Part shown: positions 1 through 64,000 of the stretch, one piece after another | How positions within the stretch are numbered: position 1 is the stretch's first letter | Layout: every line of letters starts with the position of its first letter | From: Batrachochytrium dendrobatidis JAM81 | Taxonomy: Eukaryota > Chytridiomycota > Chytridiomycetes > Rhizophydiales | Direction of reading: 5' to 3' | Assembly: GCF_000203795.2 (NCBI RefSeq) | Contig: NW_006281108.1 | Coordinates: forward strand, 315,868-379,867 | DNA length: 64,000 nt | Program-made: the position numbers and the translations under genes | The notes under the pieces: model-generated | Databases searched by the model: none | What the model saw: the letters and a program-made list of their open reading frames with translations, nothing else | What the model was told of the DNA's origin: nothing

Positions 1-1598
1 GACAGTTGAATAGCACGGAGCATGTATCAGTTGAGATTGGCTTTCAGAAAATGCAGTCGATTCAAGAACTACATAAGAGTTTTCAGTAGAAGGTGGAATA
101 ATCTCAATAGTTGGTGCTAGTGTATTGGGAGTTTTGACTCCGGTTGCATACATGGGCTCTGTCGTATAAGGAGTGGTGGGAGAACTAGGAAGAGAAGGCG
201 TGCCAAGATCGATTTCATCAGAGAGATGAAATTTTTTGAATTTGTTTTTAATGTCTTTTCGAAGATGCTGGCGAATGAGACCCGCAGCAGCTAACAATAT
301 AAAGGTGATGAAAAATGGGCATTAGACACCATGATTTCCAGCCAGCTTAAAAGCAAAACACTTACGAGGAATAATTTCAAGCGTATTGGCCTTGATTAAA
401 TTATCCAATAGTGGTGGAGGATCAGAATTAACCAAAACATTTTTTAGATCCAAAGTATTCTGATTCAAAACATCTGCTGTAGCCAGCTCAAAAAACGATC
501 GTGCAAAAGCCCACATGGACAAACCATCACCAATACAGTGATGGAATGTAAACACAATGTCAAAACAGGGCATGGTGCTAGCGGATTTTGCTCTTGTGTC
601 GTCAGTTTCAGACTTGGAATTTTCATTAGTGGAAACCAAAGTGTCATTAAAAGAAATACCCGCTCCTCGCCACTCTTTTGGGGCAGTCATGGCAATGCGC
701 CATAGCGGTTTGGTTTGACTTGTAACATCAAAATTGGTATTGATTTCGTCGTTAAGCGTCTGAAGCCAAGTAGTGGAATCAATACGATCAACAAAACGAA
801 GTGGAGGTTGAAGATCAGCAGCCCTGGTAGCAAGAAGATGAGCAGTTTGGGTTTCATAATCAACATATGAGCAAAGACGATAATGCTGAGCCTGTGCTAA
901 ACGAAGAAGATCGAGTATGCGATGCTCTGAAATATGTTTAGCTTGTGGTGGTAGACGCAAGTTACCATGAACAGCCATAATGACCTAGTAATAGATTGCA
1001 TTTTAAAAGGTTTGAAAATCACATGGCTAGATCAAAAGATGCTTTCAAGACAGCGTGAAGGGCATTAAGGAGGATCACGGTATCAAATCAATTTCAAATT
1101 TGATTAAGCTCGACCGATACGATATAGGAGCAAAGATGATATGAATACAAAGTTGAACAGGATATAGCGAGTATGAATTAGATTCAAACAGCACCATGAT
1201 GAGATGGTATTTAGACAGTCACCTACCTGGTTCTTATCCTTTGCGATATGATGAAAATGCTGCTCAACAATAGTAAGACCATTTGTAGGAAGCAGCGGTT
1301 TGAGTTTGCGTTTGGAGATTCCAGCAGCACCAGTAATGAGGCGTTGTAAGTTGGCATTGACAGGCTTTCCTGTGACACCAGAAGATGGAGCGGTAGTAGT
1401 GTTGAGTTCAGTAGTGTTAGTGGGAGGATGGTTCCTACCAAGAGAGTGGAATGTAGTTTTGGGATGATTATCAAGAGGCATATAAGATTGCTGATTGGTA
1501 GTGGTGGAAGTTATCATGGAAGCTGAGATGGAATTCTGAGCTGTATCTACACCTGTATCAGCAGGAGTTTGTTTCTGTGTAGTTTCAGATACATCCAT
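1..1598 (-). CDS. WS/DGAT-like acyltransferase paralog A (3' end outside window)
   Basis: Partial gene running off the left edge. Rebuilt exons on the minus strand are 1598-1227, 984-366 and 290-1; both introns have GT-AG ends and keep the frame. Exon 2 carries the acyltransferase signature HHCIGDG, the HHxxxDG active-site motif of the CoA-dependent acyltransferase superfamily (wax ester synthase/DGAT, condensation domains). The stretch LRLPPQ through RILDLLRLAQAQHYRL is nearly the same as in the divergent neighbour at 1977-4166, so the two are paralogs. The amino-terminal ~115 residues are low-complexity, rich in Ser/Thr/Asn. Expected role is transfer of an acyl chain from acyl-CoA to an alcohol or glycerol acceptor at the ER or lipid droplet; the acceptor cannot be told from sequence. 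Exon 3 is Pro/Ser/Thr-rich and its start (290) is the least certain junction. Confidence 0.75.
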
Positions 1599-1976
1599 AC
1601 AGTGTGATCAGTAGCTGTTAAACTATAAGAGTATATGAGGTAACAAGGTATGGTTTGAGTAATTCAAATCAGATGCTGACGATATCCAAGAAAACTTCAA
1701 ATAAACTCACAGCTGCTTATTGAAGGGCGATTGGCCAAATGCCGTATTTCGATTGCTATTAAACCAACAAGCAATTCATTATATCAAGTTGCTCGAGTCC
1801 ATCTTGCATGATTCTATTCGACATTGAATCTTGTCATTCGAAACAGTCTTTGAAACAATCCTTTCCAAAGTCGAACCATTTCATTACAATTGTGGTCACC
1901 ACTGCATCTTGGTGCTGATTAATACGTTCACCGTTTGTTATTGAAACCCATCTAGTCAACCCTGACCATCTCATTC
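1599..1976. other. Divergent intergenic region between acyltransferase paralogs
   Basis: These 378 bases separate two start codons facing away from each other, so both promoters of the paralogous acyltransferase genes must lie here. I see no additional ORF, repeat-family core or tRNA in it. Confidence 0.6.
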
Positions 1977-4166
1977 ATGGCATCATCACATCCTATTGTT
2001 GTCCCGACTTCTAAAAACTCTGATCATTCAGCAGTCAAGGGAACCTTGAGTCTTCCTAGTGTTTCTGAACAACTTTTTGATTCTGTCATGAGTACTATTT
2101 CGGGAGTAGTCTGTCCTGTTGATAAAGGGTTTGATGTCGGCAGTCTTGATGAGGATGACACTCGCAATATAACCAATACTGGCTTACCTAGCTCATCATC
2201 AAGTCATACGATCCACTCTCCAACCAGTCCAGTCACTCCATCGTCAGAGAATCAATCGGTACTTCAATCCACAGTCTCTTCTGATGCTTCACTTATCACC
2301 AGCACTAATCATCCGCAGCCTGTTAAAGGTGTCAATCCTTTTGTATTGAAAATGATTGCTGCTACTGCCAGTATGAACGGTAAAAAACATCAGTTGTTTG
2401 CAGACTCCAGTCTTGGTGCCATTGAGAGAGTTGTACACCAAACACCCGAAACTAGCGATCAAATGCTCATGTCGCTTTTCCTTCGACTCCGATTGCCTCC
2501 ACAAGTGAATCGTATCTCTGAACAGCGCATTCTGGATCTTATTAGATTGGCTCAAGCAAAACATTATCGATTGGCTTCATATATTGACCATACTACTTAT
2601 GATACGGTTTTATTTGGAAACAAGGCTGCTGATTTACCACTACTGAGTAGATTTGTGTCTTCAGATGATGGATCGGCACATGAGATTTGGCAGAGAGTTG
2701 TAACCGAAGAAATCAATTCCAAATTTGACTTGCGAGATCCAACAACTCCATTGTGGCGAGTAGCAATTGTTGGTACTGGAGCGATTGCTGGAAATGGTAT
2801 TCAACTTGTCCCCTCGTCTGAACAACCTGATTGTATTGGATCTTCAGTTGCAACATCATCCATAGTATTTGACTTGATATTCACCTTTCACCACTGTTTG
2901 GGCGATGGCTTGTCTATGTTGGCATTTGCACGAACTCTTCTTGCCGAATGCACTACGGCCAACTACAATGCCGAATCACTTCATCTTGACCAAGTATCCG
3001 TCGTGGCCAATCCTCCTGTTCTTTTGGACAATTATATTAAACCTTCGTTTTTTGGTATTGTTCCTGCTCTTGTTGTGCTTTTATTTACACATGGACCTTT
3101 TCAAAAGCTTCATAGATTTAAAGATCTCATTTCAGCATCGCAACCTTCAAAAGCATTGGCAAATTCACTTTCTCGTGCATCTATATCTTCAGATACCCCA
3201 CTCTTGTCTGATGAGACGGATGAAAACTTGCAAAGTCATGATATGGCAACACATGTTGATTCAGATGATATCACCACAAGCGATACCTCGTCAACCTGCG
3301 AGCCTCTTTCTTCAACTAAAAAAGAACTGGCTCATGATCGTCTGCGTACCAAAGTCAGATTTCTTCAGTATGACGCTGCATTTACCGCGAATCTAATTCA
3401 ATGCACCAGAACGACTAAAACAACGGTTGCAGCTGTACTGATTGTCAACGCGTTGGCTTGTGTACGAGCTGTCTTTGCTGATATAGCAAAGTCTACTGGC
3501 CAACCACTACCAAAACATCAGGGTTGGATAGCTACTACTAGTTTTCGACATTTAGTTCCTGAATCCATGCTGCTTTATGGTGCAGACAAACATACCGATC
3601 CAGCCACTATGCTATTTGGACTCTATGCGGGATCCATGTCCGAGTCATCTGTTGGGATAGACGATCATTACGAGTTTTGGGAACGATGTAGGAGAATAAA
3701 ACGGACACTTGGAGGAGGAAGTGGACACCTCGATGCAATACGAAGAATCAAGTTGTTAAACTGGATTTGGCGAACGCCTTGGATGTATCGTCGAGCCATA
3801 AACCGTATCCATTTTAAACAAATGTCGCAAGCCTATTCAGTTGAAGTCGCTAACCTTGGTGCATGGGAATATCCAACTGTAACCGAGTCAGGATCTACTG
3901 ATGGTATGAGTTCCAAAGAAATCCTAGAATGGTTTGGCGGAACATTAAGTGCTTCGTTTGAAGGATCTCGAGGGATATTTAATTTGGGCATCATTACTCT
4001 TGGAAAGAACATGTCGATTGCTGTTTCTTATGACTGCACAGTGGTTTCTGAAGATTGTGCCAAAACATTCATTGATTTGTTTGATAAAACACTAAAGGTC
4101 GCTTGTGAATCTATGGGCACGCAGATTCAACTGGGCAACATGCCTTGCTCGTGTAACGACGTGTAA
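1977..4166 (+). CDS. WS/DGAT-like acyltransferase paralog B
   Basis: Single-exon gene of 729 residues. The catalytic motif HHCLGDG lies at about residues 305-311, preceded by the typical PLWRVAIV strand (about 258-265), and the carboxy-terminal NLGIITLG / AVSYDC segment matches the end domain of wax-ester-synthase/DGAT proteins (DUF1298-like). A hydrophobic stretch (FFGIVPALVVLLF, about 358-370) follows the active-site half, as in membrane-associated members. The first ~110 residues and a ~80-residue insert after residue 390 are Ser/Thr-rich and probably disordered. Family knowledge: acyl-CoA:alcohol or diacylglycerol acyltransfer; the substrate is not predictable. It is divergent from paralog A, which has at least two introns where this gene has none. 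AATAAA-type signals follow the stop near 4221. Confidence 0.82.
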   Translation: MASSHPIVVPTSKNSDHSAVKGTLSLPSVSEQLFDSVMSTISGVVCPVDKGFDVGSLDEDDTRNITNTGLPSSSSSHTIHSPTSPVTPSSENQSVLQSTVSSDASLITSTNHPQPVKGVNPFVLKMIAATASMNGKKHQLFADSSLGAIERVVHQTPETSDQMLMSLFLRLRLPPQVNRISEQRILDLIRLAQAKHYRLASYIDHTTYDTVLFGNKAADLPLLSRFVSSDDGSAHEIWQRVVTEEINSKFDLRDPTTPLWRVAIVGTGAIAGNGIQLVPSSEQPDCIGSSVATSSIVFDLIFTFHHCLGDGLSMLAFARTLLAECTTANYNAESLHLDQVSVVANPPVLLDNYIKPSFFGIVPALVVLLFTHGPFQKLHRFKDLISASQPSKALANSLSRASISSDTPLLSDETDENLQSHDMATHVDSDDITTSDTSSTCEPLSSTKKELAHDRLRTKVRFLQYDAAFTANLIQCTRTTKTTVAAVLIVNALACVRAVFADIAKSTGQPLPKHQGWIATTSFRHLVPESMLLYGADKHTDPATMLFGLYAGSMSESSVGIDDHYEFWERCRRIKRTLGGGSGHLDAIRRIKLLNWIWRTPWMYRRAINRIHFKQMSQAYSVEVANLGAWEYPTVTESGSTDGMSSKEILEWFGGTLSASFEGSRGIFNLGIITLGKNMSIAVSYDCTVVSEDCAKTFIDLFDKTLKVACESMGTQIQLGNMPCSCNDV

Positions 4167-4305
4167 CTCTTCATACATGATTCCATGAGCTGCGCATGAT
4201 GATTTGGAAATACAAATTTAAATAAATTCATTATGGGTTTGTAATGGTTTTTAAATCGAGTTTTTTTTGGTGGATTTATTTTTGATAAATGATAGTTTAG
4301 ATTGA

Positions 4306-6175
4306 ATGAGTACTAAGCGAGCACTATACGACAAACTCTTGTCATCGTACCCAATAACTCTCAAGGCCACTAAATCCAAAGGCCGTCATTTCGTTGCCAA
4401 ATCTCAACTCCAACCAGGCACAACCGTATTAGTAGAATCACCCTGTGCATTCGTTCTTTTTAAAGACAATGCTCGGGATTACTGCAGTTATTGCATGAAA
4501 CGGTTTAATAGAATGACTGCTGCGACTCGACCTGCATCAACAGAAACCAGTCTATTTTCCCTCTCATCGCAATCAGATTCATCCAACACCTGCATTGTAT
4601 GCACAGACTGCAGGAACCAAACGTTTTGGTGTTCAGAATCATGCAAGAAAGCGGATCAAGCACATCAACTGATCTGTGCAGCCATTGTCGAGTTGCCTGG
4701 AATTGCTGGTATGCATTCAGTTGACTATGCTCTAGTTAGACTGATTGTGCAAGTGCTGGCCAACACGGCTGTTGAAGCCATATGGCAAATGGACAGTTCA
4801 TGTAGAGTCGAGTCAACACCCATGGCCTGTATTAGTGATCTACTATCACATCAGAAATCTTATCAAGGTCCATGGCTAAATGCAATAGATTGTGCTGCCG
4901 AGGATATTGCTGCTTGTTTGAGTCATTTGAAAATAAATGACTCTTTGAAGAGTAAACAAGAAATTATCAAACTAGCCTGTCGCATCAACTCCAACAGGTA
5001 AGAGGGTTAAACTGCTGGTATCTTGAAACAGCATTCTACATCTAAATCCAATGGATCGAGCTGATCCACTCACTTGACACGTACCAATCCATTGTATTTG
5101 CTAATACAACCTATTCTAAACCAACATTAGCCATGGAGTATATGATGCAACAGGAAACAAAAGTGGTGAAATTGGTGTTGGCATGTTTCCGTTTGTAGCA
5201 ATGCTGAACCATTCATGTGCACCAAACTGCGCATTTGTAACATCCCAATCAGGCCAGATGCTGGTACGCACATTGACACAGGTTTCTCCAGGCACTGAGT
5301 TGTGTGTCGGGTATATAGATCTTTTTACTCCAAGATGGGAACGTAGAGGGAAACTTCTCACTACTAAACTTTTTTGGTGCACATGTATTCGGTGTGGGCC
5401 TCGTGCTGAAGAAACTGTTGTTTTAACTACGCTGGATCCACCTACTATGGATCCAAATGTTGAAATGCACGAAAAATCGAATCTATGGCAAGAGCTGCAG
5501 TTGGATGGAGTGTTGTGTCTGTCGTGCAAATCATTGCTTGTTCCTACAATCGAAAATGGACAAGATATGGATGCAGATATACTTTTCAGGTGTTTGAGTA
5601 GCATCAAATTGATGGGCGACAATCCTTTAGACAAATGCGCCAATCCAACAATCTATTCAGTTCAAGATCGCCAATCTATTTTCGATCAACTTACAAAATA
5701 TATTGAATCAGCACAGGATCTAATCAAAATTGACCAGCTTGCATCTGCCAAATGCGAATATGAATCAGCTCTGGCTTTTGCATACCTTAAACTTCATCCA
5801 AACAACCACCAGTTTCTACCGCTCTACACGAACCTTGTTGAAATTTCAATGCGGTTATCACAGCTCGACTCTGCTATCAAGTACTCTAGATGTGCAGTTG
5901 ATCATCTTACGCAGTTGGTAGATTTGATTGGTGTTTCAAGACATATACCCGAACTGTCTGATCTAACGTGCAAGTATGCAGAAGTTTTGGAAATTGCAGC
6001 AGAGTGTATTCATGATGGTTTGACGATTGAAACGAATGCCAATGGTGAACAAATGAATGAGGCCAACCTGAGGGAGTTATCTGCGAAATGCTATACGCAA
6101 TGCCTCGAAAGTCGACTAGTATGTTATGGTGTAGATCATCCAAAAACCAAACTGATTCAACAAAAGCTGCTCTAG
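4306..6175 (+). CDS. SMYD-type SET/MYND domain protein
   Basis: Two exons, 4306-4997 and 5131-6175, giving 578 residues; the junction recreates a Ser codon and restores the frame. The amino-terminal SET half contains a MYND zinc finger (pattern CSYC ... CIVC ... CRNQTFWCSESC ... H-x3-C). After the junction comes the SET core GVGMFPFVAMLNHSCAPNC, with the invariant NHSC-x-PNC of SMYD proteins, then GYIDLFTPRWERR and a post-SET cysteine cluster (WCTCIRC). The carboxy-terminal ~200 residues look like a TPR-like helical array, as in SMYD2/SMYD3. Expected activity is S-adenosylmethionine-dependent lysine methylation of histone or non-histone targets; the target is unknown. A long Ser-rich insert splits the MYND finger after about residue 75. 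Confidence 0.88.
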
Positions 6176-6532
6176 TCAACTCATGGATCAACAGGATCTG
6201 ATCATCATCTTGATTTACCCACAAAACGCATTCAATAAATTCAGAATTTACTATTGCTAATCTTTTGAAACAAATGATTTTCATTGCTGTATTCACGTAA
6301 CATGACTACTTGTTCTATATCTTGCAAACTTTTCTTTGGAATACAACGATTGTATAATAGAGTCAAATTATAAACAACTGTTTTTTCCAAGTCAATCACC
6401 AAACGATCAGTCAATGAACGAGTCTAAAACATTGTTCAGTGCATTAATCATTTTATAAAACTCTTGTAATTGACACTTTTATTTCGTGTTTCATTTGACG
6501 TGAATACAATTGTAAAAAAAGAATCTAGCAGA
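6176..6532. other. Intergenic region holding a MITE-like element
   Basis: The stretch between the SET/MYND stop and the PUS10 start holds no gene. Most of it is the inverted-repeat element annotated at 6283-6516, whose right end finishes only 16 bases before the PUS10 start codon. Confidence 0.7.
6283..6516. mobile_element. MITE-like inverted-repeat element 1
   Basis: Left end reads GCTGTATTCACGTAAC and right end TTTGACGTGAATACAATTGT followed by AAA, i.e. the same core in opposite orientation, about 234 bases apart. The right end extends into a conserved subterminal stretch (TTTCGTGTTTCATTT) shared with the copies at 18634 and 32672. No ORF inside. A target-site duplication could not be fixed. 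The left end is degenerate in its outer six bases. Confidence 0.6.
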
Positions 6533-8999
6533 ATGACGACACTAGCAGCCTTGTTCAAGTCATCCTTACCATCAGAAACCCTATCCAGCCTTCAAAAAGC
6601 ACCTGCGATCAATGACCAGATCATCACCTTGCTTTTGGACAACAAATGCTGCTTTCGATGTGTTCTTCGGTTTCTTGGAGACCGGCAATCCAAAACACAT
6701 CAAATCATGCCAATGCATACACTTCCAGCTACAGTGAATGATTCAAATGCCGCACTGACTCGTCGCACTGCTATTGCCATGGAAGGTATAGGTGCTGTGT
6801 TTACTGCCCATACCTGCACCGACACTGAGAAAGATGCCCAACCTGTCGAAACCATGACTTCACCATTGCGTGTACAAGGTACTTTTCAAAGTTGGTATGA
6901 ATCCATAATCGGCTCTTCATTCCAACTCAGTTATGTGAATCGTATCTATGGATCGATCCTGTGTTGATAATACTCTTGTGTTGCTTGGTTTAGGTATTCC
7001 AAAATGTGTTTGTCCAGCTTGTCTTGGGCTGCTTCAGATCGACTATAGCAGTTTAGCGACACAGGCTTATCAAAAGTATCTCAATAAGCCTTATATTCGA
7101 AATGAAATGACATTTTCTGTCTCAAATCGTATGCCTCCGCAGTTATCTATCAGGCAGAGATCGATTTCTCTTATGATTGAGAAAATGCTCGCATCAATGT
7201 AAATCCAAATGCATGTTTACACGAATGCGTAGATAGGAGTGCAAGATGTATTAACAGTTGGATGTAAAACAGTAGCAGTACTACAAGTGACGAGAAAATC
7301 GATATACCAACACCTATCGAGGTCAAGGAAATTTTTAAAAGTCTGATATGCGCTTCGTTTTCTCAAGAATCTGGTATGGTTTACGACGTCGAGGTAAGAG
7401 TATATTAAAATCTATACTATCCAGACATACTGTGGTCAAAGATTGCATTTGCATGAATATTTCAAGTGCTAATATGCGAATAACTCGTGTCGTGTAGAGT
7501 AAACTTTCACTGCAGTTGCATTTGGAACATCCAGCGACTGCCACTGATTTTATGTTTCTGACCAAGATTCCTCATGCAAAATTCAATGTCAAGACAACCA
7601 AACGAAAGGTAATTGAACTTTAAACCGGCATATGAAAACAATCCAATGTTTTTTTGTACTTACAATATATACTTGACTAGGGCGTCATGATATATGCTGG
7701 TGCATCTATTGAAAAAATTGCCAAAGCGGTTGCATTGGCCAAATATGAAGACTTTTATGCGTGAGCCATTTGTATTGATGTGATATTTTATGCAGCTGTT
7801 TGACTATATTTAAAAAATGAAACTAACTCTGATCTCCATTGTTGACTTGATTAGTCATGAACAGATTCCTCTTTCAGCAGTGGATCAGCTGCCCAGCATC
7901 TCCAATCTTGATTTCAATCATTCACAAATCTACATTGCAGGTATATTGTTTTGCTTATTTGTGAGACTTATACATGGTCGTATCATTTGGAACCAAAAAC
8001 TGTGCAACGTTATACAATACAAGGCTTACGCATTGCATTTTACACGCAACTCTATAACTAGGTAGATACTGCAAGCTTCAGCGTGGAATTTCCAACTCTC
8101 CATGGATAATTGGAGGAAAACGATTGACAGAACATTCTGTTGAGGAACTTGTTGGAAGCCATATCGATCTTTTTTTTGGTGTTTCAGGTGAGTTTTCACA
8201 CGGTTTAATGGATACACTATCGAGCCATGTATGGTTTAGCTTGTATTGATCTATTTGGTCTGTAGAGCATAAATTTTCGTCTGCTGGTCGCGAGGATGGA
8301 GACGTGCTTATGCTTGGTACTGGACGGCCGTTTTATTACGAGTTGATTAATCCGTATAGATGTGTTGCAACCGAGTCTGAGCTGGCCACTCTGCAACGTA
8401 AAATCAATGATAGCAACAAAGACATGGTATCTGTACGTGACGTGCAAATTGTAACTCGGTAAGGAATCAAGGTTTAAAAACACATATTTGGTGATTTGAT
8501 AAATGTGTATTCATCATGTCATTCTATGATAATTTGGGTAATGGGGCTGGGCTCATGTTATATTAGAGAATCAACTTCAATCATGAAAGACTCTGCTTCG
8601 AGTAAATCTAAATCATACAGCTGTGTAGTCGAGTTTTCCAAACCAGTGTCCATGTTTATTTTGGATGAAATTGCCAAACGAACCGATATTGCCGTGGCAC
8701 AAAAGAATCCGACGCGTGTGCCTCGTCGAGCAGATCTTTTGCGACACAAGATGATCGAAACCATTGAATTTGTGCCTATTGAAATGAGTCTCATGGAAGA
8801 TGACTCAGAGGGAGTAAAAACTGTTCGAGTGAATATGAAGACTTCAGCTGGTACGTATGTCAAAGAGTTTGTTCACGGAGATAATGGACGGACTGAACCG
8901 TGTTTGGCATCGTTGGTTGGAGTTGAATCTGCAAAAGTGATTGAATTGGATGTGCTGGAAATTCATTTGAGTTGGCCTCCAGCCAAACATAGAGAATAA
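6533..8999 (+). CDS. PUS10: tRNA pseudouridine synthase Pus10
   Basis: Nine exons (6533-6878, 6994-7198, 7273-7393, 7498-7608, 7681-7760, 7855-7940, 8062-8187, 8266-8458, 8567-8999) join in frame to 566 residues. The amino terminus has the Pus10 zinc-binding type segment CCFRCVLRFLG and a second pair CVCPAC. The catalytic domain shows RYCKLQRGISNSPWIIGG, then AGREDGDVLMLGTGRPF, the motif that carries the catalytic Asp of Pus10, and the closing KTSAGTYVKEFVHGDNGRT segment typical of the family. Pus10 makes pseudouridine at positions 54/55 of tRNA in archaea and animals; most Dikarya lack it, so its presence fits an early-diverging fungus. Start 6533 was chosen because it is the first ATG after the repeat element; an in-frame upstream codon at 6470 is not ATG. 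Confidence 0.93.
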
Positions 9000-9427
9000 A
9001 CAAAGACCAAACGTTGCGAATGCGTTTATTGAAATTTGGTTTGCTCTCAGTGTATTTAAACTTTTGTTAATACATGCTGCTGACTTATTCGAGTAGCTGC
9101 TAGACAATCCTGAAATGCTACCTGGGATCGCTTTGCAAGTGGCTGTCTGCTGATTTGAATGACAAGAGCCTCTATCGCTCGTGTTTCCTTACCGCAGGTT
9201 GTTTAGCAAACAGCCTTCCAAAACTCTCGTTGATTTTCAAACGGATGCGCACATAGGTGGTGGAGTCACAAAAGTAGCCGAAACAGCCGAAACAACACAC
9301 TCGTGGTTGATGAATTTCATGCAAGTATCTGCAAACACATGATACACACCAATGATGATGACTGCTGACATTCTTTTTATCTTTGCATTTTCATCTTCTT
9401 TATACCAACCCAACGTGATCTTACCAG
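9000..9427. other. Intergenic region, no gene seen
   Basis: Contains only short ORFs with no family resemblance. It provides the PUS10 3' flank and the promoter of the EXORDIUM-like gene. Confidence 0.5.
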
Positions 9428-10420
9428 ATGGTTGTAGCAATCACTGCAGTTAGAATACTACTATGGAGTGCATTGTTTTGGGTTGTCCAGACCCGTGCCC
9501 ATCGTAAACCCAGATTCAGTAAGAACATCACCTACGAACTTGGAGCACCAGTGATCACTAATCAAGTCGATGTATACTGTGAGTCTTGCCAACATTTGCT
9601 GTAATGACGAGTCATGATAGTGTGGTTGTGCTAAATCATTTTGTTTTTGGGTTTAGACATCTATTACGGAAACTGGACTCCAAGCCAAAAAGCTTTGGTG
9701 GAGGACTTTACTAATGGACTCGGAGCATCCTCATGGTGGGGCATCATGACCAAATACTATTATCAGGCAACAGCATCGTCAGTCAAAATCCCAATCAAGG
9801 GATCGGTATCGTTAAGTGGAGCTGTAGCCGACCCAAACTACACTTTGGGTAGGTCACTCTCTGGTTCGGCACTCACAAACATAATCTATTCATACACTTC
9901 TACCGGTCGCCTTCCACTCAATACTCAAACGGGTGTTTACTTTGTCCTTACAAGCAGTGACGTAAATGTATCTCATGTCGACACGGCTCAAGGAGACACT
10001 GAAGTATTTTGTGAGGATTATTGTGGATTTCATAATACTGCTCGACTGCAGTCGGGTGATGTAATAAACTATGGACATACAGGGGATGCGACACATTGTC
10101 CAGGAAATGGATGCACACCTGCAATGAACCTGCAGGCATCCCCTAATGGTGATATAGGAGTCGATGCAGCAGTGTCAGTGATTGCCCACGAGCTTGCTGA
10201 AGCAGTATCAAATCCTGATCCAATGGGCAGTAGAGCTTGGCAAGATATGCTGTCGGCAGAGAATGGTGACAAGTGTGCGTTTGTATTTGGAGAAACCTCG
10301 ACCAATGCCAATGGAGCTAGCTATAATATGGGCTGGGGTCAACGCAAGTTCTTGGTGCAGCAAAACTGGGATCCAGAAGTTCAAGCTTGTGTTTCTGGAT
10401 ACGATCGCAATCTGAGGTGA
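9428..10420 (+). CDS. Secreted EXORDIUM/PHI-1-like protein
   Basis: Two exons, 9428-9578 and 9657-10420, 304 residues. The first 24 residues (MVVAITAVRILLWSALFWVV then Q-T-R-A) form a likely signal peptide. The body shows the EXORDIUM (phosphate-induced protein 1) layout: YYGNWTPSQKALVEDFTNGL, SSWWGIMTKYY, YFVLTSSDVNVS, FCEDYCGFHNT and a carboxy-terminal Cys. A segment AHELAEAVSNPDP sits where related non-plant members have a His-Glu motif. In plants the family is apoplastic and linked to growth and sugar responses; the biochemical activity is unknown. Homologs occur in bacteria, oomycetes and some fungi. Secretion to wall or medium is inferred from the signal peptide. Codon use does not look unlike its neighbours. 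Confidence 0.8.
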
Positions 10421-10576
10421 TCAAGCCATGACAAGCACGGCTAAACTCGTTCCATTTGTTTTGTGGATAAGACTGTATTGCAAGACAGTACAGATTTAAA
10501 CTATTCCATGTACAATATTTTTTTGAACAATATACTTTATTGAAGACTATTTGATACTACTAGCCTGGCGTAGAAT

Positions 10577-11097
10577 TCAAACTTTAGATTGAGCTAGTTG
10601 AAAGATTGCCTCAACTGCATCATTTGTGGTGGAAGTCGGAGTTTCTTGTCTAAACATCAACTACAATTAGTTCAATTCACTAGAAAACACTGTACTCCAT
10701 GCTTACCTCGATGGTTTATGCTATACAAGAAATTGGCGAGCACATTTGCCTCGTCAATCTCATGTTGGTGAAAATGGTTTGCGACTGCATCCACCAATGC
10801 ATCACGCTCAGTTTGCACTGGATGGTTTATATCGTTTATATTTACCAGTTTAGCAGATTTACTAGGTCTTCCGCGCGGTCGTTTGGCATGTAAAACTGGG
10901 ATGGGTGTTGATGCGCTGCGAATGTGTGAGTGGGCACTAATGGGACTTGCTCGAAGGGATGATGCTGCCTGGAGCAGATTAGAATCAAAATCAAATATCT
11001 TTCCGTACTTTAATAGCGAATGATCGCTTAGTAGTGAAAAATCGAGACTAGGATAAGTGGGGTTTTCAGATACAGGCTTGATTAAAGTATTAGTCAT
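10577..11097 (-). CDS. Small AT-hook protein, unknown function
   Basis: Two exons on the minus strand, 11097-10707 and 10644-10577, 152 residues. A clear AT-hook, KRPRGRPSKSAK, lies near residue 72, so minor-groove DNA binding and a nuclear location are likely. The carboxy half is helical (ERDALVDAVANHFHQHEIDE, then ANVLANFLYSINHR). For the second exon I used the AG at 10645-10646, which gives a clean reading and stop; the AG five bases upstream leads to a different tail and would be an alternative acceptor. An upstream in-frame ATG at 11163 would add 22 residues with a VPVPAPVP repeat; start 11097 is preferred because that repeat is low-complexity DNA. I do not recognise the family beyond the AT-hook. 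Confidence 0.55.
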
Positions 11098-11303
11098 GGC
11101 TATACTAGTAGTATAAATGTAGAATGGAACTGGAGCTGGAACTGGAACTGGGATAAAATACATTTTTTCAAAGGGTCAAGTGATTGGCGACACCAATTGG
11201 TGTGTATGGAGTTCGTCATGCACTCGACACATGAAAAGTTTGTGCCAAGCAAGCCATTCGTACCACACGAAATGCCATCCATACCATTCTCAATGTGCTT
11301 ACT

Positions 11304-12002
11304 CTACATTTGCATATGCAAATCACGACTTGGATATATGATGAGATGACAAGTCAGAGGTATATGCATAACCATGGATTGAGTGCTAGTTAATACAACA
11401 TTAGCAAACAAATGATCCTCCCATCGCATTAATGATGGAACATGAATGCAAGGCATTGAATTGAATTGAATAAACATGGCCTTGAACAGTAACGTATTAT
11501 ACATATATTCATCAGCAAGCCAATGAATTATTCCCAATCCGTCAAGATTAAACCACTTTGGTTCAAATCAGTATATCACCACACTCATAAGAGTGACATC
11601 AAGCATCCATATTTGGAGCATTATTAAATAAAAGCGTATATATACTACTACACTAGCATTCATAAAAAGGACATTGCAATTCCAAAAAAGTAGTCAACTC
11701 CATTATAAAAGAATAGCGATGGCATAAGGGTTAAAGAAACTGGTCAAGCCAAATCACCAACACTAAGATATAAAAGAATTGCTCAAGATTGCAAATACGT
11801 TATGGTTCAGTATTTTTAAATAAATTACCTCGTCTAGTGTGCCATGCAAGGAAAGTGATCCAGCAGACGAAGATTGGTTCATGGGTAGGTGGTTTGTGCC
11901 CATGTGTTTACGTTTAGAACTATATTGCTGGCCTGAAGCGGTTTGGATGGCATTTTCGGTAGTGGTGGTAGTGGATGATTGGTGCAGTCGAGTAGTGGAC
12001 AT
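11304..12002 (-). CDS. Possible two-exon small protein, unidentified
   Basis: Exon 1 (12002-11829) is a good ORF with ATG and a consensus donor, encoding a Ser/Thr/Gln-rich 58-residue amino terminus. A candidate second exon 11555-11304 follows a branch-point-like TACTGAT and an AG at 11556-11557 and reads WFNLDGLGIIHWLADEYMYN and onward to a stop, about 83 residues with strong amphipathic character. The join is in phase but the acceptor has a weak pyrimidine tract. I do not recognise a family. Alternatively exon 1 belongs to a gene whose other exons I missed. The 11164-11303 stretch has no further support. Confidence 0.35.
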
Positions 12003-12041
12003 TTTTTGAATAAATGATTTTCAAATCGATTGCAAATTAGA

Positions 12042-12392
12042 ATGTATGATGAGTTGTGGAGAGATAGTTTAAACCAGTATGCGCTGCTGTTTGGTTTAAA
12101 AAGTCGAATTGGAGGAAAGATTGATGCGTCGTGTGTTCAAGGTCGAATGTCAATCTGGTGTAAGCAAATTTGGGCTATTGACAACAATGAGTGTGGATTC
12201 AAGACAAAAGGAACGAATCATTGGTACAAATCAAAATGCATCTTTGAATGGAAGCGGTTGGGTGTGGCAATCTCTTTCTGTCAGCCTAAGCACAAGGCCA
12301 AGAAAGCACAATGCATTTACTCTAGTACTAAAGCCACTCAAATGCCACCAGCTTTTAATAGATTGGTCCATCTAATCCTACATGATGCATGA
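12042..12392 (+). CDS. Uncertain ORF, divergent from the gene at 12002
   Basis: An ATG-started ORF of 116 residues lies just 39 bases from the divergent start at 12002. A second overlapping frame (opening after a TAA at 12097-12099 and ending at 12375) has a more protein-like composition (VFKVECQSGVSKFGLLTTMS). Which frame is coding, and whether an intron joins them, cannot be settled by eye. No family recognised. Confidence 0.25.
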   Translation: MYDELWRDSLNQYALLFGLKSRIGGKIDASCVQGRMSIWCKQIWAIDNNECGFKTKGTNHWYKSKCIFEWKRLGVAISFCQPKHKAKKAQCIYSSTKATQMPPAFNRLVHLILHDA

Positions 12393-12751
12393 CATCTTAC
12401 AGACTGTTATTGGATAGTAGGCACTCGTTGGTAATGCATATTCAGCAGAATTGACCTGCTAGTTTTGAATTGGCATGTATGCAACTGTTTCATGTGTCCT
12501 TTTATTTTCCAATCTATCCTTGCTTCTACACAATCATCTTTGCAGCCGGATTCACGTAAAACAGAACCCTATCTTGCAGCGACTCTGCTTTGGAGTATGC
12601 AATGGTTAGAGAACACAGTGTTGAACAGTAGATTGAGTGTGGATCATTATTCCACAAGACTGGCTGTTTATTATGTATTTTGGTATCCTTATTGTTTCAT
12701 TTACATGAATACGGCTGTATATAAAATAAACAGACGCTATGGGTAATTCAG
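12393..12751. other. Intergenic region with MITE-like element
   Basis: No convincing gene. Most of it is the inverted-repeat element at 12539-12720; the UBE3D stop codon follows at 12752. Confidence 0.55.
12539..12720. mobile_element. MITE-like inverted-repeat element 2
   Basis: Left end TTTGCAGCCGGATTCACGTA and right end TTTACATGAATACGGCTGTA are inverted copies of one core, 182 bases overall. The inner flank of the right end (GACTGGCTGTTTATTATGTA, read on the plus strand) matches the subterminal stretch of elements 3 and 4 and of the copy at 51839. No coding capacity. Confidence 0.65.
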
Positions 12752-14651
12752 TCAAGCTGGTCTCGAGTAAAACAATACACTGGCTTTGAACCCAAGCATT
12801 TTTCGCTCAGGCGCGGGAAGCTGCTCCTCCGAGTTTATATGTAATAGTTTAATTAGCATGACAACCAAATCAGATGCCATATACAATCGCTCAGTGTTTT
12901 GTTTGCTACCATTCCAATTGTAAATTGTATTAGTGTTTAGAAACAGCTCAAGTCTGGTGAGGAAACGGACGAGTGGCAGCAGAAACAATCGACTTACTTT
13001 GACATATCAGGATGATTGTTGATTGGATCATTTCTGTGAAACGTCTTGTATAGCACCTTGATGGCTGGGCGTTGTTTCACCTTGACTCGGCCAGTTTCTC
13101 GAATACGCACCGATTGAATATGAGTGGAAAACAACCATATCTGTATCAAATCATAATACCCCACAACATATTGGAATGGGTCATGCCAAGGTCAGTAGAC
13201 ACTCATTGGATCACTCTCTAGCTCAAGGCAATCTCAAGTTTATCTCAACTTACATAAAGCAATGGCTTGGCCTCATTTAAACTATCCTCATCATGGATAT
13301 AAAAACGATATGTGGCATGGGCATTGGCAATATCCATAATCTCTTCTATAAAACAGTCTGGAAATGAAGTATGCAATGGTCGTCTGTATAAAAGCAGTAC
13401 AGGTTACACACTATTCAAGCACTAATACATGGTAATTTTCCAGATAACAAGACCTACCCAGAACCTATCATGGCATCAATTCTGTACTTGAACAGCTTGA
13501 CAATCTTGACTTGCTGTAAATCTATCACGATTAAATGAGTATCCAAGCATTCAAATCTATCATGTAATCATAGGGTTGAAAATTCAAGAGCAGGATACAG
13601 AAAGTATAGTACTGTACCAGTAGAATCAAGTGCAGCGCCATCATCCATAAAACACTCTCCAACAGGATGCCTACACCTTTTGCACACTACTCGAATCCAT
13701 CGTGTAGATCTAAAAATACTCTGCAAAGTATAAAACTATAGTTGGCAAAACAATCTACCAACAAAAAGCATCATGAAACAAAACAAGATAATGTGCTCTA
13801 TAATTGTAGCCCTGCACTCATTGCTTGAAGTGCAGAGGTGTCTATTAAGAACGTCCACGTTGCCAATAAAAAGATCGAGTGGTGATATAGGAAGTCTGTA
13901 TCAGCAAAACAAAGGTTTCCCTTTTAAACCTACGAAAGCGGTTATTGCTTTCTTTGATACTTCCAACAGGCTATTACAGCTATAAAAAATGTCTAGATGA
14001 TACTGTACAGCTTACCTCGTTTCCGGTATATATAATCGCGAGGCGATCCATTTGCATGGTATCTGGATGCAGTAGAATGTACGAGTCGCCTACAAGAACA
14101 GCGTTTTTCTGTGCAAGAATGAGTCCTCCTTGCTGCCCTTGCAGTGTCGACGAATAATCTTCATGATGACAAGCCCAGCACTCCAGCATCTCATGCCAAT
14201 GTTGTGATGGCAGATCTACGTGCCGTTCAAAGAGGTTATGGGCTGCAGATGGATCTGATTGAGATGTGTTGGTTAGGTTGAATTTACAGTTGTGGCATTG
14301 TATAGATTGGCTACTTGACCAATTTTGAGCAGCAGTCATGTCGGTATGAGCAGAGTCTGGAGTGATACTGGTGGTAGTTTCGATTGAGTCCATAGACTGA
14401 ATAGCAAGTGACAGAGTGACATAATGGCCAGATTGATTGATATTGAGTGTGGATGGATCAACAGTTTCAGAAAAACAAAGAAACGTATCAGAAAGAGGAT
14501 CGGATTCTGCACTGTTGATGGTTGTCAAGTCGATGGTGTTGGGAGTAATCAGCACACGAGTTGATTTTGAATGTGATGGAGCAAGCGTGAGTTTCAGTTG
14601 TTTAAGACTGGAAAGTAGTTGGCAATTTATCCAAGACATAGTGGTAGCCAT
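12752..14651 (-). CDS. UBE3D: UBE3D-type HECT-like E2-binding protein
   Basis: Six exons on the minus strand: 14651-14016, 13720-13613, 13513-13458, 13383-13254, 13140-12998, 12953-12752, 424 residues in one continuous frame. Diagnostic segments are CHNC followed by LPSQHWHEMLECWACHHED, the zinc/cysteine and Trp-rich core of the HECT_2 (UBE2C-binding, UBE3D/E3D) family, then GDSYILLHPDTMQ, a second Cys pair (CKRCRH) with GECF, and the helical tail ending in YSRPA. The family binds E2 enzymes such as UBE2C and is described as an E3-like factor. It is divergent from the zinc-finger gene at 14837 with 185 bases between starts. Exon 2 donor was placed at 13612 because it alone keeps the frame into exon 3. 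Confidence 0.88.
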
Positions 14652-14836
14652 TCAAGTATGATCTAGCAATAGTAGATGAAATGAAGAAATCGGCTTTTTT
14701 CTTTTTTTGGTTTAATCCATCAAGTTGGTGGGTCACCTTACAACCACTACAAACAGGAGCCCCATTATTGGGGAATTTGTTTCTGTATTAGTACTTGGAC
14801 GATCTATTCCAGACTCTATCCTTGATACACATTGCA

Positions 14837-16102
14837 ATGGCTGATAACCCCAACCAATTCAATCTGCAACAGTTGCAGCAACTACAGCAACAACAGATGT
14901 ACTATTACAATCAACAATATCAACAGCCTTTTACTCAACAATCCTATCAACAGCCATACCATGCCGGAAATGGTGTACAGTATGGTCAGCAGCCTCACCG
15001 TAATAATGATGTTCGGCCTGGTGACTGGAACTGCTCAGAGTGTAACTCTCATAACTTTGCTTCTAGAACTGCTTGTTTCCGATGTAAGGCGGTCAAACCT
15101 GGAGGAGGTGCTTCTGGATATGGTGGAAATGAGTCAGCCACTACCCAACCCAACTATTATAACAACCAGTACCAAGACCAACACGACCAGCACCGTCATC
15201 CCCATCAACATCGCCATTCCAATATGCATCAACATAAACCCTACGACCGTCAACACCCAACAAAGGGACGCATGTTGGCTGGAGACTGGATCTGCCAAAT
15301 GTGTCAAAAACACAACTTTGCATCCAGACAACAATGTTTCCAATGTGGTGCCAATGGCGCTGGTGCTGTCCGTCATGTTGATCGTCCTGGTGACTGGAAA
15401 TGCTCGTCATGCACATACTTGAATTTTGCTTCACGCACTGCATGCTACAAATGTCAAGCTCAAAAACTTACCGATCTAGAATATCCTGCTGGTAGTCCAT
15501 CTGCTGGTGCACCTGCAAATGGTGCTGTAACTTGGGATTCAGTTGCCACCAATTGGACAGCTCCTCCTGGAGCTACTGGCGTTTCCTCACTGCCAGCGAT
15601 TGGCACTGGCGCTGCGCCAGCTCATTATGCAACCATGTTTTCCTCCAATAACGATCCTGCTGGAAGCAGTGCTGCCAATAGGCCAGAAGAGGATGCTCCT
15701 CTGGCCGCTGCAGCAGATGCTGCATGGCAAGCTTTGGCACCAGTCAAATCTGTCAGGCCAGCTACTTTTATTCAATCGACGACTACTTGTATCAATCCAC
15801 CTTCATTATCTAGTAATATTTTTTCCCAACTCACTATTCCTGCTCAAGAAAGTCAAGATCTTGCTGAAGATGCTGGTGAGGATACCCAGGACCAAGAAGT
15901 CCACGATGAATATGATCCCAACGAACACGAAGCATACGATCCATCTGAGCCTGCAGGTTTATTGGCTGTATTGGACGCGCCAATTCCTGACTATGATGAA
16001 AGGGAAGAAGCAGATGAAGAGTATACTCCCGAAATACCTACACAAGATGAAGAGTATACACCTGAAATACCTACACAAGATGAAGAGCCATATGAGCCGT
16101 GA
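14837..16102 (+). CDS. Triple RanBP2-type zinc finger RNA-binding-like protein
   Basis: Single exon, 421 residues from ATG 14837. Three RanBP2-type fingers share the pattern GDW-x-C-x2-C-x3-NFASR-x2-C-x2-C: GDWNCSECNSHNFASR, GDWICQMCQKHNFASR and GDWKCSSCTYLNFASR, the form that in ZRANB2/FUS-like proteins binds single-stranded GGU-containing RNA. The amino terminus is Gln/Tyr-rich (prion-like, about residues 5-55) and the finger linkers are His/Gln/Asn-rich. The acidic carboxy terminus ends in a tandem repeat EEYTPEIPTQD. Likely role is RNA binding with condensate-prone flanks; location nuclear or cytoplasmic granule is inference. The frame also opens upstream at 14795 but with a TTG codon. 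Confidence 0.85.
   Translation: MADNPNQFNLQQLQQLQQQQMYYYNQQYQQPFTQQSYQQPYHAGNGVQYGQQPHRNNDVRPGDWNCSECNSHNFASRTACFRCKAVKPGGGASGYGGNESATTQPNYYNNQYQDQHDQHRHPHQHRHSNMHQHKPYDRQHPTKGRMLAGDWICQMCQKHNFASRQQCFQCGANGAGAVRHVDRPGDWKCSSCTYLNFASRTACYKCQAQKLTDLEYPAGSPSAGAPANGAVTWDSVATNWTAPPGATGVSSLPAIGTGAAPAHYATMFSSNNDPAGSSAANRPEEDAPLAAAADAAWQALAPVKSVRPATFIQSTTTCINPPSLSSNIFSQLTIPAQESQDLAEDAGEDTQDQEVHDEYDPNEHEAYDPSEPAGLLAVLDAPIPDYDEREEADEEYTPEIPTQDEEYTPEIPTQDEEPYEP
16016..16081 (+). repeat. Two tandem 33-bp coding repeats
   Basis: Units 16016-16048 and 16049-16081 each encode EEYTPEIPTQD; they differ at synonymous positions only. They sit at the very end of the zinc-finger gene. Confidence 0.85.
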
Positions 16103-16178
16103 TGTCTACGGCTGTTCATTACACATTTAGCTTTTGGTTGGACTCGAACATTGCTAGAGTCTCACTCCGTTTTCTTGG

Positions 16179-16192
16179 AGAGGTTAACCTCT
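16179..16192. repeat. Perfect 14-bp palindrome
   Basis: AGAGGTTAACCTCT is its own reverse complement, 77 bases after the zinc-finger gene stop. Confidence 0.8.
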
Positions 16193-16231
16193 TCGTACCA
16201 CTTTTTTATGTTCTGCTAAAGGAAATAAACT

Positions 16232-16256
16232 GACTCCCAATTTAAATCCGGGAGTC
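16232..16256. terminator. Hairpin between convergent genes
   Basis: GACTCCC and GGGAGTC pair perfectly over seven bases around an 11-base A/T-rich loop. Position between two converging stops suggests a role in 3' end formation or insulation; that role is inferred. Confidence 0.4.
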
Positions 16257-16482
16257 TTAAAATGTATTCTCATTTGTTGTTGGAAAACAATAGTTTATTG
16301 AAAAAATTATTTTTACGGTCACCCGATGAAAAGATTCAAGTTGCAGTCTCAAGTTGAATGGGCCATGGAGATTGAAACAAGTCGGATAAAAATTGAAATA
16401 GGTTGAATCAGTGAGGTTGACAAAAGTGCATAGAGCTAGAAATGAAGTAGTTATGGTTACTAATGTTGTCCATTTGCTGAGA

Positions 16483-17277
16483 TTACTCGTCTTGGTTGGA
16501 AGAACGCGATCTTCTCGAATGGTTATGATTTGAATGTCGAGAGTCTTGATCATTGTCCTGAGAATCATCATCATCATTATCATCGTCATCATCAGGAAGT
16601 GCGGCCTTGGAATGTTTAGGTGTGCCACTTCCACCCTGTGAATCACCATCATCTTGAAATTGTGGACGTCTAGCGGGAGGTCGTCGAGGTGGATCATCCC
16701 ATTGAGGTGGAATAGGCCATTGAGACTGTTCAGGTGGACCGCCCCATTGAGGTGGAGCAGGCCATCCAGGCGGAGCAGGCTGTCTAGGCGGATTATTCCA
16801 TTCAGATGGACCAGGCCATTCAGGCCGTCTAGGCGGTTCATCCCATTGAGGTCGTCTAGGCGGTTCATCCCATTGAGGCCGTCTAGGCGGATTATCCCAC
16901 TCAGGCCGTCTAACTCGAGGGGGAGGTGTGGGTCTATGTTGATCACCATCATCATGAAGACTAACAGGTCCAGAGACGTCAGCTTGTGCTCCACCATTAT
17001 GCGGATCTTGATTATCCTGTCCAACATCACTTGGGGGAGGTGATGAGATTGGAGGGCCGGAAGATTCTCCAGTGGAACCAGCTGGAGGTGGGGTTTGTCC
17101 ATTGGGATCCCAAACAGGCTTATCATCTACCGGTGCTTGTCGCTTTTCCAAACTATTGCCTATGATCCCATCGCTTTCAGGAATCAAGCTGGAATTACCT
17201 GTAAGAGGGAGAGAAACTACGTTGAGAGCAGTAGCTATCATTGTAATCAAAACGGTACTCACAACCGAGAAAATCAT
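16483..17277 (-). CDS. Secreted proline-rich repeat protein
   Basis: Single exon, 264 residues. Residues 1-24 form a hydrophobic signal peptide (MIFSVVSTVLITMIATALNV). A dibasic site LEKR at about residue 48 looks like a Kex2-type processing point. The middle is built of imperfect repeats of the type RRPQWDEPP / RRPEWDNPP, then Trp/Pro/Gln repeats, and the tail is an Asp-rich block followed by His/Arg/Ser. The composition suggests a wall or extracellular matrix protein. No catalytic domain visible. The repeats are imperfect at DNA level (TCTAGGCGG recurs), which makes copy number prone to change. Confidence 0.75.
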   Translation of the reverse strand: MIFSVVSTVLITMIATALNVVSLPLTGNSSLIPESDGIIGNSLEKRQAPVDDKPVWDPNGQTPPPAGSTGESSGPPISSPPPSDVGQDNQDPHNGGAQADVSGPVSLHDDGDQHRPTPPPRVRRPEWDNPPRRPQWDEPPRRPQWDEPPRRPEWPGPSEWNNPPRQPAPPGWPAPPQWGGPPEQSQWPIPPQWDDPPRRPPARRPQFQDDGDSQGGSGTPKHSKAALPDDDDDNDDDDSQDNDQDSRHSNHNHSRRSRSSNQDE

Positions 17278-17840
17278 GATTTAATATTATGAATATTAAG
17301 CTTTTTGAAGTTGTGATTGAAGGGTGTGCAACTTGAAAAGAAATAAGTGTTTAATCAGATTCTTTGAGTAATAGGATAGGAAGTCAAGGGCTGTAGTGAA
17401 TGAACTAATAATGTAGGACGCATCGTGAGTTTATAACCTTTTACTTTCTGTGTTAAGCAGCACCAAAAAATGTAATATAGTTGCAGAATAGCACAGGAAT
17501 CATCATGTGTGTGGTTGTGATAAGTCGTAGAAACACCAAACTGCTATATATTGGTGCGTAGATACTTGTGCGTAGGAACACCGTGTGGCGTGACTATAAG
17601 CAACCACTCAAAGGCTAGTCTCAATCCTGCGCATTAAGAGCATCTGCTTGGTATGCGCTATAGATACCTTGAATTTCGTTGATACTATACTATTTAACCG
17701 CATGCAAGATATGAAAATAAATCTTGCCGAGAGTGGTTGGTAGAATAGCTAAAATATAGATACCAAGTTTTGATTAAAACAATACATTATGGATATCAAA
17801 AATGAATATTTGTACAAATAAAATAAACTTTTTTCAAGAG
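17278..17840. other. Promoter-side intergenic region, no gene seen
   Basis: About 560 bases upstream of the proline-rich gene and before the tRNA. AT-rich, no ORF, no repeat-family core. Confidence 0.5.
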
Positions 17841-17912
17841 CGGTCACTGGTCTAAGGGTTATGATTCTCGCTTAGGGTGCGAGGGGTTCCCGGTTCGAGT
17901 CCGGGGTGACCC
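17841..17912 (+). tRNA. tRNA-Pro (AGG)
   Basis: Cloverleaf readable directly: anticodon arm CTCGC-TTAGGGT-GCGAG gives anticodon AGG (Pro); T arm CCCGG-TTCGAGT-CCGGG; acceptor strands CGGTCAC and GTGACCC pair except for the first pair (C-C). D arm GTCTAAGGGTTATGAT matches eukaryotic tRNA-Pro. No intron. Confidence 0.92.
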
Positions 17913-18815
17913 CACTCTTTTGTCAATTTTTGAACTGACAGTTGCAAGGCTGTAAAGCTGTACATAGCAACGTGTTTGGTTGACTATGTTTATATAGCAG
18001 TCGACCGTTTTTAATATCTGAGCAAAACTGCGGTCGTATTCATGTCAACCACAACACCCCAGCGCAGTTGACTGACGATTGTCATGGAAACAACAGTTGT
18101 ATTTTGGAGACGTGCAATTTCAAAACATTCAACGCAACATCAGAGTAATTGAATCTGGTTTCAAGCTTGGACTGTACAATGTACGGCCATACCAAGAAAG
18201 GACACAAAAAATAATCTCAGCCCAAACTACAGTTTGATGTGCATCATATGATGAACGTTGTGTCAGAGGCTGATTAAGGGAGCTCTAATGCTTTGATATT
18301 TCAGGATTTTCCGAACAATGATATTAGGGCATTTTTTAATGCCCATTTGATTCTAGACAGTATACCATTCTACAAGACTAGAGATTCAGTATGGTTTAGC
18401 GACTGACCAACCAACAGTAATGTCGCGAGATATAGTTTTATACTGCTCATAAACAGCACAGCTACTTTGATAAGGATGAAATGTACGGCGTGCCATTCCA
18501 CAAACTGAGGAAGAATTGAGTGCCAACTCGAGAGGCAGTGCAGTTACTTTTAGTAGGAAGGCATAACGAATGTTTAGCCATTGTATAGTCGAAAGCAAAA
18601 TAAAGTCACCGTAAGATAAATACAAGTGTTTCATTTACGTGAATACAGCTGCAAACAGACCATTCAAGTTAGAGAGCGACCCGCAGGCTGATCTACATAT
18701 CGTATCTGTTCAACCCCTTATTCAGGTTGCTTGCATCCCTCATTCCTATCGAGCATTTGCCAGACTTTCGAGTCATTTAAATATTGCTCCGTCGTCAACA
18801 ATTCTACATTGAGCC
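17913..18815. other. Long intergenic region upstream of HMG-CoA reductase
   Basis: About 900 bases. It holds one repeat-family end at 18634-18655 and a weak, degenerate match (GGTCGTATTCATG) near 18030. A minus-strand 82-residue ORF starts inside the repeat end and resembles no family; its DNA is weakly like the inner part of element 4, so it is probably element remnant rather than gene. Confidence 0.5.
18634..18655 (+). repeat. Solo MITE-family terminal repeat
   Basis: TTTACGTGAATACAGCTGCA followed by AA, preceded by GTGTTTCA as in element 1. It lies 160 bases before the HMG-CoA reductase start. No clear partner end. Confidence 0.65.
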
Positions 18816-21800
18816 ATGGCTGTCTTTGCTGCCCAGCGTATCCTGCTGCGTCCTATTGTTGCCTGCTCGCTGCGACACTCTCTAGAAACCATTGTGCTCT
18901 GCTTCCTGCTTGCTTCTGTCTGCTACTTCTCTCTAGTGCATTTGGGTTCACCATCTGCAGCAAAGACTACAGACATCCATTTCAACCTGCTTGCTACCAC
19001 TCTCCAGTTAAACAAACCTTCTGTTAGCGATGATTCTGCCAATCCATTCAGTCCTCTTCCTTCTCCCAGTCACCACACCTCTGTCCTTTACAGCTCCAAA
19101 ATTAGAGTGACTGTTTACAATGGCAGCATCACTGATGGTGTGGATGCCACCTCCATTGCTGGGAAATTCATTGATGGCAAAGGGGATCTGGATGCATCCA
19201 TCAGCTCGTCTGCTGATTCGCTTCTGCTCAAACAGGTGGTTATCTCGGAGCCTAAACCTCACCAGCATCCAGCGTCTGCTTCTCCGCCCATCCCTGCCGG
19301 TGTGCTAACACAAACCGTCCTAGCTACTGCTTTACATTTCCAGCAGGCTGTTGCCAATCTAGTAGTGCATGATTCGCTTGGAAATGTCTTTACTCTTTCA
19401 GATCTGTGTCAAAAGGTAGCCTCGGATAGTCAGCAGGATTGTGTTGTGCATTCTCCACTCTCTCTCTGGGACAATAAGGAGTCGGTGCTGATGGCTGATC
19501 CTAATATCATGGATACCATTTCCCGTGCTGCAATAAAAGAGCATCCTGACTGTGCCCATCCAGAGAATGCTGATCTGGTCGATGCTGGCTTTATTGGTCT
19601 TCGCACCGTCCTTACCGATAAGACTAACCCTCGTGTCGTTGGTGCATCTGCCATTGTTCTCTCCTATATGCTGAATGTGTCCACTTCTGCCCAAGCTAGA
19701 CTGGCTAATGTCTGGGAGCAGCGTCTTGCCTCGCTGCATGTCAACAATATGTATCCTCATGACTACTCGCTGCAGTTTAAGTCTGTGCTGCCCGATGGCA
19801 CACTTGCTTTGAATTTTTCTGAAACTGTCTCTCAAATGGTCCAGTATGTTGAGGTGAGTTGATTTTGCATTTTTTGTTTTCAACAAAATGGATTTGTCAT
19901 CTAAATTGATGTTTTAGGTTTCCAACCAAAGCGATTTGCTTGTGGTTACCATCAGCTTCTTGTTGATGCACGGCACATTTATTATGCTGTTTACCAATAT
20001 GCGTCGTATTGGTTCCAAGTTTACTCTAGGTAATTTTATCGTATCTATTTGCGTTCACGTTGGAATGGCTTTATACTGTTTGTAGTCTTGTTTTAGTCGA
20101 TCGTCTAATTTGAATGTGCTGTGATGATTGGCTCTATCTAGGCTTTGCTGTTCTCTTGAATAGCACATTTGCGCTACTTGCTGGTCTTTTGCTTACCAAA
20201 GTATCCGGAATTTCACTAAACGTATTCCAGCTGTTTGAAGCCATTCCATTTTTTGTTGTCAGTGTCGGATTCGAGAAACCCTATGTGCTCAGTCGTGCTG
20301 TTGTCAAGGCAGCAAACACTGAATCTGACGAACCTTTTAGAGACAAGATCTGGACTGGAGTGTCATCTGTTGCTGGATCGCTGATTGCAGATTATCTGAT
20401 TGAAATTACCATTCTTGTTCTAGGTGGCATTTCTGGCATTCGAGGAGTCATTGGCGAGTTTTGCTTTTTTGCCGCGTACATCCTCATCTTTGACTGTGTA
20501 TTCTTGTTCACCTTTTATGTGTCGGTGTTGGCGCTAAAGCTCGATCTCAAGCGTGTCTATATGCGGGACCATCCTGTTGACAGCATAAAGGAGGGCATTT
20601 TACATCCTGGATCTGGAGAAATGGTCATTGGCGGATCTTCATCAATTCATTCGGATAAGCTTAACAAGGACAGTTTAATTTCTCGAGCCAAACTTATCAT
20701 GATTCTCGGTTTCCTTGCTACCCATGCCTTGAATGCTACTGGCACCTTTGATGACATGACATCTTTTATGCCCAAGGTGCTTGATTCTCCAATGCCTGGT
20801 GCAGCTCCAATCATTCGAATGATCTCTTCACAACCCAACTCCAACTCTCCTGTCAACATCTACATTTCCGATCCACATGTCATGCATCCCCTTCGGTACG
20901 AATTGGATGATATAGAAACCATTGCCGGAGGTACTCAAAACAGTCTGATTAGTCCTGTATCTCTTTTGATTCTTTGGATCTTTTCAATGGTTGTTGTTGT
21001 TGGATTTATCTCGTATCGATGGCAACGTCCTCTTTCTCTTGACAGTGCTTCTGTTACGGAAGAAGATGTCATTGAGCAAACACTTGTCGAGGATAGTATT
21101 GCGTCTGATTCTGGTATCGATGCAAAGGCTCTTGTCACTAGCGCAACCCCCTTTTCCGAAACTGCATTGACTTGTTTAAAGGCTGATTCTCGTACAGATT
21201 CAAAGCTAGAAATGGCCAAAGCAACCGTTTTGGAAAATCCAGTTTCAATTTCTACCGAGTTGCAATCCCAAGTCCAAGATTCTCTTACCAAGATCCTGTC
21301 TGGAAATGCTGAACAGGTCTCTGACCAAGACATTCTTGATCTTGTGGATGCTGGCAAGATTCCTGCTTATGCACTTGAAAAAAAGCTTGGCGACTTTACT
21401 CGTGCTGTACGTATTCGCCGCTCGCTTATTTCTCGTACTGCCAAATCCGATCTTTCTGCATCTTTATTACCTGTTGACCATTACGATTATTCCAAGGTTT
21501 TGGGTGTGTGCTGTGAAAATGTGATTGGCTACTTGCCACTGCCTGTCGGTGTTGCTGGGCCCTTGACCATTGATTCCGAAGTGTACCAGATTCCGATGGC
21601 CACCACTGAAGGTTGCTTGGTTGCTTCAACATCGCGTGGATGCAAGGCGATTTCTCTTGGTGGAGGTGCAACCACGGTTCTTACTGGTGATGGTATGGCT
21701 CGTGGTCCAGTCGTATCATTTCCATCTGCAAAGCGTGCGGGAGAACTCAAGGCATGGCTAGACGACGAAGGATTTGCGATTATCAAGGCTGCTTTCGAGT

Positions 21801-22615
21801 CAACCAGCAGGTTTGCAAAACTCCAGTCCCTCAAAGTACGTTTAGCAGGCAGACTGATGTTTGCTCGTTTTGTGACACGAACAGGCGATGCTATGGGTAT
21901 GAACATGATCTCCAAAGGTGTTGAAAAATCATTGGCAGAAATGCAGTCTCGGTATCCCGATATGCAGGTTATTGCAATCTCTGGTAACTACTGCACAGAC
22001 AAGAAACCTGCTGCTCTTAACTGGATTGAAGGTCGTGGCAAGTCTGTTGTTGCCGAAGCTATGATTCCAGGAAAGATTGTCACGGATGTGCTAAAGACGA
22101 CAGTTGCTGCACTAGTTGAGCTTAATATCTGCAAGAATTTAATTGGATCTGCTATGGCTGGATCTGTAGGTGGATTTAATGCCCACGCAGCCAATATTTT
22201 GACGGCAGTGTTTCTTGCTACAGGACAAGATCCAGCACAGAATGTCGAGTCATCCAATTGTATCACTTTAATGGAAAGTTGCAATGACGGTCAAGATCTT
22301 TACATTTCATGCTCAATGCCATGTATTGAGGTGGGAACTGTTGGTGGAGGCACTGCTCTTGCTCCCCAAGCAGCGTGTTTGGACATGCTAGGCGTGCGTG
22401 GCCCTCATCTTGAGCGTCCCGGAGAGAATGCTCAGCGTCTTGCAAGAATAATTTGTGCTGCTGTAATGGCTGGTGAACTCTCGCTCTGCGCTGCACTTGC
22501 TGCTGGTCATTTGGTCAGATCTCACATGATCCATAACCGCGGTGGTGCTCATACTACTACGGTGCCAACTCCTTCTGCCTCTGAGCCTATTGTTGGCTCT
22601 TGCATCAAGTCGTAA
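18816..22615 (+). CDS. HMG1: HMG-CoA reductase with sterol-sensing domain
   Basis: Three exons, 18816-19853, 19918-20029 and 20142-22615, 1207 residues. Membrane helices near the amino terminus and the helices flanking [15 protein letters not shown] / [17 protein letters not shown] form the sterol-sensing domain; the catalytic domain fills the carboxy half. Active-site segments are [15 protein letters not shown] (Glu at about 873), [21 protein letters not shown] (Lys about 1004), [12 protein letters not shown] and the catalytic His in RSHMIHNR (about 1178). It makes mevalonate from HMG-CoA with NADPH on the ER membrane, the committed step of isoprenoid and sterol synthesis. The large lumenal loop after helix 1 (about residues 60-340) resembles that of other fungal reductases. 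Small introns interrupt only the membrane domain. Confidence 0.96.
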
Positions 22616-23033
22616 CGACACTATTATTATTTTTGACTCATATAATCTTGTCCAGCTTTTTATTTTCACAAATACTATGTTTAGATCCCATATCATCCAG
22701 CCTTTTAAAAATATCACGACTTTGCACTTTTATTCAGAATACTGGCATTTGCTTTGGCTGACTGGGTTATATTTTTGATCCAGCAGCCAGTCTTTTGAAT
22801 GCCAATTCTTTAATATGGCTTTTTCCAGACTTTTTCCTCGACCTTTAGGTGTTTTATTTCGATGACAATCTTGCCTTTAAAGGACAAGATTGTGTTTCTG
22901 ATTAGATTTGTGATTTTTGGTAGATGAAATGAAACCATCAAGATTTCCACAAGTTTATTTGTCATCATTTTATATGAATCGGATTGTATTGCCATGAACA
23001 GAATCTAAAAAGTAGTCCGAGTGGTTGATACTT
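22616..23033. other. Intergenic region, one degenerate repeat end
   Basis: No convincing gene; a 61-residue minus ORF (22995-22810) is basic and without family signal. A degenerate repeat-family end (TTTATATGAATCGGATTGTA) occurs at 22968-22987. Confidence 0.45.
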
Positions 23034-23446
23034 TTATTGCGTCAGTTTATCCAGTTGGTTCTGCAGTGATTGCTGCTCTGCACGCAGTATGTCCAAACTA
23101 TTCGCATCATCAGCCTCCATAGCATGGTGCTCAAACTGGAGTCGTAGGTTTTCTAATGCGATAAAAGCAATGGATGAAAAAAGCATAAAGCTAGACAATG
23201 GACGACCAAACCGCTGAGTCCATGTGAGTTTCTTTTGTAGTTGATCTACCACCATCGAAATACATATATTTATGAATGAGGTTTAGCTATCCATGATTTG
23301 GAATTGGGTAGGTCAAGGAAATGTATTTTACCTGGTTGAAGAGTGGATGTGTTTCTTGATGATAAAGCAGTTCGTTGCGATGAAGTGGACATCAGTGTTG
23401 ATTGCAAAAACTGCAGCTTTCCCAGGAATCTTGCATGCATTATCAT
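23034..23446 (-). CDS. Small mitochondrial membrane coiled-coil protein A
   Basis: Two exons, 23446-23332 and 23245-23034, 108 residues. The amino terminus is Arg/Ser-rich without acidic residues (HARFLGKLQFLQ ... SSQRTALSSRNTS), a good mitochondrial presequence. One membrane helix follows RFGRPLSSF (about FMLFSSIAFIALENL), then a coiled coil with Gln/Leu heptads (RAEQQSLQNQLDKLT). I do not recognise a named family; the layout is like inner-membrane assembly factors of the INA/Ina17 type, but that is only architectural. Starts 130 bases from the divergent gene at 23577, which has the same layout. Confidence 0.6.
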
Positions 23447-23576
23447 GTCGAATGCAGTAATCTAAAACTTGGTCAACAGTGGAAAGAAGTTGGAATTCGA
23501 TAAAAACTCTTTCCAAACACATTCAACTGTTTAAAAACCGATTGTCCATCTATTTCGGTTGATCCAGTTTATCGAT

Positions 23577-24041
23577 ATGATCAATCCACTCTTTCAAGCC
23601 AAACCAAGACTGTTGAATGCACTCGGTTTGGTTCAGTACAGATTACCCCATGCACCGACCCATTGCATATTCACTACATCTACAATACTTCCAACCAACC
23701 ATTTTTACCGACCACTCATCACTCCATCGCAGACTGCCCTTTCCCAGTCAAAAAACATTCTTTTGGCTCTCTACACTCTTCGCCAACCCATTATCGAGAT
23801 TACTTTATGGCTAACGGTCATCTCTATGGCATGGGGACTCCGACAAACCAAAAAGGATATGATTAATACGACGGAAAAGTTTGATGCCTGTAAAAAGTCG
23901 CTTGTTCAAGAGAATCATGAACTTCGAAATAGAATTGAATTGATTACTAGCGGCGACAAAACTTCACTTGGTGGATCATCTAATCAGTTTACCGAGTTGG
24001 ATGATGAAGGCTTGAGCAAACCTAAATTTGGGTTGTATTAG
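23577..24041 (+). CDS. Small mitochondrial membrane coiled-coil protein B
   Basis: Single exon, 154 residues from ATG 23577 (a TTG-opened extension to 23559 is ignored). Presequence-like basic amino terminus (INPLFQAKPRLLNALGLVQY), a Ser/Thr/His-rich stretch, one membrane helix after TLRQP (about IIEITLWLTVISMAWGL), then a charged coiled coil (CKKSLVQENHELRNRIELI). Same order of parts as the divergent neighbour at 23034-23446, including an R-x-P just before the helix. Function unknown; a mitochondrial inner-membrane location is inferred. Confidence 0.6.
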   Translation: MINPLFQAKPRLLNALGLVQYRLPHAPTHCIFTTSTILPTNHFYRPLITPSQTALSQSKNILLALYTLRQPIIEITLWLTVISMAWGLRQTKKDMINTTEKFDACKKSLVQENHELRNRIELITSGDKTSLGGSSNQFTELDDEGLSKPKFGLY

Positions 24042-24261
24042 ACTGAGCAATTCCAATAAATTATCTGTCGAGTTGTCATCTGGTTTAGTTGAAACTAGTT
24101 TGTATTATACGATGAACGCTGTCTATTCAAGCCAGTTTCTAGCAGGAAAACAAAACGAATATTCAACGATTGTCTGTTCTGAAGCAAGAATACAAATGTG
24201 AACAGACTTTAAATGTGGCCATTATCGCTGGAAATTCAAACTCTACTTTCCTCAAACAAAA

Positions 24262-25447
24262 ATGGCCTCGTTTATCACAGCCATCTTGGATTGGCTACGA
24301 AGCCTATTCTTTAAACAAGGTTAGTGGATACATCCTTGCAGTCAATATAACTTGGTGTTTGTCTGTCCTGTGGTCGACAGCACCACTTGTGCTTTTCGAA
24401 GTTGGCCGAGCGAACAAGCTGTAAAGAGTCTAGTCAAACTGTAACTATATGGACAGGCCAGGTTCCATCCTTTGTTCTTGTGGAAAGAATACCAGTGCGA
24501 CCCAATGCTCAATATACAGTACACAGTTCAAACAAGAATAAAAGGACCGACTTGCTTCAAGAGTCATTGACGATTCTTGATAGTCCGGAATTGAACAGAT
24601 TGCTATAGCTTGCTGGCTAGCCAGAGCAACTTCATTTACCATGGCTTTAACTCACCCTTGTTTCTTTGGTTGGTTTAGAAATGGAGCTGACCCTTGTGGG
24701 ATTACAGAATTCTGGGAAAACCACCCTTGTTAGCGTCATTGCCGTAAGTGATCGTGGGCTGCACATGAACACTATAGTGCACCTGTATTAATGTTTTGCT
24801 GTATTCTGTAGAATGGCCAATTTACAGAGGATATGATTCCCACAGTAGGATTCAATATGCGGTCAGTCATGCATTCATGTACTGGTTTATATTTGATGGT
24901 AGCTAATTATGCTTTATTTCTGGCGAGTATAGTAAAGTAACAAAAGGATCTGTAGTAATGAAATTATGGGATTTGGGCGGTCAAGCTCGGTAAGAGGATT
25001 GTATATGTATGTACACAGCTCGCAGACTAACGAATTGTAATGCAATTGGATAATAGCTTCCGTAGCATGTGGGAAAGATATTGTAGAGGTGAATTAAATT
25101 GTCAGATTGGTGGTTTAGTCTAGTAATCTAACTGAGTCGTTCAACTTTATTCAGGAGTCAATGCCATAGTTTATGTGGTTGATTCAGCTGATCATGCCAA
25201 AATTTCATCTGCCAAAACCGAACTTCACAGTCTTCTTGAACGTCCTTTGCTTTCCGGAATTCCTGTACTCGTTCTCGGAAACAAAAATGATTTGCCAGAT
25301 GCACTTTCTGTTGAGGATCTCATTGAGCAACTTGGCCTCAAAAGCATCACAAACCGACAGGTTTCGTGCTACTCCATTTCTGCAAAAAACTCGACAAACA
25401 TCGACATCACTATCCAGTGGTTGATGAAACACGCTACCTCGAAATAA
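24262..25447 (+). CDS. ARL8: ARL8-type small GTPase
   Basis: Six exons (24262-24319, 24679-24743, 24812-24861, 24933-24989, 25057-25088, 25155-25447), 184 residues, the normal ARL8 length. Sequence follows ARL8 throughout: amphipathic amino helix LDWLRSLFFKQEMELTLVGL, P-loop GLQNSGKTT, switch I DMIPTVGFNM, switch II WDLGGQARFRSMWERYCRG, NKND and the SISAKN motif. Like other ARL8 proteins it lacks the myristoylation glycine at position 2. ARL8 links lysosomes/vacuoles to kinesin and HOPS effectors. Intron 1 is long (359 bases) and empty. Confidence 0.96.
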
Positions 25448-25771
25448 GGTTTTGCAATACCATCTTGATGACTGTCTCGATCTCGTGCAATAGCCCATCT
25501 CACTTTTGGTTTGAACCTAATCGACTGGTAGCTCGATCTCTCCAGCTATTATCTTTGACTTTTTTACTGCAACCCCAAGCCTTTTGATAGTGATTTGAAA
25601 ATTCCAATATAAATTGAAACCAAGAAATGGTTAAACTTGTGGAACTTTTATCTTTTAACCAATAACACATGGATCAAGTACTGATAACTAGTGCATGCTG
25701 GTATTGTAGATTTGGGTTTAGATTGTGATTCAAACTGGCAAAATTTCAGCATTGACAAAACTAAAAGTGTA
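25448..25771. other. ARL8 3' flank, no gene seen
   Basis: AT-rich stretch between ARL8 and the tRNA-Arg gene; no supported feature. Confidence 0.5.
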
Positions 25772-25844
25772 CGACCAGGACGGGACTCGAACCCGCAACC
25801 TCTGGATTCGAAGTCCAACGCGCTATCCATTGCGCCACCCGGCC
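25772..25844 (-). tRNA. tRNA-Arg (TCG)
   Basis: Read on the minus strand: acceptor GGCCGGG pairs with CCTGGTC, anticodon arm TTGGA-CTTCGAA-TCCAG gives anticodon TCG (Arg), T arm GCGGG-TTCGAGT-CCCGT. No intron. Confidence 0.94.
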
Positions 25845-27108
25845 GATACTCTTGATACCAATTTTTTATCATCATATTTCTAAAATAAAAACCACAGTAT
25901 TATTAGCATGTGTTGACAGAGTTTAAAATGGTTGTTCATTTACAGCTATATTTGGATTTCTTGCCTAAAAATAAACAATATCTAAATACTCATTGTGCTC
26001 TCGTATTAGAAATTGATTTTAAACACAAAGTCTGTCATGTAATACAAAATGTAGTTTGACAACATCAGAATAGTCGAGTCCAATATGGATTGAACTGAAT
26101 AAATTTGAAGATTGTTCCAGTGTGGAATTCACTGGAACAAATGGAACGTAAACACTGTTTAGTAAATTTAATGTGAATTGACACCAATCATTCCACGTGA
26201 CTTGTTGCTTATCACACTTTTTTATTTTTTTATTTTTTGAATGCAATTGTAAATCCCAACTCATGGACTGCATAGTGAACTGATGTCTCATGGTATGTAA
26301 TTGTATTAATATATAGTCTGTATTTTATATTGCTGTATTTGCTCAATGATGAGAACTTGCAAACTACCCTGAATCTCCTGTGTAGACCATTCTGCAATAT
26401 ACACCAAGATCGTTGAGAGCATTTTGATATCTGCAATATAGAATACATGTGTTTGGATGTTGTTATGTTTTGTTTCTATACTGATAACCCATTCATTTTA
26501 TCTTCTACTTTTTTACTGATCCGAACGCTAATAGCTGGTTGTGCAGAGTAACATGCTGTACAAGTAGCTGATAAATACCATACCTGTAAGTTATTCTTGT
26601 ATTGATTCCAGTTGTATTCCAATATAAAACACTGTATCATCTTTCCACTTGATGACAATCTTTGTGAGTGAGCTCTGTGATGACCATCTTAAACTACAAT
26701 TCCCTGATGGTTAGATGTACAAAACTTTTGCAATGCAGATGGAGTCTAATGATGTTTAATACTAACATTTAATCTTTTCAATAAACCTATTGATGCAGTG
26801 CACCATTGGTTTTGTGTATGATCCTACATTCAAGACCTATGATGCGATCTTGGTGTTTTGATATCATTGTTCCTATGATGGTTGTAATTTGCGTCTTATC
26901 GGTTTTGTGGGGGAGCAATCGCCTTGCACCCAATAACTACGAAACCAGAATTGATGTCACTTTTTGTGCTGAGGAACTTGATACCAATCAATAGATCCAA
27001 TTCATTTTATTTTGCATGTGTTGATTGGCAGTCATGCCAATTAACCCGAGTGTACAGTGAACCCAATAAAATTAAGATATCAACTACAAAATGTTATCCA
27101 GTTTCATA
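25845..27108. other. 1.26-kb region without a confident gene
   Basis: Several minus-strand open stretches look protein-like but I could not join them: 26658-26477 (with YLSATCTACYSAQPAISVRI), a short stretch after an AG at 26431-26432 (KMLSTILVYIAEWSTQEIQG), and 26260-26020 (VPFVPVNSTLEQSSNLFSSI). Together they may be one small multi-exon gene. On the plus strand a 58-residue ORF from ATG 26818 has one membrane helix (IIVPMMVVICVLSVLWG). A degenerate repeat-family end lies near 26608. Confidence 0.3.
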
Positions 27109-30100
27109 TTATTTGCCTTGCTTTAGCTCTTCCAATTGAGTAGCCATTTGTTGGTACTTGCGCTGCAATCCATGCTTTTCCTCCTCCAAATCTTCAATTT
27201 GGTCCGCCATTCGACTTTTCTCTGTTAGCAGGGCAGCCACTTTACCATATGCGTTTTTGACTTCCACGTTCAGTTCTTCAATTGTAGCAGTAAAGTCATC
27301 TGCCTGCTGCTGTGAAGCCTTGAGAATCGCGGCAGTAGCTTGTTGAGCTGTCGGATCTAATGTTTGTCTTCGCTGAGCATCAGCCTGTGCAAGTCGTTCA
27401 CCTAATTTGCTAATCTTGGTCAAGTATTGAGTGTTGTCATTCTCCAACTCTTCAATACGCATTTGCGCTTGAGAAACCATGGCTTGGAGTTTTTTGATAT
27501 CTTCCTCAGAATCAGCTATGCTAGATTGCAACGCTGCAATCTTTTCATAACTTTTTGCCAATTCAGCATGCAAGGTCTCCACTTCGCTTTCTTTACCGTC
27601 CTTTGGCCCGTGTGCATTCACCGCACTCCGCAATGACAAAATCTCAATCTCATACGTCTCGATCATTTTTACATTATCTCCGTTAATCGACGACTGCATG
27701 TCCAGATCTTGCTTGAGCGTTACAATTGCATTTTCCTTGTCTGTCAACTCGCTATTGATGAGATCAAGTTGTTGACGCACTTGTTGTAACTCTGCTTGAA
27801 TAGCTTCGTCAGGGTTGGCCGCATTCATGTTCTGCTGTAGTTGAGAAAGTAGTTCCTCTTCCTTGGTTTGTATTTGTTGAAGCGATTGTTCAAGAAGTTC
27901 AATGGTGTTGTCTCTGTCTTCTAGTTCTGCCTTGAGATCGTCAACCAGCTGGGTTAGATTGGGATCAGTTGGCAATGCAACAGAGCGTGTAGTGGTTTCC
28001 TGAGCTGCCTTTTCATCGTGAACCGTGGCAAGCTTGGTTTCCAACTCTTGAACTCGAGTAGCATATGCTGCAGCTCCCGCTTCCACCTCTGCTTTGGCCA
28101 ATGCTAAATCCTCCAGCTGCTTCGAGGCATGGGATATGTGCTGATCCTTGGTATCTAACTGGCTTTTAAGCTCATCAATGGTTGAAAGATGAAGTGCAAC
28201 AGCAGGATCAGGTTCAGGGGTTTCTACTGCAACAGGCAGTATAGCACGCTCCTTATGCGCAGCATTGAGAGCCTCAACTTGAGTATCGCGTTCTTGAATC
28301 TGACTAGTCAAATGCTTTAAAGAAGTCTCATGCTCCAAAATGGATTGATTCAATACTGTAATCTGCTCATCCCGGTCCTTGAGTTGACTCGTCAAATCAG
28401 ACAAGGTCATTTTGTGTTCTGCAATATCTTGCTGGAATACTGTAATCTGCTCATCCCGACTTTTAATCTGACCATGCAGCTCATCCAGCTCGCCAACAGA
28501 CTTGGTATTCTCTTCAAGTTGACCAGTAAGGTGACGAATATGCTGCTCACGCGCATTGGCATCCATCATTATAGACTTTATATGACTAGCATGTTCCTGG
28601 TTCTCATTCTCCAATGCATCACGTTCAGTTTGAGCTTGAGCTAATTTGGCTTTAAGCGCATCAATATCTGCAAAGGCTGTGTGATTAGCAGCAGTAACTT
28701 CGGCAAGATCTCCACTAAGCTCACGGATACGCTTCTCAAGCTGAGTAATACGACTGGTGAGTTCAGAAATTTGACGCTCCTTTTCAGCAATTTCTGTGGA
28801 TGAAACAGTATTACCGGCGTCCAACGTAGACGTTTTGGCAGAACTTGAAGCATCGTCAAGGCTTCGGGAAACGTTAGTAGAAGCAGCTTCAGCTTTTTGT
28901 TGCAATGCAGTAATTTGTGAACGAAGCTGCTCGACAGAATTTATTTCGCTCTGCAATTTGGTTTCAAGTTCAGTAATATACACCTGTCCTTGATCAAGGC
29001 TCTGTTGAAGAGACTCGCTATGTTTGGTATGAGTGGCAACCTTTTCAGAAAGTATCTCTGATTGTCGGGTAGCTTCAAGATGCTGTCCCTTAATATGGGC
29101 ATATTCAGAGTCATGGGCTCGAGTCACCTCGTCAAGCTGTTGCTGAAGCTGAGCAAGTTCAGTCTCGCGTACTTTGAGGTTTGCAAGCGACTGGTCTAGC
29201 TGTGCTTCAGATTCTTGAAGCATCGATTCAATTTCGGAAAACTGGGCATCCTTTGTGGAAAGCTGTTCAATATACGAAATGGAAGTCATTCGATTTTCAT
29301 CCAATTGCGATTGAAGACTGTCAATCTCATTTCGCAAAGTCTCAATCTCTGCTTTCAAACTGTCAGATTCAGAAACATGGTCATCAGTGGTGTTTTCAGA
29401 TGTCTTTGCACCACGTTCAACATTTGCCATTTCGGAATTAAGACGATCCAACTCAATCGATGCCAAATCAAGTTTTTCTTCCAGCTTAAGCACAAGTTGA
29501 GATTTTTGAAACAGCTCTTCTTCAAGTGTATCCAAGCGTTCAAGATTTTGATCATTGAGATCCTCAAGTCGAAAGACATCTTCCTTCCATCGGAGAGCAT
29601 CTTGCTCATTCCATTTTTTGGCATCTGCGATATGCTTTTCAAGCTCATCAATACGAAATTGTGCCTTGGTCATCTCTACTGCATGTTGCTTGGATAGTTT
29701 GGTGTTTTCAGTTTTGCTTTCAACTGGCAGAGTCGACACTTGAGTATTAGCATCTGTCGAGTCAGTAGGAACTAGATTTCTCTCTACAGAAGCATCAGTT
29801 GTAGCAGATGGGACTGCCATACTCTTTTGCGTGACAGTGAGAGTTTCAACAGAATGTTCCAACTCGAGCATTTTCTTTTCAGCTACTTCCAAAGCTGACT
29901 TTGATAATGACAATTCCTTTTCTAAATCCTTGATATTGGCTTTAAGTTGAGTAGTTTCCTCAGTAGTGTCTTTTTCATCTGCAGAATTAGGATTTTTGCT
30001 TCGTTCCTTGTACAGCTGGAAACGCTCACATGCTTCCTCATGGTTCCATTGTAGCTCTTGATGATTAATCTGCAGCATTTGATGAGCCTCGGTAAGATTA

Positions 30101-32559
30101 GAAAGTGCTTCATTGGCGGATATGAGCTCCTGTTGTAGTTTAGCATTGGATGAAACCAGTGATGCATTTTCCATTTGAAGATCACCAACTTTAATGTGGA
30201 ATTCTTTGCTATCTCGGTTGAGTTTACGTTCGCTAGCCATAATGAGGGCATGAGGTGAAGAAGATGCAGGATTGCCATTGCGACTGGAAGTGGGTAAAGA
30301 TCGTTCAGATGGGGTAAGCGTGGTGCCCATAGATGTGTCTGCTTCCGTGTCAGCATCGCTATCTGCATCGCCCGCATTATCAGGAGACGACTTGGTCCGA
30401 CTCGGCTCATTATCAGTAGATTTGGAAATAACAGCATTTTCTAGCTGCTCCTTGGTACGAGTCAGTTCAATCTCGATTGTTTTTGCCTTGGCAACGGCAG
30501 CAGTCAAAGTCGTTTGCAACTGTGTGTTAGTTTTCTTGAGCGATATCAGCTCAGCCTGTGACGATCCATTCTTTTGAAGCAGTGTTTTTGTTTCCTTGTC
30601 CAGCTGATCGATTCGTTCTTCATATGATTGAATCTGACGAGATTTCTCGTTGAGCTGATCTTGTAAAGTCGTTGTTTCTTGTTCCAATGCATCTACCGTA
30701 ACATAAGCATCCTGCATAGTTTGTTCAAAGTCGCTGATTCTATTCTGAGCAGCGGTTAAAGATACCTGTAGATTTCCAATTTGAGCCTCCTTTGCATCGA
30801 GTGATTTCTCTTGTTCCATCACTCGAGGCATTAGATCGGCATGCTGACTCTGAGTTTTTCGCGTATCTTCCAACCGTTTGCGTAAAATGGCTTCGCTCTC
30901 TTTTGATTTTTCAAGTTGTATTCGGACTTGAGCCAGCTCTTGCATAGTCGTTTTCTGACATGCCTCGGCAAGAATTCGACCTTCCTGATTGTGCTTGGAA
31001 GCTTTGGCCCATTGTCTGACTTTTGCTTGAACCTTTGTCAAATCGCTGGATGTTTCGCGTAGACTGTTTTCAAGTTCAGCGACTCGACGAGATTCCATTT
31101 CGGACGTGGATCCACCTGGAGTTTTGCGACGAGCGTCAACAAGTGATCTTAGATATGCTGCCTCATCCTCTGTCAACGTGTGCTTTTTTCCAAGATCCAT
31201 TAATGTAGTTTCTTGCTATCAATAAAAAAGACAAAACATGATGAGCCATCTAATAAAACGTAGCATTTACTCCAAAAACCACACACTCACCCATGCGATG
31301 GCGTCCTTTGCTTTCTTCAATTCAGCACGAAAGTGCATCAAGGACTGGATTAGCTTCATCTTGAACGGATCCATCTGTGTTTTGTCATTATGTTTCAGCA
31401 CGGCATCAAACACCTGACTATGGTCTATACCCAGACCTTCTGTTGCTCCTGAAGATTTCAAAACAACAACCTCTGATGCTAGCCAGTTTTGTTTGACCTT
31501 TAAATCGTGCAGCAGTCTATCCTTTGCATTCAACTCGGTAGTCAAGCGACGCGCTTCTGCAAGTAAATCATTCTGGGATAAAGCCGACAGATTTGACATG
31601 GTTGTTGTGGATTCGACAGTAATGGAATATTTTGAATTAGGTTGATCAGCAAATGACTCTGAAAGAAGTGGAGAGGATATGGATGGACTGCTTGGATAGT
31701 GGGACTGGCTTCGAGATGCAGCGTTGGGGGGTGTAGCAGGTCGCTGAGAAGACCCACTTCCTCGAATTTGAGAGCTAGTTGATGGTGGAGATGGTAGTGG
31801 GATGACTGGAGTGGGTCTTATTTGACGATATCCAGACGGCATTTGGTTAAGGTCTGAAGTATTTGATAAAGGTAAAAGTGACGGATTGGTATTTCCACCT
31901 TGAGATCTGCTGTTATTTCCATTTGAATAATCCATTGGTCGCAACTGTTTGGGTGATCCCAACGGAGCTGATAAAACAATGCATTCAAGAAATTTCAGAT
32001 TAGTACAGCACATTGTTAATAATCGATCATTGCAAGCCATGGGTCGTTGTAGCGATGCTACCAATCAACGAATAGTGCATTCAATGAGTGTATACCCTCC
32101 ATGATAAATAGCAGTGGTTCAAGGAGTTAATTATTAATACCAAACCATGGAGGATCTAGTCCAAAATGGTATGTGAATTGCGGCTTGATTTAGCCACATA
32201 ATCATTGAGCCGTTGCAAATTAGAATTGGTTTATAAACAGGAATGGACTGGAAGCAGGATGAATACAACTCATGCACATTTAATAGAACAGTAAGACTCC
32301 AAAGCAGACACATTCGCTTACAGGACGACTTGTCATTTGTAGGACGTCGATAGGGCATTTGCTGGAGCAAAGGAGGCGTGGATTGTTGTTTTTGCTGCTG
32401 TTCACCAATACTCTTTAGTCCTGACATGGTAGCAGGACTGAATGTTAGACTAGACTTTCTAGGCTGAATGCGGTCACCGTTGATTTGATTAGAGTTGATG
32501 TTGAATGGTTCAGAAGGGTACTGTGGGCGGTCGGAAGTATGCTGCTGCTTATCTCCCAT
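27109..32559 (-). CDS. Long coiled-coil protein (golgin/centrosome-like)
   Basis: Three exons, 32559-32322, 31967-31291 and 31215-27109, 1673 residues. The first ~190 residues are Ser/Pro/Gln-rich and probably disordered (PSPPSTSSQIRGSGSSQRPA). From about residue 200 onward nearly everything is heptad coiled coil, with blocks such as LLAEARRLTTELNAKDRLL and many E/Q/L-rich repeats of the type ITVFQQDIAEHKMTLSDLTS. A Ser/Asp-rich break lies near residue 580. There is no membrane anchor, GRIP or motor domain at the carboxy end (LEELKQGK). Length and layout suit a tethering or scaffold protein of Golgi, spindle pole or cell cortex; the specific family cannot be named. Intron 2 splits W from QETTLMDLG, so the ATG at 31200 is internal. 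Confidence 0.75.
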
Positions 32560-32822
32560 AATACAGCAGCAGTGTCAGAAGCAGCTTGTACGAATGAATT
32601 CAACACTATCGACTCTTGTAAGAAAATAGTCGATATTCACCACAATTGTAGTTTACCAGAAAGTATGAATGTTTCTGTTCGTATTCACGTAAAATGAAAC
32701 ACCAAATAAACTGCGATGCTCATGAAACGATAATTTCAAATTCATTGAATTGGTTTTGAATCTTTGTTAAACTAGTTTCTAGTATTTGTTGAGCATCTTT
32801 TGATTTTATATATTTCTGTAAA
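32560..32822. other. Intergenic region with solo repeat end
   Basis: Holds a minus-oriented repeat-family end at 32672-32693 and otherwise only 3' flank of the ICT1-like gene. Confidence 0.5.
32672..32693 (-). repeat. Solo MITE-family terminal repeat
   Basis: On the plus strand CTGTTCGTATTCACGTAAAA then TGAAACACCAAATAAA; the inner stretch matches the right end of element 1 read on the minus strand. No partner found nearby. Confidence 0.6.
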
Positions 32823-33709
32823 TCATTCAATTCTTCTCGATCCTTGTCTTTCAGCTTTGAGAGTTGATCGGAACCGTTTGTCTTTCAGACGTTGTTCAGT
32901 CGCAGCTGCTTTGCTACACACCAATCAAGTATACATGGGTTTATATACAGTTTTATAGCATTCGACTGGTAACCCCAATAATACTTTTGGACTTACAAAT
33001 GATCAACGCGACGAAGAGTGCTAGTAGATGGTCCATCAGATACTTGCGAGGCAGCAGCAATCAGATCGTATATCTTGTCAATGCAATCATTATAGTTCAT
33101 ATGCTGTGTTCTGAATCGATCTGATGTAACCACCAGTTCTCCCTTCTTGTTCATTCTACCTTGATTCTAAACCATTATAGAGTGTAGTGGGTCAGACATG
33201 TATTATGACAAGAATCATTGCGTCCAATCAACTCACTTGCTCAAGAATTCGCTGAACTACAGGTTGTGGTACCCATTCCATATCATACACTGTAAATCGA
33301 ATATCTACTTTTGTATTCACTATATTGAATCATGCGTTACTAGCACGTTCAAATATCAAGACAACTGTTCCTGTCATCATGTGTTACTGATAATCAACTC
33401 ATGTTTAAATTGCACCTTTGTTAACATTTTGGCCTCCAGGACCACTACTGCGTGAATACTGAACAGAAAGCTTATCTATATAGAATGGTGCTTTTGAGTA
33501 ATACATTCCAGAATCTATACAACGCATTCAATCAGTTATACTGTACTTTCAGGGATAGAATCTCGGGTGAATCTTTGAATAAACGCCTTGCAAACATCAC
33601 TGTCATCCTGGTGAGCCGTTGCAGCAAGAGCAGTTTTCCTGAATGTGCGCACCAGTGATGGTGTAGCAGAGACTATATGTCTGTGAATACCTTGCAGTAA
33701 TGCAGACAT
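32823..33709 (-). CDS. ICT1: Mitochondrial peptidyl-tRNA hydrolase ICT1-like (GGQ)
   Basis: Five exons, 33709-33547, 33475-33416, 33307-33237, 33166-32997, 32913-32823, 184 residues. The core SRSSGPGGQNVNK carries the GGQ tripeptide that triggers hydrolysis of peptidyl-tRNA in class I release factors and ICT1/MRPL58. It is followed by VDIRFTV and a basic tail (EQRLKDKRFR ... RQGSRR) that in ICT1 reaches into the empty mRNA channel. The amino terminus (SALLQGIHRHIVSATPSLVR) is a mitochondrial presequence. Expected job is rescue of stalled mitochondrial ribosomes or a place in the large subunit. An upstream in-frame ATG at 33793 would add a FLNSFLNSFL repeat; 33709 is preferred. It is divergent from CSN2 with about 100 bases between starts. 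Confidence 0.9.
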
Positions 33710-33732
33710 GAAAAGGGAATAGTTATACCCTA

Positions 33733-33780
33733 GAAAACTATTCAAAAAACTGTTCAAAAAACTATCCAAAAAACTGTTTG
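33733..33780. repeat. Four short tandem repeats between ICT1 and CSN2
   Basis: About four copies of a 12-bp unit of the form AAAACTRTTCAA lie in the divergent promoter. If translated from the upstream ATG they would give a Phe-Leu-Asn-Ser repeat. Confidence 0.7.
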
Positions 33781-33810
33781 ACTTGAGCAGCACAATCTGC
33801 CATTTCAGCC

Positions 33811-36364
33811 ATGTCGGACTTTGAAGACGACTTTATGGTCGAGGATGAAGACGAAGACTTTGGGTTCGAGTACGAGGATGATGATAATGAAGAGCCTGAC
33901 ATTGATCTAGAGAACAAGTACTATAATGCCAAGGGTGTGTTTTACATTGCTCATTGTATTGAATCTGCTGCTATCATTCAAGATGCTGTAAAGTCTGCTA
34001 GACTATACATGCAAATAAGCCTGCTATTTGCTGCAATGTTTAAACTCTGCATTCCAAATACTAGTTCATAACGTCAGGGTTGAAGTCATGCATTGATCCA
34101 TGCTCAGTCTCCTGCTATTGATTCTAGCTATGACTTGAATCCTCATTCTACAACTCTTGTATTATCCAATGGCAACCACCATTCTCATGTACGTAGTTTA
34201 AGCTCTCAGGACACTCATCTCCACTTGTTTCTTCCTTGATAATTTCATAATCAATTGCTCAAGGCCACAAGGAAGACTCTCCTCAAGTAGCTCTCAAAGA
34301 ATTTCGTTCTGTAATTGTTGCCGAGGAGGAAAAGGGTGATTGGTAAGGGCATGACTGTCAGTTGGATTCTACAATTGGACTCAATCTAACGCATTTCATT
34401 CGGTCATTACTCTCAGGGGATTCAAATCACTCAAACAGATCATCAAACTAAGCTTCAAATTGAATGATTATGCATCGGTCAGTCTTGAGATTTTAGTCGA
34501 CTCTAGAGTATTTCTTTGAATGCTCACAAGCTTTACAATCAATTTCAAAATGGTTTCTTGTAATTCTATATCTAATGTTTATTCGACAATATATGATATA
34601 CAACAGGTTTTGAGCCATTATACTGAGCTTCTAACATATACCAGATCTGCAGTGACTCGAAACTATAGCGAAAAAAGCATCAACAACATTCTTGACTTTG
34701 TGTCTGGATCCTCAGATATGTCGTTTTTAGAAAGCTTTTATTTTATCACGCTCAAGGATCTAGAAGATTCAAAAAATGATGCAAGTATCCCATGTGCATA
34801 TATTCATAGTACATGCATGTCGATTGTATGGAAAAAACAATCTACTGTTTGAAAATATTTACCTGGTTTTTGTACACTTTAGCGGCTTTGGGTCAAGACA
34901 AATTTGAAACTGGCCAAACTATGGCTTGATCGTCAAGAATACACTCGACTGACCAAGGTATTGTGATTTTCTTGATTATACCTTCTTGGCTACTGTAGAG
35001 TTTAGCTTGACTGTCTCACCACTTTCTATATGATGTCTAAACGGTTTAGATTATTCGTCAACTGCATCTTTCATGTCAAAATGATAATGGTACGGATGAT
35101 CAACGCAAGGGAACTTTGTTGCTAGAAATTTTTGCACTCGAGATTCAGATGTATACAGAAACAAAAAACAACAAAAAGCTCAAGGTAGAATCATGTTGTA
35201 TATTTAAATCGACTTTGGAAAACATGCAACTCACGTTTATTTTCATGAAATTATATCTAGTATGTATATCAACAATGTCTTCATGTCAAATCAGCTATTC
35301 CACATCCTCGTATTATGGGTGCGTTGGTATACTTTTAAAATCATCGCTTTTAAATCTTTTATAATAATCTTTTTTGTTTCTAGGCATCATTCGCGAATGT
35401 GGTGGTAAAATGCATATGGGCGAAGGTAACTTGCGCCTTGATGTATGCATCCTTGATACAACATACTGATCCATGTTATTGTTGACTACAGCTGAATGGG
35501 AAAAAGCGCAAACCGACTTTTTTGAAGCATTTAAAAGCTATGATGAAGCTGGAAGTGTTCAGCGAATACAATGCCTCAAGTAAGTTGAAAGCGTGTTGGA
35601 TTCAAAGAGGAGATGGGATGTGTAAAACCACATCCACGACTCACTATTTGGAAACTCTCATGTGTTAGATACCTTGTGCTCGCAAACATGCTTGCAGAGT
35701 CTCAGATCAATCCCTTTGATTCGCAAGAAACCAGTCCTTACAAAAATGACGGTCAAATTGTTGCCATGACAAATCTGGTCAATGCATACCAACGCAAGGA
35801 AATTAATGAATTTGAACGCATCTTACGGACCAACCGTGCAACTATTATGGATGATCCATTTATTCGTACTCATATCGATGGCGTACTCAAGAGCATCCGT
35901 ATGCAAGTTCTTGTAAAATTGATCAAGCCTTACACAAGAATCGATATTTCATTCATTTCCAAAGTAATCAAACTGTATTGTGGTGTATGGTTTACACTGT
36001 TTTATTCAATTCTACATTTCATACTCTAACCTTGAACATGTGCAGAAACTCAACGTGCCTGATACAGAAGTAGAGGAGCTTTTAGTGAATTTGATTCTGG
36101 ACAATAAGATTGCAGGAAAAATTGATCAGATTAACCAGTGTATTGAGCTTGAGCAAGAGTAAGTGCACGTTTACTTGAGATTGCCCGTTTTTTTCTACTG
36201 CTTGAGTAGTGCATGTGCAATGTTTATGAGCTTGGTAAAATGCTAATCTGACCTTGTTTAAATATGATTTTAGATCGTCAAATTTCCAGTACGATGCAAT
36301 GCTGGGATGGACCAACAACATACAGACTCTTTACAAAAACGTTTTTGCTCGAATCACTCAATAA
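33811..36364 (+). CDS. CSN2: COP9 signalosome subunit 2
   Basis: Twelve exons: 33811-33934, 34264-34342, 34417-34477, 34607-34780, 34883-34957, 35050-35184, 35261-35318, 35384-35425, 35492-35579, 35669-35963, 36046-36158, 36274-36364; 444 residues, one more than human CSN2. The acidic start [20 protein letters not shown], the PCI helices ([54 protein letters not shown]) and the winged helix ([20 protein letters not shown]) follow CSN2 closely. CSN2 is the COP9 subunit that binds cullins for deneddylation. Exon 4 ends with a GC donor (GCAAGT at 34781), not GT. The last residues are shortened relative to animal CSN2. Confidence 0.96.
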
Positions 36365-36430
36365 ATGCGCTTTTCGGTTCATCATAGCTACACCATGTCA
36401 TGTTGTTGATGAGTTGTACTCTAGTGTTTA

Positions 36431-37854
36431 TTATGCTATACAAGTTGGTTGCAATGCAGCGACTGGACTGTACCACGCCCATGTCCCTGCAATCAGCATC
36501 CCCAAAAACTGAGACATGCAGATGGACGCAAGGCAGTAGATGTAACTGGAACGAACAGGCAATAAGGATAGTTCCATGGCAAATGTGGAAATGGTGGTCA
36601 AGCATCCACAAAAGCCGTCGGCTAGTCCGACCAGCACCGCGCACGGCACAGATCCTGACACAGATATGGTTTTTAAAATATAGATACCAATGAGGATCAT
36701 GCTACCCACGACATTGACTATAGAAAAGTGAGTCTACAACGACTTGGCAATAAGAAACAGTATACAGTAATCCAATGATTTTACCTAAAAAAGTACCAAT
36801 GGGAAACGTAGAGTAAAGCCCATTGTATTGAGAAAGGATATACCGAATCAATGTTCCAAAAGGAGAGAACAACAGCGTGAATGCAATGCTTGTAGTTGAT
36901 ACACCAGCTATGACTACGCCCACACCGGATATATATACAATCAAACACAGTACAAGCGGTATCCAGATATCGCCTAAACAAGATTCAAGGCGTGATTGCA
37001 ATGAATCCAGTTTGGCTTTCGTAGCTGGCTCAAGGGCTTGTAGATTTAGAACAGGAAAAAGAGAGGCTACATGTAGCCCAGTTGCTAGTGAAATGGATGA
37101 CATTCCTATTGTCAATCCAATGAGTGCTAATCCTGCAATAATCTATATTTAACGCGAGAATGAGACCGCATAACCTATATATGGAGTATTTCAACTAGGA
37201 TGGTTTCATACATTGTTGATGGGTGATCGTCTTGTCAAACCAAGTCCTGAAAATTCCTGATATGTCAGCAATGTAAACGATGAAAACGTTGTGATGGAAC
37301 CTAACATGACAATACAAGATAAATAGATTACATTTGCATGAATACAATGGTGAATATCGACCAGTTTTAATAGTGGTAAAACTCACCACAGAGACCAGTG
37401 GAAAGACCAACCAACAGATTTGGAAACCTGAGCATTAATAGAATGAGATGGATAAATACTTGGAATATACAATCAAAATGATATCCAAATCGCTTTACAT
37501 TTACCTGCTTGCAAGTTCCTGTTTGTTGTAACTGATCCAACCCATTATTACACATCCAACAACTTGAGGATATAGAATGGGTACAACTGGTGCTTCATCA
37601 TAAGTATGCATATGCAACAACCCAATTCTGATAAGCACTCCAATACAGGACCATAATATCAATTGCAATACCAGCGGAATAGTAAACGTCAAATTTAAAC
37701 CTCTACAATGGGAAATGGGCTCTTGAACATGTAATGGCTCATTGACAAAAGACTGCCGTAAAATGTATGAAGATGAATCCACCATGTCATTTACACCATC
37801 TGTTACAATCGTATTATGTTGTGGTTGTAGCAAGTTGGCATCAGTAACTTGCAT
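36431..37854 (-). CDS. FEX1: Two-domain fluoride exporter (FEX/CrcB family)
   Basis: Five exons, 37854-37505, 37427-37387, 37300-37241, 37132-36785, 36717-36431, 361 residues. Two CrcB/Fluc repeats are seen: the first with YPQVVGCVIMGW and GLSTGLCGSITTFSSF, the second with FPIGTFLGVNVVGSM and GLADGFCGCLTTISTFAM, each holding the GxCGxxTTxS signature that lines the fluoride path. Between them a linker helix (LALIGLTIGMSSISL plus a charged segment) inverts the second repeat, as in yeast FEX. Plasma membrane fluoride efflux channel protecting against environmental fluoride. Exon 3 uses an unusual donor GTTTGA; the better-looking GTATGA 29 bases on would break the frame. Confidence 0.9.
37334..37352 (+). 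repeat. Degenerate MITE-family terminal repeat in FEX intron
   Basis: TTTGCATGAATACAATGGTG inside the second FEX intron resembles the family core with two or three changes. Confidence 0.4.
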
Positions 37855-38079
37855 TGTAAGTTAATTAGGAATCTACCGTTTTATTCGTTGTAATCCAGAT
37901 ATCGAGTTGAATTGCTGATGCTGTCAATTAAACTAAAATCTTCCAAATGCATTAATGTTTTCAAATCAACAGTATGACGTTTAAATGTTTATTCGTTATA
38001 CTAATAAGATAACTTTAGAATGCACAATCCATGTCAATCAAGTCAGCTTTTGTATAGAAATCACACTTTATTTGCTTGG
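37855..38079. other. FEX promoter and protease 3' flank
   Basis: 225 bases, AT-rich, no feature seen. Confidence 0.4.
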
Positions 38080-39606
38080 TTACATGAGATGCATGGCTAC
38101 GGAAAGCAGGGTAAGAGCAATAGTGATGACCATCTTATTGGCATAGTCGGACAAACAACCAGATTTCATCTTTTCTGGTGTGGGATTGATACTGATACGA
38201 CTGACTATAGAATCTGTCAATAGTGGCCATCCCATAGCTTGCATAATACTCTGTATGTTGGGTCCGTATATGCCTCCATTTAATCCTACATTTCGAGTAT
38301 TGGCAGCAATAATACTATCCAAAGTGTATCCAGTAAGGTTTTGCATGGCAGGGATCATGAGAAAATCAGGACCATTCCAGTATTGCTCATAATCTAGATG
38401 TGCAATAGAGGATCCTGGTTGGAATATATCTTTCTTGGTTTGCAAATAGATACGAGAGGACCCAGTTTTAGGCTTGAAGTATATGGATCGAACTCCAGCT
38501 GTGACGGCAGAAAATACTTGTCGAGCCGCATTGTATGGGCCCCCAGATACTTGAAACGCTTTAATGTAGTCAATAATGTTAATATCGGTACTGGGAAATG
38601 ATGCAATGGCTCTGGCCATGTCTTTGAGGGCAGCGTTATCAGACGATCGCTGTTGAAATGTGTCAAAAATGTTGATGGGTTCCATGTTGGATACAATAGA
38701 GTTTTCAGGAGTAGTGCCATTGGCATAGACCAACGGAGCCAAGTATGAAGAGTCTTTTGTCAAGCCTTGGTATACAGAATAGTACGATGCCCAGGCAGTA
38801 TCAAAGCCTAGACCATGAGTCAATTCGTGACAGACAACAAACTCGAAATCGGTTTCAGTGGGTTGAATTGGCCGATTAAAGCCCTACACATTGAAATGTT
38901 TAATTAGTAAATAGGTGGTTTCAACTGCGTGTAACAGTCAATGGTGGCACTGCTTGAACGACTACCAATGGCACCCTTTGCTGTTACATGCAGTAGGACA
39001 GATCTATAGGATGAAAACACTTACTCTAAAGTAGAAGGAATAGTCTGCATTAAACTCTGCAAGGATATCAAACTTGTTAAATTCGAGTACATGATCTCTT
39101 GGAAGCTGTTTAACCAGTGCTTGAGGATAGAATGCCCAATCGTCTGATTCACCAGTTTTTGCAGAAAAGTAGGCTGCAGCAGAAGCTTGGCCAAGTGTAT
39201 TGTTTAACATGCAGCCCTGACCTGGTGGGGCAGAGTTGCAAAACGATCGATATCTTGCCTGTACATTGATAGTCTTTGTTATCTGCATGGATTTGGCAAT
39301 GAGTTGTCCAGCCCGTTCAAATCCAGCTCGAGCCTGAGCACAAACATCAGGTGGAGCGTCTGTACAAATAAAGGTGAACTGAAAAGGCTGCACGGCTACT
39401 CGCTGAACTCCTAATCGTGTTATCCCATCAGTGATGGGACTTAGAGTTGATAAAAAAGATGACTTGCGTCTCGTCTGATCAAAAGGACTATCACGATCAT
39501 ATCGAATGATTGTGACAGTATTTTGTTCTCCTAATGTATCTTCTGATATAGGTACCGCTATCAATCCCTGTACAAGTAATTGTAGCAAAAGTATATAAAC
39601 GAGCAT
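38080..39606 (-). CDS. Secreted, GPI-anchored zinc metalloprotease
   Basis: Two exons, 39606-39025 and 38883-38080, 461 residues. Residues 1-19 (LVYILLLQLLVQGLIAVP) form a signal peptide. The zinc motif HELTHGLGFD at the start of exon 2 is HExxHxxG, a zincin pattern; a third ligand at the metzincin position is not evident (Asp at position 10, Thr at 11). The carboxy terminus is a short hydrophobic tail (KMVITIALTLLSVAMHL) after a small-residue stretch, a GPI-attachment signal. Cysteines in FICTDAPPDVC and RSFCNSAPPGQGC suggest disulfides. Likely a cell-surface protease acting on host or environmental protein; the exact peptidase family is not recognised. Start 39606 is the first ATG; a TTG upstream at 39618 is not used. 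Confidence 0.78.
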
Positions 39607-40554
39607 AGTTGTTTCCAACCGTTGAAGCTATTTACGAGCAAGGCTTGATTGCTGTTTTTGAATAGAGTGAGTGAATGTGCAGTTAGGTGGTGTATAAATA
39701 CCCAAATAGAACAAGTATCTAGTAGCCAGCTTAATTTGAGCTTGTGATCCTATCCAGAGTGCCAGTCTGCAAGTATGATACGGCTGTAATGTCCAACAAC
39801 GATTCTTTATGGAGTTGCTGCTGCTATGTAAGTAGCAAGTTGTTGAAAGTTAATAATACAACGATGAAAATTTAAAGATGGAATAAGAAATGTATAATGT
39901 GAAATCAATCAAATAAACTTGCACGAATAACTCCAATTCTGTTTATTTGATATTCAATTCTCCACCACCACTCGACATGCACCAACTTGACAACAAATCG
40001 CAAGTATTCACTATCATAGTTCCACTACAGAAGCACTGATGAACTACGCCACTTGCGTTGTTTGCTTGAATCTGAGTATTCTGATAAGCTTCAACCACGA
40101 AGCCGCGTCGCCACCACCCAATATTTTATGAGGCGTTCGAGTCAAGTCACCAGCTGTGATTCCCAGTCTATTGCTATTGATTTTTCTCAATATGCTTTAT
40201 GGCTAGTGTATAACAGTATTTGGGATTAAACTGGTTAGCTTCAATCACCTTGAAGTTGGAGATTAACCAAGTGGCATGATTGATAGTGTATAACTGCAAG
40301 AAGAATCAAGCAGTATGCCACTTTGATATATTGGGTCAACTATCAAGCCCATCAATATCATGTTTTGGTGTTCTAAACTAATCTGCAGTGAATTCGCATA
40401 TGGTTTGAATACCGTATTACAAATTAAAACCAAAGTGAATGTTTAGTTGATTGTTGATACCATCACTCAAGCCTGTGATTGAATGATGGTAGAAATCAAT
40501 GGTTTGAAATGCAAATCATAAATTTATCTTCACTTTGATCTTGGGTTAACAAGC
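39607..40554. other. 948-bp intergenic region, no gene seen
   Basis: No ORF over 60 codons and no tRNA. A very degenerate repeat-like string (TTGCACGAATAACTCCAATT) occurs near 39919. It separates the divergent protease and thioesterase genes. Confidence 0.5.
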
Positions 40555-41570
<1,016 letters not shown>

Positions 41571-41645
41571 CTGACTAAAATCAAATATGTTTTGAATGTT
41601 TGGTGAATTAGAATTATAAACATTTGAAATCATCGTTTTGTAGAT

Positions 41646-41864
41646 TCAAGAAAGCATCATGACCAACTTTGCAATAGTTTGAAACCATTCCAATGACATT
41701 AGACTGTTGTTGCAGTCTTTGAGAAGCGCAAGTCGTTCAACTGACTGTGTCAGCAACTCAAATTGTCTCTCTAATACAAACACAATGTTTTTGTCATTCA
41801 AATCAACTTTCAATACAAAATCATTGATCATTGCTGGCAATTTCTCATTGGTCTCCGTTCTCAT
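41646..41864 (-). CDS. Small helical protein, unknown
   Basis: Open frame of 72 residues from ATG 41864; the frame stays open to 41984 but then overlaps the Snf7 start on the other strand. Text includes VLKVDLNDKNIVFVLERQ and LLTQSVERLALLKDCNNSLM, strongly helical with heptads, similar in style to small kinetochore/DASH or BLOC/BORC subunits, none of which I can assign. A damaged copy of this stretch lies at 47483-47616, which supports it being a real coding unit. It could be the last exon of a longer gene with a start I cannot see. Confidence 0.45.
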   Translation of the reverse strand: MRTETNEKLPAMINDFVLKVDLNDKNIVFVLERQFELLTQSVERLALLKDCNNSLMSLEWFQTIAKLVMMLS

Positions 41865-41961
41865 CTCATTTGTCACAGGCTGTAAACTCCAAAATTCAAG
41901 ATTAGAAATTTCAATACTTGACCATCCACTGCAGAACAAGCCAGTTGTTTGATACAAGACC

Positions 41962-43354
41962 ATGCATTTATTTGGAAAGGCCAAGGCTGCTCAAACCACC
42001 CCAAAAGATGCTATCGTCAAGCTACGAGAGTCACTTGAAATGTTGGAAAAGAGGGAAAAATACTTGCAGACCAAGATTGATGCTGAACTCAAGATAGCAA
42101 AGCTGAATGCCGCCAAGAACAAACGAGGTGAGATGGTGGGTTTGTCCGGACTTGGTCCATAAAGAAAAGTAATCTGGCTAGGGTTGATGGCTTCTTTTAG
42201 CTGTATTGCATAGGGTCACTGTGTTGTGCATTCAGTAGTAAGCTTTATCAAGTCTTGCAGTGGGGATTGGGGTAGGACAGCATGTATCTGAGACTTTGAA
42301 CAAGTCATGGCTTTTGGCAGCACATTGTCTGAATATACAACTGAAGATCAAGGGAATGGGACCAGTACCTCATTAACATGGGTGAATTCTAGGCTTTATT
42401 TGACACATGATGGCCCAAGATCTCTATGGAGACTCCAAAAGATGTGTGCTTCATCTGTTGATTCATCACTTGTTACCAAGGATCACTCTAAATTAGACCA
42501 GTTCATTTAGTTTTCAATTCAAAGCAACTGTGGTGCCATGTGTAAAAATCATGTTGCATCAAGAACCATCATTAACTATTAATTTCTTGATTGTTTGATT
42601 ACTCATGACTGAATGAATCAGTTGCGCTTATGGCACTGAAGCGTAAAAAGACATATGAAGAGCAGATTAACAAGATCATGGGCTCTCGAATGACGTTGGA
42701 AACACAGGCAATGGCAATCGAGAACGCTAGTGTCAATCTGGAAACAATGCAAGCAATGAAGGCTGGTGCCGACGCTATGAAACAGATTCATGGAAAACTG
42801 TACGTTTTATTAATATGGCTTGACAAACACCCATGTCAGGGTGATTCAATCCATCACCAGATACCTGCGTTATGATCAAAACACTAATAGTTGATTTTTG
42901 TACAATCTTGATCATTTCACAACACGTACACTTCTATCATACAGTAACATTGACAAAGTCGACGATACGATGGACGATATTAGAGAGCAAATGGATTTGG
43001 CAAACGAGATTTCGGATGCTATTTCGCAACCCGTCGGATTTGGCACCGAATTTGACGAAGATGAGCTTAATGAAGAGCTTGAGCTTATGGAGCAAGAGGC
43101 ATTGGATGCACAGCTTTTGGATACCGGTGTTGATTTAAATACTGCACCTGCAGTACCCTCCACAGCTGTTCCAGGTAAGTCGCATATTCATCGCGAGATA
43201 TTCACATGTACATCAATGGTTCAAACATGACTCACAATTCATATGTTTGGAAAATGCTACAGCAATCGCGCAAGCACCCAGGCCTGTCAAGAAGCCTGCT
43301 GTTGAAGAAGAAGATGCTGAACTGGCCGAGTTGCAAGCAAGCATGGCAATGTGA
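41962..43354 (+). CDS. SNF7: ESCRT-III subunit Snf7/CHMP4
   Basis: Four exons, 41962-42127, 42622-42799, 42945-43174, 43263-43354, 221 residues. Basic amino terminus HLFGKAKAAQTTPKDAIVKL, helix KLRESLEMLEKREKYLQTKI, then ALMALKRKKTYEEQ and acidic tail DEDELNEELELMEQEAL, all as in Snf7/CHMP4. Polymerises on endosomes to drive vesicle budding and membrane scission, recruited by Vps20/ALIX. The end reads ELAELQASMAM, a shortened ALIX-type site lacking the usual Trp. Intron 1 is 494 bases, far longer than the others. Confidence 0.94.
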
Positions 43355-43557
43355 TGTGCAATGGCATTAATTCTTGAATCCAATATATATCGTTTTAAAT
43401 ATTTGAATTGAACAAAAGATTGAATCTGATTTGATCAACACTAAATTGCTTCGCCTCTTCATTTTTGTGCTGGAGATATTGATTCAACCAAATCTGCAAT
43501 GCTTGCACACTTTTGCATCAAGGACTACAGCAATTCATTCCAAGTCATCAAAACTGC

Positions 43558-45159
43558 TCAAGACGAAAGAAGCACTTTTCCATTGCGAGCCATTTCGTTG
43601 CTCTTGGCAATGGCTTGGAGAACCTGATCCATTGGGAAAATCTCACCACTATGAGGAGCAACAATGCCCTTGCTCATAAGATCCATGGCTTCTGAGCATG
43701 CAGCCTGACGCTGCGCACTCGACATCTTCATAAGTGTAGATCCAAGCCAAAATCCCTTGACGGTAATATCGCGGAAAATAAGCGATGGGACGAATACAGC
43801 ACCTTCAACACCCTTGAGAACACCATACACCAAAACTGTAGCGCTGTCACGAATAGACATCGTAATGGCCGACGTGACTTCAGCACCAACACAGTCAATG
43901 GCTGCATAAGGTTTCTTACCACCCATGGAGTGTGCGATTGCTGCAGCAATCTCAGCCGAGGTAGTAAGACCGTCTGTACTGACGACAATATCTGCACCAA
44001 TAGCCTTGAGTTCTTCAATCTGGGCAGTACGGCGAACAAGATTGACAGTCTAAATCCATGAAAATAACCCATAATTTGATAGTAGACAATGTGAGTAGCA
44101 ATATAAAAGCATTGATAGGGTTGCAAGTATTAAATAATGATCATCATTGACTCAAAGAAACCATAAACGTGGTATTACCTTGATTCCGCGATGCTTGGCA
44201 AGTTGAATGGTCTGACGCCCAAGAGTAGATCCGGCAGCACTCTGCAACAGATATTCTCCCTAAATCAACTCGGCGTAAATTGTAAGTAACAGTAGTTGAG
44301 CATTGCGGTGTAGATCGTGATGCGATGCTAGCAACAGTATAAATACCTTTGGAATATTCAGTTGATCGAGCATGCAAATCACAGTTACTGGATTGACGAT
44401 CAGTTGGGCAGCACTTTCATCTGAAACATTGTCGGGAACATTCTGTAGAATAGCATTTTATCAGAATAATTCGACAATCAAACATGATCGACGCTTGACA
44501 TACCACAAAATCATGCTTTCCAACCCTGACATATTCTTGCCAAGAACCGATGCCTTCATAAGCATTGAAAAATGGCACAACTCGCTGTCCAATCTTGACT
44601 GCAGTGCCCCAATCAACACATGGTACTGTTAGTATGAGATGAATGAAAATCAATACACTCGATGATCGGTAAACTGGCAGATGACCTTACCATCAGTAAC
44701 GTTGGCACCCACTTCAGCAACAACACCATACCCTTCCAACTAGATCGACAATTTGTTGAATAGTGTATTGACAAGAGTGAGTGATTACACACTGCATTGA
44801 GCTCGGCCACAGCATTACAACTTACTCCTGGAGTGGATGGATGCGACTGGGGTTTGTAACCAGGGTATGCACCCATAATGGAAAGGCAATCTGCTGGATT
44901 CTAACAGATCTCCAATGCAGACCGAATTAGTCACTGTTTTCTAGCATGCGAATCAAGCATTGGTATAGGGAGCTGGATTTATACTAATAGGCAGTAGATT
45001 CATTATACCCATACAACATAGGTTGAAACTCACAATCGGACGAAGTTTAACATTGACGAGGACTTGGTCAGGACCAACACTGGGACGGACAGTCTCTACC
45101 ACTTTTACGACATCGGTAGGCTGACCAAATTTACTGATAACGACTGATTTGTTGGACAT
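43558..45159 (-). CDS. MDR-family 2-enoyl reductase-like oxidoreductase
   Basis: Seven exons, 45159-45034, 44900-44826, 44739-44691, 44625-44504, 44442-44347, 44259-44179, 44049-43558, 346 residues. Medium-chain reductase fold: NPADCLSIMGAYPGYKP (with the Tyr used by Etr1/MECR), NVPDNVSDESAAQLIVNP, nucleotide-binding SAAGSTLGRQTIQLAK and LVYGVLKG. No zinc ligands, so a zinc-independent quinone/enoyl reductase. The NP-x-D and Tyr segment favours a mitochondrial 2-enoyl thioester reductase (Etr1/MECR) needed for mitochondrial fatty acid and lipoate synthesis, but there is no clear presequence, so a related cytosolic reductase is possible. A lipoyl synthase gene lies elsewhere in this window. 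MITE element 3 sits 39 bases before the start codon. Confidence 0.8.
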
Positions 45160-45697
45160 GTTGGATTTGATTGACGATCTGCAGATTGCTTTTATAGTTT
45201 CCAGTTGTATTCACGTAAAATCAAATCCTAAACAAGAATGTCAAAATATATAAACAGTCAGTCCCATGACATGATTCGTGTCAATCATACCGAGTTTACT
45301 GGATATTCTGTTTTCGGAACTTGAGCTACATTTTGCTGTTCATGTTAACCATTGAACAGCAATATCGCGAGTAGATTCTTGAATGTTTCCAACAATTTAA
45401 CAAGAATGGTCTTGCACTGTATGATCTTAGACATCAAGAATGTTCATCAAGTCAATTTCTATAAGCATAGCGAATGTTCAATCATTGTTTATTCCAAAGC
45501 AATCACCGCAAGAGATATACAGGTATTACATTTCACGTGAATACAACTGTAAATATGATATGACAATTCTCATCAGGTCAAGTCTTGTACAGAAACATGC
45601 TCTACATCTATCAATTATTGCAAAATCTCCATTTTAAAAAACTTGAATCATTCTAGTCACCAAATAAAACTGTTTGACTTTATGTGTTTAGTATTGT
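45160..45697. other. Intergenic region, largely MITE-like element 3
   Basis: Between the MDR gene start and the TIM44 stop; no ORF with support apart from the element at 45198-45553. Confidence 0.6.
45198..45553. mobile_element. MITE-like inverted-repeat element 3
   Basis: Left end TTTCCAGTTGTATTCACGTA and right end CACGTGAATACAACTGTAAA are inverted over about 20 bases, 356 bases overall. The left inner flank (GTCAAAATATATAAACAGTC) matches element 4 (ACAAAATACACAGTAAACAG). No coding capacity. Confidence 0.7.
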
Positions 45698-47348
45698 TTA
45701 CCATCCTGAAGAGTGACGAGCATAGTCAACAACCAGCCATCCATTGGTAGCAGGATTATATTCAACTTCTGAATCCACTAATTGTGCTTTGGTGAATGCA
45801 ATCGCGTATGAAGCTGTCAAGATTACATCCTCACTACCCACTACAATCTCTCCTTTGCGATTGCGAAACAACAGAATTTCCTGGGTGGTGAATCCAATTA
45901 GAATGATTGGCACTTCATCGTTGAGAAGTTTCAGTTGACGGATATCAACACCACGTATATCCAGTAGTTTGCTATCTGACACAAGTCCTTGCTGCTTTTG
46001 TGATTCAAATCCGGCAGTCAGTTTAGCAAGCGCCTAGTGATATTTAACATGAATTGGATTCAGCCGATTTAAAGTAGAGTCTCGCCCATTCAAGCATCTA
46101 CAACTGCAAGTTGAAATCAGAATTTGAATGCATTGAAACTTACTGCTTCGCTACACCACTCCTTGAGAGTATCTGCATCCCCCTTCAAAAATGCTTCCAT
46201 CAGTTCGGGAATAGTATACTGAGTGGTTTCCTTGAGAAAAGCATCTACAGAAAATGTAGGCTCTACTTGCTTAAATGCACGAATGGTTCGCGCATGCTCA
46301 GACTCCTCTACCTTGGTACTGGCAAGAAAGTTTCGTACGCGGGACATCAAAGGACTCTCGCTCTGTTCAACAGATCTACGAGCAGCAAAGAGGGTTCGAC
46401 CAAGAGTGCTCTCTTCTAAAAACTTGCGCCACGCCTCTGTCATTTCGCTAGACTTGTGCATAACAACATTGCTGCCAGCCTCGGGATCTGCCAAAACGGG
46501 ACGGCTTGGATCTTGAACCACTGACAATGGATTGCGCTTCCTGTACGAGTCAAGACGCTCTTGCTTCTCTTTTTCTCTAACCTCCTTGGGTTTGTATTCT
46601 GTGTAAAATGCATTGGATGAGCTTTCAACGACTTCCTTGATTCCAGAAGAAATGGCTTTTGCAGCTGTGGTATTTGCGATGGGCTCGGCAGCCTATTAGT
46701 TTAAACACATTTTCATCAATTTGGTTGTTGGGATATCATAGAATCTTTACACAACACTAGAATGACAACCTTTTGAGATACATAGGCAACACCCTCGACA
46801 GTTTTTGCAATCGCTTGACCAGTCATTTTAACAACAGGAGTATCGAGTGTCTTGTCCACTACAGCTCCAACAGCATTCATAACCTTTGAAGTGGTCTCGG
46901 AGGTTTTTGTAACAGCCTCTCTTGCTCGAGTGACTGCATCAGATTCAGCAATTTTGGTAGATTGTTCTCCAAGCTGTTTGACATTTTCCTGAAACTCTTT
47001 GTTCTCGTCAATCTGTCGTTTGATGGATTCGGAAAAGACAGAAAAGACATTAACAGCTCTTGCCTGCGAATACGATGGACTGTATCGGGGAATCAATGCC
47101 GATACCAAGTTGCGCTGTTGATTGACGATGGAAATAGTTTCAAAAATAAAATACCAATCAATACTTTTGTATATTCTCAACAAAGGGGATCGTATCATTG
47201 AAACATCAATGACCAAGTTGTGATCGAGTTTGCATATCACTAGTTGAGCCATTGATGACACACTATTAGAAACAAAGTAACATACTTTTGTCCGCTGTCG
47301 AATAAATAAATGTTTGGTTAGGCCAGTTAATGCAGCCGCTGTATTCAT
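45698..47348 (-). CDS. TIM44: Mitochondrial import motor subunit TIM44
   Basis: Four exons, 47348-47286, 47114-46770, 46692-46144, 46033-45698, 430 residues. Exon 1 encodes a basic presequence (NTAAALTGLTKHLFIRQRTK). The middle is the charged coiled helix with RAVNVFSVFSESIKRQIDEN that binds mtHsp70, and the carboxy domain shows ARTIRAFKQVEPTFSVDAFL, LLDIRGVDIRQLKLLNDEVP and GWLVVDYARHS, the membrane-docking domain of Tim44. It anchors the import motor to TIM23 on the matrix face. Intron phases are all zero. Confidence 0.94.
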
Positions 47349-47411
47349 GATTGTGCACAATGGTAATAGAATGTAATCGAGTGTTTCAATGCAGTTGTTT
47401 TTACAGCTCAA

Positions 47412-47997
47412 GACAAAAAGAATGAGAACGCGGAAAAAAAATTATTTATATTTTAAGCCAATTTCATGCTTCATGAACATTCTGATGGCATCAGACTGCT
47501 GTTGCAGTCTTTGAGAAGCGCAGATTGTTCAACTAGCCGTGCTAACAAGTCAGATTGTCGTCATGATACAAGAAACACGATTGATGGATTTTCTATCATT
47601 CAAATCAGCAGACAATCTACCAATACTTGCAAAACAACACGCCAGTGGTGATGATTACTATTACTCAATTTATCTCTTCGTTTTTATACTTTTTATCATC
47701 AGTCGTAAAGGAACATAACATTTTATTTTTCAAATAGATTCACTGGTTAATAGATGCATCTTGTCACCATGCATGTAATAGATGGTTTCCTTGTTTGAAT
47801 AACTCGAATCTGTTTGATCAACATTGATCGTGCCAAGATTCATATGACTGTTGGATCAAGATTTAACGCTCAAATCCTATTCAATTCAGTCAAACAAGCG
47901 CAATGCAAAGCCTCTCCAACACGTTGTAATCCTCAAGTTATTGCAGCCATTTATAGCAATAATTCAGCAATCGTGACTTATTTCAACCCAGCGAATC
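47412..47997. other. Intergenic region with a pseudogene fragment
   Basis: Upstream of the ankyrin gene and of TIM44 (divergent). Contains the degenerate copy at 47483-47616; no other feature. Confidence 0.5.
47483..47616 (-). pseudogene. Degenerate copy of the small helical gene at 41646
   Basis: DNA from 47486 (CAGACTGCTGTTGCAGTCTT onward) matches 41700 (TAGACTGTTGTTGCAGTCTT onward) for over 100 bases with gaps. On the minus strand one frame still reads LVEQSALLKDCNSSLM against LLTQSVERLALLKDCNNSLM of the parent; the upstream DLND segment is in another frame and a TGA lies between, so the copy is frameshifted. Confidence 0.65.
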
Positions 47998-48871
47998 ATG
48001 CCAACAACAAACGCTTCCATTACGCATATCGTCTACCCGCAGCTGCTCAAACTAGCCGTGGCTGAAGGCGACCTTCCTTTGTTGCGTAGGTTGTTGCAAT
48101 CAAAGAACTTGCCTCCAAATGTGCCTGACCCAGAAAATGGATGGCCAATGCTGTTTTATGCTATCGCATGGCATCAGAACGAACTACTCGAGTTCTTTCT
48201 GAGCAACTGGAGTGAAGCTTCTCATCTATCCAAGGTAAAGGAATGCTTGATGTGGTTTGACCGTGGTCTGTGCTGTCAAGATATGACTGCATTAGATGGA
48301 GTGCAATCATCTAGAAACGACTTATTGTCAAAACTACAGTTATCTAGCATGACTTGCCAAAACTCTTGACAAGACCAAGTCCAGCACCATGCTCATCTCT
48401 TTTTATTTAAAGGATTTCAAGGATAATACAGCATTGATGATTGCCATTGAGTATGGAAATATCACTGTAAGTCAAACGTTTGGTGTGTTGATTGCACTCG
48501 TGCGTATCTAATCGAGCCAACATATTAACCATCATAAATAGGCGTTCAATTTATGCTTGGAAAGGTATCCTGATTTGATATCAGCAATGAGCAAGCAGGG
48601 AAAGACAGCCCTCACAATAGCAACAGAAAAGGGTCACGCAGATATGATCCAAGCTTTACTCGAACAAAAAGCTGATGTGAATTCTGTAGATGGAAATGGA
48701 TCTACACCATTGCACCATGCTGCAGCGTATGGCCACACAGAATGTGTAGATATTTTACTGAAACATGGGGCGAATCTACATATTGTCAACAAAATGGGAT
48801 GGAAACCTTTTGACTATTCTTTTTCGTTTGATCTTGCTAGGAAACTCGAAGGTTTGTTTTTGAATGTGTGA
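47998..48871 (+). CDS. Ankyrin-repeat protein
   Basis: Three exons, 47998-48234, 48413-48466, 48542-48871, 206 residues. About five ankyrin repeats, the best being KTALTIATEKGHADMIQALL and STPLHHAAAYGHTECVDILL, with degenerate ones before and after (WPMLFYAIAWHQNELLEFFL). No other domain. Size and layout are similar to gankyrin/Nas6-type proteasome chaperones, but the specific contact residues cannot be judged; a general adaptor is as likely. Confidence 0.75.
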
Positions 48872-49079
48872 CCACTGCATTTGGCTTGTATTTCTATGCT
48901 TTGCGTGTTTAAATCCATCGACTAATTTCAAGTATCCTGTAAACATAATGGGCAATATCAGCAATGATGACAACAGCGTAATTCGTATAAATACAAATCT
49001 CTAGACACCCAATATATTTATTGATAAAAACAATTGACCAATACAATTTACAGTATTGATTTCTTTCAAACGCTGACTT

Positions 49080-51358
49080 TTAAATTTTGGCCGATACAGT
49101 ATATTTTAATGGTGTAAATTTACCCGTAGCTAAAGGCTCAGATTCATCCGTTTTAGGAGATGTGTTGACTCGGACAACTCCTTCTTGGGCAGTGGACATC
49201 ACCAATCGTCCATCTTGCGTGTACACCCTGCCATGAGCAAACCCTCGCCCACCAATAGATCGTGGGCTCTCCATGACGTACAAAAGCCATTCATCAGCCC
49301 TAAACGGTGCATGAAACCACTATTTCTCACAACAGTATCCAGTGTCAATTAAATGCGTTCAAAATACTATGATGTATTGGACATGGAATGACTCACAATA
49401 GCGTGATCGAGACTGGTCAGCATGGTCAGCTTGCGATGTCCACCAAGACGAGCAAGACCATGTGGAATAAGACTAGTGTTGAGCAGTTCATGCTAAATAC
49501 GACCAATACATGAGGTTATAGCAGATATTGCAGCATCTTGTCTACGATCTTTATAGACCTACATCAGAACAATACGCCGCAACACAATGATGAAATGCTA
49601 TACCATCCGGAAGTCTCCCAATTGCTCGCATCCATACCATCTGCATTTAAAACATTAGATTTTACTAGTCACAACTTTTTAAAAGTTTAGTTTTGACTTT
49701 CCTGAATAGGGTCCCTTGAGTCCAAATTCAATCGTCGATGACCAACAGGTCGAATATCAACTGCAATAGGCTGGATTATACTACAATTAAAATGCAATCT
49801 ACCCATCACGCATCTATGGTCATTTAAAAGTCAAATTCAACAGATAATGAAACTACCTGTTCCAATCGCATTTGAATGGTTTTGTGGTATTTTTCAGCGC
49901 GTGGATCTTCGAGCCATTCTCGAAGACGCTGTTCAGTGCTAAATGAATCAATATCAGCAAGTGTCGGTCAGCGATAGTCGTGCTTTTGATAGTTATGACT
50001 TGGGCAGTGGCTTACCTTTTCAATGACTCGGGCAGTGGGACATTTGGCATGTCATACTAAAATCGATAGGCAACAAGTAATAAGATGTAAACAGCCATAC
50101 TGTTTTTTACATCAAACACTATGGTAGTTAAAAAACACAAAAGGATCTCATGACAACTTACTTGATGAGCCAGAGGCGAGAATTCCTCAACCTGAAAGGA
50201 GCACATGAGCATAAATATGACACGGCCTCGTTGCCGGGCAGTCACAGTACGACTAGCGTACGATTTTCCTGTGCGTTTACATTTAGTACATGACTACCAT
50301 TTTACAGCCGTATTCACGTAAAATAAAACACTGAATAGGAGTGACAAAATACACAGTAAACAGTTTCAGTAAATGATTGGAACCAAATTCACTGGGAAAC
50401 ATTGTTTTTTAAACTTTCTAGTTGACTGGTCTTTGTGCTCATTTTTTATAAAACAGCTGAGCGAATGTTTACATTGCATCACCCTTCCAGTCAACCTATA
50501 CTTGTTCAATCTTCAACTCTTCTTTCATCCACCCAAACATTATAATGCAGAGTGATTGGTATGAGAGCAACAGTTGAATTCCGAGTTATGGAGTCTTTGT
50601 TCTCTTGAAAAATAGTGCAGTCAACTTTTAATAGTGAAACAACAGATATCCAACCATTGCGAGATAAATAGCAAATGCTCCATTTTACGTGAATACGACT
50701 GTAATAGCATTTCACATCTGAAAAGGATTAAAAACTGACCATCACGAATTCTGTAAACACGATATATAATTGGAAGTGAATGATCTCCAGCCAAAAGAAA
50801 GTAACTGTGAAGAGACTGCAGTAGTTGAGTCAATATGAATGTAAAAAGTTTTGGTTAGCATCCATTTAGGGTGTTGATTAAGATTAGAATATTCGTTGAA
50901 TCACTCCAGCCAGATTACTGACATGAACTTGAAACTTGGAGTCTACTGTTTTTGCAGCAGCACTGAGTGCAAGACCCACTACCTGCCCACCTAAATACAA
51001 TAGTATTAATAGCAGTCTCAGTATACAGTCAAGGCTGCTTCACTTGCATGCTCAAAAAGTTCAAGTCGATAAGCTTGATCAAACACTACCAAAAACTCCC
51101 CGATTTCCAGCAGGGGTCCATAGCTGCTTGCTCCGATAAAGATTAGAGTCAATGTCTGTATTCAGTCAATTATTCAAGTAGATTAGCATATCCATGATAA
51201 TAGGTTAGAGCTATATAGCAACGACTTGAAACGTGAATACTGCTCTTTCAACATAAAGATGAGTGTATTGAGCTCTAATGCGTCAATTACTTACACTCCA
51301 GGTCAAGAGCAAGTTCTATGGGTGCGACAGTCTGTTGCGCTGAATCTTCCATTACCAT
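49080..51358 (-). CDS. TES1: Acyl-CoA thioesterase II (ACOT8/TES1 type)
   Basis: Eleven exons: 51358-51295, 51155-51090, 50990-50923, 50815-50740, 50268-50162, 50056-50016, 49938-49857, 49770-49698, 49640-49563, 49492-49397, 49319-49080. Double-hotdog TesB fold: [16 protein letters not shown] and [19 protein letters not shown] in the first half, then [45 protein letters not shown] and a final [20 protein letters not shown]. The catalytic Asp of ACOT8 lies in the SLDHAIWFH segment. Hydrolyses acyl-CoA in peroxisomes; the end SAKI resembles but is not a canonical SKL-type signal. The exon 8 to exon 9 join (49698/49640) is off by one base when standard GT-AG ends are used, so one boundary is wrong or noncanonical. 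Intron 4 (50739-50269) holds MITE element 4. Confidence 0.9.
50301..50704. mobile_element. MITE-like inverted-repeat element 4 inside ACOT8 intron
   Basis: Left end TTTACAGCCGTATTCACGTA and right end TTTTACGTGAATACGACTGT then AA are inverted, 404 bases overall. The element lies wholly within intron 4 of the thioesterase gene, between a GTCAGT donor at 50739 and the AG at 50269-50270. Best preserved copy in the window. Confidence 0.75.
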
Positions 51359-51942
51359 ATATGTGCAGATCCGTTTGAAGGTTAAAAGAACTTTGAAAGA
51401 TACAGCTTTACGTTTCCGTGCTTGACAAATGGTAGCTGACAACAGCAATAATAAGTGTTCAGCGCGTGAACAGGATCATCAATTCTCTCCTTGTTGTGAC
51501 CACAATCAGCATGTACATGACAGCAAGTTGTGGCAAACGGTTTTGTTTCAAAACTAGAGGTGATTGCTGCGTTAAACTGTCTCGCTTGACTGTAGGTGCG
51601 TTGATAACGCGGGATTTGGAGAATACCATTCTGTGCTCAGTGTCTTGTAGATCCTGTCCTGAATGTAAACTCACCATCGTTGCTAGACAGAGCAGCTATC
51701 CATGCGCAAACGACAATACACGATTTTTCCAAAAGGTGATCATCCCAGTCGATTAATATGTCAACTAACCCAGCAATTTGATACGAATCATTTCATAAGA
51801 TTGACTGTTTATTATACTGACTCTTATTTAGTACCCCGTTTACATGAATACAGCGGTGAATTATAGCCAATCAAACAAGTATATCCAATGCAATAAATAT
51901 AATGATAAACCTATACAATTCGAGCAAAATAGCAGATTACCA
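51359..51942. other. Region between thioesterase and unknown gene
   Basis: Contains a repeat-family end at 51839-51860. A minus-strand open stretch around 51780-51660 (DWDDHLLEKSCIVVCAWIAA) looks protein-like but has no start or acceptor that I can support; it may be an unrecognised exon. Confidence 0.4.
51798..51860 (+). repeat. MITE-family right end with subterminal stretch
   Basis: Core TTTACATGAATACAGCGGTG then AA at 51840-51860, preceded by GATTGACTGTTTATTATACT, the subterminal stretch seen in elements 2 to 4. A left partner is not found; a partial ACGTGAATAC at 51231 is in the same orientation. Confidence 0.65.
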
Positions 51943-53013
51943 TCATGCAATGTCCATCGAAATATCGCCTGTGGTTGTGGTGGATTGTGATAATCGCCTA
52001 ATTGGCGACAAGACTCGGCGATGAGTTCTTGAATCTGAGTTGCGAATCGTACTATTGTATCCAGATCGATTGGGGGATGGAACTTTTAATCTTATGCCAG
52101 CGCTAGGATCAAATCGAATATTAGGCCTGAACAATACGAGTTGAGCATGTGCAGGATTGAATCGCATTCCTTGGCCTGCATCCAGTTCTTGCCAAGACCT
52201 TGTCAGTAGTACTTTTGGAATACCTCGAAACATTACTTGGCCAGTGGTAGTATGATCGTTGTCTTCCAGATCAGTTTCCCGCCCAGACTCGTCATCTTCT
52301 AAAATTGAATTGAGTATGAATTCTGAAGCTGCATCCTTTCCATTTGATTTATGTCGCTGTACATCCGGCTTTTTGTGAGATGACGGTGGAGAATCTTTTC
52401 TTTGTTTAAGCAATGTGTTGGGAGGCGACTGTCTGACTGGATGCTCAAGTTCATGCGAGCATTCTAATAAATAGTCGGCAGAGCCAAAAAGTGGTGAATC
52501 TGGAGCATGGTGGCTTGGGAAGGAAGCAAGAGTAAGCTTTGACAGTGTGTCTTGAAGGTCATTAAGCAATGCTATCTTTTTACGTGGGTTTAAATCTAAA
52601 CCAGGTGTATCCGAATGGTGCACCGACTTGCTGTTACGGCCTGGATCGCATATAGGAGAATGTTGTGTCAGAGTGATGACAGAGTCATGTTCAATCTCGT
52701 TGACTGCCATATGTTTCAGTTTATCTAGCACCAAATTTGTTTGTATATTGGCATGTGGTATGGAAGATGAATGAGCAACGGAAAGTTTTCCCAGTTTTTC
52801 CAACAAGACTGTATCTTGAGAATCAAGTCGGTCAAGACGACGGTAAGAGGCATTGTCTATCAAGTTGGTTTTAGTTGTGTAGCAGCGAGTGTCGATGCTG
52901 GGTTTGCTGACTGAATTGCTGCGATCCAAAGTATGGTTCGAGTCCAGACTCAAACCATCATCGACATCCATGTCAGCCATGGCAAGAAAAGTGCGTTTCT
53001 TGTTATATGACAT
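51943..53013 (-). CDS. Unknown Ser-rich protein
   Basis: Single exon, 356 residues; a second ATG at 52980 would start at MADMDVDDG. Largely disordered, rich in Ser, Asp, His and Thr, with short conserved-looking islands TLSKLTLASFPSHHAPDSPL, EFILNSILEDDESGRETDLE and GIPKVLLTRSWQELDAGQGM. Repeated Ser-Pro sites (LKVPSPN, LSPIRRLSQS) suggest phosphorylation by proline-directed kinases. No family recognised. Divergent from the kinase gene at 53319. Confidence 0.65.
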   Translation of the reverse strand: MSYNKKRTFLAMADMDVDDGLSLDSNHTLDRSNSVSKPSIDTRCYTTKTNLIDNASYRRLDRLDSQDTVLLEKLGKLSVAHSSSIPHANIQTNLVLDKLKHMAVNEIEHDSVITLTQHSPICDPGRNSKSVHHSDTPGLDLNPRKKIALLNDLQDTLSKLTLASFPSHHAPDSPLFGSADYLLECSHELEHPVRQSPPNTLLKQRKDSPPSSHKKPDVQRHKSNGKDAASEFILNSILEDDESGRETDLEDNDHTTTGQVMFRGIPKVLLTRSWQELDAGQGMRFNPAHAQLVLFRPNIRFDPSAGIRLKVPSPNRSGYNSTIRNSDSRTHRRVLSPIRRLSQSTTTTGDISMDIA

Positions 53014-53318
53014 TACAAGAAAGAGAAGACTGCTTGAATAAAACCGTTTTATGGCTCTTTAAACTGGTTCTAGAATGAAATCAAGTCGAAACAAAACTGA
53101 AGCTTTTGTGATTTTGGACAAAATTCCAGACAATTTGGCCAATATTTCTCGCTGGAATCTTGACTGCTTTCAACGGTATTCCAAGTTGCCTGAAATTCTT
53201 AAACTCTTGAATATTTGGATTCATTCGTTGTTGCCAACAATCGACTTTTGTATCCAAATCATCCCACTTTCATTCCAGTCCTGACAATACTCTTACAGCC
53301 TTTGATTCTACTTTTTCC
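53014..53318. other. Divergent promoter region
   Basis: 305 bases between the unknown Ser-rich gene and the kinase gene. A 70-codon open frame on the plus strand lacks family signal and is probably 5' leader. Confidence 0.45.
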
Positions 53319-56300
53319 ATGGCCAACATTCTCGCTTTGATCCAAACGGTGGTTCCTGTGCCTCTACTTGGCCCAATCATCAATATTGTCGAGCTTATTT
53401 CGACTGGCATTCTGGGCATGAGAGCCAACCAGTTTGCTTTCCGTGCATTTGGTGAACGACTTTGTCTGTTTGTGGTCACTCTCAATGAACATGCCAAAAT
53501 CAAAAGCTCCGATGGTGATGTTCCTGCAGTCATCAAGGACAATATTTCTGCTATTCAAAAACTGATGGAGCAGATTGAGGATTATGTTGATAGACATACC
53601 AGAATGAACGTTATCAGGCAGTTTCTAAAGCATTCTGATATTACTCGTCGTTTAGAACTATTTGATCAGCAACTAGTATCATACACACAGGTATATGGAT
53701 GATTTGCATTGTACAAAACCATACAACCTTTTCTTGCTGATCGTCTAATGTTCATTCGTTGCGTTGTCTATGTGCTCAACATTCATTTGCATTTAGAATT
53801 TGCAATTGAGAATTCAGTTTGATCAGCATCAGATGGTTGCTGAAATCAAAAATGATCAGATGAATACACTTCAAGCATTGGAAAAAATGCAGATTAATGA
53901 ACAGTGAGTGCATTGATTATCTCTATTCAACATCCAAATACCCGCTTTATTGACACTTTGTTTACACATGGTTTGACCCCATTCTAGGCTTCTTGAAACG
54001 CTTGTAGACATTGACCGTCTTGATATCGACGACTTTTCTCCTGAACTTCGTCCTCAAGTTCAAAACCTACTTAAAAATGCTAGAAACCACATCTCAAACA
54101 GATCCACACGAGGTCTCAAGTCAAGTAAAGACTGGACTGTGGAAAATTTCGAGGTTGAAATAGATTATCGCAATCCGATTGGACAAGGTGGGTTCGGTGT
54201 TATTTACAAAGGTCGTTGGAAGGGCCAAACAGTTGCTGTCAAGGTGGTTTCTTCTTCCCACAGAACCGATGCATCAGATCTCATAGAAAAAGAGGCTGCA
54301 ATCTGGTATAATCTAAACGATCCCAATATTGTCAAGCTCTGGCGTGTTTGTGTAAATGCTGATAATCCATTCATTGTCATGCCTCTTATGCGCTGCGACG
54401 CAGCAGCATATATTCGAGATAACCCTCAAACAGAAATGGCGGTTCGTACGTATATTATATTGCAGATTGCTAGCGGCATGAAATACCTGCATGATTTGTC
54501 TCATCCAATTATTCATGGAGATCTCAAGGCCAATAATGTGTTGATTGGGATGAATGGAGAAGTTGCTTTGTCCGACTTTGGCATGGCGTCACTCAAACAA
54601 TTTTGCTACAGCAAAAACCATCACGAACCACAGACTTTTGCTACTCGATGGATCGCCCCGGAAAAATATAATGCCGATTATACTTCAGCCACGCCAGCTG
54701 ATGTATTTTCATTTGCCATGACTTGTGTAGAGATTTTATCGGGTCAAGCTCCATTCCCTGATGAAAAATACGATGATGTGGTTAAAGATGCCATTATCTC
54801 GGGAAGTCGACCGAAACAACCTCCAGGGGTTTCTGATGCTTTATGGCAAATTGTAACAAGCTGTTGGCATCACGATCCAGAACAGCGTCCTACCTTTGGT
54901 CATGTTATGAGCAGGCTTACTCGTGAGCATACCAAGCGTCTTCCGCCTTTTAATGCTGATTCCTTTCAAAGTTTATCCCACATTTATCCAGGTAATTTTT
55001 CGATTCAATACCTTTTCGATTCAATCATCTAGTCAAGTGTTGTTGAATCAATGTTTTTTATTGTTTAGAGCTGCATGAAAATCATTTTCCACCTTCTTTT
55101 GTGTCCAATTCCACTCAAGCTCTGCCATTGCGTTCATCTTACAATCGAGATGATAGAGGCTCCTTTACTGTTGGCTCATTTGCTCCTTCAGCGCAGCCTC
55201 CATCTTACAACTCACACAATAGCTCAGCTATACTTCGTCACAATTCTAAAGTTGACAGGACCGATTACCCAACGCGTACAGCAGGCTCGACTGGTTATAC
55301 AGGACCAATAGATTTGGCTCAAGGAGTTGGCTTACAATTGAATTTGAACAATAGCCAAGCTTCCGAGTTGGTTTATGGTCAAACTATTTATAATGCATCT
55401 AGCTCCTCTTTTGCAAATCCTACTCAACAGCAAAGACAACAATCCAGCTATTCGTCTTTTCAAAATATACAGACGATCGGAACTCCAAATGGCTTGACTC
55501 AATCTGCATACAAAATGTCTGTTTCTCCTCAGCCTATTGAGTACAACACTGTTACTTCTAGCGTGCATCAATCCACATCACCACGTCCATTGGCAAATTT
55601 TCCATCATCGCCTAAATCAGGATATTTGGAGCCTTATGCTAATATCGGGGGTTCGGTACCAAACAGTTTTGTTGCTCCTTACACGAATTCTTCGCCTTCG
55701 TTACATTACTCGGCTTCTGCACGTGGCAGTGATATTGATTTATTGTTACGACTATTTCCTTCCTGGGCACAATCCCATGGTATTACTGTATCAAATTTTC
55801 AAAATATTGTTGATACAGTGAATGAGGACAATGTCAAACAGCCTATTCTCCGTGCTGGTTATGATGGACGCATTCATGAATTGTATGTTTATATTGTTAT
55901 TGTGCCGTTTTGTGGTCTTGTTGATTTAATTTATTGAGAATGCTGCTTGCTTTATTTGGGTGTTTAGGCGCATTTTGAACATGCCGATTCGTAATCCTCT
56001 GCCATCCGAGATTGTACTTTTTGCAAATCTTGGTCACTTGTAAGTGGTGGTTATTTTTAAATTCTTATATGCGACTTTGATATGGCTAGTACCATTCATC
56101 ATCTTTACTTATTGAATATAAATTGTAGGTGGATTGAGCGCTGCTGTTTAAATGGACATATTCCGTCAACGATAGGCAATCTGACTTCCATTACTCGACT
56201 GTAAGCATAATAGAGCTTTTGCTTTGGCAACTATATAGTTTTATTTTTAAAAATGCTTGATACTTTGGATGCATGTGTTTAATTGTTTTGTACTTTTTAG

Positions 56301-57054
56301 TGATCTTACCAATAATGAGTTGTCAGGGTCAATACCTGAATCTATTGGAAATCTACATCAGTTAAAGCATCTGTAAGTTGAATGGTGCCTTTGATAAATA
56401 TCGAAACGTTTGACTTTTCTAAACAACCATGCAGTGATTTGAGTTGTAATAAGCTATCTGGATCCATCACACCATCGCTATTTAACCTTGTCCAACTTGA
56501 ATTTCTGTAAGTATTGACCATTATACGATTGCACTGGAATGAATTTTTGGCTGATATTTCCACCATTGGTTTTAGCAATTTAAGCACCAATAGTTTATCT
56601 GGAGTAATCCCTAATGAGATTGGACAACTATGGAGGCTCAAGGGAGTGTAAGTCTATCAATATTGCTCAATTCAATATCTTTGAATTGTATACTAATTTG
56701 ATTAATTTGCATGTATCACCAATTCATTAGCGATTTGGAGGGAAATAAATTTAATGGGCGAATTCCTAGCGGATTGGGTAATCTCAAGCAGCTCCAGACA
56801 CTGTAAGCAAGATTTGATGTAGTTTAAAGTTTGGTTTGTATAAAAGCTTCGAGTTTGGTGTGGATTGGCAACTAACTCTAGCTTTGCCTTTTGTATTTGG
56901 CATGTTTGTTGCTAGGGATCTTTCCAACAATGAGTTTTCAGGCGATGTTTCACCAGAATTGTCTAATATGCAATCTCTGACTCAAGTTAATATGGACTGG
57001 CATCTTTTATCGTCGATACCGACTTTTATCTACCAACTTCGGGCCATGAATTAG
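53319..57054 (+). CDS. MLKL-like helical domain, TKL kinase and plant-type LRR protein
   Basis: Eleven exons: 53319-53690, 53797-53903, 53988-54991, 55069-55882, 55968-56039, 56129-56200, 56301-56372, 56435-56506, 56576-56647, 56731-56802, 56916-57054; 955 residues, all phases consistent. Residues 1-200 form a helical bundle starting VVPVPLLGPIINIVELISTG with a later FDQQL and heptads, like the MLKL/HeLo-type amino domain. Residues about 215-475 are a TKL kinase: GQGGFG (225), VAVK Lys245, HGDLKANN (Asp338), SDFG (Asp356), APE (383). A 280-residue Ser/Asn/Gln-rich linker follows. The end holds seven LRRs of plant type (DLTNNELSGSIPESIGNL, DLSCNKLSGSITP and so on). No signal peptide or membrane helix, so cytoplasmic or membrane-peripheral. 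Likely a sensor or cell-death type kinase; that function is inferred. Confidence 0.88.
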
Positions 57055-57466
57055 CGTGATTGAATAGCAAGCTAAATCTATATCTACTTTAAGTTTGATA
57101 TTTCAGTAGCTTGATATTCAACTTTTAACTATACAATAAACAAGATCTGTATATGCTAGATATTCAAGAGTGTAAATGATTTATGATCGAGTCTGAAAAT
57201 ATGATAATTAATCACGTGACCATTTTCACAATAATTTGAATATTTGTTGCCGACCATTCTTGTGAACAAACCAAATGAACTCAAAAAACCAGCAGCAACC
57301 GTATAGGCAGAATAGTCACTCTGAACTCGGAGACTCTGCAAATAGTAATGTATGGATTGTGTGCTGATAAAGATCTGCTTTTTAATGCATATGAAATCGC
57401 ACATTGGTCCTGTTATCTGTACTGACAACTTGACTTGACACCATCTTTAATGCGCATATTTAGCTC
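57055..57466. other. Intergenic region, no gene seen
   Basis: About 410 bases between the kinase stop and PRP40; only unsupported short ORFs. Confidence 0.5.
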
Positions 57467-60368
57467 ATGCCATTAGGATACAGAGACGGTCATATGCAAA
57501 ACCCATCTCATACTATCTGGAAACCTCCATCTGTTCCTGCAGCATCTCCGGCATTGACAGATACGCCAGTGAGTCAATACTTGATTGATATTCAGCATGC
57601 ACAATCACTTTCAAATCTCAATAATTAAACACTGATTGAATCATGTGGCATGATGTTTTAGTCTGTATGGACAGCATTCAAAAATCCCGAAGGAAAACCT
57701 TATTATTTCAACAGTGTTACTCAGCAAAGCGTATGGGACAAGCCAGATGAACTAAAAACTCCACTCGAGGTACGCTATACTCTTGAATACTATGCTGATG
57801 ACAATAATTCTATTGAATGACCCAACTGATTTTCATAAATCTGTGCGTATTTTAAACTGGATTTAGCTGATACTGGATGCTTCCCATTGGAAAGAATACG
57901 CTACTCCGGAAGGGAAAAAGTACTATAGCAATTCTGAAACCAAAGAAACTGTGTGGGATCTACCAGCAGAGATTCAAGGTGAGCTTTATGTTTTACGAGA
58001 TCCAAAGTGTATACGTTTGAATAGCATTTTTGCTTGAACGGCTATTAAATCTTTTTGGTATGATGAAATGGTTTAATGCGTGAACAGAAAAACTCAAAAA
58101 GGAAATGGCAGTAAAGGAGGAAGTTGAAAAGAAAGAAATTGAAAAGAACGATAAAATTCCCGATCCATCTGGAGCAGCTGTCTTAGGTCTTGACACTCCC
58201 CAAGTCGCGGTGGCACAGATCGTTCTTGATTTTAAAACTAAAGAAGAAGCCGAAGAAGCTTTCAAGAAAATGCTTTGTGAAACAGTAAGTTTGGCTTACT
58301 GTTTAAATTCAATAGATGCCAGTTTGATTGTCGATCTACTTGGCTCATGTGTGTTTTGGAATCATATGGCATAGCCTGGCATTGATTGCACAAGTTCTTG
58401 GGAATCAGTTATTCGAAAAACATATAGCAAGCCATACTATCGATCTCTTAGAACACTTGCTGAACGCAAGGCAACATTTGAAAAATGGTGCCGAGACACT
58501 CGCTTAGCTCAAAGCGATGCTAGACGTGAAAAGAAAGAAAAGGATCGCGCTGCACTTATAGCTTTGTTTAAATCGCATCCTGAAATTACTGGAAATACCC
58601 CATTTGCGACTGCTACCTTTATACTAGCAAAAGAAGGCGATTTTGCCAATGTGGAAAAGGAATTTAGACAACTCGTATATCAGGAATATACTGATAAGCT
58701 TGTCAAAACTGAACAGGTATATACTAGACTTTTACTGTTTATGCATTTAAGCTATTTTTAGAAGCCCATTAAACTTTTTTGAATTCATTTACAGGAAGCT
58801 GCGCGTGAATTACGGCGTAAAAATAAGGAAAAGGCAAAAGCCATTTTTAATGAACTACCAATTACATACAAAACGACTTGGAAAGAGGCACAGGCCATTA
58901 TGTCTGAGCATGGTGGTTTCCGTGCAGATGCAGATCTTAATGCAATGGAGCCCGTGGATATTTTAACTGTATTTGAAGACCACGTTATTACTTTGGATAC
59001 TGCTGCTCGACATGATCGCGATACATGGCAACGTGCTATTCGACGCAAAGAACGTAAGATTCGCGATGATGTCCGTGCTCTTTTAGACGAACTTTGTTCC
59101 TCTGGCTTGATACATGCAAAAGCAAAATGGAAGGACGTATATCCTCACATCAAAGAAGATTCTCGCTTTAATGCCATTCTTGGCCAACCTGGATCTACCC
59201 CACTTGAACTATTTTGGGATATGATTTGTGATCTTGAAGGAAAATATCGTTTTGACAAGCGGGTTGTTGGTAATTATATCAAGGTGAGTTGTCTAGTTAT
59301 TCTATATCTCATTATTCAAGCTAGTGTGTGTGCTGTTTACCTATGCCAATTCAACATGATTAATGAATTTTCTCTCACATACTGCATACATTTCTAGGAT
59401 AATAAAATCGATATTACTCCAAAAAGCAAGTTTGATGAATTCATTAAACAACATAGTTCAAAACTAAGCCAAGTCAATCGATCTCATCTACGGTATATAT
59501 TTGAAGACGTAAGTATATTTGAAATATTTAAATCTATGAAACTGATTTGTAATTAAAAGTAAACATGATTTACCTTGGTTCTGATGTATTACCAAGTATC
59601 AATTCAAGGCTTTTGCTCGAATCAAGGAAGAAAAGAAGAATCATGAACGTAGACTACGAAAACGGATGGATGCATTCAAATCTTTGTTGAAACATTTGCC
59701 GGGTACTCCAATCAAAACGGATGACGAGTTTTCCAACATAATGAGTCGAGTACAAGGCAAACCTGAATATGATGCATTGGACGCAAGTCAAAGACGCGAG
59801 GTATTTGACAAATATATTGTCAGACTCAAGGAAAACCAAAGCAAAGGTGCCGATCCCAGTGACATGGATGACATTGAAGATGGAGAAGATATTGAAGATG
59901 GAGAAGGGGAAGATGATGGTAAGCGTCGTAAAATAAGTCGTAATTCACGGGATCGCAGACAAAACTATCGCAGTAGACGATCCCGATCTATATCACCTCG
60001 ATCAAGTAATGGCTCTGTTGATGGATATCGTGACCGTAGTCGTACAGTTTCAAGTAAACGCAAGGTATGGTGCTTGTTCAGTATATTGTAGTTGAATTCT
60101 TGGTACATTGTTATCATGTCTAATCCACGATTGTCATTCTTTTATTAACTGGTGATTTGAACATTTTTGAATAAAGAACCGATCTGTTTCTGGATCGGAA
60201 TCCGATATATCTGATGGCCACCGCAGCTCCTCCAATTACAAAAAGGAAAAGCGCTCCAGACATTATGATGCTGATCATGAGGAAAGATTTAGTCGGAGTG
60301 AGCGTTCTAAGCGGCAGGACAAGGCTCGTGAGTCTTCGACCGAGGAAGAAGGAGAGCTGCATGCATAA
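57467..60368 (+). CDS. PRP40: U1 snRNP splicing factor Prp40 (WW-FF)
   Basis: Nine exons: 57467-57568, 57662-57769, 57867-57978, 58088-58284, 58375-58716, 58795-59283, 59398-59508, 59609-60064, 60177-60368; 702 residues. Two WW domains (WTAFKNPEGKPYYFNSVTQQ and WKEYATPEGKKYYSNSETKE), then FF domains (TSSWESVIRKTYSKPYYRSL, TYKTTWKEAQAIMSEHGGF and others), and an Arg/Ser-rich tail (RRSRSISPRSS). Prp40 bridges the 5' splice site U1 snRNP to the branch-point protein. The exon 8 acceptor could also be 12 bases upstream (59597), adding YQFK in frame. An acidic DIEDGEDIEDGEGEDDG block precedes the RS tail. A repeat-family end follows the stop. Confidence 0.93.
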
Positions 60369-60440
60369 ACCCTGACAGTCTTTAAAGAGACTTGTCTAAT
60401 CTAGTTTATCGCTGAAAATAAAGATTCCTTGTTTTACCTT

Positions 60441-60462
60441 TTTACATGAATCTGGTTGTAAA
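60441..60462 (+). repeat. Solo MITE-family terminal repeat
   Basis: TTTACATGAATCTGGTTGTA followed by AA, with perfect terminal TTTAC/GTAAA, between PRP40 and the dynein light chain gene. No partner. Confidence 0.6.
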
Positions 60463-60599
60463 TGAGTTGACACGTGACAACATGTCAAACGCGCAAGACA
60501 ATATCGATTCAAATGTTCACTAGAAACCCCGCTCATTCAAGTCCATCTAAAGTATATTGGAATCCATCATACATCGTACAGCAAACAGATATAACAAAC

Positions 60600-61748
60600 A
60601 TGGCAGAAAATTCAGAAACAGCTCATCTATCTGATGGAAGCCGCAGACCATCCAAAGTCAATGTCGGACTTTCAAAGGCTAGTTTGGTTGGCTCTAGAAT
60701 GAATCTGGCAGGATCTAAAATGAACCTAGCTGGCTCAAGAGGAAACCTATTTGGTTCTAAAGCAAATATTGCTGGATCTCGATACGGGTCAATTCGCAAT
60801 TTAACCAATAAAAACAACGCCATTGCTGCCGAGCAGACTAGCAGTAATCCCACTACTGCTATTGTTTATGAAAACACGTATAAGCTTAAGCCTGATAAGA
60901 GGTATGTTTGCAGATTTATCCAAGTGTGCAGTTTAATATATAGTCTAATGTGCAGGACAAAGAAAGCTGCAGGTATCACGGTTTGAATTATACTATTGGA
61001 TAGTAGTGTATATGAAACGGGCTATAATAGTCATGGATGGTCATTTTCTTATTCATGTGGTTAATCTAATTCTACATTGCTCAAAAAAGATACTTGGAGA
61101 AATTGTGATTTATCGAGTCTAGAGAATAATCTATGGGTGCAGCATATACTGACGGATTGTAGTTTTGATGTTTTCAAACCATTGGACATAGGTTTCCTAC
61201 CAACACAGTCAAATTGATCATTGAAGAAACACTGGCAAAGCATCTGGCAAAAGTCAAATATGACTGCGATATTGTTCCTGAGCTCGTCAAAACCATTGCT
61301 AATGATGTCATGCAGTCTGTTAAAGGTAAGGATTTTGCTCAATAGCTTTCATTTCAGTTGGTAGATGTGCGTACTGCCATTATATCCAATTATGGAAATG
61401 CCAAACCAGATTTAACCCGACATACTGAATGTAAATTATAATATATAAAGGGTTGGAACTGGATCGATACAAGATTGTTGTTGATGTGAATGTTGGCGAG
61501 TTTAAAGGCCAGGGAATCAAAGTAGCTTCCAGAGCTGTTTGGGACACAACAACAGACAGTTATGCATCTGCATCATTTAAAAACGTATGTGGTGTCTTGA
61601 AACTGGTGCTGTTTAAACTATTCGTATGATTCGCTAGTGTACTGACAGCCAACTATTGACATTACATATTTTATACTTTTATACTTTTTGAAATGACTAG
61701 GCAACTCTTTTTGCCGTTGCTATCGTATTTGGATGCTATTATGAATAA
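60600..61748 (+). CDS. Tctex-type dynein light chain (DYNLT/TCTEX1D)
   Basis: Four exons, 60600-60901, 61192-61325, 61451-61584, 61701-61748, 205 residues. Amino tail has LAGSRMNLAGSKMNLAGSRG-like repeats (basic, Ser/Gly-rich), then the Tctex core: YENTYKLKPDKRFPTNTVKL, LDRYKIVVDVNVGEFKGQGI, RAVWDTTTDSYASASFKN and a final TLFAVAIVFGCYYE. The match is to the TCTEX1D/DYNLT2-5 branch used in ciliary and flagellar dyneins, which fits a zoospore-making fungus. An in-frame ATG at 60513 would add 29 residues. Intron 1 is 290 bases. Confidence 0.9.
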
Positions 61749-61921
61749 ACCTTTTCGCGCATCTCGATATCATTTGCAGAATATCCAGTTTTGGTGTGAT
61801 GCCATATCTTTGATTTAAACAAGTCAAGCCTAGTGTGAATTAAAAGGTGGCAGATCACATAAAATAGGTTCCACATGGAGTTTATTACTCTTTAAAGGCA
61901 TCAGACTTTAATCTGTGACAG

Positions 61922-62831
61922 TTATTCGCCATGCTTGAGCACATTGACAAATTCGCGATAGTTGAAGCCATCATTTCGACCAACTGGAGCACCCTTGTAC
62001 ATAATATCAACCTGCATTCAAACATACCGGTATGTCAATTCTACTGTTTCGATATTTTAGAGATAAAGCAGCGCTACATGAATCATTTGTGGATGGAAAT
62101 ACAAGACATTAAAATACCTCATCATCGGTAAAGCGATCCCCCATGGTAGTCATGGCTTCACGCAACACTTCGGCATTAATAAATCCAGTTTTTCCTTCGT
62201 CGAAACATTCGAATGCTTGTAAAATATCCTCCTCGGGATCGGTCCCACTCATTTTTTCTCCCATCAGAGTCAGAAACATTGTAAAATTAATACTTCCAGG
62301 TGCTTCACTGGTCATACTATCAATATACTCATTCGTTGGATTTTGACCTAAATAGAATATCCAGAACAGTTGCAACATTGAATGTGTCAGTCTAATGTGT
62401 GCAAAATCGGTGTCAGATACTATGCATATCCCACGCTGCCATTATAGCACCAGATTCAATAAATCACTCAAAGCAAAGGGTAGTTTACAATTCCAAAATC
62501 CATCGATACCAATACAATGACAAACCATGCTCTTACCCAAAGAAGCAAGCATATCTTTGATATCCTCCTTGTCCAAAAAGCCATCGTTATCATGATCAAT
62601 CAGGGAAAATGCTTCTTTGAATTCGCCAATCTGCTTTTGGTCAAACATGGCGAATACATTCGAATTCTGACGTGCAGCACGCTTCTTCTTATCCTTGCGT
62701 TGTGACTAAATAAGTTGTCATTCGAATGCAGTATGAAGAGATACATTAGCAGAGGTTAGTGACAGGGTTGAAATTAGACAAGACTAAACGAGCAGGTCTG
62801 ATGGATAGCAACTATTGACATGGCGCGTCAT
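61922..62831 (-). CDS. Myosin II regulatory light chain
   Basis: Well-supported exons on the minus strand are 62705-62537, 62347-62118 and 62011-61922 (163 codons). They read [33 protein letters not shown] (EF-hand 1, calcium-type ligands), [20 protein letters not shown] and [20 protein letters not shown], the standard regulatory light chain. The amino tail [15 protein letters not shown] is basic, with a Ser that may be the phosphorylation site. The first exon is not certain: ATG-Thr-Arg-His at 62831-62820 with a GTCAAT donor fits in phase. It binds the neck of type II myosin and controls actomyosin contraction at cytokinesis. Confidence 0.88.
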
Positions 62832-63158
62832 AGTAGCATGTAAGATATCAATAGACTGGAAATGCCAGTTTGTCCATTGCTATCATCTGGTTTATTGCCA
62901 AAAACAGTAGTGCTGTAAGCAAATATGAGTGGTTGAAATACATAGTATGCAATACACTACAAGAGCTTTGAAATGGCAAGTCCAAAACCAGCCATCACTT
63001 TACAAGGGTTTATTGCCATTTATACCATAATTCCTATTCAAGTTTTTGGTGTTGGGTAAAAGTTGTTGAATAACCCAATTTTCAAGGCGTGACCAACACC
63101 TGCTGGATAAACAATTGTTGCCAACTTTTATTTCTTCTACCTTTTACCCATCTGGATC
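62832..63158. other. Divergent intergenic region, no gene seen
   Basis: Between the myosin light chain and lipoyl synthase starts; no ORF or repeat core. Confidence 0.45.
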
Positions 63159-64000
63159 ATGCATATTCTCTTTCCGAAAAGATTGACTGTTTCTGGGTTG
63201 ACTGTACTGGAAAGTTACTCTGCAGCCCATTCACGAGCATTGCTGTTTAAGGTCAGCACACTTTTGGAATCGTATATTTTTAAAACACATGAAACGACTA
63301 GCATATTATTGGCCATTTGACTGAATTCGTTGTGTGCATTGACATGGCTACTCGACAAAAATCAATGTTAACTCATTGTTTATGACACACTTTATCTGAA
63401 TCCATCCCCAACTGTTTATTAGGCTGGCCCTCTTTGTGTTCGTGGAAATGCAACCGCAAAATTATCTGCTGCTCCTGCTGAACAAGAGAAACTTGCATTT
63501 TCTAAACGACTTGAAAACGGGCCTGGGCTTGGCGACTTTGTTTCTCAGTCGACCCAGCTATCAATGGAAGAGGCACTCGAGCTGGATGGATCGTCTAGTC
63601 TTCAACAGCTTACAAAAAAAAAGTAAATTTATATGCAAAACAATATATCCGACTGGTTTAAATTCTGATGTGAAATATACTGCCAACATGATTGCTAATG
63701 CTGTATACCTATGTTACAGACACACAAAATTGCCAGAATGGCTCAAGACAGATATTCCAGTTGGTGATAGCTTCAAAAAGATCAAAAGTGATTTGCGAGG
63801 CTTGAAACTCCATACGGTAATCTAAATCCGAGTATTAGATGTCGAATATATCATGGATGCTTGATATTGAACGAATAGCTGCAATAGAAATTGTATTTAA
63901 TTGTATCCTGTTGATTTTCTGAATGATCGCAATTCAACGATTGTACTGCTAGGTTTGTGAGGAAGCCAAATGCCCAAACATTGGCGAATGTTGGGGTGGT
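63159..64000 (+). CDS. LIP5: Lipoyl synthase, mitochondrial (5' part)
   Basis: Exons 63159-63251, 63423-63622, 63720-63816 and 63953 to the window end. The first exon is a basic presequence ([20 protein letters not shown]). Exon 3 reads [20 protein letters not shown] and exon 4 [16 protein letters not shown], the C-x4-C-x5-C cluster of lipoyl synthase that binds the auxiliary iron-sulfur cluster. The radical-SAM C-x3-C-x2-C motif would follow just beyond the window. Makes lipoyl groups on octanoylated E2 and H proteins in mitochondria. Start 63159 is the first ATG of the presequence frame. Confidence 0.93.

What the first reader, a model, noticed from the sequence alone, without database searches (positions are those of the whole stretch)
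53319..57054. MLKL-like bundle, TKL kinase and plant-type LRRs in one fungal protein
Seen: one in-frame gene model reads a helical amino domain beginning VVPVPLLGPIINIVELISTG, a complete kinase and seven LxxLxLxxNxLxGxIP repeats. Known: helical bundle plus pseudokinase is the layout of MLKL, the necroptosis effector, and plant-type LRR plus TKL kinase is the layout of plant receptor kinases, but with LRR first and a membrane helix between. Here the order is inverted, nothing spans the membrane, and the kinase keeps its catalytic residues. Inference: a cytoplasmic sensor-effector in which LRRs receive a signal and the bundle acts on membranes or oligomerises, i.e. a candidate innate immunity or cell-death kinase in an early-diverging fungus.
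Basis: partly seen in the sequence, partly recalled or inferred. Interest (0 to 1): 0.92.

Follow-up and report, generated by a model that had tools for sequence, protein, structure and literature searches.

The report
Chytrid MLKL-like kinase with LRR sensor
A gene of the amphibian-killing chytrid fungus Batrachochytrium dendrobatidis encodes, in one protein, a helical domain that matches the animal cell-death protein MLKL, a kinase with its catalytic residues and plant-type leucine-rich repeats; it is likely a sensor that would switch on defence or cell death in the fungus itself.

Summary
An 11-exon gene at window 53319-57054 encodes 955 residues; public B. dendrobatidis protein BDV3_002027 differs at one residue. 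The N-terminus passes Pfam's cut-off for MLKL_N and is predicted as a helical bundle whose four best structural matches are MLKL executioner domains; the fold scores alone are not decisive. The kinase keeps Lys, catalytic Asp and DFG. Six LRR units each sit on their own 72-base, phase-2 exon.

New here: a chytrid family (28 tree rows, five species; LRRs follow the kinase in 25). B. dendrobatidis has at least three members: the window gene, intact, and two that are pseudokinases by sequence; each of these three lines recurs in B. salamandrivorans. A hydrophobic N-terminus goes with intact members (18 rows) rather than degenerate ones (6), opposite to the RIPK3/MLKL division of labour; only about three independent degenerate lines back this.

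Kinases with MLKL/HeLo-type domains are known in fungi and plants. The LRR version, its presence in chytrids and the intact/pseudokinase split were not found in the papers searched. Ligand, membrane action and any immune role are inferred. Verdict: a real new variant of a known kind with an attractive but untested mechanism.

The parts
53319..53690 (+). Exon 1, residues 1-124: hydrophobic N-terminal helix pair (residues 2-31) and the MLKL_N-type helical bundle
   Evidence: Pfam MLKL_N residues 17-145; AlphaFold2 model of residues 1-215, pLDDT 88.3, helices 2-10, 15-31, 38-62, 70-94, 98-103, 105-125; MLKL executioner domains are the four best structural matches
53797..53903 (+). Exon 2, residues 125-159: brace-like helix 134-154
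   Evidence: gene model; predicted helix
53988..54991 (+). Exon 3, residues 160-494: second part of the brace-like linker, whole kinase, start of the disordered linker
54154..54921 (+). Protein kinase (TKL-type by Pfam family and nearest solved kinases), residues 216-471
   Evidence: Pfam PK_Tyr_Ser-Thr 180.3 bits; nearest solved kinases include TNNI3K and Roco4; tree
54241..54243 (+). Codon of the ATP-anchoring lysine K245 (VAVK)
54514..54522 (+). HGD catalytic motif (H336-G337-D338)
54574..54582 (+). DFG motif (D356-F357-G358)
55069..55882 (+). Exon 4, residues 495-765: low-confidence linker (482-713 under pLDDT 50) and the cap in front of the LRRs (about 714-762)
   Evidence: the D..LL.AFP.W....GIT motif of the cap recurs in relatives
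55968..56039 (+). Exon 5, 72 bases, phase 2: first, degenerate LRR
   Evidence: not caught by the pattern scan
56129..56200 (+). Exon 6, 72 bases, phase 2: one LRR
56301..56372 (+). Exon 7, 72 bases, phase 2: one LRR
56435..56506 (+). Exon 8, 72 bases, phase 2: one LRR
56576..56647 (+). Exon 9, 72 bases, phase 2: one LRR
56731..56802 (+). Exon 10, 72 bases, phase 2: one LRR
56916..57054 (+). Exon 11, 139 bases: one full and one partial LRR, stop codon

Best explanation
[quoted passage not shown] Shown by the calls: the gene model, the domains, the catalytic residues, the recurrence of kinase plus LRRs in chytrids, two sister genes in B. dendrobatidis with degenerate kinases, one-repeat-per-exon structure. 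Predicted: the bundle-and-brace fold, the disordered tether between kinase and LRRs. Inferred, untested: (1) the LRRs bind a ligand; (2) they hold the kinase or bundle inactive until then; (3) the kinase phosphorylates itself or the degenerate paralogs; (4) phosphorylation unlocks the brace; (5) the hydrophobic N-terminal helices insert into a membrane, causing damage or cell death; (6) the degenerate paralogs, which tend to lack that hydrophobic stretch, would act as regulators or co-sensors rather than as executioners.
Confidence: 0.5

Rival explanations
1. An ordinary cytoplasmic signalling kinase: the bundle only dimerises or scaffolds the kinase, the LRRs bind an internal partner, and the output is growth, zoospore or stress signalling with no membrane damage.
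For: The kinase is complete and the LRR array has the same repeat count in both Batrachochytrium species (60.6% identity), and among 19 LRR exons of three genes no two are more than 65.3% alike: no sign of the rapid repeat turnover one might expect of an immune sensor. TNNI3K and Roco4 are among the nearest solved kinases.
Against: The specific MLKL match, a hydrophobic N-terminus, many rows from P. stewartii, degenerate lines kept in two species.
Confidence: 0.33
2. A RIPK3-MLKL-like pair in the mammalian sense: the window protein is the upstream kinase and the degenerate paralogs are the membrane executioners.
For: One intact and two degenerate lines in both Batrachochytrium species.
Against: The hydrophobic N-terminal stretch is under 1.2 in 5 of the 6 degenerate rows scored and in 3 of the 18 intact ones. 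Whether such a stretch is needed is not known here, so this is not decisive.
Confidence: 0.12
3. A factor used by the pathogen against its amphibian host.
For: The species is an amphibian pathogen.
Against: The same layout is found in more listed rows from the nonpathogen P. stewartii and in other chytrids; a kinase with a bundle looks intracellular (inference); secretion was not tested with a dedicated predictor.
Confidence: 0.03
4. An annotation artefact: two or three neighbouring genes read as one.
For: The link between kinase and LRRs is a long disordered stretch; no transcript was examined.
Against: The public model agrees; kinase followed by LRRs recurs in 25 of 28 tree rows from five species.
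Confidence: 0.02

Closest known systems
Animal MLKL (necroptosis executioner)
   Same: N-terminal domain of the MLKL_N type, predicted bundle and brace-like helices, kinase-fold domain after it
   Different: Kinase here is catalytically complete by sequence; LRRs follow it; extra helix in front of helix 1; no known RIPK3 partner; function untested
Fungal HeLo/HELL and basidiomycete MLKL-like (BaMLKL) domains, including HELL-kinase proteins (PMC12881547 and PMC9815663, passages seen)
   Same: Extra N-terminal helix and the short helix between helices 3 and 4 reported for BaMLKL; kinase or pseudokinase partner reported for some HELL domains
   Different: LRRs as third module; chytrid lineage; no NACHT or NB-ARC match. 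PMC8778642 (passages seen) reports MLKL homologs exclusively in Glomeromycotina, with Sel1 repeats
Plant MLKL and Pm13 (PMC10951266, passages seen)
   Same: MLKL_NTD, brace, kinase in this order
   Different: No LRRs mentioned in the passages; the Pm13 kinase is placed there in a plant LRR_8B subfamily
Plant LRR receptor kinases (FLS2, MIK2, ERL1)
   Same: Plant-type LRR consensus; plant LRR receptors are the best solved matches of the LRR part
   Different: Order inverted, no membrane helix between the two, kinase outside the plant rows of the tree (100/100)
Brown algal ROCO proteins with shuffled LRR exons (PMC11378527, passages seen)
   Same: Each LRR on a 72-bp phase-2 exon
   Different: No ROC-COR match; no sign here of recent exon shuffling
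Four B. dendrobatidis LRR+kinase genes listed in the survey PMC2939053 (section 5 read in full)
   Same: LRR plus kinase, no membrane helix, same species; the window gene is probably one of the four (inference, its table was not seen)
   Different: The section read does not mention an N-terminal bundle or kinase states

Membership tests
MLKL family | MLKL_N domain at the N-terminus | tested here: met
   Pfam 28.8 bits whole, 33.1 alone, cut-off 27
MLKL family | Four-helix bundle fold with brace | tested here: met
MLKL family | Pseudokinase domain (animal MLKL) | tested here: not met
   K245, D338 and D356 present; the C26 paralog lacks K and catalytic D, the C1 paralog K and the D of DFG
MLKL family | Protein ends after the kinase domain | tested here: not met
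   LRRs follow
MLKL family | Membrane permeabilisation on phosphorylation | not testable with these tools
   Needs protein and membranes
HeLo/HELL domain proteins | Match to HeLo-type Pfam profiles | tested here: inconclusive
   None listed at E up to 1; HMMER's filters drop weak matches
HeLo/HELL domain proteins | N-terminal helix with transmembrane propensity | tested here: inconclusive
   Hydropathy 1.85, the only such stretch, but prolines at 13, 15 and 19 break it; no dedicated predictor run
Plant LRR receptor kinases | LRR, membrane helix, kinase in this order | tested here: not met
   Kinase precedes LRRs; no 19-residue window over 1.2 beyond residue 35
Plant LRR receptor kinases | Kinase in the plant receptor-kinase clade | tested here: not met
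   Separate from the five plant rows and one moss row beside them, 100/100
ROCO/LRRK proteins | ROC-COR domain | tested here: not met
   No such Pfam match at E up to 1
Fungal NLRs | NACHT or NB-ARC domain | tested here: not met
   No such Pfam match at E up to 1
Chytrid bundle-kinase-LRR family (described here) | Kinase inside the 28-row chytrid clade, LRRs after it | tested here: met
   Clade 99/95; LRR Pfam matches

The most novel reading that the evidence does not exclude
Chytrid fungi run an LRR-gated, necroptosis-like self-killing immune system: one protein is sensor, kinase and membrane executioner at once, and two ancient pseudokinase sister proteins regulate it, so that the roles of active kinase and pseudokinase are swapped relative to RIPK3 and MLKL. 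It would be an intracellular LRR immune receptor in a kingdom reported to lack LRR pattern-recognition receptors.
Probability: 0.27. Interest if true: 0.88.

Novelty: new variant of a known kind. Interest (0 to 1): 0.68.

Why it matters
If the mechanism holds, early-diverging fungi have an LRR-based intracellular alarm coupled to an MLKL-type effector, in a kingdom for which LRR pattern-recognition receptors were reported absent (PMC2939053). Intact and degenerate kinase lines kept side by side would open the origin of the RIPK3-MLKL division of labour to comparison outside animals. The family is present in a relative described as nonpathogenic (P. stewartii, PMC12204190), so it could be tested without the pathogen.

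Tried and rejected
Sequence search of the single N-terminus against solved structures gave no MLKL hit (four matches, best E 0.35). The profile of 20 N-termini hit MLKL at 7e-8 (the first 7 of 31 listed), but it includes a Sel1-type MLKL_N protein and three basidiomycete rows; the chytrid-only control (nine of the 16 chytrid rows of that alignment) had MLKL in 7 of 23 matches at 0.017-0.17, so one search is not counted as independent proof. The first homolog search returned only the gene itself, 1 of 573 candidates at E up to 1. Later searches list 120 of 1911 and 120 of 831 matches, so family counts are lower bounds, and the 49 tree rows were picked by me from 230 proteins plus two paralogs. 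Two exon scans used a wrong pattern and missed known exons; one search is the corrected one; its control gave 6 hits, all in the 64-kb window and none of 72 bases. One search took the first 70 residues, which is wrong for P0133 and P0122; one search replaced it with aligned positions. Origin of the LRRs by transfer from plants was not tested; the plant resemblance is one of consensus. A loss-of-bundle reading for B. salamandrivorans P0002 could not be tested, as its DNA was not at hand. Candidates C21 (L039) and C12 (L040) were looked at: L039 has an MLKL_N-like piece upstream of a long kinase reading frame and only weak kinase matches to this family; L040 had no match to five family proteins and was dropped. 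Literature: searches were listed in full (10, 1, 1, 5 and 3 papers), in part (20 of 154, 15 of 242, 10 of 90, 10 of 268); no title, abstract start or passage seen ties a chytrid to an MLKL-type kinase with LRRs. Only openly licensed papers are held, and for the papers opened I saw passages, plus section 5 of PMC2939053 in full.

Full report
What is there. Window 53319-57054 (+) holds an 11-exon gene; every intron is GT..AG, 62 to 113 bases long, and the frame is open throughout. The product, 955 residues, differs at one residue (708) from public protein BDV3_002027 of Batrachochytrium dendrobatidis, also 955 residues. The genome held for the window is 23.5 Mb in 33 contigs.

Domains. Residues 17-145 match Pfam MLKL_N at 28.8 bits in the whole protein and 33.1 for residues 1-209 alone, cut-off 27. 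Residues 216-471 are a kinase, TKL-type by Pfam family and nearest solved kinases (no kinase-group classifier was run), and six clear plus two weaker LRR units close the protein. The full-length prediction (pLDDT 70.7, pTM 0.49, 17 sequences) has a confident kinase and LRR part, a disordered stretch 482-713 and low confidence at residues 1-13; it does not settle how the parts are packed.

Family. Searches with the whole protein and with the N-terminus plus kinase of a relative found related proteins in B. salamandrivorans, Polyrhizophydium stewartii, Entophlyctis helioformis and Homolaphlyctis polyrhiza (the last species read from the record label Hompol1). In a kinase tree of 49 chosen rows, 28 chytrid rows form a clade (99/95), apart from plant receptor kinases (100/100). 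In 25 of the 28, LRRs follow the kinase; P0121, P0122 and P0131 have none listed (Pfam columns). The bundle cannot be claimed for all: the models of P0002 and P0022 start late, P0053 has another N-terminus, and P0129 and P0131 are partial there. P0133 has further LRR-like repeats in front. Eighteen rows are P. stewartii, in at most 12 clusters at 90% kinase identity; two annotation series may duplicate some genes. An LRR-bearing kinase of Boothiomyces (P0161) lies outside the clade. NCBI places E. helioformis in Chytridiales, and B. dendrobatidis, P. stewartii and H. polyrhiza in Rhizophydiales.

Intact and degenerate lines. Of the 28 rows, 21 keep Lys, catalytic Asp and the Asp of DFG; 7 do not: P0125 (HGN, gap at DFG, perhaps a model error), P0022 (K to Q, D to N), P0137 (all three lost), P0122 (both Asp lost), P0133 (K to Q only), and the B. 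dendrobatidis paralogs on contig 26 (K to Q, D to E) and contig 1 (K to T, DFG to NFG). Loss of activity is inferred from sequence. The window gene pairs with B. salamandrivorans P0002 (100/100, kinase 67.2% identical, both intact); the contig-1 gene pairs with P0137 (100/100, 59.8%); the contig-26 gene pairs with P0022 (99/86, 47.1%), with P. stewartii P0133 beside them (100/99). On this tree both degenerate lines are older than the split of the two Batrachochytrium species, and one is older than the split from Polyrhizophydium. Retention argues that they are used. The paralogs' N-termini match the window's at E 1.2e-9 (contig 26) and 0.005 (contig 1).

Hydrophobic N-terminus. The hydropathy maximum in front of the conserved AN motif is 1.85 in the window protein; across intact rows the median is 1.51 (18 rows), across degenerate rows 0.69 (6 rows), one-sided Mann-Whitney p 0.0012. 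Of the 28 rows, P0129 was too short to score, and P0002, P0022 and P0053 were left out because their models lack this part. With one intact row per 90% cluster (13 rows) p is 0.001 to 0.002; with the degenerate rows merged into three lines p is 0.007. Kinship is not otherwise corrected. It is a lead that the membrane-active part may stay with the active kinase, unlike in RIPK3/MLKL.

Exon structure. Exons 5-10 are each exactly 72 bases with phase-2 introns. The paralog loci show the same: 8 such exons in the contig-26 locus and 4 in the contig-1 locus, none in their reversed or complemented sequence. The same 72-bp phase-2 layout is reported for brown algal ROCO genes, where LRR exons are shuffled (PMC11378527, passages). 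Here the repeats of the window gene align one to one with those of B. salamandrivorans P0002 (60.6% identity) and among 19 LRR exons no two are more than 65.3% alike, so there is no sign of recent shuffling.

Mechanism. The most likely reading is an LRR-gated switch: the repeats sense a ligand, the kinase is released, the brace opens and the bundle acts on a membrane of the fungus. Only the parts are shown; each step of the action is inferred. The main rival is a signalling kinase whose bundle only scaffolds. A role against the amphibian host is unlikely, since more of the listed rows come from P. stewartii, called a nonpathogen outgroup in PMC12204190 (abstract passage).

Relation to print. 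PMC2939053 (section 5 read) lists four B. dendrobatidis genes with LRR and kinase domains and no membrane helix. PMC8778642 (passages) reports fungal MLKL homologs exclusively in Glomeromycotina. PMC12881547 (passages) notes HELL domains joined to kinases or pseudokinases in fungi. Nothing seen in the searches (some listed only in part) is about a chytrid MLKL-type kinase with LRRs; they cover openly licensed papers only.

Noticed in passing
G000 contig 26:449500-456500 (L037) and contig 1:2109500-2116500 (L038): Two further B. dendrobatidis genes with the bundle-kinase-LRR layout whose kinases lack catalytic residues.
   Followed up: yes
L039, G000 contig 21:543500-550000: An MLKL_N-like piece (24.2 bits, below cut-off) upstream of a long kinase reading frame that looks WD40-like at its end by eye (not tested): perhaps another MLKL_N-kinase with a different sensor.
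   Followed up: partly
P0121 (P. stewartii): Two kinase domains followed by a cytochrome b561 domain in one model, possibly a fusion or a model error.
   Followed up: no
P0169, P0171, P0185 (moss Ceratodon): MLKL_N label, then a degenerate kinase (HGEL, DFH) and a complete kinase: a pseudokinase-kinase tandem.
   Followed up: no
window 57662-59394 (+): The downstream neighbour reads as WW-WW-FF, Prp40-like (recalled); P. stewartii kinases P0122, P0124 and P0129 bear the public name 'U1 snRNP protein', which looks like a naming error.
   Followed up: partly
window 9635-10420 (+): A Phi_1 (phosphate-induced protein 1) domain, 128.1 bits, a family best known from plants (recalled).
   Followed up: no
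window 51943-53058 (-): A 371-codon open frame with no Pfam match at E up to 0.001; its first ATG lies about 300 bases from the finding's start codon, on the other strand.
   Followed up: no
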